From: Sulfurovaceae bacterium | GTDB taxonomy: Bacteria; Campylobacterota; Campylobacteria; Campylobacterales; Sulfurovaceae | Assembly: GCA_028714675.1 (NCBI GenBank) | Contig: JAQTLV010000003.1 | Location: forward strand, 1-64,000 | Direction: 5' to 3' | Length of the DNA: 64,000 nt | In this document: positions 1 through 64,000 of the stretch, piece after piece | How positions within the stretch are numbered: the first letter of the stretch is position 1 | Layout: every line of letters starts with the position of its first letter | The notes under the pieces: model-generated | The model's input: the letters and a program-made list of their open reading frames with translations, nothing else | What the model was told of the DNA's origin: nothing | The model's database searches: none | Translations under genes and position numbers: made by a program

Positions 1-151
1 TTGTATCGTATAATAAACCATTATTTTTCTTACTATTAGCATGTATAATAATTGGCAAATCAATATCATTTTTAGTTAAATAATATAATTCTCCTGTTAG
101 TTTTGCTTTTAGTAATGTGCTATCATAGTCGCAATAACAATCACAGCTCAT
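1..151 (-). CDS. Partial small protein of unknown function, cut by the window edge
   Basis: An open frame reads leftward from an ATG at 149-151 through position 1 without a stop, so only the N-terminal 50 codons are visible. It begins MSCDCYCDYDS, a Cys/Asp-rich start followed by a hydrophilic stretch. A clear Shine-Dalgarno (AAGGAG, 6 nt before the ATG) overlaps the end of the preceding gene (stop at 155), so the two are probably translated from one message. I do not recognise the family. It is the last visible member of the leftward string of small genes beside tRNA-Met. Confidence 0.6.
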   Translation of the reverse strand, partial: MSCDCYCDYDSTLLKAKLTGELYYLTKNDIDLPIIIHANSKKNNGLLYDT

Positions 152-154
152 CCC

Positions 155-424
155 TTACTCCTTAGTCACTTCGACCCTAATTCCCAAGTCTGGAATAACA
201 ATAAAATTATCTTCAACATTGCACTTGACAGTAGAATTATTTATGACAATAATTCTATAACCTGCTTTTGTGGCGTTTACATCATTGAAATACTCATTAA
301 CTAAAACACCATTCTTGCAATAGAAAGGCGAAGTTGTTTTATGCGTGTTGAGGAAATTATCATATTCTACTGTCGCACATACTATAACCGCAACTAACAT
401 CATAATTGCTATCACTTTGTTCAT
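155..424 (-). CDS. Small exported or membrane-anchored protein, unknown
   Basis: An 89-residue protein. Residues 3-17 are a hydrophobic helix after MNK (VIAIMMLVAVIV), which fits a signal peptide or N-terminal anchor; the rest is a polar, beta-rich segment with two Cys (about residues 36 and 69). No family is recognised. It sits 3 nt from the next gene downstream and 3 nt from the gene upstream, so it belongs to a tightly packed leftward operon. Small anchored proteins of this kind are common in prophage and plasmid regions, but that is inference from context. Confidence 0.6.
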   Translation of the reverse strand: MNKVIAIMMLVAVIVCATVEYDNFLNTHKTTSPFYCKNGVLVNEYFNDVNATKAGYRIIVINNSTVKCNVEDNFIVIPDLGIRVEVTKE

Positions 425-427
425 TGC

Positions 428-1030
428 TTATCCTTTAAATTGATTTACATTTATTTGTGTAAAATATTTAGTATTGATATATCGCGAGGTTATGACTCCT
501 TTTGCATCTTCTTTCTCTTCTATACAAGCATTTTGTACAGTAGTTAAAGCTTCAGCCACAACATAACTTCCATCTGGATTTCGTTGCTGGGTGGTGACTT
601 GGACAACAACATCGTCCCCACATTGCATAGCTTTAGTGCTTTTCATCCAACCCTCATTTTCGCTAGAGGCTTTAGATATAAGTTTGAATAAATCTCCATC
701 TCCCCAAAATACTATGTCTTTTACATTCTTAGTAGCACCATTCGCACAAGTGTTCCCTAAAGTTTTTTCTATTTGACGAGGTGTAGATACATCATCAGCG
801 GATTTGTCAAAGGACAGCTCCTCAAAGTTTTTGTCAAAGTACTCTTTAGCAACTAGCCACATATCATTGTGGTTTTCTGGATTTCTAGCTATCATATCTC
901 CTAGCTTAGGTGAACCATTACATCTATCAACATCACTAATAGATATACCAAAATGTATACCATCTCTAATTTCTTCCTCTGTTACAGGTCGTAATTCAGC
1001 TTTTTGTGTTCTTCTATATTGTTTAAACAT
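428..1030 (-). CDS. Phage-like hypothetical protein (200 aa)
   Basis: A soluble protein of 200 residues. Its N-terminal 70 residues contain an ordered set of motifs (SISDVDRCNGSPKLGDMIARN, then NPENHNDMWLVAKEYFDKNFE) that I associate with a short protein found again and again in phages and integrated elements, function unknown. This is recall of a pattern, not a database hit. The C-terminal half (about 90-200) has no recognised motif. Starts at an ATG after the AAAAGGAAAA stretch before 1030; 15 nt separate it from the upstream gene in the same operon. Confidence 0.6.
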   Translation of the reverse strand: MFKQYRRTQKAELRPVTEEEIRDGIHFGISISDVDRCNGSPKLGDMIARNPENHNDMWLVAKEYFDKNFEELSFDKSADDVSTPRQIEKTLGNTCANGATKNVKDIVFWGDGDLFKLISKASSENEGWMKSTKAMQCGDDVVVQVTTQQRNPDGSYVVAEALTTVQNACIEEKEDAKGVITSRYINTKYFTQINVNQFKG

Positions 1031-1045
1031 TTTTTTCCTTTTCTT

Positions 1046-1252
1046 TTATTCTTCATCATTGAATATGTCAAATACTTCTAGCCCTGTGGCTATACCTATG
1101 CCAGTAGAAATAACATCTTTGGATAAGTTTGTTAATTCATCTTCTCTATTTGGGTCCAATGTAGCGTCCAAAATATCTTCTGATACTTCTCTAGTTTTAT
1201 CTCCTACTTTTGCTCCCCAGATTGCCCCAGCTATCAAATCAAATATGCCCAT
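1046..1252 (-). CDS. Small unknown protein with Gly/Ala-rich amphipathic helices
   Basis: A 68-residue protein. The start (MGIFDLIAGAIWGAKVGDK) and a later stretch (STGIGIATGLEVFDIF) are Gly-rich and amphipathic, with an acidic middle (SEDILDATLDPNREDE). This could be membrane-active or a small structural protein, but no family is recognised. Its ATG is preceded by AAGGAAAAT, a good ribosome binding site, and 13 nt separate it from the upstream gene, so it is probably a real operon member. Confidence 0.5.
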   Translation of the reverse strand: MGIFDLIAGAIWGAKVGDKTREVSEDILDATLDPNREDELTNLSKDVISTGIGIATGLEVFDIFNDEE

Positions 1253-1265
1253 ATTATTTTCCTTA

Positions 1266-1547
1266 TTATAAAATCGTACGGATTTCTCTTATGTCGTCCC
1301 AAACCATAGATATTCTTGTTTTTAAACTATTTAAGAGTAAATCTATATTGTTAAGTTTTGTTGGTGGGGTTAGCACTTCTTTAATAGGCAATGGTTCTTT
1401 TGATGGGGTGTAAATTAATTCACTTTTTATCTCTAACAAATCATCACCTAAATTATTCACTAAACTTAAGAGTTCTCTCGCTTTTTCTTCCAATGCTGTA
1501 ATTGATACCATTTCTTCTTTTCCACATGCCAATTTGTCTTCTCCCAT
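1266..1547 (-). CDS. Small coiled-coil-like unknown protein (93 aa)
   Basis: A 93-residue, mostly helical protein. Residues 17-45 and 68-92 show heptad-like Leu/Ile spacing, separated by a Pro/Thr-rich linker (YTPSKEPLPIKEVLTPPTK). This suggests a small helical hairpin or oligomer. No family recognised. The ATG follows AAGGATAG. The next gene upstream ends 3 nt away. Part of the leftward small-gene operon. Confidence 0.5.
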   Translation of the reverse strand: MGEDKLACGKEEMVSITALEEKARELLSLVNNLGDDLLEIKSELIYTPSKEPLPIKEVLTPPTKLNNIDLLLNSLKTRISMVWDDIREIRTIL

Positions 1548-1550
1548 AAT

Positions 1551-1754
1551 CTATCCTTTTATTTTTATCATTGTTCCGTCAATCGCGTACAAGCGACTCA
1601 TCTTTACCCTGCGATATTTCCCTTTACCATTTGCTGGTTTAATTATTATACTGGCTACCCCCCCCATGTCTGGCAAAGGGTTATCAAAGCCTACGACTAT
1701 ATAATTTTTCTTTGCTACTCTTGTAGTTTTAATGATGTCCCCAATCTCAATCAT
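1551..1754 (-). CDS. Small basic beta-rich protein, unknown
   Basis: A 67-residue protein whose pattern (MIEIGDIIKTTRVAKKNYIVVGFDNP, then a basic KGKYRRVKMSRLYAIDGT segment) looks like a small SH3-like or KOW-like beta barrel; such folds often bind nucleic acid, but this is inference. Its start codon overlaps the stop of the 35-codon gene at 1751-1858 as ATGA, a typical arrangement for coupled translation. No family recognised. Confidence 0.55.
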   Translation of the reverse strand: MIEIGDIIKTTRVAKKNYIVVGFDNPLPDMGGVASIIIKPANGKGKYRRVKMSRLYAIDGTMIKIKG

Positions 1755-1858
1755 GTTGTTGCCTTTGTTTTAATTTGATTTATATACAATCCAAGCTCAC
1801 CAATAGTAGTGATATTTCGATTTGCTGATAATATCCGCTTCATATTTTTGTATGTCAT
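1751..1858 (-). CDS. Very small gene (35 aa) between primase and downstream small genes
   Basis: A 35-codon frame starting at the ATG at 1856-1858. It is supported by one of the best ribosome binding sites in the region (AAGGAGG, 5 nt upstream), which overlaps the primase stop codon, and by an ATGA overlap with the next gene. The product starts MTYKNMKRILSANRN and ends KTKATT: basic, probably one helix plus tail. No family recognised. The strong SD and tight packing on both sides are the evidence that it is translated. Confidence 0.55.
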   Translation of the reverse strand: MTYKNMKRILSANRNITTIGELGLYINQIKTKATT

Positions 1859-1868
1859 TAGCCCCTCC

Positions 1869-3464
1869 TTATAAGTTTGCTAATTTTGTATTGATATCTA
1901 CGATAACATCAAGATCATTTATATATCTGCTCTTGAGACTAACTAGATATCTCCGCTGTAGTGTTTTAGCCCCACCCATAAACTCACTCTTATTTAACTC
2001 TATCGCGTCTAAAATACTTATATGTCGTAATTTTGAGATGTTTGGATTTGGCGAGACAAGTTCTTTAAACGCAGCTTCATCGGACCATGCGCCTAAGTGT
2101 GTAATCTGCCTTGCTATATTTCTAAGCTCTTCTTTTTCATCAGAATAAATCATTGTATATAATAATGATTGTTCTAGCGATATTTTTTGTGTTTGAGTTG
2201 TTGTTTCTGCCTCAATGTTGTTATTGTCTATGTCAATATATTTAGGATCAACACCAAGAAGCATGGCAAGATAAGTTTTGTATTCGTTCGCAACTATTTT
2301 GTCACGAGTTGAATTTAAAAATTTGATAGCATCTTGTAGAGCTTTAGATTTTTGGTATGGTTCGTCTAGGTTGTATCGATTGACAATGTCAAGCAAAACA
2401 TATCTTATGCAATCTATGCCACCAGTACATAGTAAATGCTCGTATTTATCGACACTATGAGAACTAATCATATCAGCTGGATCTAGTCCTGCTGGCATTA
2501 TGATAACTTCTCCACTAAGACCTGCCGCGACAATAAGCGTAGAAGCTTTAAGTGCAGCTGCTTGTCCTGCTTTATCTCCATCAAAAACAAGTTTTATATT
2601 GCAGCCTAATTTTTTGAGTTGCTCAATATGCTGCATAGTTAATGCAGTTCCTTGTGTACCTACAGTATTTTTAAATCCTGCTTGGTGCGACAGGACTACA
2701 TCAATATGACCCTCGACTATTATCGCTTCTCTAAGTTTTGTTATATTTGCTTTGGCTTTATCCAACCCATATAGAATTTTTGCCTTATCAAAAATATCTG
2801 ATTGAGGGCTATTTAGATATTTGGCAACGCCATCTTTTTCTGACATGGCTCTGCCGCTCCACCCAATTATTTTTCCAGAGGATGAGTGAATAGGAAATGT
2901 CAACCTATCAGAAAATCTAGCATATACCCTGTCGCCATCTCTTGCGAATAGATTTGCTTCGATAAGCTCATCTGTAGCAAAAAGATACTCAGCAGCTTGC
3001 TGTTTTTGTTTTGCTGTAGGTAGTGCATATCCAATCTGCCACTCTTCTATTGTCTCTGGCTTGATGTTTCTCTTTAAAACATAGTCTTTAACTTTGTCGC
3101 TTGCTGCCAAGGATGATATAAAAAGATAGTTGTATCTCTCAAGTATAGATATATCTCTCTTTGTATGATTGGTTGTATAGCTTAATGTAAAGTTATACAT
3201 CTGTGCTACTTCCTCGACTGCGTCGTAAAATTCTATTTTTTTAAACGCTTGGACAAAGTTAAAAACATCTCCGCCTGCACCACACCCAAAACAATGATAT
3301 ATCTGTTTGCTTGGGCTGACAACAAGACTTGCTGTTTTTTCTCCATGAAAAGGACAACATGCTTTGTAGTTTGCTCCGCTTTTTTTAAGCTCAATATAAT
3401 TGTTGATAATATCGGCTATATCTACTGTATTTTTAAGTTGGGCTATACTCGTAGCATCAATCAT
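1869..3464 (-). CDS. dnaG: DnaG-type DNA primase
   Basis: A 531-residue bacterial primase, which makes RNA primers for replication. Visible parts: the CHC2 zinc finger (C37, H40, C58, C61 in CPFHGEK ... YHCFGCGAGG), the DnaG N-terminal catalytic core with the typical RFSDRLTFPI and KYLNSPQSDIFDKAK blocks (about 180-240), and the TOPRIM metal site (E251 and D255 in EGHIDVV; D295 and D297 in VFDGDKAG). The key catalytic residues are intact. The C-terminal part (about 420-531) is the expected place for the helicase-binding region but is not clearly recognisable. Surrounding unknown small genes and the tRNA-Met neighbour suggest an element-borne copy; it could instead be the chromosomal gene, which this window alone cannot decide. 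Confidence 0.9.
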   Translation of the reverse strand: MIDATSIAQLKNTVDIADIINNYIELKKSGANYKACCPFHGEKTASLVVSPSKQIYHCFGCGAGGDVFNFVQAFKKIEFYDAVEEVAQMYNFTLSYTTNHTKRDISILERYNYLFISSLAASDKVKDYVLKRNIKPETIEEWQIGYALPTAKQKQQAAEYLFATDELIEANLFARDGDRVYARFSDRLTFPIHSSSGKIIGWSGRAMSEKDGVAKYLNSPQSDIFDKAKILYGLDKAKANITKLREAIIVEGHIDVVLSHQAGFKNTVGTQGTALTMQHIEQLKKLGCNIKLVFDGDKAGQAAALKASTLIVAAGLSGEVIIMPAGLDPADMISSHSVDKYEHLLCTGGIDCIRYVLLDIVNRYNLDEPYQKSKALQDAIKFLNSTRDKIVANEYKTYLAMLLGVDPKYIDIDNNNIEAETTTQTQKISLEQSLLYTMIYSDEKEELRNIARQITHLGAWSDEAAFKELVSPNPNISKLRHISILDAIELNKSEFMGGAKTLQRRYLVSLKSRYINDLDVIVDINTKLANL

Positions 3465-3567
3465 TTAATACTCTCCATATAAAGCTTCCAATTTTATCGT
3501 TTAAAGAATCTTTAAAATTCATAAACATATCTGCAAGATATAGATGCACAGGACAAAGTGTTTCCAT
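3457..3567 (-). CDS. Possible small gene overlapping the primase start
   Basis: A 36-codon frame (METLCPVHLY ... WRVLND) whose last codons overlap the first 8 nt of the primase gene, a layout that would couple translation. The chosen ATG has a GGAG about 10 nt upstream. The same frame stays open to a TTG at 3672, but neither that codon nor an ATG at 3633 has a Shine-Dalgarno. No family recognised. Codon use does not prove it; treat as tentative. Confidence 0.35.
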   Translation of the reverse strand: METLCPVHLYLADMFMNFKDSLNDKIGSFIWRVLND

Positions 3568-3618
3568 TTTTTTATTTCTCCAATCTTTTTGTATTTTTTT
3601 TAAAAATGAGAAATAAAG

Positions 3619-3743
3619 TTCATGGTGGAACATGAAAAAGGTCTGTAGTAACTCTGTAGTAAAAGTTGCCAAAATGGCTATATTTTGCCAACTTTGGCAT
3701 GGTTGATTTTATGTAAAAAAGTAAGTATTTGTAGTATGTAGTA
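3619..3743. repeat. Cluster of short inverted and direct repeats upstream of the primase operon
   Basis: Several repeats lie within 125 bp: an inverted repeat TTCATG-6-CATGAA (3619-3636); direct repeats CTGTAGTA (3643-3650, 3654-3661) and GTAGTA (3731-3736, 3738-3743); TTGCCAA direct repeats 19 bp apart (3666-3672, 3685-3691), each inside its own palindrome, GCCA-AAA-TGGC (3668-3678) and GCCAA-CT-TTGGC (3687-3698). Such clusters serve as operators for an element repressor or as iterons in a replication origin. Position before a primase operon fits either; function is inferred. Confidence 0.5.
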
Positions 3744-3801
3744 GTGGCTTGTAAGTGCCTGTATATCGTTAATTGTTGTGATTTTAAATGATTGTTTGAA
3801 G

Positions 3802-3878
3802 TGGTAGCAAGAGGGGAACTCGAATCCCCGACCTCCGGCTTATGAGACCAGCGCTCTAACCAGCTGAGCTACCTTGCC
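3802..3878 (-). tRNA. tRNA-Met (CAU), elongator type
   Basis: A 77-nt cloverleaf with encoded CCA. Acceptor stem GGCAAGG/TCTTGCT, D-stem GCTC/GAGC, anticodon loop CTCATAA (anticodon CAU), T-arm GGGGA-TTCGAGT-TCCCC. The first pair is G-U rather than the C-A mismatch of initiator tRNA, and the anticodon stem lacks the three G-C pairs of initiators, so it is elongator Met (a tRNA-Ile2 read by lysidine is less likely). Its 3' end faces the putative integrated element at 1-3,700, the usual side for tRNA-targeted integration. Confidence 0.95.
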
Positions 3879-4039
3879 ACTTATCTTATGTTTTTAAGAG
3901 ACGAAATTCTATCCAAAGTTTCATAAAATGTCAACACACAAGGCCCATTTTGCTATAAAACTTTTTATATAGTCAAATATTTGAATTAAAGTTTAGTCAA
4001 AGTAACTAAATATTATTGCATTAATTGACTAATACAACA

Positions 4040-4068
4040 TTGACTTTTTTATGTAAAAGTATTATAAT
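4040..4068 (+). promoter_or_regulatory. Sigma70 promoter of groESL
   Basis: TTGACT (4040-4045), a 17-nt spacer and a perfect TATAAT (4063-4068), about 40 bp before groES. Upstream are inverted repeats TTAGTCAA (3993-4000) and TTGACTAA (4025-4032) and another AGTCAAA near 3971, which may be regulator sites. No CIRCE (HrcA) element was seen. Confidence 0.8.
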
Positions 4069-4109
4069 ACGCCTTGTAATTAAATTATATTATTTAAAGG
4101 AGAGCTATC

Positions 4110-6010
<1,901 letters not shown>

Positions 6011-6038
6011 AATAAAATCTCCACATGGAGATTTTATT
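6011..6038. terminator. Bidirectional hairpin terminator after groEL
   Basis: A perfect 12-bp stem (AATAAAATCTCC / GGAGATTTTATT) with an ACAT loop, A/T-rich on both flanks. It lies between two convergent genes and overlaps the last codons of the response regulator gene, so it can stop transcription from both sides. Confidence 0.85.
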
Positions 6039-6681
6039 ATTGTATCATATATCCAACATCTCTAAAAGTCAAAATAACATTATTCCCTATTTTATTTCTT
6101 ATCCTATAAATTGTTGCCGATATTGTATTGCTCGGTGTGTCATTTTCCCATACTTTTTCACGAATTGTATCAAGTGATACTACTTTACCTTTATTTCGGA
6201 GTAAAATCTCTATAAAATTAGTTTCTATTCGACTTAGCATTATTTTCTTCATATCTTTTTCTAAGATTTTTGTTTGAAAATCATAAACGAATTCATTGTT
6301 GAATTTAATTTTACATTGAGGGTATCTTGTTTTTTCTATCTTTTCTATTCTTATGAGCAGCTCTTCTATTTCAAATGGTTTTTTTATATAGTCATCACAA
6401 CCTAAACTAAATGCTTGCGATATGTGCTGTATATCAGTATATGAAGATATTATCAAATACGAACTATTCTTATATAGTCGTAAGTGTTCTATCAACTCTA
6501 GCCCATTCATTCCAGGTAGTTTTATATCAATAATAAATAGATCAATATTGCCAATATTGCTTATATCATCTATAAGCTCATCAGCAGTTTTATAGCCAAA
6601 AACTTTATATCCATTTTTTTCAAGCAGTAGTTTGATTGCAAAATTGAGAGATTCATTATCTTCAATTATCGTAATTACCAT
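6037..6681 (-). CDS. OmpR-family response regulator
   Basis: A 214-residue regulator. The receiver (1-120) has the acidic pair E7/D8, the phosphoacceptor D52 in FIIDIKLPG, S79/S80 in the Thr/Ser position and K101 in KKPF. The output domain (about 125-214) is a winged helix with the usual end (NTISATIYRIRNKIG ... GYMIQ), so it should bind DNA as a phosphorylated dimer. It lies 40 nt downstream of the histidine kinase gene 6722-8395 in the same direction and is its probable partner. The hairpin shared with groEL ends the operon. Confidence 0.92.
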   Translation of the reverse strand: MVITIIEDNESLNFAIKLLLEKNGYKVFGYKTADELIDDISNIGNIDLFIIDIKLPGMNGLELIEHLRLYKNSSYLIISSYTDIQHISQAFSLGCDDYIKKPFEIEELLIRIEKIEKTRYPQCKIKFNNEFVYDFQTKILEKDMKKIMLSRIETNFIEILLRNKGKVVSLDTIREKVWENDTPSNTISATIYRIRNKIGNNVILTFRDVGYMIQ

Positions 6682-6721
6682 AAAATCCCTTTTTTAATTT
6701 GTTTTAGCATAAAATATATTT

Positions 6722-8395
6722 TTAAAAATCCTTTTCTGTAGTTGTTTTAGCTTGACTAAGCATTTGTGTATTTTTAAACTTTATAACATTTGGATATCCA
6801 GCAATATCATTTTTATCTATTGCCACAATTTTAGTGTAATAGCAATCATCTTGATTTACGCTTGTTATTATTTCGGGTTTATTAGAACTATAAAAACATA
6901 TAATATTTTTAAACTGTTCATCTTTGGCTATGATAAATCTATATTTTTTTGCATTTTTTACTACTTTTGTTGTAATTTTTATTTTTCCGTTATTTAGATT
7001 ATCAAGTTTTATATCAGATGGTGGGCTAAGCAGTGTATCAACTTTCCCTTCATTGTATCCATGCCCACTTTGTATTTCTTTATCCCTAGATTCTACTGAT
7101 CCTTCTAAAACAGACAACGATGATTTATTATTGCTTTTATCAAATACAACTTTTGTTGCTTTGTTTGAAGGTTTGGCGCTTGATGCAATAAAATAAACAG
7201 GATTACCTTTTATATCTGCTTCTACATAGCCATTATCAATATGCAATCTTTTGTATGATTTCGAATTTGTTAGATTTCTAAAATGCCAAAAATTATAATT
7301 TGAACTATTTTTAACTCTTATGGTTGATCCATCTTCTATTTCAATAATATCAAATTCACCTTTTTTACTTATATTATCAAAAGTTGGAATTATTGGGAAG
7401 AAATAGCTAGCACCAAGCATGAAGGCAATAAAAGCAGCCGCAACTGTTGATAGATTATTTATTGTTCGTTTGGATTTTATTTGACGAGATAGCTCAAAAT
7501 TAAAAGTCATTTGTCCACTAGTTTTACTTTCAAAGTTGATAAAAGCACCATGCGTTTTAGCAACTGTTTTTACTAGAGAAAGACCTATGCCAGTTCCTGT
7601 ATGTTGCGCATCATCAAATGTTTGAAATTTGTCAAATAATTTTTGCTTGTCATGATTTTTGACATCCAGGCAACTGTTTGTTATGACAATTTTTAGTATA
7701 TTTTTTTCCCATACAAGAGTTAAATTTATAAAACCATTCATTATATTGTGTTCAATCGCATTGTTGATAAGATTGAAAATTGCTCTATCGAGCCAAAAGT
7801 AATCTCCATTTAAAACAGCTTGACCATTTGTTTTATCTTCTATCTCTAATTTAATTTTTTTTATTTGAATGGATGTTGTAAGGGATTTTATATTTTTATT
7901 AATCAATTCAATCATATTCACATTTTCAATTTTCAATGTTTTCGTTTCATTTTGATGGTTTAGTTTTTCTATATGAAGCATTTCCTCAAAAACTTTGACT
8001 GATTTACTGACAGATTCGAAAGCTTGCTTTGTTAGTTTGTTTCTATCTTCAATCCCAAAATCATATTTTTCTAACATTTCAAGTGACAGCATAGCAGTAG
8101 AAAGTATGCCTTTTAATTCATGTGAAGTAATTGGATTTATACATTCGCGAGAATAAAATTTGAAGGTTTTTATATAAAGCTTTAATATATCATATATGTA
8201 TTTTATGGATTTTCTATTTTGTATATTTTTGCAGTTTTTAAAAACTATAAACTCAGAATCATATCCAAAAGTAACAGAACTTTTATCTATACAAAGTTTA
8301 TCGCAATTACTTTGTTTGTTTTGAATAAAATCATAGTCATCGCACACTAAAAAGTCAGCAACTAGTTTAATTGTTTTTAGAAAATGTTTATCCAT
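6722..8395 (-). CDS. Histidine kinase with C-terminal FecR-like/FN3-like periplasmic domain
   Basis: A 557-residue protein of unusual order. Residues 1-80: no recognised domain, no membrane helix. About 85-150: HisKA with phosphoacceptor H92 (TSHELKG). About 165-305: HATPase with N-box (FNLINNAIEH), GTGIGLSLVK and final FNFEL. Residues 313-334: one hydrophobic helix. 335-455: FecR-like segment (IEDGSTIRV, GYVEADIKGNPVYF, LSVLEGSVES). 455-545: FN3-like module of the type that follows FecR domains (AKKYRFIIAKDEQFKN, YYTKIVAIDKNDIAGYP). The basic KSKR before the helix predicts the kinase inside and the C-terminus in the periplasm, reversed from ordinary kinases. Partner: the regulator at 6037-6681. 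Confidence 0.85.
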   Translation of the reverse strand: MDKHFLKTIKLVADFLVCDDYDFIQNKQSNCDKLCIDKSSVTFGYDSEFIVFKNCKNIQNRKSIKYIYDILKLYIKTFKFYSRECINPITSHELKGILSTAMLSLEMLEKYDFGIEDRNKLTKQAFESVSKSVKVFEEMLHIEKLNHQNETKTLKIENVNMIELINKNIKSLTTSIQIKKIKLEIEDKTNGQAVLNGDYFWLDRAIFNLINNAIEHNIMNGFINLTLVWEKNILKIVITNSCLDVKNHDKQKLFDKFQTFDDAQHTGTGIGLSLVKTVAKTHGAFINFESKTSGQMTFNFELSRQIKSKRTINNLSTVAAAFIAFMLGASYFFPIIPTFDNISKKGEFDIIEIEDGSTIRVKNSSNYNFWHFRNLTNSKSYKRLHIDNGYVEADIKGNPVYFIASSAKPSNKATKVVFDKSNNKSSLSVLEGSVESRDKEIQSGHGYNEGKVDTLLSPPSDIKLDNLNNGKIKITTKVVKNAKKYRFIIAKDEQFKNIICFYSSNKPEIITSVNQDDCYYTKIVAIDKNDIAGYPNVIKFKNTQMLSQAKTTTEKDF

Positions 8396-8424
8396 TTAAT
8401 ATGCTTTTATTTTTTTGTATTAGA

Positions 8425-8444
8425 TTATCATATCTAAATGATAA
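8425..8444. promoter_or_regulatory. Inverted repeat between divergent kinase and PAS genes
   Basis: TTATCAT-6-ATGATAA, a perfect 7-bp inverted repeat about 30 bp before the histidine kinase start and 140 bp before the PAS gene. It is a candidate operator, for example for the OmpR-family regulator, but AT-rich repeats also arise by chance. The rest of this 189-bp gap shows no gene. Confidence 0.35.
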
Positions 8445-8584
8445 TAAAATGATATTAAATAGATAACATAAGTTTTTATGGGTTAAATATTTAACTTATA
8501 AATATAATTTATAAGTTTGTTCCTAAAAGGTAATAATATTTTTTTATAATTTCCAAGTATATTTATTTGCATGGAGGTATTATT

Positions 8585-9100
8585 ATGCAGACAGAATTAA
8601 ATAATAATGACGCAAGGTTGAGTGATTTTAGAAATGTTTTTGTAAAATCAAATAAAGATTATTTTAAATCTGTAATTTATGGAAAAAATAAAGAATCCAA
8701 TATTAATGAAGAATATAATTTTGCAGGAGGAATTATTGTAAGTTCTACCGATTTAAATGGGATTATAACTTATGCAAATAGAAAATTTTGTGAAATATCA
8801 GGATATGATAAAGATGAGCTTATCGGATCAAATCATAATATAATAAGACATCCTGATATGCCACATGAAATATTTAAACAGGCATGGGATGTCTTGATGG
8901 AGGGTAAAGAATGGTCTGGAGTTATAAAAAATCTCAGAAAAGATGGCAAATTTTATTGGGTATATAGTCATATTATGCCAATAATGAAAAATGGTCAGCC
9001 AATAGGTTATAGTGCTGCTAGAAGACCACCTATGGAAAGCGAACTAAATGAAGCAAAAGAACTTTATAGAGATATGATAGCTAAAGAAATAAATATTTAG
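8585..9100 (+). CDS. PAS-only Aer/CetB-like redox sensor
   Basis: A 171-residue cytoplasmic protein with a 50-residue N-terminal tail and one PAS domain (about 48-150). It resembles the FAD-binding PAS of Aer: NRKFCEISGY, ELIGSNHNIIRHPDMP, WSGVIKNLRKDGKFYWV. The RHPD residues linked to FAD binding in Aer are present. It has no output domain, so like Campylobacter CetB it presumably signals through a separate chemoreceptor. The frame stays open to a TTG at 8567, but GGAGG lies 7 nt before the ATG at 8585, which decides the start. Confidence 0.85.
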   Translation: MQTELNNNDARLSDFRNVFVKSNKDYFKSVIYGKNKESNINEEYNFAGGIIVSSTDLNGIITYANRKFCEISGYDKDELIGSNHNIIRHPDMPHEIFKQAWDVLMEGKEWSGVIKNLRKDGKFYWVYSHIMPIMKNGQPIGYSAARRPPMESELNEAKELYRDMIAKEINI

Positions 9101-9123
9101 TCAAAAGATATACTTTTGACTAA
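9097..9123. terminator. Bidirectional terminator between PAS gene and leuA
   Basis: An 11-bp perfect stem (TTAGTCAAAAG / CTTTTGACTAA) with an ATATA loop. It contains the stop codons of both convergent genes, which end only 19 nt apart. Confidence 0.8.
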
Positions 9124-10682
9124 ATTCCACACTCATCATTACAGGATTTTCTAAGACTAAGTTTGCCTTCCATACTTATGTAACTATTAATTGCTCCTAT
9201 ATAGGCTTTGGCACTTGCAAGCATAGTATCAAGGCTAAGACCATGTCCTATAATCGCTGGTTCGTTGTCATTAAACATAACTTTTACAGTTACATTTGCA
9301 AGAGCATCTTTGCCTTTCGAAACTGATGTTACTTTATAATCCAAAAGTGTTCCGCTATATCCAGTTACTCTATCAATGGTTTTAAATACAGCATCTATTG
9401 TGCCACCACCAATACCAGCATCTGTTATTGTTTCTCCATCATGCTTTATACTCACAGCTGCACTTGGAACACCACCTGTAGAATCCATAAGCTGCAATGC
9501 TACAAGTTCATAAGCTTTTTCTACATTTGCCATTTCGCTTGTGACTAACGCTCTTAAGTCATCATCATATATATCTTTTTTCTTATCAGCCAACTCTTTA
9601 AATCTCTCAAATGTACTATTTAAGTCATTTTCATTTAACTCAAAACCAAGTTTTGTCAATTTGTCTTTAAAAGCAGCACGACCTGAGTGTTTTCCAATCA
9701 CCAAAGTATCTGTCAAATTAAGACCAATATCTTCTGGACGCATAATTTCATAAGTTGACTTGTTTTTAAGCATACCATCTTGGTGTATCCCACTTTCATG
9801 GGCAAATGCATTTTTGCCTACAATTGCTTTGTTTGGCTGAGGCTCAATACCTGTAATATTGGCTATTAATCTACTTGCAGGATAAATCTCTTTTGTATTG
9901 ATATTTGTATCAAGTCCCCTGAAAACATCTTGTCTCGTTTTGATTGCCATCACTATTTCTTCTAACGCTGCATTTCCAGCTCTTTCACCAAGTCCATTTA
10001 TAGTACATTCAATCTGTCTGGCACCATTTAATATGCTCTCTAATGAGTTTGCAACTCCAAGGCCTAAATCATTATGATTATGAACAGATATTATGGCTCT
10101 ACCTTTTGTGTATTCACTCATAGTCTTTACCATTTGACCTATTTCGAAAGGCAATCTATAACCAACAGTATCTGGTAAATTAATCGTAGAAGCACCAGCC
10201 TCTATGACAGCATCCGTGATTTCTTTTAAGAAATTTATATCACTTCTTCCAGCATCTTCACAGCTAAATTCAACATCACTAACAAAGCTTCTAGCATATT
10301 TAACAGCATTTACTGCTCTTTTTATAACTTCATTAGGAGTCATTTTTAATTTATACTCCATATGAATAGGGCTTGTTGCGATAAAAGTATGAATTCTTTT
10401 ATATTTTGCTTTTGCTATAGCTTCTCCAGCTGCTTTTACATCTCCATCGGTTGCACGAGCCAACGAACAAACAGTAGATTTTGTAATTTTTCCAGCTATT
10501 AAACTAATAGCTTCAAAATCTCCTGGACTTGCTGCTGCGAAACCAGCTTCAATGATATCTACACCAAGTCGTTCTAATTGTGCAGCAATTTGAATTTTTT
10601 CTTCTGTATTCATCGAAGCACCTGGACTTTGTTCTCCATCTCTTAATGTTGTATCAAATATTAATATTTTTTCATTTTGCAT
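9120..10682 (-). CDS. leuA: 2-isopropylmalate synthase
   Basis: A 520-residue enzyme that joins acetyl-CoA and 2-oxoisovalerate, the first step of leucine synthesis. The HMGL-like barrel starts with [14 protein letters not shown] (R/D/E/Q active-site loop) and holds the metal-binding HNHND motif near residue 200 and [13 protein letters not shown]. The allosteric LeuA domain (about 390-510; [16 protein letters not shown]) should bind leucine for feedback inhibition. It stands alone here, without leuBCD. Expression is probably also controlled by the leader gene at 10784-10846. Weak SD (AAAGG) 9 nt upstream of the ATG. Confidence 0.97.
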
Positions 10683-10730
10683 TATTTTGTACCTTTATTA
10701 TAAAACCAAAATTATGGTTAACATTTTTTA

Positions 10731-10751
10731 TTTTACCTAAAAGCGGTAAAA
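10731..10751. promoter_or_regulatory. Hairpin in the leuA leader
   Basis: TTTTACC / GGTAAAA (7 bp, 7-nt loop) lies between the leader peptide stop and leuA. It is a candidate attenuator or anti-attenuator stem, but on the coding strand it is followed by an A-rich, not U-rich, tract, so it does not look like an ordinary terminator. A second weak hairpin (AACCA / TGGTT) lies nearer the leuA start. Confidence 0.35.
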
Positions 10752-10783
10752 AAACTAGATAAATTTTAATTGTAAAAAAGAGA

Positions 10784-10846
10784 TTAGAGTAGCAGGAGAG
10801 AATTGGCAGCTTTTGCAAATGATATGCTAAATTTATTTTTTTTCAT
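10784..10846 (-). CDS. leuL: Leucine leader peptide upstream of leuA
   Basis: A 20-codon frame (MKKNKFSISF ... ANSLLLL) that ends in four consecutive Leu codons (CTC CTG CTA CTC) followed by TAA, located about 100 bp before leuA on the same strand. It has a good SD (GGAGAG, 5 nt before ATG) and a -10 box (TATAAT, 10871-10876) just upstream. Runs of the end-product amino acid are the hallmark of attenuation leaders: ribosomes stall when leucyl-tRNA is scarce and this changes expression of leuA. The leader SD (10848-10855) is complementary over 8 nt to the Leu-codon region (10795-10802). Confidence 0.8.
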   Translation of the reverse strand: MKKNKFSISFAKAANSLLLL

Positions 10847-10870
10847 TTTCTCTCCATTAAATTTTCTAGA

Positions 10871-10899
10871 ATTATACTATAAAAAATACAAATTTTGTA
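10871..10899 (-). promoter_or_regulatory. Promoter of leuL-leuA
   Basis: A TATAAT -10 box on the minus strand (10871-10876) with a weak -35 (TACAAA, 10894-10899) at 17 nt. Transcription would start near 10864, only about 10 nt before the leader SD. The -35 lies inside the terminator hairpin of the upstream PAS gene. Confidence 0.6.
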
Positions 10900-10905
10900 T
10901 TTTTT
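10881..10905. terminator. Hairpin terminator after the second PAS gene
   Basis: AAAAAATACAA / TTGTATTTTTT, 11 bp with a 3-nt loop and a T-run in the 3' arm, immediately after the stop codon of the PAS gene at 10904-11386. It separates that gene from the leucine leader promoter. Confidence 0.75.
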
Positions 10906-11386
10906 AAGATAGTTGAGTCATATATCCTTCATTTGGATCTTCATCTGCTTTTAATTTGGCATAAAGCTCAAGAGCTTTTTCCATACCTTCTTTATCAGGC
11001 ACTTTTCTTCCAGCAATATAGCCTACTATTTTACCATCATCATCAAGCTTTGGCTTAACCCAAACTATAACATTGTAGTATTTTCCGCTTTTTGCCATAT
11101 TTCTAACATAGCCTTCCCAATATTTACCAGATTTGACAGTATCCCACATATCTTTGAAACCTGCTTTTGGCATAATAGGATTTCTATTGATGCTATGAGG
11201 AGAACCTATAAGTTCTTCTTTAGAGTAACCAGTCATTTCTCTAAATTTGCGATTTGCATATACAATAATGCCAGCAGTATCGGTTTCAGTTATCATTACA
11301 CCGCCATCATATGGTATTTCTTCATTAATCGGATCCGGCTTCTGTATTATTTTACCCGTGATTAAATTTTTAACTCTAGTTCCCAT
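10904..11386 (-). CDS. PAS-only sensor with altered flavin motif
   Basis: A 160-residue protein with one PAS domain (about 27-130). It is related to the Aer/CetB-like proteins at 8585-9100 and 28734-29168: YANRKFREMTGYSKEELIGSPHS, then WEGYVRN. The RHPD signature is replaced by NRNPIMP, and the aromatic YYW of its relatives is YYN, so FAD binding as in Aer is doubtful and another ligand is possible. There is no output domain; the C-terminal helix (EKALELYAKLKAD) resembles that of Aer-type PAS proteins. AAGGATT precedes the ATG. Confidence 0.8.
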   Translation of the reverse strand: MGTRVKNLITGKIIQKPDPINEEIPYDGGVMITETDTAGIIVYANRKFREMTGYSKEELIGSPHSINRNPIMPKAGFKDMWDTVKSGKYWEGYVRNMAKSGKYYNVIVWVKPKLDDDGKIVGYIAGRKVPDKEGMEKALELYAKLKADEDPNEGYMTQLS

Positions 11387-11562
11387 TTTTTAATCCTTAT
11401 TGTTTGAACCTTGGCTAATTATATCATATTTTTTTTTTAAAAAATTTATAATTTTGAACTTTTTTCGTCGTTTTTAGTATCTATCTGTTATTATTATAAC
11501 AATAACTAAATAAAATCTACAAACTGATTTTTAAAAACAGCATAAAAAAGAAGGGATATTTT

Positions 11563-14500
11563 TTGAATATCAAAGAGACTATATCAAATATCATAAAACA
11601 AAGATTTATAATCATAGATGGTGCTATGGGAACACAAATACAAGATTTACAAGTACCACAAGAGTCTTGGTTGGATGAAGATGGAAATTTGCAAGAAGGA
11701 TGTAATGAACTTCTTAACTTTACAGCCCCAGAGATTATAGAGCGAATTCATAAACGGTACGCTATGGCTGGAGCTGATATGATTAAGACAAATACATTTG
11801 GAACCATGCCATGGGTTTTAGATGAATATGGGCTAGGAAGTAAAGCTTATGAGTATAGCCGATTGGGCGCAAAGTTGGTTAAAAATATTTGTGAAGAATA
11901 TAGCACAAGCGAGCAACCAAGATTTGTTTTAGGTTCAATTGGTCCAGGTACAAAGCTTCCAAGTTTAGGTCATATTCATTATGATGAGATGTATACAGGA
12001 TATGTTGAAGTTGCCTTAGGATTGATTGATGGGGGAAGCGATGTTTTTTTACTCGAAACTTGCCAAGACCCTTTGCAAATAAAAGCAGCACTTCATGCTT
12101 GTAAAGAGGCAAATCACCAAAGAAATGTAGATTTGCCAATAATGGTAAGTGCTACAATTGAGCTTAGTGGAACTATGCTTATAGGAACAGATGCACAGAC
12201 GCTCGTTACTATTTTAGAGCCATTTGATATTTTATCTCTTGGATTTAACTGTGGGACTGGACCAGATCAGGTTAAAAAACATCTCAAAGTTTTAAGTGAA
12301 CTTTGGAATAAACCAATATCAATTCATTCAAATGCTGGACTTCCTCAAAACAGAGGAGGATATACTTATTACCCTATGGGACCAGATGAATTTAGTGCAA
12401 AACAGTTTGAATTTAAAGAGTTTAATGGAGTTGCATTTATGGGCGGATGTTGTGGAACTACACCACAACACATACAAGCACTTAAAAAAGCTACAATAAA
12501 TATTGAACCAAAGGCATCAAGTGGAAAAATAGAGCCTAGCATAGCCTCACTATTTAATAGTGTAGAACTTTTCCAAAATCCAGCTCCTTTGCTTATCGGA
12601 GAGAGAAGTAATGCAACAGGAAGTAAAGCGTTTAGAGAATTGATACTTGCAAGTGATTATGAAGGCACTCTTAGTGTCGCCCAAGCTCAAGTGCGAGATG
12701 GGGCACATGTGCTTGATGTGAATGTAGAGTTTGCTGGAAGAGATGGTGCAAAAGATATGAGAGAAGTTGCAACTCTTTATAATCAAAAAGTATCAATTCC
12801 TCTTATGCCAGATGCTACTAGAGTAAACACAATCGAAGAAGCTCTTAAGTGTATAGGCGGAAAACCCATAATCAATTCCGTCAATTTAGAAGATGGAGAA
12901 GCTAAACTTGATGAGATTTGTCAGTTAGCAAAAAAATATGGAACAGCATTGGTTTGTTTAGTTATTGATGAAAAAGGTATGGCGAAAACCAAAGAAGATA
13001 AACTTAGAATTGCCGAGAGGATATTTGATCTTTGTGTAAATCGTAATGGTATAAATCCGAGTGATTTGATATTTGATATGCTTACATTTACAGTAGGAAG
13101 TGGGGATGTTGAGTACCGAGATGCGGCGGTGCAAACCATCGAAGCTATCAAGGAATTTACCAAATTACACCCGAGTGTTGGTACTACGCTCGGACTTTCA
13201 AATATATCATTTGGACTAAGTACAAATGCAAGAGTTTTTTTAAATAGTGTATTTTTGCATCATTGCATAAATGCAGGCATGAGCAGCGTTATCATAAATG
13301 TAAAACATATTGTGCCAATCGCTAAAATGAGTGATGAAGAGAGGGATATTTGCGAAGAGTTATTGTTCCGAGCTGATGAACATAGTCTATTTAAATTTAT
13401 AGAATATTTTTCCGATAAAAGCGTAGATAATTCAACCACAGATGAAGCATATGAGGCAATGGATGATGAAGCCAAAATTGCAAAACTTCTTCTTGATGGC
13501 GACAAAGAGAGAATGATACCACTTGTTGAGAGAGCCCATAATATTTTAGGAGCTGATAGGATAGTAAATGAGATACTCATCGATGCCATGAAAGTTGTTG
13601 GAGAACTTTTCGGAAGTGGTAAGATGCAATTACCTTTTGTATTGCAATCGGCTGAAACCATGAAAACAACCGTAGATTATCTACAACCTTATCTCACTAA
13701 GCAAGAAAAGGCAAGCGAGACCACTCTGGTTATCGGCACAGTAAAAGGCGATGTACATGATGTTGGTAAAAATCTTGTTGATATAATCCTCTCAAATAAT
13801 GGCTTTAAAGTTATAAATATAGGTATCAAAACAGATCTTGAGCAATATCTTGATGAAATCAAAAAGGGCAATATCCATGCTATTGGTATGAGCGGATTGC
13901 TTGTCAAATCAACTGCCGTTATGAGAGATAATCTCGAAGAGTTGGCAAATATGGGCATTACTATACCTGTGCTTCTTGGCGGTGCGGCATTAACTAGAAG
14001 TTTTGTTGATGATTTCTGCCGTCCTGTTTATAAAGGGGCTATATTTTATTGTCGTGATGCATTTGATGGGGTTATAGCAATGGGTAGAATAGAGCAGTTT
14101 GTCAATGGAGTTACAGATAAGCTTGATGACAAACTTCCAAGTGATCTTTTAAAGAGGGCAGAGATAGAATCCAAAGAGATAATAATTCCTCCTTTTGAAG
14201 AGATTAAGCTTCCAATCAAAGTAGATATTCCAACTCCACCATTTTGGGGCAGAAGAGTACTCAATGAGAGTAATTTTGATAAAAATTTGGCCTATAACTG
14301 GATAAATAAACGAAGTCTCTTTAAAATGCATTGGGGATACAAAAGAGCTGGTATGGAAGTAAGTGAGTATAAAAAACTTTTAGAGTCCAAAGTTTATCCA
14401 GCATTTGAGAGGATAAAAAAAGAGTTTGAAACAAAAGGGCTTTTTGAACCAACTATAATCTATGGATATTATCCTTGTAGAAGCAACGATAACGAGCTTT

Positions 14501-15069
14501 TGATTTTTGATGAGAGTATGGGTTGGAATGTTGATACAAATGCCAACAAAGAGCCACTTCATGAAATTATAGGTAGAGCTACAGCCCAGTTTAGTTTTCC
14601 TAGACAGAGAAAAACACCCCATAGGGCTTTGAGTGATTATTTTAGAAATGATCGAGATGATGTGATAGCTCTAACATGTGTTAGTGCAGGAGCAAAGATA
14701 AGTGCTTATGAAAAAGAGCTTTATGATAAAGGCGAATATCTAGAATATAATCTTGTGCATGGATTAGGAGTTGAGCTTGCTGAAGCATTAGCTGAAATGG
14801 TACATAAACAGATAAGACTTGATTTAGGTATTCAAAGTAGTGATGAAGGAATAACTTTAAGAGATGTTAGGATGAATAGATATCAAGGCGCTAGATACTC
14901 ATTTGGTTATCCTGCTTGTCCTGATCTAGAGCAAAGTAAAGAGATATTTAAACTCTTAAAACCAGAAGAGTTTGGTATCACACTTAGTGAAACATTTCAA
15001 ATTCACCCAGAGCAAAGCACCACTGCACTTGTTGTGCATCATAAAGATGCAAGTTATTATGTTGTTTAA
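11563..15069 (+). CDS. metH: Cobalamin-dependent methionine synthase
   Basis: A 1168-residue enzyme that moves a methyl group from methyltetrahydrofolate to homocysteine through B12. Domains in order: homocysteine-binding barrel (about 1-325; DGAMGTQIQ, zinc ligands in NCGTGP and GGCCGTT), pterin-binding barrel (about 335-620; IGERSNATGSKAFRE), B12 cap and Rossmann domain (about 640-880; GDVHDVGKN with the cobalt-ligating His near residue 731), and the AdoMet reactivation domain (about 895-1168; GYYPCRSND, RYSFGYPACPD). Full length. The start is UUG, with AGAAGGG about 10 nt upstream and no better ATG. The 176-bp upstream gap has a TGTTAT-TATT-ATAACA hairpin (11486-11501) but no recognisable B12 or SAM riboswitch. 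Confidence 0.97.
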   Translation: MNIKETISNIIKQRFIIIDGAMGTQIQDLQVPQESWLDEDGNLQEGCNELLNFTAPEIIERIHKRYAMAGADMIKTNTFGTMPWVLDEYGLGSKAYEYSRLGAKLVKNICEEYSTSEQPRFVLGSIGPGTKLPSLGHIHYDEMYTGYVEVALGLIDGGSDVFLLETCQDPLQIKAALHACKEANHQRNVDLPIMVSATIELSGTMLIGTDAQTLVTILEPFDILSLGFNCGTGPDQVKKHLKVLSELWNKPISIHSNAGLPQNRGGYTYYPMGPDEFSAKQFEFKEFNGVAFMGGCCGTTPQHIQALKKATINIEPKASSGKIEPSIASLFNSVELFQNPAPLLIGERSNATGSKAFRELILASDYEGTLSVAQAQVRDGAHVLDVNVEFAGRDGAKDMREVATLYNQKVSIPLMPDATRVNTIEEALKCIGGKPIINSVNLEDGEAKLDEICQLAKKYGTALVCLVIDEKGMAKTKEDKLRIAERIFDLCVNRNGINPSDLIFDMLTFTVGSGDVEYRDAAVQTIEAIKEFTKLHPSVGTTLGLSNISFGLSTNARVFLNSVFLHHCINAGMSSVIINVKHIVPIAKMSDEERDICEELLFRADEHSLFKFIEYFSDKSVDNSTTDEAYEAMDDEAKIAKLLLDGDKERMIPLVERAHNILGADRIVNEILIDAMKVVGELFGSGKMQLPFVLQSAETMKTTVDYLQPYLTKQEKASETTLVIGTVKGDVHDVGKNLVDIILSNNGFKVINIGIKTDLEQYLDEIKKGNIHAIGMSGLLVKSTAVMRDNLEELANMGITIPVLLGGAALTRSFVDDFCRPVYKGAIFYCRDAFDGVIAMGRIEQFVNGVTDKLDDKLPSDLLKRAEIESKEIIIPPFEEIKLPIKVDIPTPPFWGRRVLNESNFDKNLAYNWINKRSLFKMHWGYKRAGMEVSEYKKLLESKVYPAFERIKKEFETKGLFEPTIIYGYYPCRSNDNELLIFDESMGWNVDTNANKEPLHEIIGRATAQFSFPRQRKTPHRALSDYFRNDRDDVIALTCVSAGAKISAYEKELYDKGEYLEYNLVHGLGVELAEALAEMVHKQIRLDLGIQSSDEGITLRDVRMNRYQGARYSFGYPACPDLEQSKEIFKLLKPEEFGITLSETFQIHPEQSTTALVVHHKDASYYVV

Positions 15070-15084
15070 ATATTCATAATACTT

Positions 15085-15960
15085 TTAATTCTTATCAATA
15101 CTAAATTCTTTTGCCGCTTCAGCTGGCTGTGCATACTCGTCATCCATTTTAAAATAAGATTTAGTAGGTTTTTTCATGATAATGTTAAAAACCTTTGTAG
15201 GATTCAATATCGAGTTATTGCTATTTGTTTTCTGTGCAAAAACAGGATCTATGCAATTTTGTTTTATCTTAGCTATCGATTTTTTATCCAAAGATTCATT
15301 ATCTTTAGTAAAACCATCATAAGAATTGAGTGCTCCATCGGGTGTCAATTTATTATTTTTAAAAGTTGCATTAAGTTCAAAGTTATGGCGGATGGCATCA
15401 CGATTGAAAAAAACTCTAAAAGAATTTGCATTTGGAGTATCTAGTTTAAAACTATATACTTTATATTCTATCTTATCATCTGCAAAATATTTTATCGGAA
15501 ATCCTATGAAAATATTTTCATTTTTATTATTACTTAGAGCAAATGGATAATTTTCATAAAATCCATTATAGTTTTCTTCTAGAATCAATTTCATTTTTGG
15601 CATTTTGTCATCTTCTGATATGCCAAATATAGTTCCTGTAGCATGAGAAAGAGTTCTCCCGCTTATTTTAACAACTCTATCTTTTGTATTTGATTCAGAT
15701 AGTCCAATGACGATATACATATCTTGAGGTTGTCTAACTTCTTGTAATATGATGTTGTCACCTTGCATTTTCCAATTTCCAGCTAGCAATAAATCAAGAT
15801 TTCCACCCATATAAGAAAAGCAAAATGTTTTATCCGGAAGTACGGCAAGATGTGAGATTGTATCCACAGTACGATTGGTGTATGACCCAACTAGATTATT
15901 TTTTGCAAAGCTTACATTAAAGACTATAAATACAAACAAAAATAACTTTATAATTTTCAA
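15085..15960 (-). CDS. Secreted protein of unknown function (291 aa)
   Basis: The N-terminus (MKIIKLFLFVFIVFNVSFA) is a signal peptide with likely cleavage after SFA, so the protein is periplasmic or secreted. The mature part is beta-rich: GSYTNRTVDTISHLAVLPDKTF and GNWKMQGDNIILQEV recall small lipocalin-like or 'response to D.TF' barrels, but no family is assigned. The C-terminal 60 residues are polar and low in structure. It converges on metH with 15 nt between stops and no clear terminator. Confidence 0.65.
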   Translation of the reverse strand: MKIIKLFLFVFIVFNVSFAKNNLVGSYTNRTVDTISHLAVLPDKTFCFSYMGGNLDLLLAGNWKMQGDNIILQEVRQPQDMYIVIGLSESNTKDRVVKISGRTLSHATGTIFGISEDDKMPKMKLILEENYNGFYENYPFALSNNKNENIFIGFPIKYFADDKIEYKVYSFKLDTPNANSFRVFFNRDAIRHNFELNATFKNNKLTPDGALNSYDGFTKDNESLDKKSIAKIKQNCIDPVFAQKTNSNNSILNPTKVFNIIMKKPTKSYFKMDDEYAQPAEAAKEFSIDKN

Positions 15961-16016
15961 ATTTTATCCTTTTGTACAGTATTAGATTTGTTTTTGATAT
16001 TTTTTAGAGTATAGTT

Positions 16017-16047
16017 TTGTCTTCCCATATCATTTATAGGAAGACAA
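16017..16047 (-). terminator. Stem-loop after the degenerate hybrid kinase
   Basis: TTGTCTTCC / GGAAGACAA (9 bp, 13-nt loop) just downstream of the stop codon of the gene at 16056-18224. The U-tract is poor on that strand, so termination strength is uncertain. Confidence 0.5.
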
Positions 16048-16055
16048 GTTTTAAT

Positions 16056-18224
16056 CTACTTTTTCATTGTGTATTGATTTATAGAGTATGAAAGTTCATC
16101 CAATTTTTCTTTATAAGCTTTTACATAACCTGGCAATAAGTGTCTTTTGTTGAATATAATTAGCTTAAATACTTCATCGCTTAGTTTAAACATACTATTA
16201 GCACCTATGGAAGATGTTAAGCCTTTGAGGTCAAGTAATAGCATTTTTAACTGTTCATATCTTTGCTCATCTACTAATATCTCAAATGTTTCAGCACTAT
16301 TTCCATAAGCATCTAAAAATTCTTTTAAAACTTCATTATATAAGATTTCACTATTGTTTGTTTTTTTGATACCATCTTCTATATCCAAACCAGGAAGTTG
16401 TGTAATTTTTTCTTTTTTCGTTTTAGTATCAACAACATTTGTTTTTTTATGTCCCAAGAACATTTCAAAAACAGTATATAATTGACCTAATTTTAGTGGT
16501 TTTGCCAAAAATGCATTGATACCACTTTGATACATTTTTTCTATCTCAGTATCAAGAACCAAAGCAGTTAGTGAAACGATAGGAAGCGTATTTAATGTTT
16601 CATCATTTCTAATATTAATAGATGCTTCATATCCATCCATGATAGGCATACTTATATCCATTAAAATCAAATCATATTGTATCTTTTGTGTTAAAACTTT
16701 ATCTAAACACTCTAAACCGTTATTTGCAATATCTACATTTATACCAGGGCTTGATAAGATAGCAGTTAGTAGTTTTTGATTTATTATATTATCTTCAACA
16801 GCCAAGATATTTATATCTTTAAATTCTAAAAAGTTATCTATTGATATATTCTCTTTGTTGTATATCGTGCCTCTGAAAATAGGTATTTTAGCAATATTTT
16901 TAGCAGCACTTAATACTTTATTTTCATTTTTTATATTTAAATCAAATAAATCTACGATTAAGTCAAAAACCATTCTTTGTGTAAGTGGTGTAGTTAATCT
17001 TCTGTCTATTATATTGTTTTGATATAAAAAATCTTTTGTTTGATCTTCAAACATTGATTTTAGTGATATGACTTTTAGTTCTTTGCTGGATCTTATAGAA
17101 GTAATTAGTTTTGCAATATTCTCATCAAATATTTCTTCGTTCAATAATATAATATCATAAGCATACATATCAGGCTTATTATTTAAAAAGCTTTTTACAG
17201 TATCAACTCTTGCATCATATTTAAAGTAATTAAATAAATTTTTTATTGCCAATGATGAATCATAGCTATCATCTACTACTAAAACTTTTTTGTTTCCAAT
17301 ATATTTAGATGGTAAGTTATAATTACTTTCACTACTTTCTGCCATCTCTAAAGGAATGCTTAGTGCGACTAGGGTGCCTTTGCCTTTTTTGCTTTGGATA
17401 TCTAAATCCCCTCCTAATATTTTTGTCATTTGTTTTGCAACAAAAAGTCCAATATTTTCTAATTTCCCATTTCTTTCATTATAATTTGGAACAAAGTAAT
17501 TTTTTAACTCATCTTCATTTAGCCCATAACCACTATCGTTTATTTTGAATTCTAAATCTATCTGATTTTTTACTGGTTTTTTAAATATGGAGATACTTAA
17601 TTTTACATCATCGTTTGGCGACATAATCATAGATCTTTCTATCAGGTTTAATAAAATCTGACTTATTTTCAATGAGTCACCTATAAATTTTCTTGGTACA
17701 TCATTTTCAATATCGAGTATCAATTTGGTATTTGAATTTTTGAAGTTATTTGTGATAGAACCGATTACATCATTTAAAACATTGTTAATATCAAATGATT
17801 CATTTAAAATATCTACTTTTTTGGATTTTAGTCTAAGAAATTCAATTAAATCATTTGTTATATCTAGAAGTGATTTTTCTAATTTTATAGTGTCATTAAA
17901 AATTTCATCAATATCGCCTAGATTGGTTTTATTTTTAGAGATTATATTTAGTCTATCAACAGTTTCTTTTGTGTATTTAAGTATCTCTTCGCTGACATTT
18001 AACATCAAAAAGCTCTGTTTGTCTTCAATCTCTTCTTGTTTTTTTACAATATCTTGATGTATTTTTTTGGCTTTAGACATTTGCTGAGACGATAGATATA
18101 GTATAAATACACCAAGAGCACCAAGTAAAAATGTAGCAGGCCATACTAAATTATTGTCAACAAAAAAGTTGCCACCATACAAAAAACCAATAAAACAAAT
18201 AAATGCCACAAACAATAACTTCAT
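16056..18224 (-). CDS. Degenerate hybrid histidine kinase (pseudokinase-receiver-receiver-Hpt)
   Basis: A 722-residue membrane protein: two N-terminal helices (about 2-19 and 28-46), a coiled linker, a HisKA-like helix pair, a HATPase fold (about 145-292), receiver 1 (312-430), receiver 2 (470-590) and an Hpt-like domain (612-715). The HisKA motif SHE has become SEE (E79). The N-box reads NLIERS and the second G-box lacks its glycines, although DSGYG (230-234) remains. Receiver 1 has N362 in the phosphosite; receiver 2 keeps D523, T553 and K575. The Hpt motif reads LLLDLKG without His. Only receiver 2 looks able to accept phosphate, so it probably acts as a scaffold or is driven by another kinase. 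The frame is intact. Confidence 0.85.
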   Translation of the reverse strand: MKLLFVAFICFIGFLYGGNFFVDNNLVWPATFLLGALGVFILYLSSQQMSKAKKIHQDIVKKQEEIEDKQSFLMLNVSEEILKYTKETVDRLNIISKNKTNLGDIDEIFNDTIKLEKSLLDITNDLIEFLRLKSKKVDILNESFDINNVLNDVIGSITNNFKNSNTKLILDIENDVPRKFIGDSLKISQILLNLIERSMIMSPNDDVKLSISIFKKPVKNQIDLEFKINDSGYGLNEDELKNYFVPNYNERNGKLENIGLFVAKQMTKILGGDLDIQSKKGKGTLVALSIPLEMAESSESNYNLPSKYIGNKKVLVVDDSYDSSLAIKNLFNYFKYDARVDTVKSFLNNKPDMYAYDIILLNEEIFDENIAKLITSIRSSKELKVISLKSMFEDQTKDFLYQNNIIDRRLTTPLTQRMVFDLIVDLFDLNIKNENKVLSAAKNIAKIPIFRGTIYNKENISIDNFLEFKDINILAVEDNIINQKLLTAILSSPGINVDIANNGLECLDKVLTQKIQYDLILMDISMPIMDGYEASINIRNDETLNTLPIVSLTALVLDTEIEKMYQSGINAFLAKPLKLGQLYTVFEMFLGHKKTNVVDTKTKKEKITQLPGLDIEDGIKKTNNSEILYNEVLKEFLDAYGNSAETFEILVDEQRYEQLKMLLLDLKGLTSSIGANSMFKLSDEVFKLIIFNKRHLLPGYVKAYKEKLDELSYSINQYTMKK

Positions 18225-18326
18225 TTAAATCTCCTAAATCAATTTTATAAAAGTATAACATAAAATAATCACTTATGAATATTTTTTAGTATAAAACTAT
18301 TATATAAAATTAAAAAAATAGTTTGG

Positions 18327-18332
18327 TATAAT
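18327..18332 (+). promoter_or_regulatory. -10 box for the YjdF-like gene
   Basis: TATAAT 25 nt before the UUG start at 18358. No good -35 is visible, which is common for sigma70 promoters in Campylobacterota. Confidence 0.5.
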
Positions 18333-18357
18333 CTTAAAAAACAAAAAAAGGATTATA

Positions 18358-18963
18358 TTGTTTGGGAAAATATTATTTTTAATTTATTTGATTGTTTTTA
18401 TAATTTTAGCCATAAATCCATACGATAGAGTTGTATGGCTCGCTGAAAATGCACCAGTTTGGATAACAGTATTTTGCATTATTTTGATACATTTATACTA
18501 CCATAGATTCTCAAATATAGCTTTATTTTTTATGTCAATATTTATTTTTTTACATACAATAGGAGGACATTACACATTTGCTAGAGTCCCATTTGATTAT
18601 ATAACAGAATTTTTTGGATTTGAGAGAAATCATTATGATAGAGTCGCCCATTTTAGTGTAGGATTTTATGCTTTTGCAATTACAGAAGTGTTATGGGCGA
18701 AGAAGCTTGTGAATGCTAAGTTTATCTTATACTCGTATTCTTTTTTTGTAATTTTGGCAATCGCAGCACTGTATGAATTGTTTGAATGGCAATTTGCATT
18801 GCTTGCAGATCCGAATGCTGGCATAGAAGTGTTAGGTTCGCAAGGAGATATTTGGGATGCCCAGAAAGATATGCTAAGCGATACCCTTGGGTCTGTATTT
18901 GCTCTGATGATATTTTGGTTTTTACATCATAAACAAATATTTTTTGATAGAAGTGACATATGA
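18358..18963 (+). CDS. YjdF-like (DUF2238) inner membrane protein
   Basis: A 201-residue protein with about five to six membrane helices. It carries the family signature between helices: HTIGGHYTFARVPF, then FERNHYDRVAHFSVGF, and later YELFEWQ and GDIWDAQKDMLSDTLGS. The conserved His/Asp/Arg cluster suggests an active site or metal site at the membrane, but the function of the family is not known to me. The start is UUG, with AAAGG 6 nt upstream; the first internal Met is far inside. Overlaps the MGMT-like gene by ATGA. Confidence 0.85.
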   Translation: MFGKILFLIYLIVFIILAINPYDRVVWLAENAPVWITVFCIILIHLYYHRFSNIALFFMSIFIFLHTIGGHYTFARVPFDYITEFFGFERNHYDRVAHFSVGFYAFAITEVLWAKKLVNAKFILYSYSFFVILAIAALYELFEWQFALLADPNAGIEVLGSQGDIWDAQKDMLSDTLGSVFALMIFWFLHHKQIFFDRSDI

Positions 18964-19256
18964 CTTTTAGAGATAATTGTTACAATCTTTTGATGCAAAT
19001 TCCAAAGGGCAAAGTTACAACTTATAAAGCTATCGCTAACAAACTAGGAAGCAAGGCTTATCGTGCTGTTGGAAGTGCCATGAAAAATAATCCAAACGCA
19101 CCACAAGTGCCTTGTCATAGAGTTGTAAAAAGTGATGGTAGCATAGGAGAATATGCATATGGAAAAAATAAAAAGATAAAGCTGTTAAAAGATGAAGGTC
19201 TAAGCATTAAAGGCGGTAAAATAGTAGATTTTACCGCTGTATTTTATGAGTTTTAA
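18960..19256 (+). CDS. Short methylguanine-DNA methyltransferase (C-terminal domain only)
   Basis: A 98-residue protein equal to the DNA-binding catalytic domain of O6-alkylguanine-DNA alkyltransferases: PKGKVTTYKAIANKLG (helix-turn-helix region), RAVGSAMKNNP (Arg finger) and PCHRVV with C52 as alkyl acceptor. The N-terminal domain of Ada/Ogt is missing. Because the Cys is present, this is not an alkyltransferase-like (Atl) protein, which has Trp there. Its start overlaps the upstream stop (ATGA), so it is co-translated with the YjdF-like protein. It overlaps the convergent cytochrome gene by 4 nt. Confidence 0.88.
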   Translation: MTFRDNCYNLLMQIPKGKVTTYKAIANKLGSKAYRAVGSAMKNNPNAPQVPCHRVVKSDGSIGEYAYGKNKKIKLLKDEGLSIKGGKIVDFTAVFYEF

Positions 19257-19840
19257 GACTTCTTGCCCCCATTTATCATATCAGAAACTATGCCCTTTTC
19301 GTCTTTATTTTCCGCTATTACAACACCTGCTATATGCACTATAACAAATGCCAATATTGCATAAAAAGCAAACTCATGAATCTCTTTTACGGTATGTTCA
19401 AGTTCTTCTGAAATTCCAAGCAATCCATGAAACTTTATGCCAAGTCCAGTTAATGCTTCAATTACGGCAAATCCATAAAGACCTAGATAAATGGCACCTA
19501 CAACTTTTTTGTGCATCGTTTTTTCATCGCAATTGATATAGTTTTGTTTCCCACTCTCGGTTAAAAATAGCAACATTCTAGCAAATACTAAACCAGCAAA
19601 AAGGTATCCAATTAAAATATGCCATTTCCACAAAGGTCTTACCATTTGTTTTGCGACATCCATGGAATCTTCTTTGGTTATATTTACATCATAAAGCGTG
19701 CTTATATTTTCTGTAATTATTGCACCATTTGCTTCTTTATCTAATACCGTATCTCTAAGCAATACAGTAGTTGACATAAAAAGTATAGTTAGGGCAAAAA
19801 GCCAATGCCAAATTCTAAAAGTTGAAGACCATTTATTCAT
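19253..19840 (-). CDS. Di-haem cytochrome b561-like membrane protein
   Basis: A 195-residue integral protein with four helices (about 8-28, 70-92, 112-134, 156-178). His residues at suitable places in the helices (H12, H74, H155, H169) fit two b-type haems, as in hydrogenase/formate dehydrogenase cytochromes and the b561 family. Its electron donor and acceptor are unknown: no oxidoreductase gene lies beside it, so the partner must be elsewhere. The loop at 30-66 would face the periplasm. AAAGGAT precedes the ATG. Confidence 0.8.
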   Translation of the reverse strand: MNKWSSTFRIWHWLFALTILFMSTTVLLRDTVLDKEANGAIITENISTLYDVNITKEDSMDVAKQMVRPLWKWHILIGYLFAGLVFARMLLFLTESGKQNYINCDEKTMHKKVVGAIYLGLYGFAVIEALTGLGIKFHGLLGISEELEHTVKEIHEFAFYAILAFVIVHIAGVVIAENKDEKGIVSDMINGGKKS

Positions 19841-19905
19841 ATAAAATCCTTTAAGATTATATTTTGTACAATAATATCTAATTATAGTTAATTATTATAC
19901 AATAA

Positions 19906-21126
19906 TTATATTTCTACACCAAATTTTTTGCCATAGTTCTCAACTGCAAAATCTATATCTTTATCACCTCTGCCAGATAAATTGACTAATATAGTAGAAT
20001 TTTTACCTTGATTTTGGGCAAGTTTTATAGCATATGCTACTGCATGAGCTGATTCTATCGCTGGTATTATCCCTTCAACTCTAGAGAGTCCAAAAAATGT
20101 CTCCATTGCTTCATCGTCATTTATAGTTACATAATTAACACGACCAATATCTTTTAAGTAACTATGTTGTGGACCAACAGAAGGATAATCAAGTCCACTA
20201 GCCACTGAGTAAACTTCTTCAGGTTCGCCTTGTTCGTCAGCTAACATATAAGATTTAAATCCATGCATTATTCCAACTTTGCCTTTTGACATTGTTGCAG
20301 CATGCTCACCCATGACTTCAAGATTTCTTCCAGCAGGCTCAACGCCATATAATTTTACATCATCATCTAAAAATGCACTAAATATACCCATAGCATTTGA
20401 ACCACCTCCAACACAAGCTACTATATTGTCTGGTAATTTTCCAGTCATTTCTTGAAATTGTGCTCTAGCTTCTTTACCTACAATTGATTGAAAATCTCTA
20501 ACCATCATAGGAAATGGATGAGGACCCACAACTGAACCTATAGCATAAAATTGTGTTACAGGATCTTTTAAATATCCTTCAAATGCTGCATCTACTGCTT
20601 CTTTTAGAGTTTTGCGTCCATGTGTAGCTGGGATTACTTTTGCCCCTAAAATTTTCATACGAACAACATTTGGATACTCTTTTGCTATGTCTACTTCACC
20701 CATGTAAATATCGCACTCAAGTCCAACAAGAGCTGCTGCCGTAGCAAGTGCAACTCCATGTTGCCCAGCTCCAGTTTCAGCGATTAATTTCTTTTTTCCC
20801 ATTTTTTTGGCTAGTAATGCTTCGCCTAGACAATGGTTTATTTTATGTGCACCAGTATGGTTTAAATCTTCCCTTTTGAAATATATGTTTGCACCATATT
20901 TTTTGGATAAATTTTTCGCATAAAATATTGGACTTGGTCTCCCAACATAGTGGGTATATAAATCTTGCAACTCCTCTAAAAAACTATCATCCTCTTTGAT
21001 TTTCAAATATGAATCGGTAATCTCATCCATAATAACTTGTAGTTGAGGCGGTATAAAACTTCCACCGTATTCTCCAAAGTAACCTTTTTCATTTGGCATA
21101 GAGTTATTTAATCCACTTGGGTTCAT
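19906..21126 (-). CDS. trpB: Tryptophan synthase beta chain
   Basis: A 406-residue PLP enzyme that joins indole and serine. Seen: [12 protein letters not shown], the PLP lysine K95 in [16 protein letters not shown], the phosphate loop [10 protein letters not shown], and the C-terminal LSGRGDKD. The open frame continues 40 codons upstream to 21246, but that extension is not family-like and overlaps the divergent peptidase; AAAGGA lies 5 nt before the ATG at 21126, so that start is chosen. No trpA or other trp gene is adjacent, so this copy stands alone. Confidence 0.95.
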
Positions 21127-21198
21127 ATATGTCCTTTTTGCAATTTTTAGTATTGTACCAAAAAAGATGTTATAATCTTTGCAAAAAAAGGTAGCAAA

Positions 21199-22464
21199 TT
21201 GTCTAAAATAATAGAGTATTTTATAGCAATAAGCAAGATTCCGCATTGTAGTAAAAATACAGATAATCTTAAAAATTTTTTAGTAGATTTTGGCAAGAGT
21301 TTCGGATATGAGATTAGTGTAGATAGTGTTAATAATATACTAATAAAAAAAGGCAATCCAAAGTTAGCACTACAAGCACATTATGATATGGTTTGTGTTG
21401 GGGATGCACCAGATATAGAAGTTTACGAGGAACATGGATACTTGAAAGCTAAAAATTCATCACTTGGGGCTGATAATGGTATAGCAATTGCTATGATGAT
21501 GACTCTAATAGAAGATGGTAATGAGCTTGAATTTTTATTTACAAGTGATGAAGAAGTTGGCTTGATAGGAGCAAATGGTATTGATTTTGAGATAAAATCA
21601 AAATATATGCTAAATTTAGACAGTGAAGAAGAGAGTGAGGTATGTATAGGATGTGCTGGTGGAGTTGATATAAAAGCTACAAAGAGACTCAAAAAGATTG
21701 CAAATAATCAAAATTGTTTTGAAATAAGTTTATTTGATCTTCCAGGTGGACATAGCGGAGTGGATATAGACAAAAAGATTCCAAATGCTTTGTTTGAATT
21801 GGCAAAATTTTTAAAAGACAAAGATGCAAAAATAATAAATTTCAATGGTGGCGAGAGAACAAATTCTATACCTGCAAATGCCAAAGCAATTATTGCTTTT
21901 AATGACAATAAAATAGATGATGATATATTTTTAGTAAAAGAAGTTGAAAAATATGACTATTATTATGATGAAGATATATCATCAATAATATCTGACTTTA
22001 AGCATGGTGTTTTGGAATTTAACAAATCCCTTAATGTTCCAAATATTAGTCAAAATTTAGCAATAGTCTCAATTGAGGATAATGTTTTAAGTATAGAAGT
22101 AAGCATAAGAGCAATGAGCATGGATGACTTAGATAGAACAAGTGAAGAAACAACAGAATATTTTAAAAAATTTGGTTTTGATGTAGAAAGAAGAGATAAA
22201 TACCCAGCATGGAAGCCAGACATTAATGATTTTGTAAAAAATGTAGAAAAAATAATGCGAGAAGAGATAGGAAGAAGTGAGGTAAAAGCTATACATGCTG
22301 GACTTGAGTGTGGTATTTTAAAACAAAAATATCCTTACATTGAATTTGCATCTATTGGTCCAACTATATACTTTCCTCATTCAAAGCAAGAGATGGTAGA
22401 GATAAATAGTATTCATAGTACTTTTAAGGTAGTTAAGCGTATCATTAAACAATTTAATATGTAG
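21199..22464 (+). CDS. M20-family dipeptidase (PepD-like)
   Basis: A 421-residue zinc metallopeptidase of the aminoacyl-histidine dipeptidase group. Metal and catalytic motifs: QAHYDMV (His and Asp), SLGADNGIA (bridging Asp), [10 protein letters not shown] (catalytic Glu and ligand Glu), and [16 protein letters not shown] opens the dimerisation domain (about 175-330). It is shorter than typical PepD (about 480). Likely role: cytoplasmic hydrolysis of dipeptides. UUG start with AAAGG 7 nt upstream; TATAAT lies in the 72-bp gap to the divergent trpB. Confidence 0.88.
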
Positions 22465-22472
22465 GTGTTTGC

Positions 22473-23360
22473 ATGGAAGATTTATTTGAAAATATCAATC
22501 TGTTGAAAGATTCTTGTAAAGATTGTGGATTAGAAATAATAGAAAATATGGAAAATGATTTAAAATTATTAATGACAAAAGATGGGCTAAAAGGGCTTGT
22601 AGGCAAAAAGAAATTTAGCAAGATAAAAAGAGATATCAAGTGTGAACAAGAACTTGAACTATTGCAAATTGAACTTATTAAGCTTCAAAACTGGGTCTAT
22701 GATAACAAAAAAAGAATGATGATAATATTTGAAGGTAGAGATACCGCAGGAAAGAGTAGTGCGATAAAAAGATTTACAGAATATCTAAATCCAAGAAGAT
22801 TTAGAGTAGCAGCATTGCCAAAACCAACGGAGACAGAAGCTGGGCAATTTTTCTTTCAAAGATATTTTGCACAACTTCCAAACCAAAGTGAAATTGTATT
22901 TTTTGATAGAAGTTGGTATAACAGAGCTATCATAGAACCTCTTTTGGGATTTTGCACCGAAGAGCAGCATGAGCAATTTATGAAAAATGTTCCAAAAGTA
23001 GAAAAAGCTCTTTATGATGATGGGATTATCATAATAAAATTTTGGTTTGATATAGATAGAGAAGAGCAGATTAAAAGGTTTGATGAGAGATTAACTAATC
23101 CGTTGAAATATTGGAAGTTAAGCCCTGTTGATGAAAAGATAAAAAATCTTTGGAATGAAGTTGGCGAATATAAAGAAAAAATGTTTAAAACCACCCATAC
23201 AGCAGAACTTCCTTGGATAATAATAGATGGCAATGACCAAAAGATATCTAGGATAGAAGCCATTAAGTATGTTTTGTCAATAATTCCATACGATGGCAAG
23301 GATGAAGCCAAAATAGATTTAAAATATAAAAAAGATATAGTAAAAAAATATCATAAGTGA
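22473..23360 (+). CDS. ppk2: Polyphosphate kinase 2
   Basis: A 295-residue PPK2-family enzyme, which uses polyphosphate to phosphorylate nucleotides (GDP or ADP in the class I members; the exact class is not settled here). Walker A GRDTAGKSS (88-96), FFDRSWYNR (143-151, Walker B region) and the lid segment RFDERLTNPLKYWKLSPVD are all present. The N-terminal 60 residues form a helical extension (SKIKRDIKCEQELELLQ). It starts 8 nt after the peptidase gene and is probably co-transcribed with it. Confidence 0.92.
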   Translation: MEDLFENINLLKDSCKDCGLEIIENMENDLKLLMTKDGLKGLVGKKKFSKIKRDIKCEQELELLQIELIKLQNWVYDNKKRMMIIFEGRDTAGKSSAIKRFTEYLNPRRFRVAALPKPTETEAGQFFFQRYFAQLPNQSEIVFFDRSWYNRAIIEPLLGFCTEEQHEQFMKNVPKVEKALYDDGIIIIKFWFDIDREEQIKRFDERLTNPLKYWKLSPVDEKIKNLWNEVGEYKEKMFKTTHTAELPWIIIDGNDQKISRIEAIKYVLSIIPYDGKDEAKIDLKYKKDIVKKYHK

Positions 23361-23376
23361 ATATTAGTAAATAAGC

Positions 23377-24030
23377 TTAGACTTTAAACCTTGCATTACT
23401 TTTACAGTATTCTTTTAATTGACATGTTTCGCACATTGGATTTATGGCTTTGCAATGATATCTTCCAAAAAGTACCATTGCTTGGTGTAGTTTATGAAGA
23501 TCTGATTTGAATTTTTTAGTTAAATCATATTCTGTTTTTATAGCCGTTTTTTCTTTTGATAGACCAAGTCTATGAGCTACACGAAATACATGTGTATCAA
23601 CTGCCATAACATTTGCTCCTGTGAATTCGAGCATAACAACATTTGCTGTTTTTTGTCCAACTCCAGCAAGTTTTATCAAATCTTTTTGATTTAGTGGAAT
23701 ATTTCCTTCAAATTCATCTATAACTTGATTTGCCATTTTGTGTAAATTTTCTGCTTTATTATTGAAAAAAGAACAAGTATTGATAAGCGATTTTATATCA
23801 TCAATATTTGCATTTGCCAAATTTTTGACATTTGGGTATTTTTTAAAAAATTCAGGGGTTATTATATTTACTCTCTTATCTGTACATTGTGCTGAAAGCA
23901 TAACCGCCACTATAAGCTCATATATATTTGTGTAGTTAAGTTCTGTTGTGCTATCAGGGTAAAGTTCTAATAGTTTTTGTTTTATTTCTATAATTTCTTG
24001 TTTGTTTGTTTGTTTTATCATTTTTATCAT
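23377..24030 (-). CDS. nth: Endonuclease III (DNA glycosylase/AP lyase)
   Basis: A 217-residue base-excision repair enzyme that removes oxidised pyrimidines. The helix-hairpin-helix LAGVGQKTANVVM holds catalytic K127, with D145 in AVDTHVFR. The [4Fe-4S] cluster Cys are C193, C200, C203 and C209 (C-X6-C-X2-C-X5-C). Full length and intact. Two nearby ATGs (24030 and 24021) could serve as starts; neither has a strong SD. It converges with ppk2, 16 nt between stops. Confidence 0.95.
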   Translation of the reverse strand: MIKMIKQTNKQEIIEIKQKLLELYPDSTTELNYTNIYELIVAVMLSAQCTDKRVNIITPEFFKKYPNVKNLANANIDDIKSLINTCSFFNNKAENLHKMANQVIDEFEGNIPLNQKDLIKLAGVGQKTANVVMLEFTGANVMAVDTHVFRVAHRLGLSKEKTAIKTEYDLTKKFKSDLHKLHQAMVLFGRYHCKAINPMCETCQLKEYCKSNARFKV

Positions 24031-24126
24031 TTTTAAAAGGTTATCAAATTTTACACATTAGTTTATTAATCAATGATTTACATCTTTAGGGTATGATTAT
24101 AAAAAGTTTTAATTTACAGGTTGACT

Positions 24127-24960
24127 ATGAATTTATTTTCAAAATTATTTTTATTTATTTTAGTTTCCATATCTGTCAATGCAGATGTTGTATTGGCAAA
24201 AGTAAATGGAGTAGCTGTAACAGAAGAGAATGCCAAAGATTTTTTAAAAACAACAAATATATCTGAGGATTATTCAAAATTATCAAAACAACAAAAAATA
24301 GAGATTTTGCAAAAAATGGTGAGAAAAGAACTTTTTTTACAAGCGGCAAAAAAAGAAAAAATTGAAAATTCACCAGAATTTTTAAAAGAGTTAGAGTTAT
24401 TAAAAAAAGAATTGATGCTTAATGTATGGATTAAAAAACAGATGGATTATATGATAGTAAGCAATGGAGAAGCAAAACAATTTTATGACAAAAATATAAA
24501 AAGTTTTACAGAACCCACTAGAATACGAGCAAGACACATATTGGTTAAAAGTGAAGAAGAGGCAAATAATATAATTTCGGCTTTAAAAAAATTAAACGGC
24601 AAGATGTTAAAAGATACTTTTGTTGCTATTGCAAAATATCATTCAATAGATTTACAAAATAGAGATAATGGCGGTGATTTGGGAGAATTTTCAAAAGATG
24701 GAATGAGTGCTGATTTTTCAAATGCTGCTTGGAATTTAAAGGTTGGAACTATATCATTGAAACCTATAAAAACATCACAAGGTTACCATGTAATTTATAT
24801 AGAAGATAGAATTTCTCCAAAAGCAATTGCTTTTGAAAAAGTAAAACCTCAGATTGTAGCACTTATCAAACAAGAACAACTCAAAAAATATTTATCACAA
24901 TTATCGGGAGAGTTAGGGAAAAATGCAAAAATAGAAGTAATTCCCAATAATATAAAGTAG
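24127..24960 (+). CDS. Periplasmic peptidyl-prolyl isomerase (PEB4/parvulin type)
   Basis: A 277-residue foldase. Signal peptide MNLFSKLFLFILVSISVNA, a SurA_N-like chaperone region (about 20-120) and a parvulin domain (about 125-235; RARHILVKSEEEA, NGGDLGEFSKDGM, FSNAAWNLKVG, SQGYHVIYIED). It should help outer membrane proteins fold. The ATG at 24127 is preferred over an in-frame TTG at 24121 because CAGG lies 6 nt before it. It is followed by a shorter chaperone and fba, an order also known for peb4 in Campylobacter. Confidence 0.9.
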   Translation: MNLFSKLFLFILVSISVNADVVLAKVNGVAVTEENAKDFLKTTNISEDYSKLSKQQKIEILQKMVRKELFLQAAKKEKIENSPEFLKELELLKKELMLNVWIKKQMDYMIVSNGEAKQFYDKNIKSFTEPTRIRARHILVKSEEEANNIISALKKLNGKMLKDTFVAIAKYHSIDLQNRDNGGDLGEFSKDGMSADFSNAAWNLKVGTISLKPIKTSQGYHVIYIEDRISPKAIAFEKVKPQIVALIKQEQLKKYLSQLSGELGKNAKIEVIPNNIK

Positions 24961-25025
24961 TTTATTAATTTTTGATTTACAAATATTGTGTATAATTTGA
25001 ACAATTTAATATATGAGGAAATTTT

Positions 25026-25499
25026 ATGAAAAAATCTTTTTTAGTTGCGAGTCTTACTGTTTTGCTTTCAACGGCAATATATGCTGATAGTGTTGTAGGA
25101 AGTGTAAATGGTATACCTATCTATAAATCAGAAGCCGAAAATGCAGTTAAGATGTTAACTGGTGGAAAACAAACTTATGATAAATTAACAGTTGATCAAA
25201 AAAAACAAGTTGTTAGCGTAATCGCACCAAGTAAACTTGTAGCTAAAGCGGCAAAAAGTGAACTTAGTCAGAAAGAACAAGACTATGCTCTTTCAACAAT
25301 TTGGATGCAAAAAAAAGCTTCTACAATGTCAGCAACAGATGCTGAGGCTAAAGTTGTTTATGACAAATTAAAAGCCGCAAGTAAAGATCAAAGCAAAGTT
25401 CCAGCTTTTGATAAAGTAAAAGAAACTATTAAAATGCAATTGAAACAAGATAAAGTTATTCAATCAATTATGAAAAATGCTAAAGTAGTGGCTAACTAA
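25026..25499 (+). CDS. Periplasmic SurA-like chaperone without PPIase domain
   Basis: A 157-residue exported protein: signal peptide MKKSFLVASLTVLLSTAIYA, then DSVVGSVNGIPIYKSEAENA, the same opening as the SurA_N region of its upstream neighbour (VLAKVNGVAVTEENA), and a basic helical tail. The parvulin domain is absent, so it is probably a holdase only. It has its own -10 box (TATAAT, 24991-24996) and SD (GAGGAAA). Likely arose by duplication and loss of the catalytic domain. Confidence 0.8.
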   Translation: MKKSFLVASLTVLLSTAIYADSVVGSVNGIPIYKSEAENAVKMLTGGKQTYDKLTVDQKKQVVSVIAPSKLVAKAAKSELSQKEQDYALSTIWMQKKASTMSATDAEAKVVYDKLKAASKDQSKVPAFDKVKETIKMQLKQDKVIQSIMKNAKVVAN

Positions 25500-25513
25500 T
25501 TTTAGGAGAAAGA

Positions 25514-26581
25514 ATGTCAATTTTAGACATTGTTAAAGCTGGTGTAGTTACTGGTGAAGATTTGCAAAAAGTTTTTAGCTTAGCAAAAAAAAATGGTTTC
25601 GCAATCCCAGCTGTTAATGTAGTTGGTTCTAGCTCCATTAATGCTGCACTAGAAGCTGCAATGAGAGTAAAATCACCAATTATTATCCAGTTTTCAAATG
25701 GCGGCGGTGCGTATAATGGAGGCAAGGGATTGTCTTCTGAAAAATCAGCGCTACTTGGTACTATAGCTGGAGCATTGCATGTACATACATTGGCCGAAGC
25801 CTATAATGTACCTGTTATTTTGCATACAGATCATGCTGCAAAGAAACTTTTACCATGGATAGATAATCTTATAGAAGCAAGTGAAAAACACTTTAAGACA
25901 TATGGAAAACCGCTTTTTTCATCACATATGCTTGATCTCTCCGAAGAACCATTGGAAGAAAATATTGCTATTTGCAAAGAGTATCTAAAAAGAATGTCAA
26001 AAATCGGGATGACTCTTGAGATAGAGCTTGGTGTTACCGGTGGCGAAGAAGATGGTGTTGACAATACAAATGTTGATAATTCTCTTTTGTACACACAGCC
26101 AGCCGAAGTTGCCTATGCATATAAAGAGTTAAATGAAATAAGTCCTAATTTTACTATTGCTGCATCATTTGGAAATGTTCATGGTGTTTATAAACCAGGA
26201 AATGTTGTCTTGACTCCAAGTATTCTTGACAAATCGCAAAAATATATTCAAAAAGAGTTTAGTACTGGTGATAAACCTGTTGATTTTGTATTTCATGGCG
26301 GTTCAGGATCTTTGCTTAGCGAGATTAGAGAAGCCATAAGTTATGGTGTAGTAAAAATGAATATCGATACTGATACACAATGGGCATTTTGGGATGGCGT
26401 GAGAGGCTATGAAGCCAAATATCACGACTACCTACAAGGACAAATTGGAAATCCAGAGGGTGAAGATAAACCAAATAAAAACTATTATGATCCTAGAAAG
26501 TTTCTAAGAGCTGGTGAAGAATCAATGATAACAAGATTGCTTCAAGCTTATGAAGATTTAAACTGCGTTGGAAGAAATTAA
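25514..26581 (+). CDS. fba: Class II fructose-bisphosphate aldolase
   Basis: A 355-residue zinc-dependent aldolase of glycolysis and gluconeogenesis. Zinc-binding HTDHAAKK, the SSHMLDLSEEPLEEN loop, the Glu/His motif ELGVTGGEEDG, SFGNVHGVYKPGNV and VFHGGSGS with NIDTDTQWAF are all visible. It follows the two foldase genes with 14 nt between and has a good SD (AGGAGAAAG). Its last 14 nt overlap the UUG start of the PLP enzyme gene. Confidence 0.97.
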   Translation: MSILDIVKAGVVTGEDLQKVFSLAKKNGFAIPAVNVVGSSSINAALEAAMRVKSPIIIQFSNGGGAYNGGKGLSSEKSALLGTIAGALHVHTLAEAYNVPVILHTDHAAKKLLPWIDNLIEASEKHFKTYGKPLFSSHMLDLSEEPLEENIAICKEYLKRMSKIGMTLEIELGVTGGEEDGVDNTNVDNSLLYTQPAEVAYAYKELNEISPNFTIAASFGNVHGVYKPGNVVLTPSILDKSQKYIQKEFSTGDKPVDFVFHGGSGSLLSEIREAISYGVVKMNIDTDTQWAFWDGVRGYEAKYHDYLQGQIGNPEGEDKPNKNYYDPRKFLRAGEESMITRLLQAYEDLNCVGRN

Positions 26582-27467
26582 ACTAAATTTACCAACACCA
26601 ATTGAAACTATTATAGTTGATGGTGTCTCTTTTTTTCTCAAAAGAGATGATTTGATACATCCAGATTTTTCTGGCAATAAAACTAGAAAACTTCACTACT
26701 ATCTCCAAAAAGATTTTTCACATATCAAAAAGCTTGTTTCCTATGGTTCAAATCAATCCAATGCAATGTATAGTATGTCAGTATTGGCTAAAATAAATGG
26801 CTGGAAATTTGAATACTACACAGATCATATATCTGAATTTTTAAATAAAAATCCACATGGGAATTATGCCAAAGCATTAGAAAATGGGATGAATATAGTC
26901 GAGGGTAAAATACAAGACATAGAAAACAAAGATACTTTATTTATAAATGAAGGCGGCAGAGACAAAGAAGCTAGTTTTGGACTTGAGATAATGGCAAATG
27001 AGATAGTTGATTGGCAGGTTTCAAATAACATACAAGAGTTAAATATATTTTTACCAAGTGGAACAGGAACAACAGCTCTATTTTTACAAAAATATTGCTC
27101 ACTACTTACTTTCAATAATCCACTTAAAATAACAGTTTATACAACGCCCTGTGTAGGTAATAGTGATTATTTGATTAAGCAATTTAACGAACTAGAGCCA
27201 AATAGCATTTATCATCCAAATATATTAGAACCACAAAAAAAGTACCATTTTGGTAAACTTTATAAAGAACTATATAATATTTGGTTAAAATTACGAAAAC
27301 AAACAAGTACTGAGTTTGATTTACTATATGATCCAATAGGTTGGAGTGTTTTGTTAAATAATCTGGATATATTTGGCAGAAATACTCTCTATATTCATCA
27401 AGGTGGGTTGTTGGGAAATATTAGTATGCTTGAAAGATATAAGAGAAAATATAAGGATTTAGAGTGA
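26568..27467 (+). CDS. PLP enzyme of the D-cysteine desulfhydrase/ACC deaminase family
   Basis: A 299-residue fold-type II PLP enzyme. It has FFLKRDDLIHPDFSGNKTRKL with PLP lysine K38, the YGSNQSNAM substrate loop and the phosphate loop PSGTGTTA. The family cleaves D-cysteine or 1-aminocyclopropane-1-carboxylate; the substrate here cannot be told. It starts with UUG, overlapping fba by 14 nt, and ends overlapping the GUG start of hisD (GTGA), so translation is coupled on both sides. No strong SD. Confidence 0.82.
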   Translation: MEEIKLNLPTPIETIIVDGVSFFLKRDDLIHPDFSGNKTRKLHYYLQKDFSHIKKLVSYGSNQSNAMYSMSVLAKINGWKFEYYTDHISEFLNKNPHGNYAKALENGMNIVEGKIQDIENKDTLFINEGGRDKEASFGLEIMANEIVDWQVSNNIQELNIFLPSGTGTTALFLQKYCSLLTFNNPLKITVYTTPCVGNSDYLIKQFNELEPNSIYHPNILEPQKKYHFGKLYKELYNIWLKLRKQTSTEFDLLYDPIGWSVLLNNLDIFGRNTLYIHQGGLLGNISMLERYKRKYKDLE

Positions 27468-28756
27468 AGATAATTAAAATTAGCGATGCAAATTTTAAAA
27501 ATGAGTTTGATGAATTATTGCTCAGAGGCAAGATGGACATAGAAGGAGTTACAACTATTGTTTCATCACTTTTAAATGATATAAAAAAAGATAAAAATAG
27601 TGCATTAAAAGCTCAAATTGCTAGATTTGATAGATGGGAGCCAAAGGATGATGTTGAACTTTTGGTGAGTTTAGATGATATGAAAAATGCGTATGACAAC
27701 ATAGACGAAAATCTAAGAAATGCTATGCAATTGGCATATGATAGAATAAAAGCTTACCATGAAAAACTTCTTCCTAAAACTTGGATGGACAAAGAAGATA
27801 ATGGCATCATTTTGGGGCAAAAAGTAACTGCAGTTGATAGAGCAGGTCTTTATATACCTGGTGGAAAAGCAGCTTATCCAAGTTCACTTCTTATGAATGC
27901 AATTCCAGCAATTGTTGCAGGGGTAAAAGAGATAGTGGTTTGCACTCCAACTCCTGACAATGAAATAAATGAGTTGCTCCTCGCTGTATGTTATCTTTGC
28001 GGAGTAACTAAAGTTTTCAAAGTTGGTGGAGCATCGGCAATTGGGGCAATGGCTTATGGTACTGAGACTATTCCTAAGGTTGATGTTATAACTGGACCTG
28101 GCAATATTTTTGTAGCAACTGCAAAAAAACTTGTATATGGTGAAGTGAACATTGATATGATAGCAGGACCCAGCGAAATAGGTATATTGGCAGATGAGAG
28201 TGCAAGAGCTGATTATATAGCCATGGATTTGCTCTCTCAAGCAGAGCATGATGAGATGGCAAGTTCAATTCTTATTACTACAAGTATTGATTTAGCAAAC
28301 AGTGTTAGTAGTAAAGTTGAAGAGTTTTTAAAAACTCTTAGTCGTCAAGCAATAGCTCGTAAATCAATAGAAGATAGAGGGGCAATTATAGTAACAACTT
28401 CGATAGATGAAGCAGTGGAACTCATGAATGAGATAGCTCCTGAGCATCTTGAAGTTATGACGAAAGAGCCTTTTGAATTACTCAACAGTATTCGTCATGC
28501 AGGAGCTATATTCTTAGGAGAATATACACCAGAACCAATAGGGGATTATATAGCAGGACCAAATCATACATTGCCAACAGGTGGAACAGCAAAGTTTTAT
28601 TCACCACTTAGTGTTGAACATTTTTTGAAAAAATCATCAATTATCTCTATGAGCAAAAAAGGCATCCAAGAGCTTGGTGAAGCTTGTGCTTTAATCGCAC
28701 ACACAGAGGGATTAACTGCACATGAACAAAGTGTTAGTATGAGACTATGTTTATAG
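27464..28756 (+). CDS. hisD: Histidinol dehydrogenase
   Basis: A 430-residue zinc enzyme that oxidises histidinol to histidine, the last two steps of the pathway. Seen: RAGLYIPGGKAAYPSSLLMN, CTPTPD, GGASAIGAMAYGTE, TGPGNIFVATAKKLV, DMIAGPSEIG, the His/Glu motif SQAEHDE and the C-terminal PEHLEVM. GUG start overlaps the upstream stop. Its last 23 nt overlap the convergent PAS gene. No other his gene is adjacent. Confidence 0.97.
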   Translation: MKIIKISDANFKNEFDELLLRGKMDIEGVTTIVSSLLNDIKKDKNSALKAQIARFDRWEPKDDVELLVSLDDMKNAYDNIDENLRNAMQLAYDRIKAYHEKLLPKTWMDKEDNGIILGQKVTAVDRAGLYIPGGKAAYPSSLLMNAIPAIVAGVKEIVVCTPTPDNEINELLLAVCYLCGVTKVFKVGGASAIGAMAYGTETIPKVDVITGPGNIFVATAKKLVYGEVNIDMIAGPSEIGILADESARADYIAMDLLSQAEHDEMASSILITTSIDLANSVSSKVEEFLKTLSRQAIARKSIEDRGAIIVTTSIDEAVELMNEIAPEHLEVMTKEPFELLNSIRHAGAIFLGEYTPEPIGDYIAGPNHTLPTGGTAKFYSPLSVEHFLKKSSIISMSKKGIQELGEACALIAHTEGLTAHEQSVSMRLCL

Positions 28757-29168
28757 GGTCTGATCTTTCTAGAATTAGTTTATGAAATTTCTCTGCAGTT
28801 TCTCTTTTTTCAACATCAAAGACAGGCCTTCTAACTGATGTGTATCCTATAGTTATACCATTTTCTATAACAGGTGTAATTACAGTATAAATCCAATAAT
28901 ATCTTCCATCTTTTCTTAGATTTTTTAATATACCTTCCCATGTTTTTCCATGCGAGATAGTTTCCCATAATTCATAAAATATTATATTTGGTACATCCGG
29001 ATGTCTTATAATATTGTGTCTAGAGCCGATTAATTCATCTCTATCGTATCCAGATATTTCGCAAAATGTTTTATTTGCATATGTAATAATGCCATTTATA
29101 TCTGTTGAGCTTACTATGGTTCCATCTTCAAATTTGTACTCTTCATTTTTTATCTGTCTATACTTCAT
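28734..29168 (-). CDS. PAS-only Aer/CetB-like sensor, third copy
   Basis: A 144-residue protein that is almost only one PAS domain (about 15-120): DGTIVSSTDINGIITYANKTFCEISGY, ELIGSRHNIIRHPDVP, WEGILKNLRKDGRYYWIY. The RHPD flavin signature is kept. It is very like the protein at 8585-9100 but lacks its long N-terminal tail. No output domain is present, so it must act through another protein. The dodecin gene lies 16 nt upstream in the same direction, and the 3' end overlaps hisD by 23 nt. Confidence 0.85.
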   Translation of the reverse strand: MKYRQIKNEEYKFEDGTIVSSTDINGIITYANKTFCEISGYDRDELIGSRHNIIRHPDVPNIIFYELWETISHGKTWEGILKNLRKDGRYYWIYTVITPVIENGITIGYTSVRRPVFDVEKRETAEKFHKLILERSDPINIVSY

Positions 29169-29184
29169 AGATAGTCCTAAATTT

Positions 29185-29388
29185 TTAGTCTATTATAAAA
29201 GATATCTTTGCAGTTATTCGATACTGTGAAATTTTATTATCCACAACTTTTGCACTTTTTTCTTTTATGTATATAGATTTAATATTTCTGACACTTTTTG
29301 ATGCTTCTGTTATTGCATTTTGTGCGGCATCTTCCCAGCTTTTATCTGATTGAGCTAAAACCTCTATTACTTTTGCAACTTTTGACAT
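29185..29388 (-). CDS. Dodecin (flavin-binding)
   Basis: A 67-residue dodecin, a small protein that forms a hollow dodecamer and stores or buffers flavin. Family motifs: VAKVIEVLAQSDKSWEDAAQNAI (Trp near residue 18 stacks on the flavin), ASKSVRNIKSIYIKEKSAKV and the final strand QYRITAKISFIID. It has a good SD (AAAGGAT) and lies directly upstream of a flavin-type PAS gene, probably in one transcript. Confidence 0.92.
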   Translation of the reverse strand: MSKVAKVIEVLAQSDKSWEDAAQNAITEASKSVRNIKSIYIKEKSAKVVDNKISQYRITAKISFIID

Positions 29389-29466
29389 AATTCATCCTTT
29401 TGTTAAATATTATAACTAAAATTGATTATATCTGATAAAAGCTTAAATGAAAAATTGAAAAAAAAA

Positions 29467-29543
29467 TGGCGCGGTGGACGGGGCTCGAACCCGCGACCCC
29501 CTGCGTGACAGGCAGGTAATCTAACCAGCTGATCTACCACCGC
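29467..29543 (-). tRNA. tRNA-Asp (GUC), copy 1
   Basis: A 77-nt cloverleaf with encoded CCA: acceptor GCGGTGG/CCACCGC, anticodon arm CCTGC-CTGTCAC-GCAGG (GUC). Identical to the copy at 29930-30006. Last gene of the seven-tRNA transcript. A run of nine T follows the CCA on the coding strand (29458-29466) and may end transcription. Confidence 0.97.
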
Positions 29544-29598
29544 ACTAAGAAGTTATTAATATTCTAAAAAGTTTTAGAATTATAAGTATTGTATTTTA

Positions 29599-29674
29599 TG
29601 GTGGTCCCTGCAAGACTCGAACTTGCGACATCTACCTTGTAAGGGTAGCGCTCTACCAACTGAGCTAAGAGACC
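29599..29674 (-). tRNA. tRNA-Val (UAC), copy 1
   Basis: A 76-nt cloverleaf with CCA; anticodon arm CTACC-CTTACAA-GGTAG (UAC). Identical to copy 2. The 55-nt spacer to tRNA-Asp copy 1 holds a hairpin (ATTCTAAA / TTTAGAAT). Confidence 0.97.
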
Positions 29675-29683
29675 ATGACTTTT

Positions 29684-29759
29684 TGGCGACCCTTAGAGGA
29701 TTTGAACCTCTGTGAATGCATTGAAAATGCAACATCCTTGGCCACTAGATGAAAGGGTC
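29684..29759 (-). tRNA. tRNA-Glu (UUC)
   Basis: A 76-nt cloverleaf with CCA; acceptor GACCCTT/AAGGGTC, anticodon loop TTTTCAA (UUC), G discriminator as is usual for Glu. Present only in the second tRNA module, between Lys and Val. Confidence 0.97.
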
Positions 29760-29828
29760 ATCTAGATCCGAACAGTCATAAAAAAGCAAACTATGTTTGC
29801 GTGAGTTGTCTGTTGAAGACAATATTAA

Positions 29829-29904
29829 TGGTGTCCCGTCTAGGATTCGAACCTAGGGCCCCCTCATTAAAAGTGAGATGCTCTACCAACTGAGCTAACG
29901 AGAC
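29829..29904 (-). tRNA. tRNA-Lys (UUU), copy 1
   Basis: A 76-nt cloverleaf with CCA; anticodon arm CTCAC-TTTTAAT-GAGGG (UUU). Identical to copy 2. The 69-nt spacer to tRNA-Glu contains a hairpin GCAAAC-TAT-GTTTGC. Confidence 0.97.
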
Positions 29905-29929
29905 GAAATAAGTCAAAAGACTTATAAAA

Positions 29930-30006
29930 TGGCGCGGTGGACGGGGCTCGAACCCGCGACCCCCTGCGTGACAGGCAGGTAATCTAACCAGCTGATCTAC
30001 CACCGC
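29930..30006 (-). tRNA. tRNA-Asp (GUC), copy 2
   Basis: Identical in sequence to the gene at 29467-29543. Only 1 nt separates its 5' end from the CCA of tRNA-Val copy 2, so the two must be separated by RNase P and a 3' nuclease acting at nearly the same place. Confidence 0.97.
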
Positions 30007-30007
30007 A

Positions 30008-30083
30008 TGGTGGTCCCTGCAAGACTCGAACTTGCGACATCTACCTTGTAAGGGTAGCGCTCTACCAACTGAGCTAAGAGACC
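30008..30083 (-). tRNA. tRNA-Val (UAC), copy 2
   Basis: Identical to the gene at 29599-29674 (76 nt, encoded CCA, anticodon UAC). A 55-nt spacer with a hairpin ACAAA-CTATC-TTTGT separates it from tRNA-Lys copy 2. Confidence 0.97.
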
Positions 30084-30138
30084 ATAAAACAAACTATCTT
30101 TGTTGAGCCATCTGTTAAAGACAACAAAAATACCAAAG

Positions 30139-30214
30139 TGGTGTCCCGTCTAGGATTCGAACCTAGGGCCCCCTCATTAAAAGTGAGATGCTCTACCAAC
30201 TGAGCTAACGAGAC
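30139..30214 (-). tRNA. tRNA-Lys (UUU), copy 2
   Basis: Identical to the gene at 29829-29904. First gene of the tRNA transcript, about 15 nt after the predicted transcription start. Confidence 0.97.
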
Positions 30215-30231
30215 ATTAAATTGAGAACGAG

Positions 30232-30260
30232 ATTATAGCCCATTTTTGCTTTGATGTCAA
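30232..30260 (-). promoter_or_regulatory. Strong sigma70 promoter of the tRNA operon
   Basis: On the minus strand: consensus TTGACA (30255-30260), 17-nt spacer, consensus TATAAT (30232-30237), 17 bp before tRNA-Lys copy 2. The best match to consensus in the window, as expected for a stable RNA operon. Confidence 0.92.
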
Positions 30261-30276
30261 GGCACTTTTTCTAAAA

Positions 30277-30759
30277 TTAATTTAAATTTAGGTGTTTAGC
30301 TATTAGGTTTATAGCGAAATCAACAGATTGTTTTTGAACGCTTTGTCTGTCTCCTGTAAAGTTACAATGATGTATATCTATAACATCATTATTTATCAAA
30401 CCTATAAAAACAGTACCTACTGGTTTTTCTATACTGCCACCATTTGGTCCTGCTATACCAGAAACTGCTATGCCATAATCTGCGTGAGCCATCTTTACTA
30501 TACCTTTTAACATATACTCTACACATTGGCTACTGACTGCTCCAAAGTTTTTTAGTATCTCTTCACTAACTCCTAACCATTCATGTTTTATATCATTTGA
30601 GTAGGATACAACAGAGCCATTAAATACATCTGATGAACCACTAATGGCTGTAAATGCTGCAGCGATTCTACCACCAGTACAACTTTCAGCAAATGATATT
30701 GTTTGTTTTTCGGTTCTCAATGTGTCTATAATTAGTTGCAATAATTGTTTTTGTTTCAT
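30277..30759 (-). CDS. pncC: Nicotinamide-nucleotide amidase (CinA C-terminal family)
   Basis: A 160-residue protein matching the CinA C-terminal domain. It converts NMN to nicotinate mononucleotide and recycles pyridine nucleotide. Motifs: SFAESCTGGRIAAAFTAISGSSDVFNGSVVSYSN, FGAVSSQCV and AVSGIAGPNGGS. It stands alone without the N-terminal molybdopterin-like CinA domain, as in YgaD/PncC. It ends 17 nt upstream of the tRNA promoter. Confidence 0.93.
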   Translation of the reverse strand: MKQKQLLQLIIDTLRTEKQTISFAESCTGGRIAAAFTAISGSSDVFNGSVVSYSNDIKHEWLGVSEEILKNFGAVSSQCVEYMLKGIVKMAHADYGIAVSGIAGPNGGSIEKPVGTVFIGLINNDVIDIHHCNFTGDRQSVQKQSVDFAINLIAKHLNLN

Positions 30760-30794
30760 AAAAGTATTTTAACATATTATAGAAATGAATTTTG

Positions 30795-30800
30795 TATAAT
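30795..30800 (+). promoter_or_regulatory. -10 box for the WG-repeat-like gene
   Basis: TATAAT 30 nt before the ATG at 30830, in the gap between divergent genes; no convincing -35. Confidence 0.5.
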
Positions 30801-30829
30801 ATTGTATCTTTTGAAAAATTGGAAAAATA

Positions 30830-31789
30830 ATGAAGAACAAATTTATTTTTAGCTGCATGTTAATATTGAGTATTATAGCATTTGCCAAAGAGAACAAAAC
30901 TGACAAAATTATCGCTATTAGCAAAATAAACAATGGTTCGTATGAGAGTTATTATCTAACTAGAACAGGTAAAAAAGTAGGCATAGATAGTTTATATATG
31001 TATGACAATGGTGTTGATTGTGAAAATGATGGTTATATAAGATTTAGAGATCACAAAATCGATAAAGTAGGATTTTTTGACAATGATGGCAATGTAGCAA
31101 TCCCTCCAATTTATAGTGATGCCTCAAGAGTTCACAATGGAATGATATTTACCATAAGCGGTAAAAGAATAAAAGATGGTGAACACACTTACTCTGTAGG
31201 AACAGAAGCACTTGTGGATATTCATGGCAATACTATCATAAAAGATTTCCCACTTAATGAAGATATCAATTTATACTCTATGGCTATTGAAGATGCAAAT
31301 TATTCAATATCTCCTATAAGAGATTACTTTAAAGGGGAAAATGGAAAAACTTATTCTTTTATAAATTACAAAAAAGAGTTTAGGTATTGGCTTGAATCAG
31401 TTTTTAAAGAAGAGTTAACAAAAGAAAAAGTAAAAAATCATTTTTTTGACAAAGTCTCTTATTGGGATGATAAGTATGGATGGGTTTTATCTCCAAAAAA
31501 AGATTTAACAAAAGACATGATATCTGATATCGCACAAAAGCTCAAAAAAGTGCAAATGAAAAATGCAACATACCAAGTATTTTTAGATGATATCAATTCG
31601 CTCATATATCAAGGTAAAGAGTTTGAACCATTTTATAATAATTGTTATGAGCAAATCGTTGGAAAATATCCAGTTGCTGATGCCACTTTTGATGGGAAAA
31701 ATAAAGGCAAAAGTGTACAAGATCATTTCGAATTTTTGCGAACTGACAAAGGATATAAACTGATCGGAATTTCTATCAAAAGTGAGTAG
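30830..31789 (+). CDS. Exported protein with a WG-repeat-like segment
   Basis: A 319-residue protein with signal peptide MKNKFIFSCMLILSIIAFA. Residues about 80-110 (KIDKVGFFDNDGNVAIPPIYSDASRVHNGM) match the pattern of WG/KWG beta-repeats (GfiDk.GnvvIPp.Yd....f..G.a), with a partial second unit near GTEALVDIHGNTIIKDF. The C-terminal half is charged and helical with no recognised domain. Periplasmic or surface location likely; function unknown. Confidence 0.7.
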   Translation: MKNKFIFSCMLILSIIAFAKENKTDKIIAISKINNGSYESYYLTRTGKKVGIDSLYMYDNGVDCENDGYIRFRDHKIDKVGFFDNDGNVAIPPIYSDASRVHNGMIFTISGKRIKDGEHTYSVGTEALVDIHGNTIIKDFPLNEDINLYSMAIEDANYSISPIRDYFKGENGKTYSFINYKKEFRYWLESVFKEELTKEKVKNHFFDKVSYWDDKYGWVLSPKKDLTKDMISDIAQKLKKVQMKNATYQVFLDDINSLIYQGKEFEPFYNNCYEQIVGKYPVADATFDGKNKGKSVQDHFEFLRTDKGYKLIGISIKSE

Positions 31790-31807
31790 GGACTGCAACA
31801 CTTATGC

Positions 31808-31813
31808 TATAAT
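31808..31813 (+). promoter_or_regulatory. -10 box for the EEP-family gene
   Basis: TATAAT only about 7 nt before the ATG at 31820, so either the message is almost leaderless or a different start is used. Confidence 0.35.
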
Positions 31814-31819
31814 ATTTTT

Positions 31820-32581
31820 ATGTTAAATGAATTAAAATGCTTACTAATAAAACCATCCATGTATCATCACAATTATTCTCATTTAGTTTGTGATGATACT
31901 GTTTTAAATGAATTTAGTATTCTTTGTTGGAATGTTCATAAAAATAATGATAATTTTTCATTTAGTAACTACATCGGAGAATTTTCTAAAAGAAAGCCAG
32001 TTGACTTTTTTATATTTCAAGAAGCCGATTTTAAACATGGTGTAGAATTAAATATTCCAGAAGTAACATTTAATGCTGCAGCAAATTTAGAAAAACGTTC
32101 TACTTTCTATGGCGTTTTAACGGCAAGTAAATGTAAAACAATGTATAGCGAATCTTTTCTTTCACATGGTAAAGAATTGATATTCGGACCTTGTAAAAGC
32201 TTACTTTTGACAAAACACTCCTTTGAAGACGAATCACCTTTGTGGATTTTGAATCTTCATGCTATCAATTTTAGAGAAAATAGACACTACTATAAAGAGA
32301 TAGACAAAATAATTGAGATAATAGATGATTATGATGGAGCGATGATTATCGCAGGTGATTTTAATTCATGGAATAAAAATAGAATGAAATTTCTTCACAC
32401 AAAAATGGAAAATTTAAATTTTACTCATGTTCCTTTCTCAAAAAGTGATAAGGTTAAGTCTTTTATGAAAAATCATTTAGATTTTATTTTTTATAGAGGA
32501 ATCGAACTTGTTGAATATAGTATAGAAAGAAATCATAATCTCTCCGATCATCATCCTCTATTTGCTAAATTTAAGCGTTAG
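31820..32581 (+). CDS. Endonuclease/exonuclease/phosphatase family protein
   Basis: A 253-residue hydrolase of the EEP (DNase I/ExoIII-like) fold: LCWNVHK (Asn), FIFQEAD (metal Glu), LNLHAINF (His), IIAGDFNSW (Asp/Asn), LDFIFYRG and the final LSDHHPLFA (Asp-His). All usual active-site residues are present and there is no signal peptide, so it acts in the cytoplasm. Substrate (DNA, RNA, phosphoester) unknown. Confidence 0.87.
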   Translation: MLNELKCLLIKPSMYHHNYSHLVCDDTVLNEFSILCWNVHKNNDNFSFSNYIGEFSKRKPVDFFIFQEADFKHGVELNIPEVTFNAAANLEKRSTFYGVLTASKCKTMYSESFLSHGKELIFGPCKSLLLTKHSFEDESPLWILNLHAINFRENRHYYKEIDKIIEIIDDYDGAMIIAGDFNSWNKNRMKFLHTKMENLNFTHVPFSKSDKVKSFMKNHLDFIFYRGIELVEYSIERNHNLSDHHPLFAKFKR

Positions 32582-32610
32582 AACAGTTAAGATGACAAGG
32601 ATCTAGTAAA

Positions 32611-33015
32611 ATGAAAATAACTTCTTTTGAAAAAGATAGTAGAGGCGAATACGCTGAACTTTTTTTAAAAACTAGAGATTTTATAAAAATATGTATTGGC
32701 AATGATGCCAAAGAAAAATACAGAGAAAACATAACTACATTGTATTCAAAAGATGGTGGATTTTGTTATATAAGAGTTAAGGATGATTGCATCCATCTCG
32801 GTTGGTTTAGAGGCAAATATATAAATGACAAATATAACTTATTGTTTGGAGATGGTAAAACGATTAGAGGTCAAAAAGTTTATAAGCTAGATAAACCTAC
32901 AAGAGAAGCAATAAAATACTACATAAAAGAAACTCTATCGTTTTTGTTTGAGCATAATGAGTTGATGAGATTGCGAAAGCATAAGAAATATAATTCTTTA
33001 AAAAGTATGTTATAA
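32611..33015 (+). CDS. DUF1801-like protein
   Basis: A 134-residue soluble protein with the features of the YdhG/DUF1801 fold: GGFCYIRVKDDCIHLGWFRGKYI, LLFGDGKTIRGQKVYKLDKP and a C-terminal helix TREAIKYYIKETLSFL. Function of the family is unclear. It follows the EEP gene by 29 nt with SD AAGGA and ends inside the promoter of the antitoxin gene. Confidence 0.75.
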   Translation: MKITSFEKDSRGEYAELFLKTRDFIKICIGNDAKEKYRENITTLYSKDGGFCYIRVKDDCIHLGWFRGKYINDKYNLLFGDGKTIRGQKVYKLDKPTREAIKYYIKETLSFLFEHNELMRLRKHKKYNSLKSML

Positions 33016-33044
33016 TGTACCAAATAAAGTATGTAAAAAGGTAC
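33011..33044 (+). promoter_or_regulatory. Promoter and inverted repeat of the antitoxin gene
   Basis: TATAAT (33011-33016) followed by GTACC (33017-33021) and GGTAC (33040-33044), an inverted repeat around the predicted transcription start. Antitoxins of this family usually repress their own promoter, so this is a plausible operator. Confidence 0.5.
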
Positions 33045-33048
33045 TAAA

Positions 33049-33258
33049 ATGAGAACTATTTATGCAGAGCAGACCGTTGGTATCAGCGAACTCAAAAAAT
33101 CACCAAGCAGTGTTATCAAAAAAGCAGGGAAAGAAGCCATAGCTATATTAAATCATAATGCCCCTATAGCCTATCTCGTTCCTAGTGAGACTTATGAGAA
33201 ATTAATGAAGTTGTTAGATGATTATCTACTTACAAAAAAAGCAGAAAAAAGACCATAA
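33049..33258 (+). CDS. Phd/YefM (StbD-like) antitoxin, no toxin beside it
   Basis: A 69-residue antitoxin: GISELKKSPSSVIKKAGKEAIAILNHNAPIAYLVPSETYEKL is the Phd/YefM dimer and DNA-binding domain, followed by a short basic tail (TKKAEKRP). In known pairs a RelE/StbE-type toxin gene follows; here the next 110 bp hold only the ileS promoter. The upstream DUF1801-like gene is not a known toxin. So it is an orphan, or its partner is elsewhere. Confidence 0.85.
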   Translation: MRTIYAEQTVGISELKKSPSSVIKKAGKEAIAILNHNAPIAYLVPSETYEKLMKLLDDYLLTKKAEKRP

Positions 33259-33328
33259 GAAGATTGAATCTTATCAAAACATCTGCTTAGTAATCCTATA
33301 ATCAACCCAACCTTAATTGACTTTTGGC

Positions 33329-33334
33329 TATAAT
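33329..33334 (+). promoter_or_regulatory. -10 box for ileS
   Basis: TATAAT 34 nt before the ileS ATG. A TTGACT lies only 6 nt upstream of it, too close to act as its -35. Confidence 0.5.
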
Positions 33335-33368
33335 CGCTCATATTTTAAGAACAACCTAAAGAGAATAC

Positions 33369-36122
33369 ATGGACTATAAAGACACACTATTGCTGCCACA
33401 AACAGATTTCCCGATGAGAGGAAACCTGCCTCAAAATGAACCAATCAGATATGCCAAATGGAAAGCTGAGAATGTTTATGAACAAATGAAAGAAGCCAGA
33501 ATTGGCAAAGAATCATTTACCCTTCACGACGGTCCTCCATATGCAAATGGAACTATTCATATAGGGCACGCTCTAAATAAAATACTAAAAGACATAGTTG
33601 TTAAATATAACTATTTTCAAGGCAAATCTGTTAGATTTACTCCAGGTTGGGATTGTCATGGTTTGCCAATAGAGCAAAAAGTAGAAGAAGATATCGGCAA
33701 AGAGAAAAAAGAAGCCATGAATCCTTCAAGTTTTAGAGCACTATGTAGAGAGCATGCAACTAAATTTGTTGGTATTCAAAAAGAAGGCTTTGAGTCACTT
33801 GGTGTAATTGCTGATTGGGATAATCCATATTTGACAATGGACTTTAAATTTGAAGCAAATATATATAGAACACTTTGTGAAGTTGCCAAAAAAGGTTTGC
33901 TTATAGAGAGACACAAACCTATATATTGGTCATGGGCGGCAAAAACAGCATTAGCAGATGCAGAAGTAGAGTATAAAGACAAAGAAGATTATAGTATCTA
34001 TGTGGCTTTTGAGCTTAGAGAGAAAAGTAAACAAGAGCTTGAGATACATGGCAAAGCAGCAGTAGTAATTTGGACAACAACTCCATGGACACTTCCTGCA
34101 AATACAGGAATAGCGCTAAACCCAGATGAGATGTATATACTAAGTGATGATGGCTATATAGTTGCCCAAAGTAGATATGAAGAGCTTATGCAAATGGGAA
34201 TAATCGGTTCTCATAGCGGTAGAAAAATATCAGCAACTGAGTTAGAGGGTAAGATAGCTATAAATCCACTCAATGATAGAAGTTCAACTATCGTTTTGGG
34301 TGATCATGTAATGCTTGATGGTGGAACAGGCGCAGTTCATACGGCACCAGGACATGGTGAAGATGACTATAGAGTTGGACTAAAATATAATCTTGAAGTG
34401 TTGATGCCAGTTGATGAGAATGGTTGTTATGATGAGACTATCATAGGTCATCATTTATTTCCAAATCCAGATGAATTTTTAGGAATGCATGTATTTAAAG
34501 CAAATGCCAAAATAGTTGAAATGTTAGGTTCATCACTACTCAAAGAGAGTAAATTTGTTCACTCATATCCACACTGTTGGAGAACAAAAAAACCTTTGAT
34601 TTATCGTGCTACAAACCAATGGTTTATATCAGTTGATGGCAAGCCAAATGGAGAAAATGATACTCTAAGAGAAATTGCTATGAAAGAGATAGCAAATACT
34701 ACTTTTTATCCTAATTGGGGTAGAGGGCGACTTGAAGCAATGGTAGAAGGACGACCTGATTGGTGTATATCTAGACAAAGAAGTTGGGGTGTTCCAATAG
34801 CATTTTTTAGAGTTAAAAAAACCAAAGAAGTTATTTTCGATGAAAAAGTTCTTAACTTTGTTGCAATGATATTTGATCAATTTGGTTGTGATGCTTGGTA
34901 TGATAAAGATATAAGTGAGCTTTTATATCCAGGAAGTGGATATGATGCAAGTGAACTTGAAAAAGTAACAGATATTCTTGATGTTTGGTTTGATAGTGGT
35001 TCGACTTGGAATAGTGTACTAAAAAGTGGAAATTATGATGCAGGAAAATATCCTGCTGATATATATCTAGAAGGAAGTGATCAGCATCGTGGTTGGTTCC
35101 AAAGTTCATTATTGCTTTCATCTGCTATAAATGGTCATGCTCCTTATAAGGCACTTTTGACTCATGGATTTACCGTGGATGAAAAAGGTGAAAAGATGAG
35201 TAAATCAAAAGGTAATGTGGTTGCTCCAGATGAAGTTACTCGTGAGTTTGGAAGTGAAATACTTCGTCTTTGGGTAGCTTTAAGTGACTATCAAAGTGAT
35301 CTTAAAATCTCATCAAATATTCTCAAACAAAGTGCAGAACAATATAGAAAGATAAGAAATACATTTAGATTTTTGTTAGCAAATATCAGTGATCTTGAAA
35401 GCTTAGTTGATGTAAAAGAATTTGGAGAGCTTGATCTGTGGATAGTAAACAGTGCTAGAAAAGTATTTGATGAGGTAAAAACTAATTTTGATAATTATGA
35501 TTTCCTAAGAGGTTTTGCAGTATTAAATCATTTTCTTGTAAATGACCTTAGTTCACTTTATATGGATATATGTAAGGATAGATTGTATTGTGATGATATA
35601 AACAATCCATCACGCAGAGCATCTCAAAGTGCAATGGCAATGATTGCAAAAAGCATGCTAGGGCTTGTTGCTCCAGTGCTTACTTACACAGCAGATGAAA
35701 TACTTGACTATGCAACTCCAATATTAAAGGGTGATGCAAAAAATATCTTTGATTTCGAGTTTGTCGATATAAAAGAAGTTCATTCTAGTCTTGATGTTAC
35801 AAAATTAGTAGCCATAAGAGAAAAATTTTCTGAAGAGATAGACAAACTAAAAAAAGATAAAGTTTTAAAATCAACTCTTGAAGTAGAATTGTGTGGTGAT
35901 TATGATTTTGGCATAAAAAATCAAAAAGATTTAGAAGATTGGTTTATGGTTTCATATGTAAAAAAATCGAGCACCAGTGAAGTACTAGCTACTTTTGAAG
36001 TTGATGGTGTAAAATTTGAGATAGCTAAAGCAAGTCAGCATAAATGCCCTAGATGTTGGAGATTTAAGTCTGTTAGTGAAGATGAAATTTGTGATAGATG
36101 TGCAGAGGTTGTAAATGTTTGA
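33369..36122 (+). CDS. ileS: Isoleucyl-tRNA synthetase
   Basis: A 917-residue class I synthetase. The HIGH motif lies in PPYANGTIHIGHALN (about 55-68), the editing domain (about 200-390; TTTPWTLPANT), the KMSKS motif in DEKGEKMSKSKGNV near residue 610, the anticodon-binding domain (about 650-830) and a C-terminal zinc finger (CPRCWRF ... CDRC). Full length and bacterial type. The last 8 nt overlap the small membrane protein gene. Confidence 0.98.
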   Translation: MDYKDTLLLPQTDFPMRGNLPQNEPIRYAKWKAENVYEQMKEARIGKESFTLHDGPPYANGTIHIGHALNKILKDIVVKYNYFQGKSVRFTPGWDCHGLPIEQKVEEDIGKEKKEAMNPSSFRALCREHATKFVGIQKEGFESLGVIADWDNPYLTMDFKFEANIYRTLCEVAKKGLLIERHKPIYWSWAAKTALADAEVEYKDKEDYSIYVAFELREKSKQELEIHGKAAVVIWTTTPWTLPANTGIALNPDEMYILSDDGYIVAQSRYEELMQMGIIGSHSGRKISATELEGKIAINPLNDRSSTIVLGDHVMLDGGTGAVHTAPGHGEDDYRVGLKYNLEVLMPVDENGCYDETIIGHHLFPNPDEFLGMHVFKANAKIVEMLGSSLLKESKFVHSYPHCWRTKKPLIYRATNQWFISVDGKPNGENDTLREIAMKEIANTTFYPNWGRGRLEAMVEGRPDWCISRQRSWGVPIAFFRVKKTKEVIFDEKVLNFVAMIFDQFGCDAWYDKDISELLYPGSGYDASELEKVTDILDVWFDSGSTWNSVLKSGNYDAGKYPADIYLEGSDQHRGWFQSSLLLSSAINGHAPYKALLTHGFTVDEKGEKMSKSKGNVVAPDEVTREFGSEILRLWVALSDYQSDLKISSNILKQSAEQYRKIRNTFRFLLANISDLESLVDVKEFGELDLWIVNSARKVFDEVKTNFDNYDFLRGFAVLNHFLVNDLSSLYMDICKDRLYCDDINNPSRRASQSAMAMIAKSMLGLVAPVLTYTADEILDYATPILKGDAKNIFDFEFVDIKEVHSSLDVTKLVAIREKFSEEIDKLKKDKVLKSTLEVELCGDYDFGIKNQKDLEDWFMVSYVKKSSTSEVLATFEVDGVKFEIAKASQHKCPRCWRFKSVSEDEICDRCAEVVNV

Positions 36123-36231
36123 TTTGACTAAACCGATAGGAAATGAAGTAGTAGCAATATCAATAGGTTTTATTTTTATACTTATTGGAATTGGTTTGGG
36201 CATTATTAAGTATTATAAAAATAGACTATAA
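36115..36231 (+). CDS. Small single-span membrane protein (38 aa)
   Basis: A 38-codon gene: [14 protein letters not shown], then a hydrophobic helix (about residues 13-31, [17 protein letters not shown]) and a basic end (KYYKNRL), predicting N-out/C-in topology. The start overlaps the last 8 nt of ileS and AAAGGAACAAAAGTG of gatA follows at once. A similar small hydrophobic frame lies between ileS and gatA in Campylobacter (recalled, not checked), which supports it being real. Function unknown. Confidence 0.7.
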
Positions 36232-36242
36232 AAGGAACAAAA

Positions 36243-37583
36243 GTGATAACATTAGAAGCGGCACTAAAATTATCCAAAGTAGAGCAAGAAGCACTAAAAG
36301 AAGAAATTTTAACAAAGGCAAAAGCAAGTGATTTGAATGCTTATGTTGGTTTCGAAGAATATGGGAGTGGTGTACCTATCTTTATAAAAGATAATATTCA
36401 AGTTGATAGCTGGAGTGTTACAAGTGGTTCAAAAATACTTCAAGGCTACATCGCTCCATATAATGCTACTGTTATTGAAAAACTTGGACAAAATGGCATG
36501 ATGGCATGTGGTAGATCAAATATGGACGAGTTTGCTATGGGTAGTACAACCGAGAGTAGTTACTATGGCATTACCAAAAATCCACATGACACTTCAAGAG
36601 TTCCAGGTGGAAGTTCAGGTGGAGCTGCAGCAGCGGTGGCTGGTGGAATCGCAATAGCCGCTCTTGGGAGTGATACAGGTGGTTCCATAAGACAACCAGC
36701 AGCGTATTGTGGATGTGTTGGATTGAAGCCAACTTATGGAAGAGTTAGTAGATATGGACTTGCGGCTTATGCATCTAGTTTGGATCAAATAGGACCAATT
36801 ACACAAAATGTTACTGATGCCTCTATACTTTATGATGCTATTAGTGGACACGATGAAAAAGATTCTACAAGTGCAGATATGTCAAGTGAGCCTACTTTCC
36901 CAAATCTAAATCCGACAAGAAAACTTACGATAGCAGTTATTGACAATTATATAAGTGAAGCAAGTAACGATATACAAGAAGCCTATGCAAATACTGTTAA
37001 AGTTTTAGAGTCTTTGGGACATAAAATAGTTCACAAAAATATGCAAAATACAAAATATGACATTGCAACATATTATATTGTTGCTACCGCTGAAGCCGCC
37101 ACTAACTTAGCTAGATTTGATGGCATCAGATATGGAAGAAGAGCAGATGCAACAAATGTAGGAGATTTGTTTATAAATACTAGAAGCGAAGGCTTTGGAG
37201 AAGAGGTAAAAAGAAGAATATTGCTTGGTAACTTTGTTTTATCAAGTGGATATTATGATGCGTATTATCTAAAAGCTCAAAAAGTAAGACATCTCATAAG
37301 AGATGAATTTAATAAAATTTTTGAAGATGCAGACTTGATTCTTTCTCCAGTTGCTCCTAGCGTTGCTCCAAAAATTGGTGAAGTTGAAGATCCACTCGAA
37401 ATGTATAAAAGCGATATGTATACAATAGCAATCAATCTTGCAGGACTTCCAGCACTTTCGCTTCCAGTCGGAAGAGATAAAAATGGAATGCCGATAGGTT
37501 TGCAATTCATTGCAAAAGCATTTGATGAACAAACATTGCTCGACGGTTCATTTAGTTTAGAGAGTGCAATAGGTTATAAATAA
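36243..37583 (+). CDS. gatA: Aspartyl/glutamyl-tRNA amidotransferase subunit A
   Basis: A 446-residue amidase, the glutaminase part of GatCAB, which turns Glu-tRNA(Gln) and Asp-tRNA(Asn) into the correct forms. The Ser-Ser-Lys triad is visible: K49 (FIKDNI), cis-Ser S124 (PGGSSGG) and nucleophile S148 (DTGGSIR). GUG start with AAAGGA 6 nt upstream, co-transcribed with ileS. gatB and gatC are not in the window. Confidence 0.97.
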
Positions 37584-37604
37584 TATTTATTTTTCATTTT
37601 TTCT

Positions 37605-37630
37605 TTTGTGTTATAATATAACAAAACACA
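37605..37630 (+). promoter_or_regulatory. Promoter with palindrome before the SpoIIAA-like gene
   Basis: TTGTGTT (37605-37611) and AACACAA (37624-37630) form an inverted repeat that spans a TATAAT box (37611-37616); an inner GTTAT-3-ATAAC repeat is nested in it. A protein bound here would block RNA polymerase. Confidence 0.5.
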
Positions 37631-37646
37631 ACACAAGGAGAAAAAT

Positions 37647-38393
37647 ATGCTTTCAGTAAAAATAGAAAATGGTATAGCTATTTTGGAGCCTAAAGGTGAA
37701 TTATCTTCTGATGACTTTAAATCAATCTCTAATGTTATAGACCCATACATACAAAAGCATGGGAAATTACAAGGTGCTGTAATATATGTTGAGTCTTTCC
37801 CAGGATGGGACTCTTTTGCAGCATTATCTTCTCATATACATTTTATAAAAGAACATCACAAAAAAATATCCCGCTTGGCTATCTGTACAGATTCTGTTAT
37901 AGGAAATTTTGCAGAGTCTATAGGAAATATTTTTGTAAATGCAGAGATAAAAAAGTTTGATTACAAAGATTTCAATGAAGCTGAAATATGGGCTAGCGGA
38001 GAATACTTATATGATGAAGAAAATCATGGTATATCTATCGGTATGTATAGATTTAATGATGAGTATTTTTTGTCTCTAAAGGCAAAAGGAAAATTGACAC
38101 ATGATGATTATAAAAAACTAATTCCAATTATAGATTCTGCCCTAAAAGAAGTAAAAGACCCAAAAGTTAAATTGCTTGTTGATATAAGTGAGTTTGAAGG
38201 ATGGGAGATTAGGGCTGCTTGGGATGATTTTAAAATGGGGCTAAAATACAATAATGTATTTGAAAAAATAGCTATGGTTGGAAATAAAAATTGGCAAGAC
38301 ATTGGTGCCAAAATAGGCTCTTGGTTTATATCTGGAGAGATAAAAGCCTTTGAAGAACAAAAAGAAGCAATAAAATGGTTAAATAGTAAATAA
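37647..38393 (+). CDS. Tandem SpoIIAA-like (STAS/CRAL-TRIO) protein
   Basis: A 248-residue protein made of two similar domains. Repeat 1 (about 1-120): IAILEPKGELSSDDFKSI, GAVIYVESFPGWDSFAA, KISRLAICTDS, EIKKFDYKDFNEAEIW. Repeat 2 (about 128-248): FLSLKAKGKLTHDDYKKLIPII, KLLVDISEFEGWEIRAAWDD, FEKIAMVGNKNW, EIKAFEEQKEAIKW. The pattern is that of the SpoIIAA-like family, normally one domain of about 120 residues. Function in bacteria is unclear; lipid or protein binding has been suggested for the fold. Good SD (AAGGAGAAA). Confidence 0.8.
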   Translation: MLSVKIENGIAILEPKGELSSDDFKSISNVIDPYIQKHGKLQGAVIYVESFPGWDSFAALSSHIHFIKEHHKKISRLAICTDSVIGNFAESIGNIFVNAEIKKFDYKDFNEAEIWASGEYLYDEENHGISIGMYRFNDEYFLSLKAKGKLTHDDYKKLIPIIDSALKEVKDPKVKLLVDISEFEGWEIRAAWDDFKMGLKYNNVFEKIAMVGNKNWQDIGAKIGSWFISGEIKAFEEQKEAIKWLNSK

Positions 38394-38463
38394 AATACTC
38401 TTAATCCAAATGGCTTGCAAGCACTTTTTAGATATTATTTGCAAAATAGTTTATGGGTCATAA

Positions 38464-40292
<1,829 letters not shown>

Positions 40293-40387
40293 TAATATCA
40301 TTTATTTTTACAAATCTTAATACTTTATATATCAAAAACAAATCAAATTTATTGTAATATTTAACCATCTTTTATTTTGAGGTTTGT

Positions 40388-42562
40388 ATGTCAATATTTA
40401 AAAAAGCTTTAATTCTTTTAACAATTTTTACTATCCAGCTGTTTTCTTGTGCTGGCGGATGGAGTGAAATGTATGTAAAAGATGAAAACTATAATTTTAC
40501 TTCTCCTTCTATGATAGGATTGAATCCAAATAATTCATTGTATTTTTTATCAAATAGTTACGGTGCACATGCTGATAGATTTGAATATTTTGAAAAAGTC
40601 AAAAAAAATGAAAATATCAAAGCTTGGCAGAGCTATCTTGGCGGTAGTGTTTCTAACAAAGATATAGAAAATATATTTTATTCAAATCTAAGCGTTAGTC
40701 AATCTTACAAAAAATATTCTACAAAAATAAATAAACCACAATTAAATAGTTACATAGACTTTTTGGATATGCAAATGCCTTTTGCAAATCAAGACTTGTA
40801 TGACAGCACTAAGCTCAAAAACTATGCCACCGTTCTATCAACTGGAATATCACTTTTTAATTTTACAAAAGATAAATTCTTAAAAGAGAGATATTTATTT
40901 TTAATTATGAGACTTTACCATTATAATGGAGAGTATAAAAAAGCATTGGATTTTTATAGTAAAAATAGCTCATTAATTCAAAAAGGCTCAGTTATAGATG
41001 AGTGGACAAAAGCATTAAAAGCTGGAGCTTTGCAAAATCTAGGCTATTTAAATGAAGCAAATATGCTTTATGCCGATATATTTAAAAACAATAAAACAAA
41101 TGCCTATCTTGGATATTATGACTTTAAAGTTACTAACGATAGCCAATGGAATGCACTTTTGAGTATGACAAAAAATAATGATGAAAAGGCGGAACTATAT
41201 TTTCTAAGAGCTATGAATTGGCAAAATTCACATCTGCTGGAGTTGGAAAACATAGCTAATATTGCTCCAGAGAGTGTATGGTTTGAAAGGCTTAGTTTTA
41301 TGGTAATGCAAGATTTGCAAAATCAACGATATAGTATCATGCAATCCTCTGCAGGGAGACAATATTATTATGGCAGCAACACTAAGAGTTATAATGAGCA
41401 AATGGTTTATTATAGAAAAATACTCCAATCACTTAAAAATCCATCATTTTTTAGTCAGTATGCACTTTTGTATCTAGATGTACTTAGCTATAAAAATTTA
41501 GATAGCTCCAAAATGTCGAAGTTAAGAAGTGCTGCAATAGGTAGTAATTTAGTTTATGTTTCTTTGCTAGAGTACTTAGATAGGCTAAATAAAACCAAAA
41601 ATATAAATGAAGTTGATTCTCTAACAACAAATCTAAAGTCACTTATTGCTTCTTTGCCAAAAGAACAACAAATATCTCTCATCAGATATAGTGTATTGCA
41701 ACTTTCAACTTTATATCCAAAAGATAGTGTTAATCAGATTATTGCTAGAGAATATGCAACAAATAAATATTTTGGTAACTACAATGTTGGTTCTTTGTTA
41801 AATGAAGCAGATGCTGATGAGTTTGAGCAGTATTTAACTTTAAAAAATCGTACATTTTTACACAAAGAAGTGTTTGCAAAAATTATGGACAAAAGCAAGG
41901 ATGAATCATTTATATCATCCATAGCAGGAACGCTATTTATCCAAAAAAATAATTTTGAAAGAGCATTGTTCTACTTAAATAGAACAAAAACTGATGATAT
42001 TGCAGCTTCTGATTATAATCCATTTAATGCAACTATTAGCGGCAACAATCGTACTGGGAAAAAAGCTAGTTATAATCAAATAAAATTTGCTACTACTATG
42101 TTAGAGCTTCAAAATAAAATCAAAACAAACACAGCTAATGCCACTGACTATTATCTCTATGCAACTGGACTTTATAACAAAAGCTGGTTTGGAAGTTTTC
42201 CTGGAAGTTCTGTATATACTAGAAGTACATATCTCCAAGTTACAAAAAGAAAAATAGAAGATTTAGATTTAGCACAAAAATATTATATGAAAGCTTTAGG
42301 TTATGCAAAAGACAATGAAATGAGAGCAAAAATTTCATATCAACTTTTAAAAATAGATTTTGCTAGGATGATGCTTAAAAATGCAAACTCAAAAGATCAG
42401 ATTTGGAATCCAGCTTTTGATGATATGGAAGATTTGAGAAAACTTGTAAATGTAAATCCAAGTTTTAGACAAAAATTAAATGATTATAAACAGTCATATA
42501 GCAATACAAAATATGGGAGCGAAGCAATAAGAAGTTGTGTCAGTTTTAGAAGTTTTTTATGA
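40388..42562 (+). CDS. Exported helical-repeat protein, probably TPR-like, unknown
   Basis: A 724-residue protein with an N-terminal signal (KKALILLTIFTIQLFSC); LFSC followed by AGGW is a possible lipobox, so it may be a lipoprotein. The rest is mostly helical. Stretches such as LFLIMRLYHYNGEYKKALDFYSK, AGALQNLGYLNEANMLYADIF and FERALFYLNRTK have TPR-like spacing. It overlaps the next gene by 4 nt (ATGA), which marks a functional pair. No enzyme motif is seen. Confidence 0.65.
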   Translation: MSIFKKALILLTIFTIQLFSCAGGWSEMYVKDENYNFTSPSMIGLNPNNSLYFLSNSYGAHADRFEYFEKVKKNENIKAWQSYLGGSVSNKDIENIFYSNLSVSQSYKKYSTKINKPQLNSYIDFLDMQMPFANQDLYDSTKLKNYATVLSTGISLFNFTKDKFLKERYLFLIMRLYHYNGEYKKALDFYSKNSSLIQKGSVIDEWTKALKAGALQNLGYLNEANMLYADIFKNNKTNAYLGYYDFKVTNDSQWNALLSMTKNNDEKAELYFLRAMNWQNSHLLELENIANIAPESVWFERLSFMVMQDLQNQRYSIMQSSAGRQYYYGSNTKSYNEQMVYYRKILQSLKNPSFFSQYALLYLDVLSYKNLDSSKMSKLRSAAIGSNLVYVSLLEYLDRLNKTKNINEVDSLTTNLKSLIASLPKEQQISLIRYSVLQLSTLYPKDSVNQIIAREYATNKYFGNYNVGSLLNEADADEFEQYLTLKNRTFLHKEVFAKIMDKSKDESFISSIAGTLFIQKNNFERALFYLNRTKTDDIAASDYNPFNATISGNNRTGKKASYNQIKFATTMLELQNKIKTNTANATDYYLYATGLYNKSWFGSFPGSSVYTRSTYLQVTKRKIEDLDLAQKYYMKALGYAKDNEMRAKISYQLLKIDFARMMLKNANSKDQIWNPAFDDMEDLRKLVNVNPSFRQKLNDYKQSYSNTKYGSEAIRSCVSFRSFL

Positions 42563-43515
42563 AAAAATATCTTATAAGCTTTGGCGCGATAGTTGCCATA
42601 TTGTTTATAGTTATATGGCAGTATAATTCAAAAGCTCCAAATGTAGAGTTTTATTATTGGCAACAACAATACGATGTTCCTATAAAAACTGTCATTAAAC
42701 CACATTACATTAAATGTATAGATATAGGTTTTGATAAAAATGTAGAGTTTAGGATAACAAAATTTGCTACTAATCCATATAGCCAAATAATTCCAGTTGT
42801 ATATATAGATAATGATGCCATGCTGTCGGCAAATCCCAATGAATTGGCACTAAAAATAGTAAAAACATTGGACAAGCTATCCAAAGATAATAATTTTAAT
42901 TACAATACCATACAATTGGATTGTGACTGGACATTAACAAGTAAAGATGCATATTTTAGTTTACTAAAATCTATTAAGAATATTTCCAAAAAATCCACTG
43001 AAGCAACGATTAGACTTCATCAAATAAAGTTTTATAAACAAACAGGTGTTCCGCCAGTAGATAGAGGCATTTTGATGTATTACAATATGAGTGATTTTTA
43101 TTCGCTTGAGACAAAAAATTATATTTTAGATTTGGATATAGCAAAACAATATCATTACGGATTTGATACTTACCCACTACCTCTAGATTTGGCATTGCCA
43201 CTATATTCACAAGCAAGAGTAATTCGTTTTTCAAAGGTAATCGGAGCGATAGAAGGCGTAGATATCAAAGATATAGACAAATACTTTAAACCAATAGGTA
43301 AAGATACTTATATAATAACTCAAACTCACTATTTTAAAGAAAAGCTATTATATAAAGGTGATGAGGTACATTTTGATAGTGTAGAGTTTAATGAAATTAT
43401 GAAAGGTACAAAAGAGTTGTCAAAAATCATGAAAAAACCAAAAAATGTTATCTTTTATCATTTTAATAGCAAATGGGATAAAAAAGAACTTGATAAAATT
43501 GTTGAAATTTTTTAA
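42559..43515 (+). CDS. Membrane-anchored protein with possible TIM-barrel fold, unknown
   Basis: A 318-residue protein with an N-terminal membrane helix (about 4-20) and a periplasmic body. Conserved-looking blocks in barrel-like order: YIKCIDIGFD (50-59), QIIPVVYIDND (76-86), IQLDCDWTLTSKDAYF (118-133), EATIRLHQIK (148-157), GVPPVDRGILMYYNM (163-177), YGFDTYPLPLDLALP (200-214). Acidic residues at strand ends (D121, D123) resemble glycoside-hydrolase barrels. I have seen such blocks in unnamed proteins but know no function. Coupled to the upstream gene. Confidence 0.65.
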   Translation: MKKYLISFGAIVAILFIVIWQYNSKAPNVEFYYWQQQYDVPIKTVIKPHYIKCIDIGFDKNVEFRITKFATNPYSQIIPVVYIDNDAMLSANPNELALKIVKTLDKLSKDNNFNYNTIQLDCDWTLTSKDAYFSLLKSIKNISKKSTEATIRLHQIKFYKQTGVPPVDRGILMYYNMSDFYSLETKNYILDLDIAKQYHYGFDTYPLPLDLALPLYSQARVIRFSKVIGAIEGVDIKDIDKYFKPIGKDTYIITQTHYFKEKLLYKGDEVHFDSVEFNEIMKGTKELSKIMKKPKNVIFYHFNSKWDKKELDKIVEIF

Positions 43516-43605
43516 AAATTAACTAAATATATAAAACTATATTAATATACTTTACTTTTATATATAACGATATATAGGCATATAATATAAAATTAATAAA
43601 ATTAC

Positions 43606-43634
43606 TTGACATTTATATTTTTTTGTGATAAAGT
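43606..43634 (+). promoter_or_regulatory. Promoter of the metY-cysK cluster
   Basis: TTGACA (43606-43611), 17-nt spacer and TAAAGT (43629-43634), 34 nt before metY. An imperfect inverted repeat TATATAAC/GATATATA (43561-43576) lies upstream and could bind the Rrf2 regulator coded in the cluster. The rest of the 152-bp gap has no other structure; no SAM riboswitch is seen. Confidence 0.55.
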
Positions 43635-43667
43635 TTTCAAAATATATTTAATATAAAAGGATAATTA

Positions 43668-44933
43668 ATGGAGAAAGAAACCATAGCACTACATGCTGGA
43701 TATGATAAAAAATTTGGTTATGGTACTATGAGTGTACCAATATATCAAAGTACAGCTTATGCATTTAGAGATGCCGAGCATGCTGCAAATTTATTTGCAC
43801 TCAAAGAATTAGGACAACTATATAGTAGACTTACAAATCCAACCAATGATATATTAGAGGCTAGATTTGCACAAGTCGAAGGTGGTGCGGCAGCTCTTGC
43901 AGTTGCATCTGGGCAATCAGCAATTTTTTATGCTATTGCAAATGTGGCTGAAGCTGGAGATAATATAATAATCTCAGATAAGATATATGGTGGATCTGTA
44001 ACACTACTTACTCATACTATAAAAAGATTTGGTATAACTGCAAAAGTTTTCAAAAGTGAAGATGCAAGTAACCTAGAAGAACTTATAGATGATAGAACAA
44101 AAGCTATATTTTTTGAATCACTTTCAAATCCACAAATTGCTATTGCAGATGTAGAAAAAATCGTTGATATTGCAAAAAAGTATGGAGTTTTAACTATATG
44201 TGATAATACAGTAGCATCGCCATCTCTTTTTAACCCAATCAAATGGGGAGTTGATATAGTTGTTCATTCTATATCAAAATATACAAATGGACAAGGAAGT
44301 GCAATCGGCGGCATTATAGTAGAGCGTGATGGGCTCAACGAGTTTTTCAAAAAATCAACTAGATATGCTCACTTCAATACACCAGACGATAGTTATCATG
44401 GACTTGTTTATACTGATGTACCATTACCAAACTTTACACTTAGAGTTAGATTGGCACTCCTAAGAGATATTGGTGCGTGCTTGCCAGCGTTTAGTAGCTG
44501 GTTGTTCATACAAGGACTAGAGACTCTGTCTATCAGAATGGACAAACACTCATCAAATGCACTTACAGTTGCTAAGTTTTTGAGTTCTCATCCAAAGGTA
44601 AAATCAGTAAATTACCCAGGACTTGAAAACAATAGTGGATATGAAAAAGCACAAAAATATTTCAAAGATGGCAAAGCCTCTGGACTTATATCTTTTGATG
44701 TGGGTAGTTTTGAAGAAGCAAAGAGAATAATTGATAGTGTTGAACTTTTTAGTGTAGTAGTTAATATAGGAGATAGCAAATCGCTTATCACTCATCCAGC
44801 AAGTACTACTCATTCTCAATTAACACAAGAAGAGCTGATTAAAGTTGGAGTAAATCCATCAACCATAAGATTAAGCATCGGATTAGAAGATACAAAAGAT
44901 TTAATTGCAGATTTATCTAAGGCATTGGGGTAA
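43668..44933 (+). CDS. metY: O-acetylhomoserine sulfhydrylase
   Basis: A 421-residue PLP enzyme of the Cys/Met metabolism family that makes homocysteine from O-acetylhomoserine and sulfide. Motifs: LHAGYDKKFGYGTMSVPIYQSTAYAF, YSRLTNPTND, ASGQSAIFY, CDNTVASP, PLP lysine K204 in SISKYTNGQG, and VVNIGDSKSLITHPASTTH. The GYGT and D-x-T-x-A-S pattern fits MetY rather than MetB. The metX gene in the same cluster makes its substrate, and metH uses its product. Confidence 0.95.
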   Translation: MEKETIALHAGYDKKFGYGTMSVPIYQSTAYAFRDAEHAANLFALKELGQLYSRLTNPTNDILEARFAQVEGGAAALAVASGQSAIFYAIANVAEAGDNIIISDKIYGGSVTLLTHTIKRFGITAKVFKSEDASNLEELIDDRTKAIFFESLSNPQIAIADVEKIVDIAKKYGVLTICDNTVASPSLFNPIKWGVDIVVHSISKYTNGQGSAIGGIIVERDGLNEFFKKSTRYAHFNTPDDSYHGLVYTDVPLPNFTLRVRLALLRDIGACLPAFSSWLFIQGLETLSIRMDKHSSNALTVAKFLSSHPKVKSVNYPGLENNSGYEKAQKYFKDGKASGLISFDVGSFEEAKRIIDSVELFSVVVNIGDSKSLITHPASTTHSQLTQEELIKVGVNPSTIRLSIGLEDTKDLIADLSKALG

Positions 44934-44938
44934 AATTC

Positions 44939-45349
44939 ATGTCACTTATATCTTCAAAGGGTATGTATGGGATTAGGGCTATGTATGAACTTAGCAAATT
45001 GCCACAAGATAAACCAGTTCCAGTTAGCCAAATAGTAAAAATTACAGATATATCTCAAAATTATTTAGAGCAGATACTTGGAAAATTGGCGAAATCAAAA
45101 ATGCTAAATGTCCAAAGAGGTATAAATGGCGGATATTCATTGGCAAAACCAAGTGAGGAAATTATGATTAAAGATATAATTTTTGCCCTTGAGGGTAAGC
45201 CAAAAATTGCCAATAAAGATAATTGTCAAATATTAAATCTATTTATAGATGACTTACAGCACTCTATCGAGACTCATCTAAATATATCTTTAGATGATTT
45301 TGAAAAATATAAAGAGATATTTAATTCCTCTTTACATTTTAATATTTAG
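44939..45349 (+). CDS. Rrf2-family regulator, CymR/IscR-like without Fe-S cysteines
   Basis: A 136-residue winged-helix regulator: MSLISSKGMYGIRAMYELSK, ISQNYLEQILGKLAKSKMLNVQRGINGGYSLAKP. IscR needs three Cys for its cluster; here only C96 is present, so Fe-S sensing is unlikely. Located between metY and cysK (10 nt before cysK), it fits CymR, which senses sulfur status together with CysK. That role is inferred from context. Confidence 0.85.
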   Translation: MSLISSKGMYGIRAMYELSKLPQDKPVPVSQIVKITDISQNYLEQILGKLAKSKMLNVQRGINGGYSLAKPSEEIMIKDIIFALEGKPKIANKDNCQILNLFIDDLQHSIETHLNISLDDFEKYKEIFNSSLHFNI

Positions 45350-45358
45350 GAGGTACTT

Positions 45359-46279
45359 ATGAAATACGCTACTGATGTTACAGGACTTATAGGCAATACT
45401 CCATTGGTTAAACTTAGAGTTGCCAGTGGAAATAGTGCTATGGTGCTTGGGAAATGTGAATTTATGAATCCAACTCATTCTGTCAAAGATAGGATAGGTG
45501 TTAATATGATAGAAAACGCAGAAACTAAAGGACTTATAAATCATGATACAACTATCATAGAGCCAACAAGTGGAAATACAGGAATTGCATTAGCAAGTGC
45601 TTGTGCGGCAAAAGGTATGAAACTTATTCTTACTATGCCAAGCTCTATGAGTGTAGAGAGACAAAAATTGCTTAAAGCCTTGGGCGCGAATATTGTTCTT
45701 ACTGAGCCTCAGTATGGGATGAAGGGGGCAATTGAAAAAGCGAATGAACTTCAAAAAAGCACTCCAAATTCTATTATCTTGGGACAATTTTCAAATGATA
45801 GTAATCCAGAAGCACATCGCAAAACAACTGCACTTGAGATATACAATGATACTGACGGTAAAATAGATATATTTGTAGCTGCAGTTGGTACAGGCGGTAC
45901 GATTACTGGTACAGGTGAAAAGTTAAAAGAGTTAAATCCAAATATAGAGATAATAGCAGTTGAACCGCTATCATCGCCAGTACTTAGCGGAGGAAGCCCT
46001 GCACCACATCAGATACAAGGTATCGGAGCTGGATTTTTCCCAAAAGTTTTAAATACAAAGATTTATAATGAAGTTATAACTGTATCAAATGAAGATGCGA
46101 TTTTGAGTGCTAAAAATCTAGCAAAACAAGAGGGATTGTTGGTGGGAATATCTGCAGGCGCAAATGTTTATGCTGCGTCAGTTGTGGCATCAAGACCTGA
46201 GAATAAAGATAAAGTTATAGTCACTATCCTTTGTGATACAGGGGAGAGATATCTAAGCACCAATCTTTATGATGATTAG
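45359..46279 (+). CDS. cysK: Cysteine synthase A
   Basis: A 306-residue PLP enzyme making cysteine from O-acetylserine and sulfide. LIGNTPLVKLR, PLP lysine K43 in HSVKDRIG, EPTSGNTGIAL, GTGGTITGTGE and the C-terminal CDTGERYLST are intact. Strong SD (TTAGGAGG). In other bacteria CysK also binds CymR, which suits the neighbouring Rrf2 gene. Confidence 0.96.
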   Translation: MKYATDVTGLIGNTPLVKLRVASGNSAMVLGKCEFMNPTHSVKDRIGVNMIENAETKGLINHDTTIIEPTSGNTGIALASACAAKGMKLILTMPSSMSVERQKLLKALGANIVLTEPQYGMKGAIEKANELQKSTPNSIILGQFSNDSNPEAHRKTTALEIYNDTDGKIDIFVAAVGTGGTITGTGEKLKELNPNIEIIAVEPLSSPVLSGGSPAPHQIQGIGAGFFPKVLNTKIYNEVITVSNEDAILSAKNLAKQEGLLVGISAGANVYAASVVASRPENKDKVIVTILCDTGERYLSTNLYDD

Positions 46280-46342
46280 AGATTGCTAACTCTAAAGTCC
46301 AGTTACGATAAAATATACCAAAATATTTTTAAAAAGCAATGT

Positions 46343-47452
46343 ATGAAGATAGAAACCAAACAAGCACATTTTAGCAGTCCATTATACTTAGAGAGTGGTA
46401 GGATATTGGAACCATATGACATAGCATATGAGACATATGGCGAACTAAATGATGATAAGAGTAATGTAGTGCTTGTATGTCATGCGCTAAGTGGATCTCA
46501 TCATGCAGCAGGAACATATGAAGGTGAGAAAAAAACAGGTTGGTGGGATGACCTCATAGGCGATGGAAAAGCTTTAGATACAACTAAATATTTTGTAATT
46601 TGTACAAATGTAATTGGAAGTTGTTTTGGAAGTACTGGTCCTATGAGCGATAACTATCCATCTCATAATCCTTTTCGTTTAAAATTTCCAGTAGTTACTA
46701 TCAAAGATATGGTAAGAGCTCAGATGCATTTACTCTCAAGCCTAGGAATTTATAAGTTAAAGGCAATCATAGGTGGTTCTATGGGGGGTATGCAAGCACT
46801 TCAATTTGCTGTTGATTATCCAAACTTGGCAGAACATATCATATCTATGGCGGCAACTTACGAGACAAGACCTTGGACTATAGCATTTAACAAAGTAGCC
46901 ATTGAGGCTATCAGAACAGATCCAAGATTTGAAGGTGGGCATTACGATAAGGATGCCTTTAGCGAACAAGGGCTTGCAGGTTTGGCAATAGGCAGAATAG
47001 CAGGACATATATCATTTCTTTCTCCTAAATCTATGGACAGAAAATTTGATAGAAATTATGTAAACACAGATGGTCTTTTTGAGCTTTTTGGAAGATATGA
47101 AGTAGAGAGATACATGGAGTACAATACAACAAATTTTAGTAAAATTTTTGATCCACTTAGTTATCTGTATATAGTTAAAGCTATAAATACTTTTAGTTTA
47201 GAGAGAGGCTATGACTCAGTTGAAGATGCACTTGCACGAATAAAATCAAAAGTACATCTTTTTAGTTTTAGCTCTGATTATCTATTTTTTCCAGAAGAGA
47301 TGGATTATATATACAAAGCGATGAGCAAAAACTCACAAGAAGTAACATATAAAGAGATACAAAGTGACTACGGGCATGATGCATTTTTGGTTGAAGTTGA
47401 TAAGTTTGAAAATGATATTAAAACCATTTTAGGAGAAAGCAATGACAAATGA
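46343..47452 (+). CDS. metX: Homoserine O-acetyltransferase
   Basis: A 369-residue alpha/beta hydrolase that acetylates homoserine. CHALSGSHHAAG, WWDDLIGDGKALDT, the nucleophile Ser in GGSMGGMQAL, SSDYLFFP (Asp) and YGHDAFLVE (His) form the active site. An in-frame TTG lies at 46283, but the family N-terminus (MKIETKQAHFSSPLYLESG) starts at the ATG at 46343. Overlaps xseB by 11 nt. Confidence 0.95.
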   Translation: MKIETKQAHFSSPLYLESGRILEPYDIAYETYGELNDDKSNVVLVCHALSGSHHAAGTYEGEKKTGWWDDLIGDGKALDTTKYFVICTNVIGSCFGSTGPMSDNYPSHNPFRLKFPVVTIKDMVRAQMHLLSSLGIYKLKAIIGGSMGGMQALQFAVDYPNLAEHIISMAATYETRPWTIAFNKVAIEAIRTDPRFEGGHYDKDAFSEQGLAGLAIGRIAGHISFLSPKSMDRKFDRNYVNTDGLFELFGRYEVERYMEYNTTNFSKIFDPLSYLYIVKAINTFSLERGYDSVEDALARIKSKVHLFSFSSDYLFFPEEMDYIYKAMSKNSQEVTYKEIQSDYGHDAFLVEVDKFENDIKTILGESNDK

Positions 47453-47645
47453 AAGTTTTGAAGAAAAAATAGCAAATGCAAAATCCATAATGGAAAAATT
47501 GATGAAACAAGATATATCGTTAGAGGATAGTGTAAAGTTATATGAAGAGGGTATCAAAAATATACAAGAAGCTAGTATTATCCTTGAAGAAGCAAAAGCA
47601 AAAATAAAGATAATCGAACAAAATAGTATCAAGGATGAGGCTTGA
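47442..47645 (+). CDS. xseB: Exodeoxyribonuclease VII small subunit
   Basis: A 67-residue helical protein: SFEEKIANAKSIMEKLMKQDISLEDSVKLYEEGIKNI is the XseB signature. With XseA (not in this window) it degrades single-stranded DNA. Overlaps metX at its start (11 nt) and the nitrilase-like gene at its end (TTGA), so it is translationally linked to both. Confidence 0.93.
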   Translation: MTNESFEEKIANAKSIMEKLMKQDISLEDSVKLYEEGIKNIQEASIILEEAKAKIKIIEQNSIKDEA

Positions 47646-48454
47646 GTAGCCCACTTGTAGTAGCAGCTCTGCAACTTCAAACACTTGGATTTAATCCATC
47701 AAGATTAGAATTTTACTTTAAAAATGCACATGCTCGAGGCGCTAAAATAATAGTATTTGGTGAGTATGTTTTAAACCACTTTTTTAAAGAACTTGCATCT
47801 ATGCCTCAATCCATGGTAAAAGAACAATCTGACAAACATTTAAAGCTTTTAAAAACATATGCACAAGAGTATGATATGACCATTATTGCTCCTATTGTTA
47901 TATACAAAAAAGATGGTTTTGTAAAAACTATAGCAAGAATTAATTCTGCAGGGATATATTATTATGAACAGCAAATTCTTATACCATATGCACATTGGGA
48001 TGAACAGAGTTTTTTTGTAAATAAAATAGAAGCCTTAAAGTCACCAATGATATTTTCTCTTGATGGATTTAAAATTATGGTTATGGCTGGATACGAGATG
48101 CATTTTCCTCCATTTTGGGATTATGTAAGAGCAAAAAAAATAGACCTAGTTATACTTCCAACATCTTCTACATTTGGTTCGCACAATAGATGGAGAGAAA
48201 TTATAAAAACACAAGCTTTTCTTTATGAAACATATATTTTAAGGGTCAATAGACTTGGAGAATATAGCGATAAAGATGTTAAGTGGAGGTTTTATGGAGA
48301 TAGTATGCTCGTTCGTCCTGATGGTGAGGTTGAAATGATGCTAGAAGATAAGGAATCAATGCTTGTCGAAGAGATAGATAAAAAAGTGATAAAATTACAC
48401 AAGAAAGAGTGGAAATTTGAACAAGCACTAAGTATTAGAAAAGAGTTGAAGTAA
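47642..48454 (+). CDS. Nitrilase-fold protein lacking the catalytic Cys and Lys
   Basis: A 270-residue carbon-nitrogen hydrolase fold: VVAALQLQTLG, E41 in IVFGEYVLN (catalytic Glu kept), INSAGIYYYEQQILIPY where the usual Lys is Gln (110/111), and MAGYEMHFPPFW where the usual Cys is G150. The order and spacing of all blocks fit the family, so this is substitution, not misalignment. It is probably not an amidase; a binding or structural role is more likely. UUG start overlaps the xseB stop. Confidence 0.85.
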   Translation: MSSPLVVAALQLQTLGFNPSRLEFYFKNAHARGAKIIVFGEYVLNHFFKELASMPQSMVKEQSDKHLKLLKTYAQEYDMTIIAPIVIYKKDGFVKTIARINSAGIYYYEQQILIPYAHWDEQSFFVNKIEALKSPMIFSLDGFKIMVMAGYEMHFPPFWDYVRAKKIDLVILPTSSTFGSHNRWREIIKTQAFLYETYILRVNRLGEYSDKDVKWRFYGDSMLVRPDGEVEMMLEDKESMLVEEIDKKVIKLHKKEWKFEQALSIRKELK

Positions 48455-49128
48455 TGACACAAGAAAAGTATTTTCATAGACAAATTCAGCTTTGGGGAGA
48501 TGAGGTACAAGAATGTCTGCAAGATAAAAAAATTGCTATTATTGGTGCAGGAGGTCTTGGCTCATCCTTGGCACTTGCACTTGGAACAAGTGGAATAGGG
48601 CATATTGATATAGTTGATTTTGATAAAGTCTCTTTACATAACATTCATAGACAAATAGCTTTCACACTTAAAGACCAAGATAAATATAAAGCCAAAGTTG
48701 TTACATCTCTTGTAAAATCAAAAAATCCATTTGTAAATTTAAAATCCATAATATCTACATTTGAAGAGTTTAGTCATTTAGAGGGCAAGTATGATTTAAT
48801 TATAGATGCGACCGATAATCTTCAAACAAGAATACAAATAGATACTTTTGCAAAAAAACAAAGTACACCTTGGATATATGGAAGTGTGGAAGCATGGCAT
48901 GGATATGTATGTTTTTTTGAAAAATCTAGTTTTAATTCATTCAATGTTAGTGATCATAAACCAGCAGGAATTACAGCACCTATCGTTATGCACATAGCTT
49001 CACTTCAAGCAAATTTGGCACTTCGTTATTTAGCTGGATTAAGTGTTGCAAAAGATAAGCTTTATTATTTATATTTTGATGATAATGGTGAGCTTATAAC
49101 TCAAAAATTTGGTTTGCCAAAAATATAA
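48454..49128 (+). CDS. ThiF/MoeB-family E1-like protein
   Basis: A 224-residue adenylating enzyme fold: YFHRQIQLWGDEVQECLQDKK, GAGGLGSSLALALG (nucleotide loop), DFDKVSLHNIHRQ and DATDNLQTR. The zinc CxxC pairs of MoeB/ThiF are absent and the C-terminal part is short, so activity on a small sulfur carrier protein is uncertain. No ThiS/MoaD-like gene is adjacent. Starts as TAATG on the stop of the nitrilase-like gene. Confidence 0.85.
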   Translation: MTQEKYFHRQIQLWGDEVQECLQDKKIAIIGAGGLGSSLALALGTSGIGHIDIVDFDKVSLHNIHRQIAFTLKDQDKYKAKVVTSLVKSKNPFVNLKSIISTFEEFSHLEGKYDLIIDATDNLQTRIQIDTFAKKQSTPWIYGSVEAWHGYVCFFEKSSFNSFNVSDHKPAGITAPIVMHIASLQANLALRYLAGLSVAKDKLYYLYFDDNGELITQKFGLPKI

Positions 49129-49177
49129 GACCAAAAACTAAATTTAAATGGTAAAATTATAAAAAATGGAGAAACAG

Positions 49178-49516
49178 ATGAAAATAAAAATACTTTTTTC
49201 AATGGCACTACTATTTGTAATAACAGGTTGTACACAAGAGACACAAAATAATCTAAGCCGTTCAATTCAAAATTGGACTGGCACGAATGGTGTACTTGAA
49301 GTATATGCAGGCGATAAACTAATGCATAGATTTTTGAAAATCGACAAAATGTCTACTGCTATTGGAACAAATGATAATGAGGCTAGATCATATAGATTTG
49401 GATATGGTTATCATGATTTAAATTTAAATAATATTGTTGATCCAAATGAAAAAAAGGTTTATTTTGAAGTTTCAGATTATAGTACAAATTATGTATTTTT
49501 TGAAGCAAATAACTAA
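49178..49516 (+). CDS. Small lipoprotein, unknown
   Basis: A 112-residue protein with a lipobox (LLFVITGC, Cys near residue 17) after a basic start. The mature part (GTNGVLEVYAGDKLMHRFLKIDKMSTAIGTND ... YGYHDLNLNNIVDPNEKKVYFEVSDYS) is beta-rich; no family recognised. The in-frame ATG four codons earlier (49166) is less likely because GGAG lies 6-7 nt before the second ATG. Confidence 0.7.
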   Translation: MKIKILFSMALLFVITGCTQETQNNLSRSIQNWTGTNGVLEVYAGDKLMHRFLKIDKMSTAIGTNDNEARSYRFGYGYHDLNLNNIVDPNEKKVYFEVSDYSTNYVFFEANN

Positions 49517-49524
49517 GGAATAAA

Positions 49525-49899
49525 ATGAATATAATTTCAACAAAAAATGCACCACAAGCCATAGGACCTTATTCGCAAGCAATTATGGCAAATGGAATGA
49601 TTTATACTTCAGGGCAAATAGGACTTTTGCCAAATGGTGATATGGCTGGAAATGGTATAGTTTCCCAAGCAAACCAAGTGCTTACTAACCTAAAGGCAGT
49701 TTTAGAAGCAGGTGGAAGTTCTATGGATATGGTTATAAAAACAACAATATTTTTAGCAGACATGGATGATTTTGTTGCATTAAATGAAGTTTATGCTGAG
49801 CATTTTGGAAATCACAAACCAGCACGTAGTACAGTTGCAGTAAAAACACTTCCTAAAAATGCATTAGTAGAGATAGAGTGCATAGCAGTAGTTGTATAG
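49525..49899 (+). CDS. ridA: RidA (enamine/imine deaminase)
   Basis: A 124-residue RidA/YjgF protein that hydrolyses reactive enamines released by PLP enzymes. NAPQAIGPYSQAI, YTSGQIGL, the catalytic Arg in HKPARSTVAVKTLP and VEIECIAV are present. Full length. Its neighbours in this stretch do not share a pathway, but the many PLP enzymes in this window (metY, cysK, trpB) create such intermediates. Confidence 0.95.
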   Translation: MNIISTKNAPQAIGPYSQAIMANGMIYTSGQIGLLPNGDMAGNGIVSQANQVLTNLKAVLEAGGSSMDMVIKTTIFLADMDDFVALNEVYAEHFGNHKPARSTVAVKTLPKNALVEIECIAVVV

Positions 49900-49955
49900 C
49901 TCAGCATTGTTTTAATTAAAGGGTAAAGCTTAAAGAATATTAAAGATTATTTCGA

Positions 49956-49961
49956 TATAAT
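49956..49961 (+). promoter_or_regulatory. -10 box of rplU-rpmA
   Basis: TATAAT 45 nt before rplU in a 106-bp gap; no clear -35. Confidence 0.55.
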
Positions 49962-50005
49962 CTCACACTTTTTAAACAAAAAACATAAAAAATAAAGGGT
50001 TTGCA

Positions 50006-50311
50006 ATGTACGCAATCATAAAAGCGAGCGGTCAACAGTTTAAAGTTAAAGAAGGCGATATAGTATGCTTTGATAACATGAACTTAGAGCCAAAAAGTGC
50101 TGTAGAATTCAAAGAAGTTTTAGCACTAGATAATGGTACTTTGACAGTTGGTACTCCATTTATTAGTGGAGCAATTGTTAAAGGTGAAGTTATAAATGAA
50201 GGTCGTGATAAAAAAGTTATCATTTACAAAAAAAGAAGAAGAAAAGATTCTAAATTAAAAAGAGGTTTCAGAAGAGACTTCACTCGTGTTAGAATCACAA
50301 GCATAGCATAA
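50006..50311 (+). CDS. rplU: 50S ribosomal protein L21
   Basis: A 101-residue large-subunit protein: [20 protein letters not shown] and the basic [27 protein letters not shown] end typical of L21. Followed by rpmA after 16 nt and then, further on, obgE, the usual bacterial order. Confidence 0.98.
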
Positions 50312-50327
50312 TAAGGAGAATATAGAT

Positions 50328-50582
50328 ATGGCACACAAAAAAGGTCAAGGTTCTACTCAAAATAATAGAGATTCAGCTGGTCGTCGTTTAGGCGTTAAGA
50401 AATTTGGTGGTGAAGCAGTAATTCCTGGCAATATCATTATTAGACAAAGAGGAACAAAAGTTCATCCTGGTAACGGTGTTGGTATAGGTAAAGATCATAC
50501 AATATTTGCACTTATTGAAGGTGTAGTAAAGTTTGAAAACAAAACTTCTACTCAGAAAAAAGTTTCTGTAGTACCAGCATAA
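50328..50582 (+). CDS. rpmA: 50S ribosomal protein L27
   Basis: An 84-residue protein: [55 protein letters not shown]. Its N-terminus reaches the peptidyl transferase centre. There is no N-terminal extension needing cleavage. Good SD (AAGGAG). Confidence 0.98.
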
Positions 50583-50602
50583 TTTTAAAAAATAAATTCT
50601 CT

Positions 50603-50625
50603 AATTTGAAGCTCAGCTTCAAATT
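50603..50625 (+). terminator. Hairpin after rpmA
   Basis: AATTTGAAGC / GCTTCAAATT, 10 bp perfect with a TCA loop, 20 nt after the rpmA stop. The U-tract is weak. Confidence 0.65.
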
Positions 50626-50745
50626 AAATCTTCGCTATAATTTTTGAAACTAATCTATTTTAATCTCAACAACACATTTCAAACTACATTTTGATTATAA
50701 TATCATATAATTTAAACATTCTAAGATATGATAGGGCACAAATAT

Positions 50746-51273
50746 ATGAATAAGATCGTTTTAATTTTAATAAGTACATTGATGATATATGCAAATGGTT
50801 CTATAACTGGCGATTTCAATGGTGATGGAGCAAAAGAGAGCGTATCGACAATTTTTAAAAATTGTAAAAATGATATTGATTTTCAAATTTGTGATTGTTT
50901 TTTAAAATTTTCAAATCATAAAATAAAATCTTTCAATATAGGTGAGTGTGATGGAGGAGGAGTAGGTGCAGATTTGCTCAACGAAGGTGATTTGAATGGT
51001 GATGGAGCTGACGAAATTGGACTTATGCGTCACTGGCCAACAAGTGCATGGAGAGCTTATGAGATTTTTAATGTAAAAAACAAGCCTAAAAAAGTTTTTG
51101 GAATGTCGCTCTTTATTGGAGGCGAAATAGAGTCAATCTATCAAGCCGATTTAGTAAGAAAAAACCCAAGCAAAAAAGGATATGTGCAGTATAGATTTTT
51201 TGGTATCACAGATCATAATGGCGACAATATAGACTTTGATGGTAAAACTTGGAAAAGTGGCAAACTTCAATAG
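50746..51273 (+). CDS. Exported protein with FG-GAP/dockerin-like calcium motifs
   Basis: A 175-residue protein from the ATG at 50746: signal peptide MNKIVLILISTLMIYA, then GDFNGDGAKESV and EGDLNGDGADEIGLM, two Dx[DN]xDG calcium-binding loops of the FG-GAP/VCBS kind, and an ITDHNGDNIDFDGK segment. Location is periplasmic or extracellular. Function unknown. An ATG six codons upstream (50728) is in frame but gives a poorer signal peptide. Four Cys near residues 30-65 may form disulfides. Confidence 0.65.
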   Translation: MNKIVLILISTLMIYANGSITGDFNGDGAKESVSTIFKNCKNDIDFQICDCFLKFSNHKIKSFNIGECDGGGVGADLLNEGDLNGDGADEIGLMRHWPTSAWRAYEIFNVKNKPKKVFGMSLFIGGEIESIYQADLVRKNPSKKGYVQYRFFGITDHNGDNIDFDGKTWKSGKLQ

Positions 51274-51299
51274 AGTTATAATTTAAAACTCTATTGAAG
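51265..51299. other. Perfect 13-bp stem-loop over the stop codon
   Basis: CTTCAATAGAGTT / AACTCTATTGAAG with a 9-nt loop; the 5' arm contains the TAG stop of the gene at 50746-51273. No U-tract follows, so it may stabilise the mRNA 3' end rather than act as a plain terminator. Confidence 0.6.
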
Positions 51300-51338
51300 T
51301 AGTGAGAATTGCAATTAGGTATTCAACATTCTTTTTGG

Positions 51339-51344
51339 TATAAT
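51339..51344 (+). promoter_or_regulatory. -10 box of obgE
   Basis: TATAAT 58 nt before obgE; no clear -35. Confidence 0.5.
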
Positions 51345-51401
51345 TCGATTAATCTAGGTGAAATTATTACACCATTGTTTAAAATAAAAAGGTAAATATA
51401 T

Positions 51402-52514
51402 ATGTTTATAGATAGAGTTGAACTAACGCTTAGTTCAGGCAAGGGTGGTGCTGGAGCAGTATCGTTTTGGACAGAAAAATTTGTAGCACAAGGTGGTCCT
51501 GATGGCGGGGATGGTGGTAGAGGCGGTTCTGTATATATACAAACAGACAATAATACCGATACATTAACATCTCTAAGAGGCAGACACCATATAAAAGCAA
51601 AAAATGGTCGCTCTGGCGAAGGTCGTAAAAAATATGGTAAAAGCGGAGAAGATACTACTATCATAGTACCTCCTGGCACACAAATATTTGATGTTGAGAA
51701 TGGCGAATTGCTATTGGATATGACTGAAAATAACCAAAAAGTAAAATTACTTGATGGTGGCAAAGGCGGACTTGGTAATATGCACTTTAAAAACTCAAGT
51801 AACCAAAGACCAACATACGCACAACCAGGACTACCAGGCATTACTAAATTAGTTAGGTTCGAGATGAAAATGATAGCTGATGTTGGACTTGTGGGATATC
51901 CAAATGTTGGCAAATCAACACTAATTTCTGTGATGTCAAATGCTAGACCAGAGATTGCAAATTATGAGTTTACAACATTGATTCCAAAACTAGGAGTTGT
52001 TGATTATAGTGATTATGATTCTTTTGTTATGGCAGATATTCCAGGAATTATAGAAGGAGCAAGTGAAGGTAGAGGTCTTGGTATAGAATTTTTAAGACAT
52101 ATCGAAAGAACTACAACGCTTCTTTTTATGATAGATGTTAGCAATTATCGTACAATGGAATATCAATATACAACACTTCTTGAAGAGTTAAAAAAATATT
52201 CTGAAATTTTAGGCAAAAGAGATTTTGGCATAGCAGTCACAAAGATAGATGCTTTGAGTGTTGATGAGTGTAATGATTTAATAGAAAAGTTTATGACAAC
52301 AATTGGTTTAAAGCCAAACAGTAATCTTAAAAGTGAAAATTTAGATAGCAGTTATTTGAGTTATGGAGTAAAATATGATTTTGGCGAAAAACCTACATCT
52401 CCACTCTTTGTTTTGCCAATCTCATCAGTATCACATGTCAATATAAAAGCTCTTAAATATATATTGGGTGATGTTGTTAAAAACTTAAAAGAAGGTGAAG
52501 CTCTAAATGCATAG
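51402..52514 (+). CDS. obgE: GTPase Obg
   Basis: A 370-residue essential GTPase that acts in 50S assembly and stress signalling. The Gly-rich Obg fold (1-157; [30 protein letters not shown]), G1 [10 protein letters not shown]3 [16 protein letters not shown] and the TKID-type G4 (VTKIDAL) are visible. The short C-terminal part (about 300-370) differs between species. Overlaps proB by 8 nt. Confidence 0.97.
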
Positions 52515-53283
52515 AATAGTTATCAAAGTTGGTTCTCATGTACTGACCGAGAATGCTCAAATATCAAAAGAGAGAATGAAAGCTTTAGTTGAATTTATTG
52601 CAACTTTACAAAAAAATGGCAAAGAAGTTATTTTAGTAAGCTCAGGTGCTGTTGCTAGCGGATATACCAAGTTGAAACTTGATAAAGCACTTGTACCTAA
52701 TCGCCAAGCACTAGCCGCAATAGGTCAGCCATTACTGCTTAAAATGTATCAAGAGAAATTTGATAAATTTGACATCATATGTTCACAAGTGCTTCTTAGT
52801 GCAGCTGACTTTAATTCAACAAAAAGAACACAACATGCAAAAAATGCCATAAATGTACTTTTGGCAAACAAAGTAGTGCCTATTATAAATGAGAATGATG
52901 TTACAGCAACAGAAGAGCTTGTTTTTGGGGATAATGATAGACTATCAGCTCATGTAGCACATAATTTTGATGCCGAGATACTTGTGATACTTTCTGACAT
53001 AGCAGGATATTATGATAAAGATCCAAATAAATTTGATGATGCCATGATGTATAAAACACACTCATTTTTAAGTGATGATGCCTTAAAGCAACAACATAGT
53101 GCGAATAATGAATTTGCTACAGGCGGTATAGTAACAAAACTTCAATCTGCTCAATTTTTACTAGAAAATGGTAAAGAGATGTTTTTAGCAAGCGGATTTG
53201 ATCTAACTGATGTAAAAAGCTTTTTGTTAGATGGAGTACAAAAAGGTGGCACATATTTTACAGCCAACAAAACAAAAGGATAG
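52507..53283 (+). CDS. proB: Glutamate 5-kinase (no PUA domain)
   Basis: A 258-residue amino acid kinase, the first step of proline synthesis. [49 protein letters not shown] and [13 protein letters not shown] are intact. The C-terminal PUA domain of the E. coli enzyme is missing, as in short forms common in this phylum. Start overlaps obgE. proA is not adjacent. Confidence 0.95.
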
Positions 53284-53286
53284 AGA

Positions 53287-54072
53287 ATGAACAGTGTAAA
53301 TAATGTTGAGAAATATGATTTTGATATTATGGAACTTATAAAAACAAGCTTTAGAATGACCAAAGGATTCAAGGGTGCGTTTTGGGCAACAACCTTTATT
53401 TTCGCATTGATATTTGCGGCTTTATTTTATTTGGTCACACATTTATTTTTTCCAAATTTTACTGCAGAAACAATGCAAACTCATGAATTTGCAATGAAAT
53501 CACAATATATTATGTTGATTTTGCTGCCTATAGTCACTTCGTTCCTAGTATTATTGCAAATGATGTCATTACAGCATGCTAGAGGAGAGGATATAATCAT
53601 TAGAAATATATTTAGTGATATTAAAATTATATGGCGATTATTATTTGTTGCATTTATTTTTTTTATACCTAATATTATTATTGACTATATATTTGGTTTT
53701 GCATTATTGGTATCCGAAATAAATTTTTTAACTGTAATAAAAAGCGCTATAAGCTGGGCGATTGCTATCGTTTCATATTTTTCATTTATGCTTATAGTTG
53801 ATAAAAACATTGGAGCCATTGAAGCTATAAAATTATCTTTTATGTCTATTAAGCAAAAAATATGGAAGATTTTTGCCGTATATCTATTTTTTTACGGAAT
53901 ATTCTTTATTTATCCTTTTCTTGATCAAACAATAATATTGCCCCAATTCTCATTCTTAATTTCAGTGGTTGTGCTAATTTGTATGATTTGGTTTTACCCT
54001 GCTATGATTATTGGTACAAATGGACTACTTTACAGAATTATGTTTGATGGTATGAAACTAAATAGTAAATAG
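53287..54072 (+). CDS. Multi-span membrane protein, unknown
   Basis: A 261-residue integral protein with about six hydrophobic helices (near 32-55, 72-92, 115-135, 150-172, 193-212, 222-245) and a cytoplasmic N-terminus. The segment IGAIEAIKLSFMSIKQKIWKIFAVYLFF resembles the repeated amphipathic unit of DUF975/YciC-like membrane proteins, but the assignment is weak. Follows proB by 3 nt and overlaps the convergent flavoprotein gene by 15 nt. Confidence 0.65.
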   Translation: MNSVNNVEKYDFDIMELIKTSFRMTKGFKGAFWATTFIFALIFAALFYLVTHLFFPNFTAETMQTHEFAMKSQYIMLILLPIVTSFLVLLQMMSLQHARGEDIIIRNIFSDIKIIWRLLFVAFIFFIPNIIIDYIFGFALLVSEINFLTVIKSAISWAIAIVSYFSFMLIVDKNIGAIEAIKLSFMSIKQKIWKIFAVYLFFYGIFFIYPFLDQTIILPQFSFLISVVVLICMIWFYPAMIIGTNGLLYRIMFDGMKLNSK

Positions 54073-55299
54073 CATTCCAGCTAGATATCCACTAGCAAAT
54101 GACCACTGGAGATTGTATCCTCCACATGGTCCATCCAAATCCACAACTTCACCACAAAAATACAAACCTTTTATAATCTTACTCTCCATAGTACGAGGAT
54201 TTATCTCACGCAGTGATACGCCACCTCTAGTTATCATTGCCATTTTAAATCCATCATGTCCAGTGATAGTTAGTGGCGTCCATACCAAGAGTTTAATTAG
54301 ATTGTCCCTAGCTAGACCTGCAACCTTAGAGCATTTTTCACTTTCGTTTATTTCTGCCATTTTGATTAGCTCAGTAGCTACTGATATTGGTAAAAGTTCA
54401 CTGATGGTTTCTAGTATGGTTTTTGATGAATTTTTAGATATGTGAGTTCTGATTTGTTCTTCATTCATTCCTTTTGTGATATTTATAAGTATCGGAACTT
54501 CTCCATATTTATCCAGTAAAGGAGTGATTTCTCTAGCAAAATCAAGCACTACTGGACCTCTTATACCATGAGCAGTAAATATCAAGTCGCCAACAGCCTT
54601 TAAATTTTTATGTTTTGGCATATCTACTTTGATTGTAACTTTTGGGATTGTATCAGCACGACAATTGTTTATCCACCTCTCTTTTGTGTGTAGAGGCATC
54701 ATAGCAGGATGTAAATCTGTGATTTTGTGACCACAAGTTTTCGCCATCTGCAATCCATCTCCAGTCGCACCAAGAACAGGATATCCCAATCCACCAGTGG
54801 CGATGATTACTTTTGGAGCGTAGTAATTTATTTCCGCAGTAGATACACCGCTTATATGGGCATTATCATATTTTATGGCATCTACTTTTGAAGAAGTAAT
54901 TAGTTTGATGTTAAGTTTGTCTATTTCCTGCTTTAATCCGTCTATAACACTTTTAGAATTGTGTGAAACTGGAAATACACGATATCCATCAAGCGTATGC
55001 GTATCTACGCCAATCTCACTAAAAAACTTTATTAAGTCTTGATAGTTAAAACGCTCTAACGCATGCGTCATAAATCGTCCATCACGCCCAAATCGTGACA
55101 TAAATTCTTCATTAGAGAGAGTATTTGTAAGATTACACTTGCCACCACCAGTGGCTTTTAGTTTCGAAGCAACATCGGATAATTTTTCAAGTAAAAGCAC
55201 TTTTTTGCCATTTCTAGCTGATGTAATAGATGCTATTAGACCTGCTGCACCACCACCTACAACAATGACATCAAAATAATTTTCTGTGATATTTTGCAT
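54058..55299 (-). CDS. YhiN/HI0933-family flavoprotein
   Basis: A 413-residue FAD-binding protein. The N-terminal dinucleotide site FDVIVVGGGAAGLIASITSARNGKKVLLLEK, KLKATGGGKCNLTN, VIIATGGLGYPVLGATGDG and the C-terminal FCGEVVDLDGPCGGYNLQWSFASGYLAG are hallmarks of the family of predicted flavin oxidoreductases; the substrate is unknown. Oriented against its neighbours, with overlapping 3' ends. Confidence 0.93.
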   Translation of the reverse strand: MQNITENYFDVIVVGGGAAGLIASITSARNGKKVLLLEKLSDVASKLKATGGGKCNLTNTLSNEEFMSRFGRDGRFMTHALERFNYQDLIKFFSEIGVDTHTLDGYRVFPVSHNSKSVIDGLKQEIDKLNIKLITSSKVDAIKYDNAHISGVSTAEINYYAPKVIIATGGLGYPVLGATGDGLQMAKTCGHKITDLHPAMMPLHTKERWINNCRADTIPKVTIKVDMPKHKNLKAVGDLIFTAHGIRGPVVLDFAREITPLLDKYGEVPILINITKGMNEEQIRTHISKNSSKTILETISELLPISVATELIKMAEINESEKCSKVAGLARDNLIKLLVWTPLTITGHDGFKMAMITRGGVSLREINPRTMESKIIKGLYFCGEVVDLDGPCGGYNLQWSFASGYLAGMLFTI

Positions 55300-55416
55300 A
55301 TCGCATTATAGCGTTAATGAGCTATTTTTTAAGTTTTTCGAAATGATAATAGAGCATATCTAATAAAATTTTGAATATAATATATTATATATAGTAGAAA
55401 TTATTTTAGGTATTTC

Positions 55417-56292
55417 GTGAATAAAATTAAGAGATTAAAATATATTTGGATTGTTTACATATTATTGTTATGTTTTATGATAGTTTCTTTTTTGGTTTTA
55501 AATCATATGAAACCAAAGCCCATAAATCATATAAAATCTTATAGGGTTGTTAATAATGCACCAGAAGTGAAAGCAAAAGCTTTTTTACTCAAAGATATCA
55601 ATAGTTCAGAAATACTTTATGCAAAAGATATAAATACAACAATGTCACCAGCAAGCTTAACAAAGGTTATGACAGCAATAATTGCAATAGAGAGTAATAG
55701 ATTAAATGATGTTGTAACTATACCCTATGAAGCAACTCGTGTTGAACAGTTTAGATTTGGAGCCAAAGAGGGTGATAAGTTTTTGTTGAAAGATTTATTG
55801 ATTGCATCACTTGTTTCATCATCAAATGATGCGGCAACAGCTATTGCTATACACTTAGCAGGAAGTACAGGAAAATTTGCATATTTAATGAATGAAAAAG
55901 CAAAAGAATTAGGAATGAAAAATACACATTTTACTAATCCTTGTGGTTTTGATATTGGCGAAAATGTAACTACGGCTTATGATTTGGCTCTTTTGAGCGA
56001 GTACGCAATTAAGTTGCTACTTTTTAATGAAATTGTTAATTATAGAGAAGTCTCAATAAAAAATATAGACAAATCGAACAGCTACACTCTTGAAACACAT
56101 AATAAACTTTTAGAGTATTATCCATATGCCATAGGGATAAAAACTGGATATACTGCCAAGGCCGGACCTTGTTTAATAGCAAGGGCTAAATATAAAAACA
56201 AAGATGCTTTATTGATAATTTTAAATTCAGATAGAGGAAAAAGATGGGAGATATCAAAAGAGTATTTTGATAAGATACTTTTTAAAGATTAG
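55417..56292 (+). CDS. D-alanyl-D-alanine carboxypeptidase (PBP5-like)
   Basis: A 291-residue serine peptidase acting on peptidoglycan in the periplasm. An N-terminal membrane helix (about 8-29) anchors it, unlike E. coli PBP5, which is anchored at the C-terminus. SxxK is S80-K83 (SPASLTK), SxN is S135-N137, and KTG is at 242-244. The C-terminal PBP5 domain is absent. GUG start with TTAGG 6 nt upstream. Runs into fmt after 16 nt. Confidence 0.92.
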   Translation: MNKIKRLKYIWIVYILLLCFMIVSFLVLNHMKPKPINHIKSYRVVNNAPEVKAKAFLLKDINSSEILYAKDINTTMSPASLTKVMTAIIAIESNRLNDVVTIPYEATRVEQFRFGAKEGDKFLLKDLLIASLVSSSNDAATAIAIHLAGSTGKFAYLMNEKAKELGMKNTHFTNPCGFDIGENVTTAYDLALLSEYAIKLLLFNEIVNYREVSIKNIDKSNSYTLETHNKLLEYYPYAIGIKTGYTAKAGPCLIARAKYKNKDALLIILNSDRGKRWEISKEYFDKILFKD

Positions 56293-56308
56293 TATTGAGA
56301 GTTAAAAC

Positions 56309-57232
56309 ATGGATAATAAATTGAAAAAAATAGTTTATATGGGTACACCAGAGTATGCCGAGATTATACTAGATGGACTAATAAACGATGGAAGTTTTGA
56401 AATCTCTTTAGTGGTAACTCAACCAGATCGTCCTATGGGTCGTAAAATGGAGTTAACTCCACCAGAAGTTAAGTTATTGGCTCTTGAACATAATATAAAT
56501 ATTTTACAACCTCAGAGTTTAAGAGATGATGGAGTGTATGACGCTATCATTTCTTGTAAGCCAGATTTTATAGTGGTAGCTGCTTTCGGGCAACTTTTAC
56601 CTAGAAGTATTTTGGATATTGCTCCTTGCATCAATCTACATGCTTCTTTATTGCCTCTTTATCGTGGTGCAAGTCCAGTTCAGCAGTGTTTACTAAATGG
56701 AGATAAATTTACAGGTGTTACAGCTATGCTTATGGAAGAAGGTCTTGATAGTGGACCAGTCCTTGGCTATAGATATTTTGAAATTCCACAAAATATGAGA
56801 GTAGATGAACTTATGGAACAATTAAGTATCGATGCTTCAAAAATAACTATTGATGTGCTTAAAGGATTCGATTATATACTTCCTCTATCTCAAACAAAAG
56901 CTATATCAACACACTGTAAAAAAATAAAAAAAGAAGATGGATTGGTGGATTTTGATAATGCAAATATAATTTATAATAAATTTCGTGCATTTTATGGATG
57001 GCCTGGAATATATTTATATAATAAAATGAAACTTTTAGATATTGAATTATTGGAGTCTAAAAGTCAAAATAAAAAAGGAATAGTGCTTGAAGTTATAAAT
57101 GATAGTATTGTTGTTGGATGTGAATTTGGTACAATAAAAATAAATACACTTCAACCAGAATCAAAAAAATCTATGAGTGCAAAAGCTTATCTAATAGGAA
57201 GGGGACTTAAGGTTGGAGATTATCTCATTTGA
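56309..57232 (+). CDS. fmt: Methionyl-tRNA formyltransferase
   Basis: A 307-residue enzyme that formylates initiator Met-tRNA. YMGTPEYAEIIL, the catalytic region INLHASLLPLYRGASPVQ (Asn and His of the active site), EEGLDSGPVLG (Asp) and the C-terminal beta-barrel (about 205-307) are present. Overlaps birA by 20 nt. Confidence 0.97.
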   Translation: MDNKLKKIVYMGTPEYAEIILDGLINDGSFEISLVVTQPDRPMGRKMELTPPEVKLLALEHNINILQPQSLRDDGVYDAIISCKPDFIVVAAFGQLLPRSILDIAPCINLHASLLPLYRGASPVQQCLLNGDKFTGVTAMLMEEGLDSGPVLGYRYFEIPQNMRVDELMEQLSIDASKITIDVLKGFDYILPLSQTKAISTHCKKIKKEDGLVDFDNANIIYNKFRAFYGWPGIYLYNKMKLLDIELLESKSQNKKGIVLEVINDSIVVGCEFGTIKINTLQPESKKSMSAKAYLIGRGLKVGDYLI

Positions 57233-57848
57233 AACATTACCATCAACACAAACATATCTAATAGATGCCATAAATAGTAAAACAGCAGAACCTCCAATTT
57301 GTGTAATTTCAGATATTCAAACTGATGGCATTGGAAGCAGAGACAATAATTGGGTCTATGAAGAAGGAAGTTTATTCGCTTCTGTATGTTTGCCTAATGA
57401 GATGTTGCCAGATGACTTGCCCATACAATCAGCTTCTATCTATTTTGGTCAAATGATGAAAGAAGTTTTAGTAAAATTAAATAAAGATATATGGTTAAAA
57501 TGGCCAAATGATTTATACTTGGACGATAAAAAAATAGGTGGAATTATCACTAATTCTGTGCAAGGTTGCCTTGTTTGTGGGGTAGGTGTTAATATGGGTT
57601 TAAATAATAAATATTTTGCTAGTTTGGTTACAGATAAAACCCCATATTTTATTTTAGAAAATTTTTTAAAAGTTATTGAAAAGAAACCAAATTGGAAGCA
57701 AATACTTAGTAATGTTAGGATAGAATTTTCAAGGAACAAAAATTATTTTGCTCATACACTTTTTGGTAAAAAAAGTTTAGAAGGTGCTTTATTGTGTGAA
57801 GACGGTTCATTAGATATTAATGGAGAAAGGGTATATAGTTTAAGATGA
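57213..57848 (+). CDS. birA: Biotin-protein ligase (no DNA-binding domain)
   Basis: A 211-residue ligase that attaches biotin to carboxylase carrier proteins. The biotinyl-AMP site is TDGIGSRDNNW, with the catalytic KWPNDLYLDDKKIGGI block and VGVNMGLN. It lacks the N-terminal helix-turn-helix of E. coli BirA, so it is not a repressor. UUG start overlapping fmt by 20 nt; the 3' end overlaps parA (ATGA). Confidence 0.95.
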   Translation: MEIISFETLPSTQTYLIDAINSKTAEPPICVISDIQTDGIGSRDNNWVYEEGSLFASVCLPNEMLPDDLPIQSASIYFGQMMKEVLVKLNKDIWLKWPNDLYLDDKKIGGIITNSVQGCLVCGVGVNMGLNNKYFASLVTDKTPYFILENFLKVIEKKPNWKQILSNVRIEFSRNKNYFAHTLFGKKSLEGALLCEDGSLDINGERVYSLR

Positions 57849-58630
57849 ATAATATAATATGCATAGCCAATCAAAAAGGCGGAGTAGGTAAAACTACAAC
57901 AGCTGTTAATCTTGCAGCTTCATTAGCGGCAAAAAATAAAAAAGTATTACTTCTCGATATGGATCCACAAACAAATGCTACGACAAGCTTGGGGTTACAT
58001 AGAAATAATTTTGAGTTTAATATACTACACATCTTAAATGATTCGAAAAAAATATCAGAAGTTACCGTAAAAACAAATATACAAAACCTTTCTCTAATCC
58101 CATCTAGCATTGGACTTGTTAGTTTCGATAAAGATTATTATGAATCATCAAAAAAGAATCGCGAACTTATCTTAAAGGTAAAACTAAATGAGATAAAAGA
58201 TGAGTATGACTATATAATTATTGATTCTCCACCAGCACTAGGACCAATTACAATAAATGCACTTAGTGCTTCTGACTCCGTTATAATTCCTATTCAGTGT
58301 GAGTTTTTTGCTCTCGAAGGATTGGCACAACTTTTAAGTACTATAAATATGTTAAGACGCACAATAAATCCTAAATTGAAAATAAAAGGATTTTTACCTA
58401 CTATGTTTTCAAATCAAAACAATTTATCCAAACAAGTTTTAGAAGATTTGAATAATCATTTCAAAGATAATCTTTTTTATTTTGGAAAAAATAAAGAATG
58501 TATAGTGGTTCCAAGAAATGTAAAAATAGCAGAAAGCCCAAGTTTTGGAAAACCAATACGTGAATATGCGGCAGATTCAAAAGGTAGTGTTGCCTATGAA
58601 GAGTTAGCTAAAGCTATAATGAGAGGTTAA
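57845..58630 (+). CDS. parA: Chromosome partitioning ATPase ParA/Soj
   Basis: A 261-residue deviant Walker ATPase: ANQKGGVGKTTTAVNLAA, LLDMDPQTNATTSLG, DSPPALGPITINAL and the C-terminal ESPSFGKPIREYA. Works with ParB to move origins apart. Overlaps birA by 4 nt; parB follows after 5 nt. Confidence 0.97.
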   Translation: MNNIICIANQKGGVGKTTTAVNLAASLAAKNKKVLLLDMDPQTNATTSLGLHRNNFEFNILHILNDSKKISEVTVKTNIQNLSLIPSSIGLVSFDKDYYESSKKNRELILKVKLNEIKDEYDYIIIDSPPALGPITINALSASDSVIIPIQCEFFALEGLAQLLSTINMLRRTINPKLKIKGFLPTMFSNQNNLSKQVLEDLNNHFKDNLFYFGKNKECIVVPRNVKIAESPSFGKPIREYAADSKGSVAYEELAKAIMRG

Positions 58631-58635
58631 TAATT

Positions 58636-59514
58636 ATGGCATTAGGTAGAAGTTTAGGAGCCATTTTAGAAGATGTGGAAGAGGCTTATAGTAAAAATTT
58701 AACAGAGTTGGATTCTTTAACTTTAGCAAACAATAATGCTTATATTGAAGAGATAGATTTATCTTTAATTACACCAAATCCATATCAACCACGAAAACAC
58801 TTTGATGAAGATGCGTTAAAAGAACTTAGTGATTCCATTTTAAAACATGGACTTCTTCAGCCGATAGTTGTGATAAAAAAGGATGGTAGGTATATATTAG
58901 TTGCCGGTGAGCGAAGATTCAGAGCTCATAAATTGGCAAAATTAGGAAAAATAAAATCAATAGTTGTTGAGATAGAAATTGATAGCATTAGAATGAGAGA
59001 ATTGGCTCTCATCGAAAATATACAAAGAGAAAATTTAAATCCAATTGAACTAGCCAATTCTTACAATGAGCTTTTAGAAGTTCACAAAATAACACATGAT
59101 GAACTTTCATCAGTTATTCACAAAAGTAGATCTCAGATTACAAATACACTCAGACTACTTTCTCTAATACCAGAAGTTCAAGAAGAACTTATAAATGGAA
59201 AAATAACACAAGGGCATGCAAAGATTTTAGTAGGTCTAGCCAACGACAAGCAACGCATAGCACTTTCAACGATTATTGGTCAGAAACTAAGCGTTAGAGA
59301 TGCTGAGCAGATGATAAAAAACTACAAAAATCAAAAAGAGACAAATAGTCTAAAGAACACTAAAACATTAACATCGTTTACTATAAAAAAACACGCAAAT
59401 TTACTAAAAGAATTTTTACCTTTTTCTCATAAAATTAATTCAAATAAACTTGAAATATCTTTTGAAAATGAAGTTGAATTTGAAAAGTTTATAAATATGA
59501 TAAAAAAAGCATAA
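58636..59514 (+). CDS. parB: Chromosome partitioning protein ParB/Spo0J
   Basis: A 292-residue centromere-binding CTPase. ITPNPYQPRKHFDEDALKELSDSI, LVAGERRFRAHKLAK and ALIENIQRENLNPIELANSY form the CTP-binding domain; the helix-turn-helix is at about 140-200 (TQGHAKILVGL follows) and the dimerisation tail is at about 240-292. No parS palindrome was noticed near the gene. Confidence 0.97.
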   Translation: MALGRSLGAILEDVEEAYSKNLTELDSLTLANNNAYIEEIDLSLITPNPYQPRKHFDEDALKELSDSILKHGLLQPIVVIKKDGRYILVAGERRFRAHKLAKLGKIKSIVVEIEIDSIRMRELALIENIQRENLNPIELANSYNELLEVHKITHDELSSVIHKSRSQITNTLRLLSLIPEVQEELINGKITQGHAKILVGLANDKQRIALSTIIGQKLSVRDAEQMIKNYKNQKETNSLKNTKTLTSFTIKKHANLLKEFLPFSHKINSNKLEISFENEVEFEKFINMIKKA

Positions 59515-59537
59515 ACTTTTAACCTATTTATTACTTC

Positions 59538-59543
59538 TATAAT
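59538..59543 (+). promoter_or_regulatory. -10 box of the atp operon
   Basis: TATAAT 35 nt before atpF', inside the 63-bp gap after parB; transcription from the parAB promoter may also read through, as no terminator is visible. Confidence 0.5.
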
Positions 59544-59577
59544 GGTAAGATAATGCGAAATTAAAAGAGGAGAGGAC

Positions 59578-60000
59578 ATGCTTGATATACAACCATCTTT
59601 AATGCTGTTTGTATTTGTTGTATTTATAACTCTTTTGTTTTTATTGAATCAGATTCTATATAAGCCACTAATTGCTTTTATAGATGATAGAACTGAGTCA
59701 ATAGCAAAAGATTTAGAAGCTAGCAAAAAATTAACTAATAATAGTGATGAGATGCAAGCAAAAGCACAACAAATAATTAATGAAGCAAAAGCTGAAGCAA
59801 CATTAATTAAGCAAAAAGCCATTGATGAAGCAAAGTTAGTTGCAGTTAGCAAGGTTGAAGCCAAACAAAAAGAGTTAGAAAGTGATTATGCAAAATTCGC
59901 TAAAGCTCTTGGAAAAGACAAAGAGTCTTTAAAAGAATCTATACTTGCTCAGGTACCTCAATTTAGAGATGCTATTAAAACAAAATTGAGCAAGATTTAA
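59578..60000 (+). CDS. atpF': ATP synthase b' subunit
   Basis: A 140-residue peripheral-stalk protein: an N-terminal membrane helix (about 8-28, LMLFVFVVFITLLFLLN), QILYKPLIAFIDDRTESI and a long charged coiled coil. Two different b subunits (b and b') form a heterodimer here, as in photosynthetic bacteria and Campylobacterota. Strong SD (AGAGGAGAGG). Confidence 0.94.
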   Translation: MLDIQPSLMLFVFVVFITLLFLLNQILYKPLIAFIDDRTESIAKDLEASKKLTNNSDEMQAKAQQIINEAKAEATLIKQKAIDEAKLVAVSKVEAKQKELESDYAKFAKALGKDKESLKESILAQVPQFRDAIKTKLSKI

Positions 60001-60009
60001 GGAGGCTGG

Positions 60010-60567
60010 ATGAAAAATAAATTGGTATTTTTGAGTTTATTGCTTTTGCCAGCATTGCTTTTTGCAAGTGGTCATGCTGAAGGTGGCGAAACTACAAAAT
60101 ATTTTGCCACGGCTGGAAGAGAGTCAGATATATTTCCAAGAATATTTAACTTTCTTATTTTTGCAGGTTTACTTTATTATCTAATTGCTGACAAGTTAAA
60201 AGCTTTTTTATCTGGTCGTCAAGAAGGTATTGCAAACCAACTTAAAGAGATAGAAAATAAACTTGAATTGGCAAAAAAAGAAGAAAAAAATGCACAATCT
60301 TTAGTTAAAGATAGTGAAGCAAAAGCTAAAATGATTGTTGCTGATGCTAAAAATGAAGCAGTTTTACTTGGTGAAAAAATCATGGAAGCAAATATTCAAG
60401 ATCTAGCAATTCTAGATAAGCAAATGAAAGAAAAAATGGATCTTGAAAGCAAAAAAATTGTTAAAGATACAATTCAAAATATATTAAATGAAAATATAGG
60501 AATGGATGATATAGAACTTAGCAATAAATCAGTAGTATCTATATTGGATAGAAAGGTGGTTGCATAA
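60010..60567 (+). CDS. atpF: ATP synthase b subunit with extra N-terminal signal-like helix
   Basis: A 185-residue stalk subunit. It begins with a signal-peptide-like segment (MKNKLVFLSLLLLPALLFASG) before the usual membrane helix (about 45-63, IFNFLIFAGLLYYLIADKL) and coiled coil. The family normally has one helix only, so the first may be cleaved or may span the membrane. Nine nt after atpF'; the stop abuts atpH. Confidence 0.94.
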   Translation: MKNKLVFLSLLLLPALLFASGHAEGGETTKYFATAGRESDIFPRIFNFLIFAGLLYYLIADKLKAFLSGRQEGIANQLKEIENKLELAKKEEKNAQSLVKDSEAKAKMIVADAKNEAVLLGEKIMEANIQDLAILDKQMKEKMDLESKKIVKDTIQNILNENIGMDDIELSNKSVVSILDRKVVA

Positions 60568-61104
60568 ATGGAAGCACTAATTGCACAAAAGTATGCAAAA
60601 GCAATTTTTGATACAAAAAATAACACCTTGATTTCAGAATTTGCAGAAATTTTAAATAATTTATCAAGTGCTTTTGAAAGTTCAAAGTCAATAGTATGTT
60701 CTTTAAATTCACCACTTTTAAGTGATGAGAATAAAGTTAAAACTATTCTTGATGCCCTAGGAAGTAAAGTCGACTTAAAAGTTGTAAACTTTATTAAGAT
60801 TCTTGGTGAGAATAAAAGATTATCTTTAATTCCAGCAATATCAAAAATAATAAATTCAAAACTACAACAAGAGACAAATAGTTACCAAGGTGTTATTTAT
60901 AGCAATAAAAAACTTGGCAAAAGCGAAATATCTCAACTTGAAAAAACACTATCTAAACATACGGGTTCAGCAATTTCATTAAAAGAGATAAATTCTGATA
61001 TTGAAGGCATAAAGGTTTCAGTAGATGATTTGGGCATAGAGGTAAACTTTTCTAAACAGAGAGTTAAAGATCAACTTATAGATTTTATTAATCTAGCGTT
61101 TTAG
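60568..61104 (+). CDS. atpH: ATP synthase delta subunit
   Basis: A 178-residue subunit linking the F1 head to the peripheral stalk. [14 protein letters not shown] and the C-terminal [27 protein letters not shown] match the family. It starts directly after the atpF stop codon, as part of one operon. Confidence 0.95.
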
Positions 61105-61130
61105 TAAATTTATTTTATAAAGGAGTATCA

Positions 61131-62645
61131 GTGGCAGTTAAATTACAAGCAGATGAAATTAGTTCAATTATCAAAGAGAGAATTGAAAATTTTCAAATCG
61201 ATTTAGATATCAATGAGATTGGAAAGGTAGTAGGTATAGCAGATGGTATATCTACTGTTTATGGGCTAAACAATGTTATGGCTGGAGAGGTTGTAGAGTT
61301 TGAAAATGGTGCGCAAGGACTAGTTTTGAATCTCGAAGAAGCAAGCGTTGGTGTTGTTGTGCTAGGAACTAGTGCAGGCATCAAAGAAGGTATGAGTGTA
61401 AAAAGAAAAGGCGAACTTTTAAAAGTTCCTGTTGGCGATGCAATCATGGGAAGAGTTGTAAATGCTCTTGGTGAACCAATTGATGGTAAAGGTGCAATTG
61501 CTACAAGTGAGTCTAGATTTGTTGAAGAAAAAGCCCCTGGAATCATGGCTAGAAAATCAGTTCACGAGCCTCTTCAAACTGGTATCAAAGCAATTGATGC
61601 TCTTGTTCCAGTTGGTCGTGGTCAAAGAGAACTTATAATTGGCGATAGACAAACAGGTAAAACAACACTTGCAATTGATACTATTATCAACCAAAAAGGT
61701 AATGGCGTAGTATGTATCTATGTTGCAATAGGACAAAAACAATCAACTGTTGCTGCAACTGTTAAAAAACTTGAAGAGCATGGCGCAATGGATTATACAA
61801 TTATTGTTAATGCAGGAGCAAGTGAATCTTCAGCATTACAATTTTTAGCACCTTACACTGGTGTTACTATGGCTGAATTCTTTAGAGATAACGGTAGACA
61901 TGCAGTAATATTCTATGATGATCTTTCAAAACATGCTGTTGCATATCGTGAAATGTCTTTGATTCTTAGACGTCCTCCAGGTAGAGAAGCATATCCTGGA
62001 GATGTTTTCTATCTACACTCAAGATTGCTTGAGCGTGCTGCAAAACTTAGTGATGCGAGAGGCGCTGGTTCTATTACAGCATTTCCTATCATTGAAACAC
62101 AAGCGGGAGATGTATCAGCATATATTCCAACAAATGTAATTTCTATTACAGATGGACAAATATTCCTTGAAACAGATCTATTCAACTCAGGTATCAGACC
62201 AGCTATTAATGTAGGACTTTCAGTTTCTCGTGTTGGTGGGGCTGCTCAAATTAAAGCAACAAAACAAGTTGCAGGAACACTTAGACTTGACCTTGCAAGT
62301 TATAGAGAGTTGCAAGCATTTGCTCAATTTGCTAGTGATCTTGATGAGCACAGTAGAAAACAACTTGAGCGTGGTCAAAGAATGGTTGAGATTCTTAAAC
62401 AGCCTCCATATGCTCCAGTTCCAATTGAAAAACAAGTTGTTGCAATATTTGCAGGAGCAAAAGGATATCTTGATAGTATACCAGCATCAAAAGTTACAAA
62501 ATTTGAAAGCGAACTATTAACTTTTATTGAGTCTAAATATTCTTCAGTTTTGGATAGTATTAGAACAAATAAACAAATTGATGCAGATACAGAAACAGAA
62601 CTCAAAAAAGCGATAGAAGATTTCAAAGTATCTTTTGAAGCGTAA
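61131..62645 (+). CDS. atpA: ATP synthase alpha subunit
   Basis: A 504-residue F1 subunit. Walker [15 protein letters not shown] (about 169-182), [11 protein letters not shown], the Arg-finger region ([10 protein letters not shown] near 365) and full length are seen. SD AAAGGAGTATCA with a GUG start. Forms the alpha3beta3 head with AtpD. Confidence 0.98.
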
Positions 62646-62656
62646 AAGGTAAAAAA

Positions 62657-63544
62657 ATGGCAAGTTTAAAAGATATTCAGCGTAAGATTAAAAGTGTTAA
62701 AAACACACAAAAAACTACGCGTGCCATGAAGCTTGTCTCTTCTGCAAAACTAAAAAGAACAGAAGAATTAGCTAAAAAATCTAAAGTCTATGCACATAAA
62801 TTGACTGAACTATTAAATGAGATTGCTCAAAAAATGGTTAGTACAAATATTGAAGGTTTGGATATGCCTTATTTTAAAGATATAGCTAATCCAAAAGTAG
62901 TAGATTTGATTTTTATTACAGCAGATAAGGGTCTTTGTGGTGGATTCAATGCTCAAACTATCAAAAGAGTAAATGCTTTAAGAAAAGAGTATCAAGCCAA
63001 TGGCGTTGAACTTAGACTTAGAGCTATTGGTAGAAAAGGTGTTGATTATTTTAAGTTTAATCGTGTTGATATGATAGATCAAGTTGCAGGTTTAAGTTCT
63101 GCGCCTGATTTTGAAAAATCATCAGCATTGATTGGTCAAGTTGTTGAAGATTATCTAAATGGCAAAACTGATAAAATAGTTTTAGTACACAATGGATATG
63201 TAAATATGATTACACAAGAGATAAGACAAGCACAGGTTTTACCAGTTGATCATACGTCTTTAACTCTTAATAATGCTTCAACTTCTGAGTTAGAGGTTGA
63301 ACCAGATAATGATAATACTTTGCTTGAGGCCTTGGTCAAAAAATATATAGAATATACAATTTATTATTCTTTGATAGATTCACTAGCAGCAGAACATAGT
63401 GCAAGAATGCAAGCAATGGATTCGGCGACAAATAATGCGAAAGATATGGTTAAGTCTCTATCGATTAAATACAACAAAGCAAGACAAGAAGCTATTACTA
63501 CTGAACTTATTGAGATAATCAGTGGTATGGAATCTATGAAATAA
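62657..63544 (+). CDS. atpG: ATP synthase gamma subunit
   Basis: A 295-residue central-shaft subunit: MASLKDIQRKIKSVKNTQKTTRAMKLVSSAKLKR, ADKGLCGGFN and the C-terminal helix ARMQAMDSATNNAKDM, which contacts the catalytic head. 11 nt after atpA. Confidence 0.98.
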   Translation: MASLKDIQRKIKSVKNTQKTTRAMKLVSSAKLKRTEELAKKSKVYAHKLTELLNEIAQKMVSTNIEGLDMPYFKDIANPKVVDLIFITADKGLCGGFNAQTIKRVNALRKEYQANGVELRLRAIGRKGVDYFKFNRVDMIDQVAGLSSAPDFEKSSALIGQVVEDYLNGKTDKIVLVHNGYVNMITQEIRQAQVLPVDHTSLTLNNASTSELEVEPDNDNTLLEALVKKYIEYTIYYSLIDSLAAEHSARMQAMDSATNNAKDMVKSLSIKYNKARQEAITTELIEIISGMESMK

Positions 63545-63564
63545 CTTTAGGAGAGGGAAAATAA

Positions 63565-64000
63565 ATGATAGGAAAAGTAGTACAAGTATTAGGGCCTGTA
63601 ATTGATGTAGATTTTACAGATTATTTGCCTGAGATAAATGAAGCATTAGAAACATATTTTACTGTTGATGGTGTTGAACAAAAATTAGTTTTAGAGGTTG
63701 CTGCACAACTTGGTGATAATCGTGTTAGAACAATCGCTATGGATATGAGTGAAGGTCTTAGTAGAGGGCAAGAAGTCAAAGCTACTGGTGATAGCATCCA
63801 AGTTCCAGTTGGGAAAGAAGTTCTTGGTAGAATTTTTAATGTTATCGGTGAAGTAGTTGATGAAGGCGAACCAGTAGAAGCAAAAGAGTATTGGTCTATT
63901 CATAGAGATCCTCCTCCTTTTGAAGAGCAAAGCACAAAAACAGAAGTTTTTGAGACAGGTATCAAAGTTGTTGACCTTCTAGCTCCTTATTCTAAAGGTG
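63565..64000 (+). CDS. atpD: ATP synthase beta subunit, cut by the window end
   Basis: The first 145 codons of the catalytic subunit: [44 protein letters not shown] and [15 protein letters not shown], ending just before the Walker A motif. Strong SD (TTAGGAGAGG). 20 nt after atpG. The remaining genes of the operon (expected atpC) lie beyond the window. Confidence 0.98.

Follow-up and report, generated by a model that had tools for sequence, protein, structure and literature searches.

A putative inverted receptor histidine kinase with FecR- and FN3-like regions behind its kinase core in Campylobacterota

Models of histidine kinases assume that the signal passes down a transmembrane (TM) helix into the DHp helices. 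The kinase described here, encoded in a window of 64,000 nucleotides (the whole stretch of DNA that was analysed) from a Sulfurovaceae bacterium, and its family can be compared with several known systems. In Burkholderia, the BiofilmReg operon encodes an OmpR/CreB-type regulator, a LysM-FecR protein and a CHASE2-PAS histidine kinase, and a mutant of the regulator forms no biofilm (PMC5192318). The likeness to the window family lies in an OmpR-type regulator, a histidine kinase and a periplasmic FecR protein in one operon and in the link to biofilm, but in BiofilmReg the FecR protein is separate and secreted and the kinase is sensor-first with CHASE2, whereas in the family FecR-FN3 is fused behind the kinase and no CHASE2 was recognised in the loci read. 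In Campylobacterota, CHASE2 cyclase clusters hold a FecR protein and a TPR protein as separate genes (PMC9239204). These clusters (here L142-L144) share with the family the FecR-FN3 envelope module, TPRs and surface-related neighbours; their output is a cyclase and their FecR protein is separate, whereas the output of the family is a kinase.

FecR regulators of the FecIRA type have, as predicted for the family, an N-in cytoplasmic signalling part, one helix and a periplasmic FecR domain. The family differs from them in the lack of an anti-sigma domain, in the FecR subtype and in the FN3-like region and TPRs that follow FecR. An order of cytoplasmic output first, one helix and extracytoplasmic sensor last is also that of PknB-type receptor Ser/Thr kinases and of the one-component regulators CadC/ToxR, but the family uses a histidine kinase with a response regulator as output. 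CreC/PhoR-type sensor histidine kinases share the HisKA-HATPase core, whereas in the family the presumed sensor follows the kinase, and the DHp helix lacks a HAMP or TM input. Each module of the window kinase is already known, and what appears to be new is the fused order: we found no description, in open-access text, of a histidine kinase whose sensor comes last, in agreement with the preliminary description, which knew of no such layout; our profile searches were made within Campylobacterota.

The kinase and regulator genes

The histidine kinase gene (6722..8395, minus strand) encodes 557 aa in the order kinase-TM-FecR-FN3, as defined by the ORF, Pfam and a 14-member family, and it starts with an ATG that is also the start of the orthologue. 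The DHp/HisKA region comprises residues 86-150 (7946..8140, minus strand), with the phospho-acceptor H92 at 8120-8122. The Pfam HisKA profile covers residues 91-147 of the window kinase with 18 bits, which is under its cut-off; all 14 family members are matched by the profile and H92 is invariant in the alignment. It is followed by the HATPase catalytic domain (residues 151-304; 7484..7945, minus strand), of which residues 198-304 are covered by the HATPase_c profile (5.8e-14). The N box and G2 box are intact, and N208, N212, G267, G269 and G271 are invariant across the family. At the position of the G1 box (7661..7678, minus strand) the aligned residues are NSCLDV in place of DTGIGx, a degenerate form. 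The best NCBIfam match of the kinase core was CreC (8.6e-28), far under the CreC cut-off.

The N-terminal part of the protein, about 85 residues (1-85; 8141..8395, minus strand), is soluble and carries a CxxxC...C pattern. In the alignment this pattern is kept in three Sulfurovaceae-type members and absent from the other 11, and it is possibly a metal or redox site.

A single membrane helix was placed at residues ~315-336 (7388..7453, minus strand) by the hydropathy of eight members and by the alignment, in which Y331 and P337, at or just past the helix, are invariant. The window kinase has a single hydrophobic segment (318-336, mean hydropathy 2.08, against 1.03 for the next best), and its flank on the kinase side (IKSKR) has a net charge of +4. 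In all eight members tested a single helix with a positive kinase-side flank was found at the same place (hydropathy 1.7-2.3), and none of them showed a hydrophobic segment ahead of the kinase. From the single segment and its +4 flank, the kinase core is predicted to be cytoplasmic and the C-terminal part periplasmic. It could be argued that the segment does not cross the membrane and that the C-terminal region is a cytoplasmic scaffold, as the crossing is predicted by hydropathy alone and TPRs are frequent in the cytoplasm. We regard this as highly improbable, given the recurrence of the segment and its positive flank in the eight members and the FecR regions of the relatives compared, which we take from family knowledge to be extracytoplasmic.

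Behind the helix lie a FecR domain (residues 346-435; 7091..7360, minus strand; PF04773, in 10 of the 14 members) and an FN3/Ig-like beta region (residues 456-541; 6773..7030, minus strand), the latter assigned by comparing the family profile with FecR-FN3 proteins. The order given in the preliminary description, with the kinase first, then a single helix and FecR and FN3-like parts behind it, is thus borne out by Pfam, hydropathy and family profiles together, with FecR marginal and FN3 indirect.

The next gene, on the same strand, encodes the OmpR/PhoB-type response regulator P0002 (6037..6681, minus strand; Response_reg 1.5e-21, Trans_reg_C 1.6e-13), with D52, which is the presumed partner of the kinase. 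An OmpR-type regulator adjoins the kinase in 13 members, and in the remaining one (G499) it lies about 8 kb away in the same cluster. The earlier proposal of output to an OmpR-family regulator is supported. The P0002 orthologue beside the G499 kinase cluster is 59% identical (next best 31%). In the window the pair adjoins groESL. A PAS-only protein (PAS_3 4e-18) is encoded at window positions 8567-9100 (plus strand) and at L031:15991-16554 (plus strand); its gene adjoins the kinase pair in both genomes, on opposite sides, which suggests a mobile neighbour or a partner.

Affinities of the C-terminal half

The Pfam FecR profile (PF04773, cut-off 24 bits) matched residues 346-435 with an E-value of 6.6e-4 in the whole protein and of 1.2e-4 in the C-terminal part alone (22.9 bits). 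When the window protein was searched alone the scores were 22.9 and 20.5 bits, both under the cut-off, and in a search of its own genome the score was 24.1 bits, above it. At E<1 the profile matched 10 of the 14 family members, and the relative in L095 reached 25.4 bits. For Pfam FN3 no match was listed for the window protein or the other members. The region corresponding to residues 456-541 in the family did match the repeated domain that follows FecR in FecR proteins of 384 aa (E ~1e-7 to 1e-6; best shuffle 0.23). In the 384-aa protein of L142, FecR (6e-16) is followed by matches to Ig_J and Y_Y_Y, both of which are beta-sandwich families. Of the two assignments made earlier for this half, FecR therefore stands as a marginal profile match (22.9 bits against 24), and FN3 finds its support through the FecR-FN3 proteins and not in Pfam.

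A profile of the 11 C-terminal parts from Nautiliaceae and family f18 recovered the corresponding half of the window protein (3e-16, against 3e-4 for the best of 1000 shuffles). Split into its parts, the profile from this same source gave 5.5e-12 for FecR alone (best shuffle 0.05) and 9e-6 for the FN3 part alone (0.01). The conservation of the C-terminal half between the window protein and these relatives exceeds chance. AlphaFold2 models of the full-length protein and its C-terminal half, built from two sequences each, had pLDDT values of 33-37, too poor for a fold search, and no solved structure matching the C-terminal profile was found.

The family C-terminal profile matched FecR and the next domain of L053 and L057, both 384-aa FecR proteins, at 8e-13 and 7.5e-12. 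FecR proteins of anti-sigma length were matched at 2e-6 or weaker, although part of the L053 and L057 scores comes from the extra domain. In L142 the 384-aa FecR protein lies beside a CHASE2-GGDEF cyclase and a TPS-secreted adhesin. Because of these closest matches and their CHASE2 and adhesin neighbours, we file the putative sensor region with the CHASE2-associated FecR-FN3 envelope type and not with FecIRA. A CHASE2 partner beside the family members themselves was not recognised by eye in the loci read.

The preliminary description suggested that the kinase stands in for the anti-sigma domain in a FecR-type receptor, with an OmpR-family regulator taking the place of the sigma factor. As FecR-type surface signalling, this would mean that the FecR part touches a TonB-dependent receptor. 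The FecR domain, the single helix and the N-in arrangement are indeed as in FecR. However, the C-terminal part is most closely related to FecR-FN3 envelope proteins (E 8e-13), which have CHASE2 cyclases and a TPS adhesin as neighbours, and not to the TonB-linked FecR anti-sigma proteins; an FN3-like region and, in relatives, TPRs come after FecR; and the relatives sit with polysaccharide genes. An anti-sigma domain, a sigma factor or a TonB receptor was not recognised in the loci read. We consider FecR-type surface signalling improbable here, and the idea of a FecR-anti-sigma fusion was rejected on FecR subtype and neighbours.

As a separate observation, the genes for a FecR-Ig protein, a CHASE2-GGDEF cyclase and a TPS adhesin are clustered in L142 and in L143, possibly as a c-di-GMP adhesion system.

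The family and its neighbouring genes

In 397 Campylobacterota genomes, a three-sequence profile gave full-length matches in seven, at 1e-88 or better; the next matches, at 1e-30 or worse, were ordinary kinases and were confined to the kinase part. Family-level searches raised the total to 14 proteins: nine come from f15, which was taken as Nautiliaceae, two from f18, and the other three (window genome, G003 and G499) from the 175 genomes searched in the window's own family. The profile searches of Campylobacterota thus yielded 14 proteins of this layout, mostly at exopolysaccharide-type loci. One further f15 genome (G089) gave an ordinary kinase match only and no inverted member, and a match in G047 (L007) was rejected as a relative, being an ordinary PhoR-type kinase. 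The nearest named relative of the window genome, a Sulfurovum enrichment clone, carries an orthologue; apart from it, the scan of named genomes gave nothing but one unrelated kinase match.

In a tree of 55 kinases all 14 inverted kinases formed one clade with a support of 100, from an alignment built with the family's own profile, which could favour a single clade. The inverted order therefore arose once within this sample. All 11 members outside the Sulfurovaceae (Nautiliaceae/f18) start at or near the DHp helix, with ~10-40 residues before the phospho-acceptor His. Periplasmic TPRs are kept in 12 of the 14 members and lost in the window protein and its closest orthologue. The G499 kinase, which has the TPRs, is 43% identical to the window protein, and in the alignment the window protein ends exactly where the G499 kinase runs on into them.

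A locus with glycosyltransferase, polysaccharide deacetylase and TPR-barrel genes surrounds 11 of the 12 TPR-bearing members; the contig of the twelfth is too short. On the G426 contig only the regulator, the kinase and part of the ~445-aa gene are present. The gene order in Nautiliaceae/f18 is regulator, kinase (FecR-FN3-TPR), ~445-aa protein, ~1130-aa TPR protein, GT2 and ~610-aa polysaccharide deacetylase, followed, where the sequence allows, by a secreted protein of ~330 aa. GT2, polysaccharide deacetylase and TPR/beta-barrel genes were found in all 10 Nautiliaceae/f18 loci with enough sequence, an arrangement which we take to resemble PgaABCD-type export. In G499, from the window's own family, the genes after the TPR-bearing kinase encode a TPR/YaiO-barrel protein, a protein of ~380 aa and a GT2 that differs from the one in Nautiliaceae/f18, and the cluster also holds a deacetylase-like gene and the P0002 orthologue. 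The linkage in Nautiliaceae/f18 may be one inherited block, an independent arrangement coming from G499 only. Most likely, as judged from this gene order, the kinase/regulator pair of the relatives controls the linked polysaccharide locus.

Neither of the GT2s nor the large TPR protein had a match in the window and G003 genomes, in searches of which the third only included a positive control genome (G499) and the first two had none. The exopolysaccharide role is therefore not transferable to the window protein, and the window pair probably controls other genes.

We consider it probable that the gene pair is a two-component system with an inverted receptor kinase, in which a cytoplasmic kinase core, a helix and a periplasmic FecR-FN3 sensor are joined to an OmpR-type output. 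The N-terminal HisKA/HATPase core would lie in the cytoplasm, with one helix leaving after the catalytic domain, and the periplasmic FecR-FN3 module (with TPRs in most relatives) would sense the state of the envelope or of a surface polymer. When components of the envelope or of the polysaccharide bind or load the FecR-FN3-TPR part, the kinase would change in its dimerisation or its catalytic domain would be repositioned, in the manner of receptor Ser/Thr kinases and not by a movement of the DHp helices from TM-HAMP, and the altered kinase would phosphorylate the adjacent OmpR-type regulator. Input from behind the catalytic domain is proposed because 11 members start at the phospho-acceptor helix without an N-terminal sensor. 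Signalling through dimerisation or catalytic-domain position is favoured because the helix is attached to the catalytic domain and the DHp helix comes first in most members. Within the Nautiliaceae/f18 proteins the periplasmic part is the only input candidate, and its linker to the catalytic domain is short.

More tentatively, and with slightly more doubt than confidence, we propose a separate class of receptor histidine kinases in vent and sulfur-oxidising Campylobacterota, devoted to the sensing of exopolysaccharide synthesis or of the envelope, in which a periplasmic signal arrives from behind the ATP-binding domain or acts by clustering, and does not pass by way of the DHp helices. A family with helix and sensor behind the catalytic domain would be incompatible with the TM-to-DHp model and would offer a natural test of kinase control. 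The polysaccharide linkage also points to a function for this FecR-FN3 envelope module, which has been known mainly from CHASE2-linked biofilm and cyclase systems.

Two further observations concern these loci. The conserved protein of ~445-470 aa between kinase and TPR barrel (L092:11884-13212, with equivalents in L093-L096 and L129-L132) has no convincing Pfam match; its sequence is suggestive of a RecA/KaiC-like fold in which Walker A (GxxxxGKL) is degenerate, together with a receiver-like stretch. In the two f18 genomes a secreted-protein gene lies between regulator and kinase (L095:10745-12007, L129:7444-8682). The L095 protein is OmpA/TSP3, suggesting a cell-wall link, whereas the assignment of the L129 copy is based solely on its position and N-terminus.

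State of the window protein and its promoter

Between the window protein and the Sulfurovum orthologue, dN/dS was 0.04 for the DHp, 0.19 for the catalytic domain, 0.14 for FecR and 0.25 for FN3, and about 0.19 for the periplasmic part as a whole; the values are approximate, as dS is about 0.9. Purifying selection acts along the entire length of the protein, the presumed sensor included. At the G1 box the window protein has NSCLDV and G499 has NSSLGI, where the Nautiliaceae/f18 members have DTGxG. ATP binding may be altered in the window clade, and because of this degenerate box the kinase activity of the window protein is doubtful.

The window-lineage protein could then be a reduced, repurposed relic with weak or no kinase activity (perhaps phosphatase only), a shrinking FecR, TPRs and target locus lost and input perhaps through the N-terminal Cys region. 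Besides the G1 box, the loss of about 40 residues of FecR in the closest orthologue, the missing TPRs and the unmatched polysaccharide genes in the window genome are in line with this. However, the low dN/dS over FecR, FN3 and the DHp shows continued selection, the regulator is intact, the promoter is conserved, and copper-type kinases tolerate Asn in the G1 box. We think the relic reading unlikely.

In the kinase promoter, TATCATTT-like repeats are spaced every 11 bp (8436..8465, minus strand; two exact and one imperfect). This box is conserved in G003, yet so is the entire kinase promoter, and we put forward the TATCATTT repeat as a hypothetical autoregulatory box. One other exact match to the box was found in the window genome, likewise in G003, inside a porin gene; this coding match is probably due to chance. 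A regulon prediction from the TATCATTT box was dropped, since the sole extra match lies in the porin coding sequence and the TAACATTT triplets are PHO-box-like. Triple repeats of the TAACATTT type are located at G000:C1:449335-449364 and 456076-456105, by a phosphate-transporter-like gene and a PhoU-like/response-regulator pair, and look like the PHO boxes of this species.
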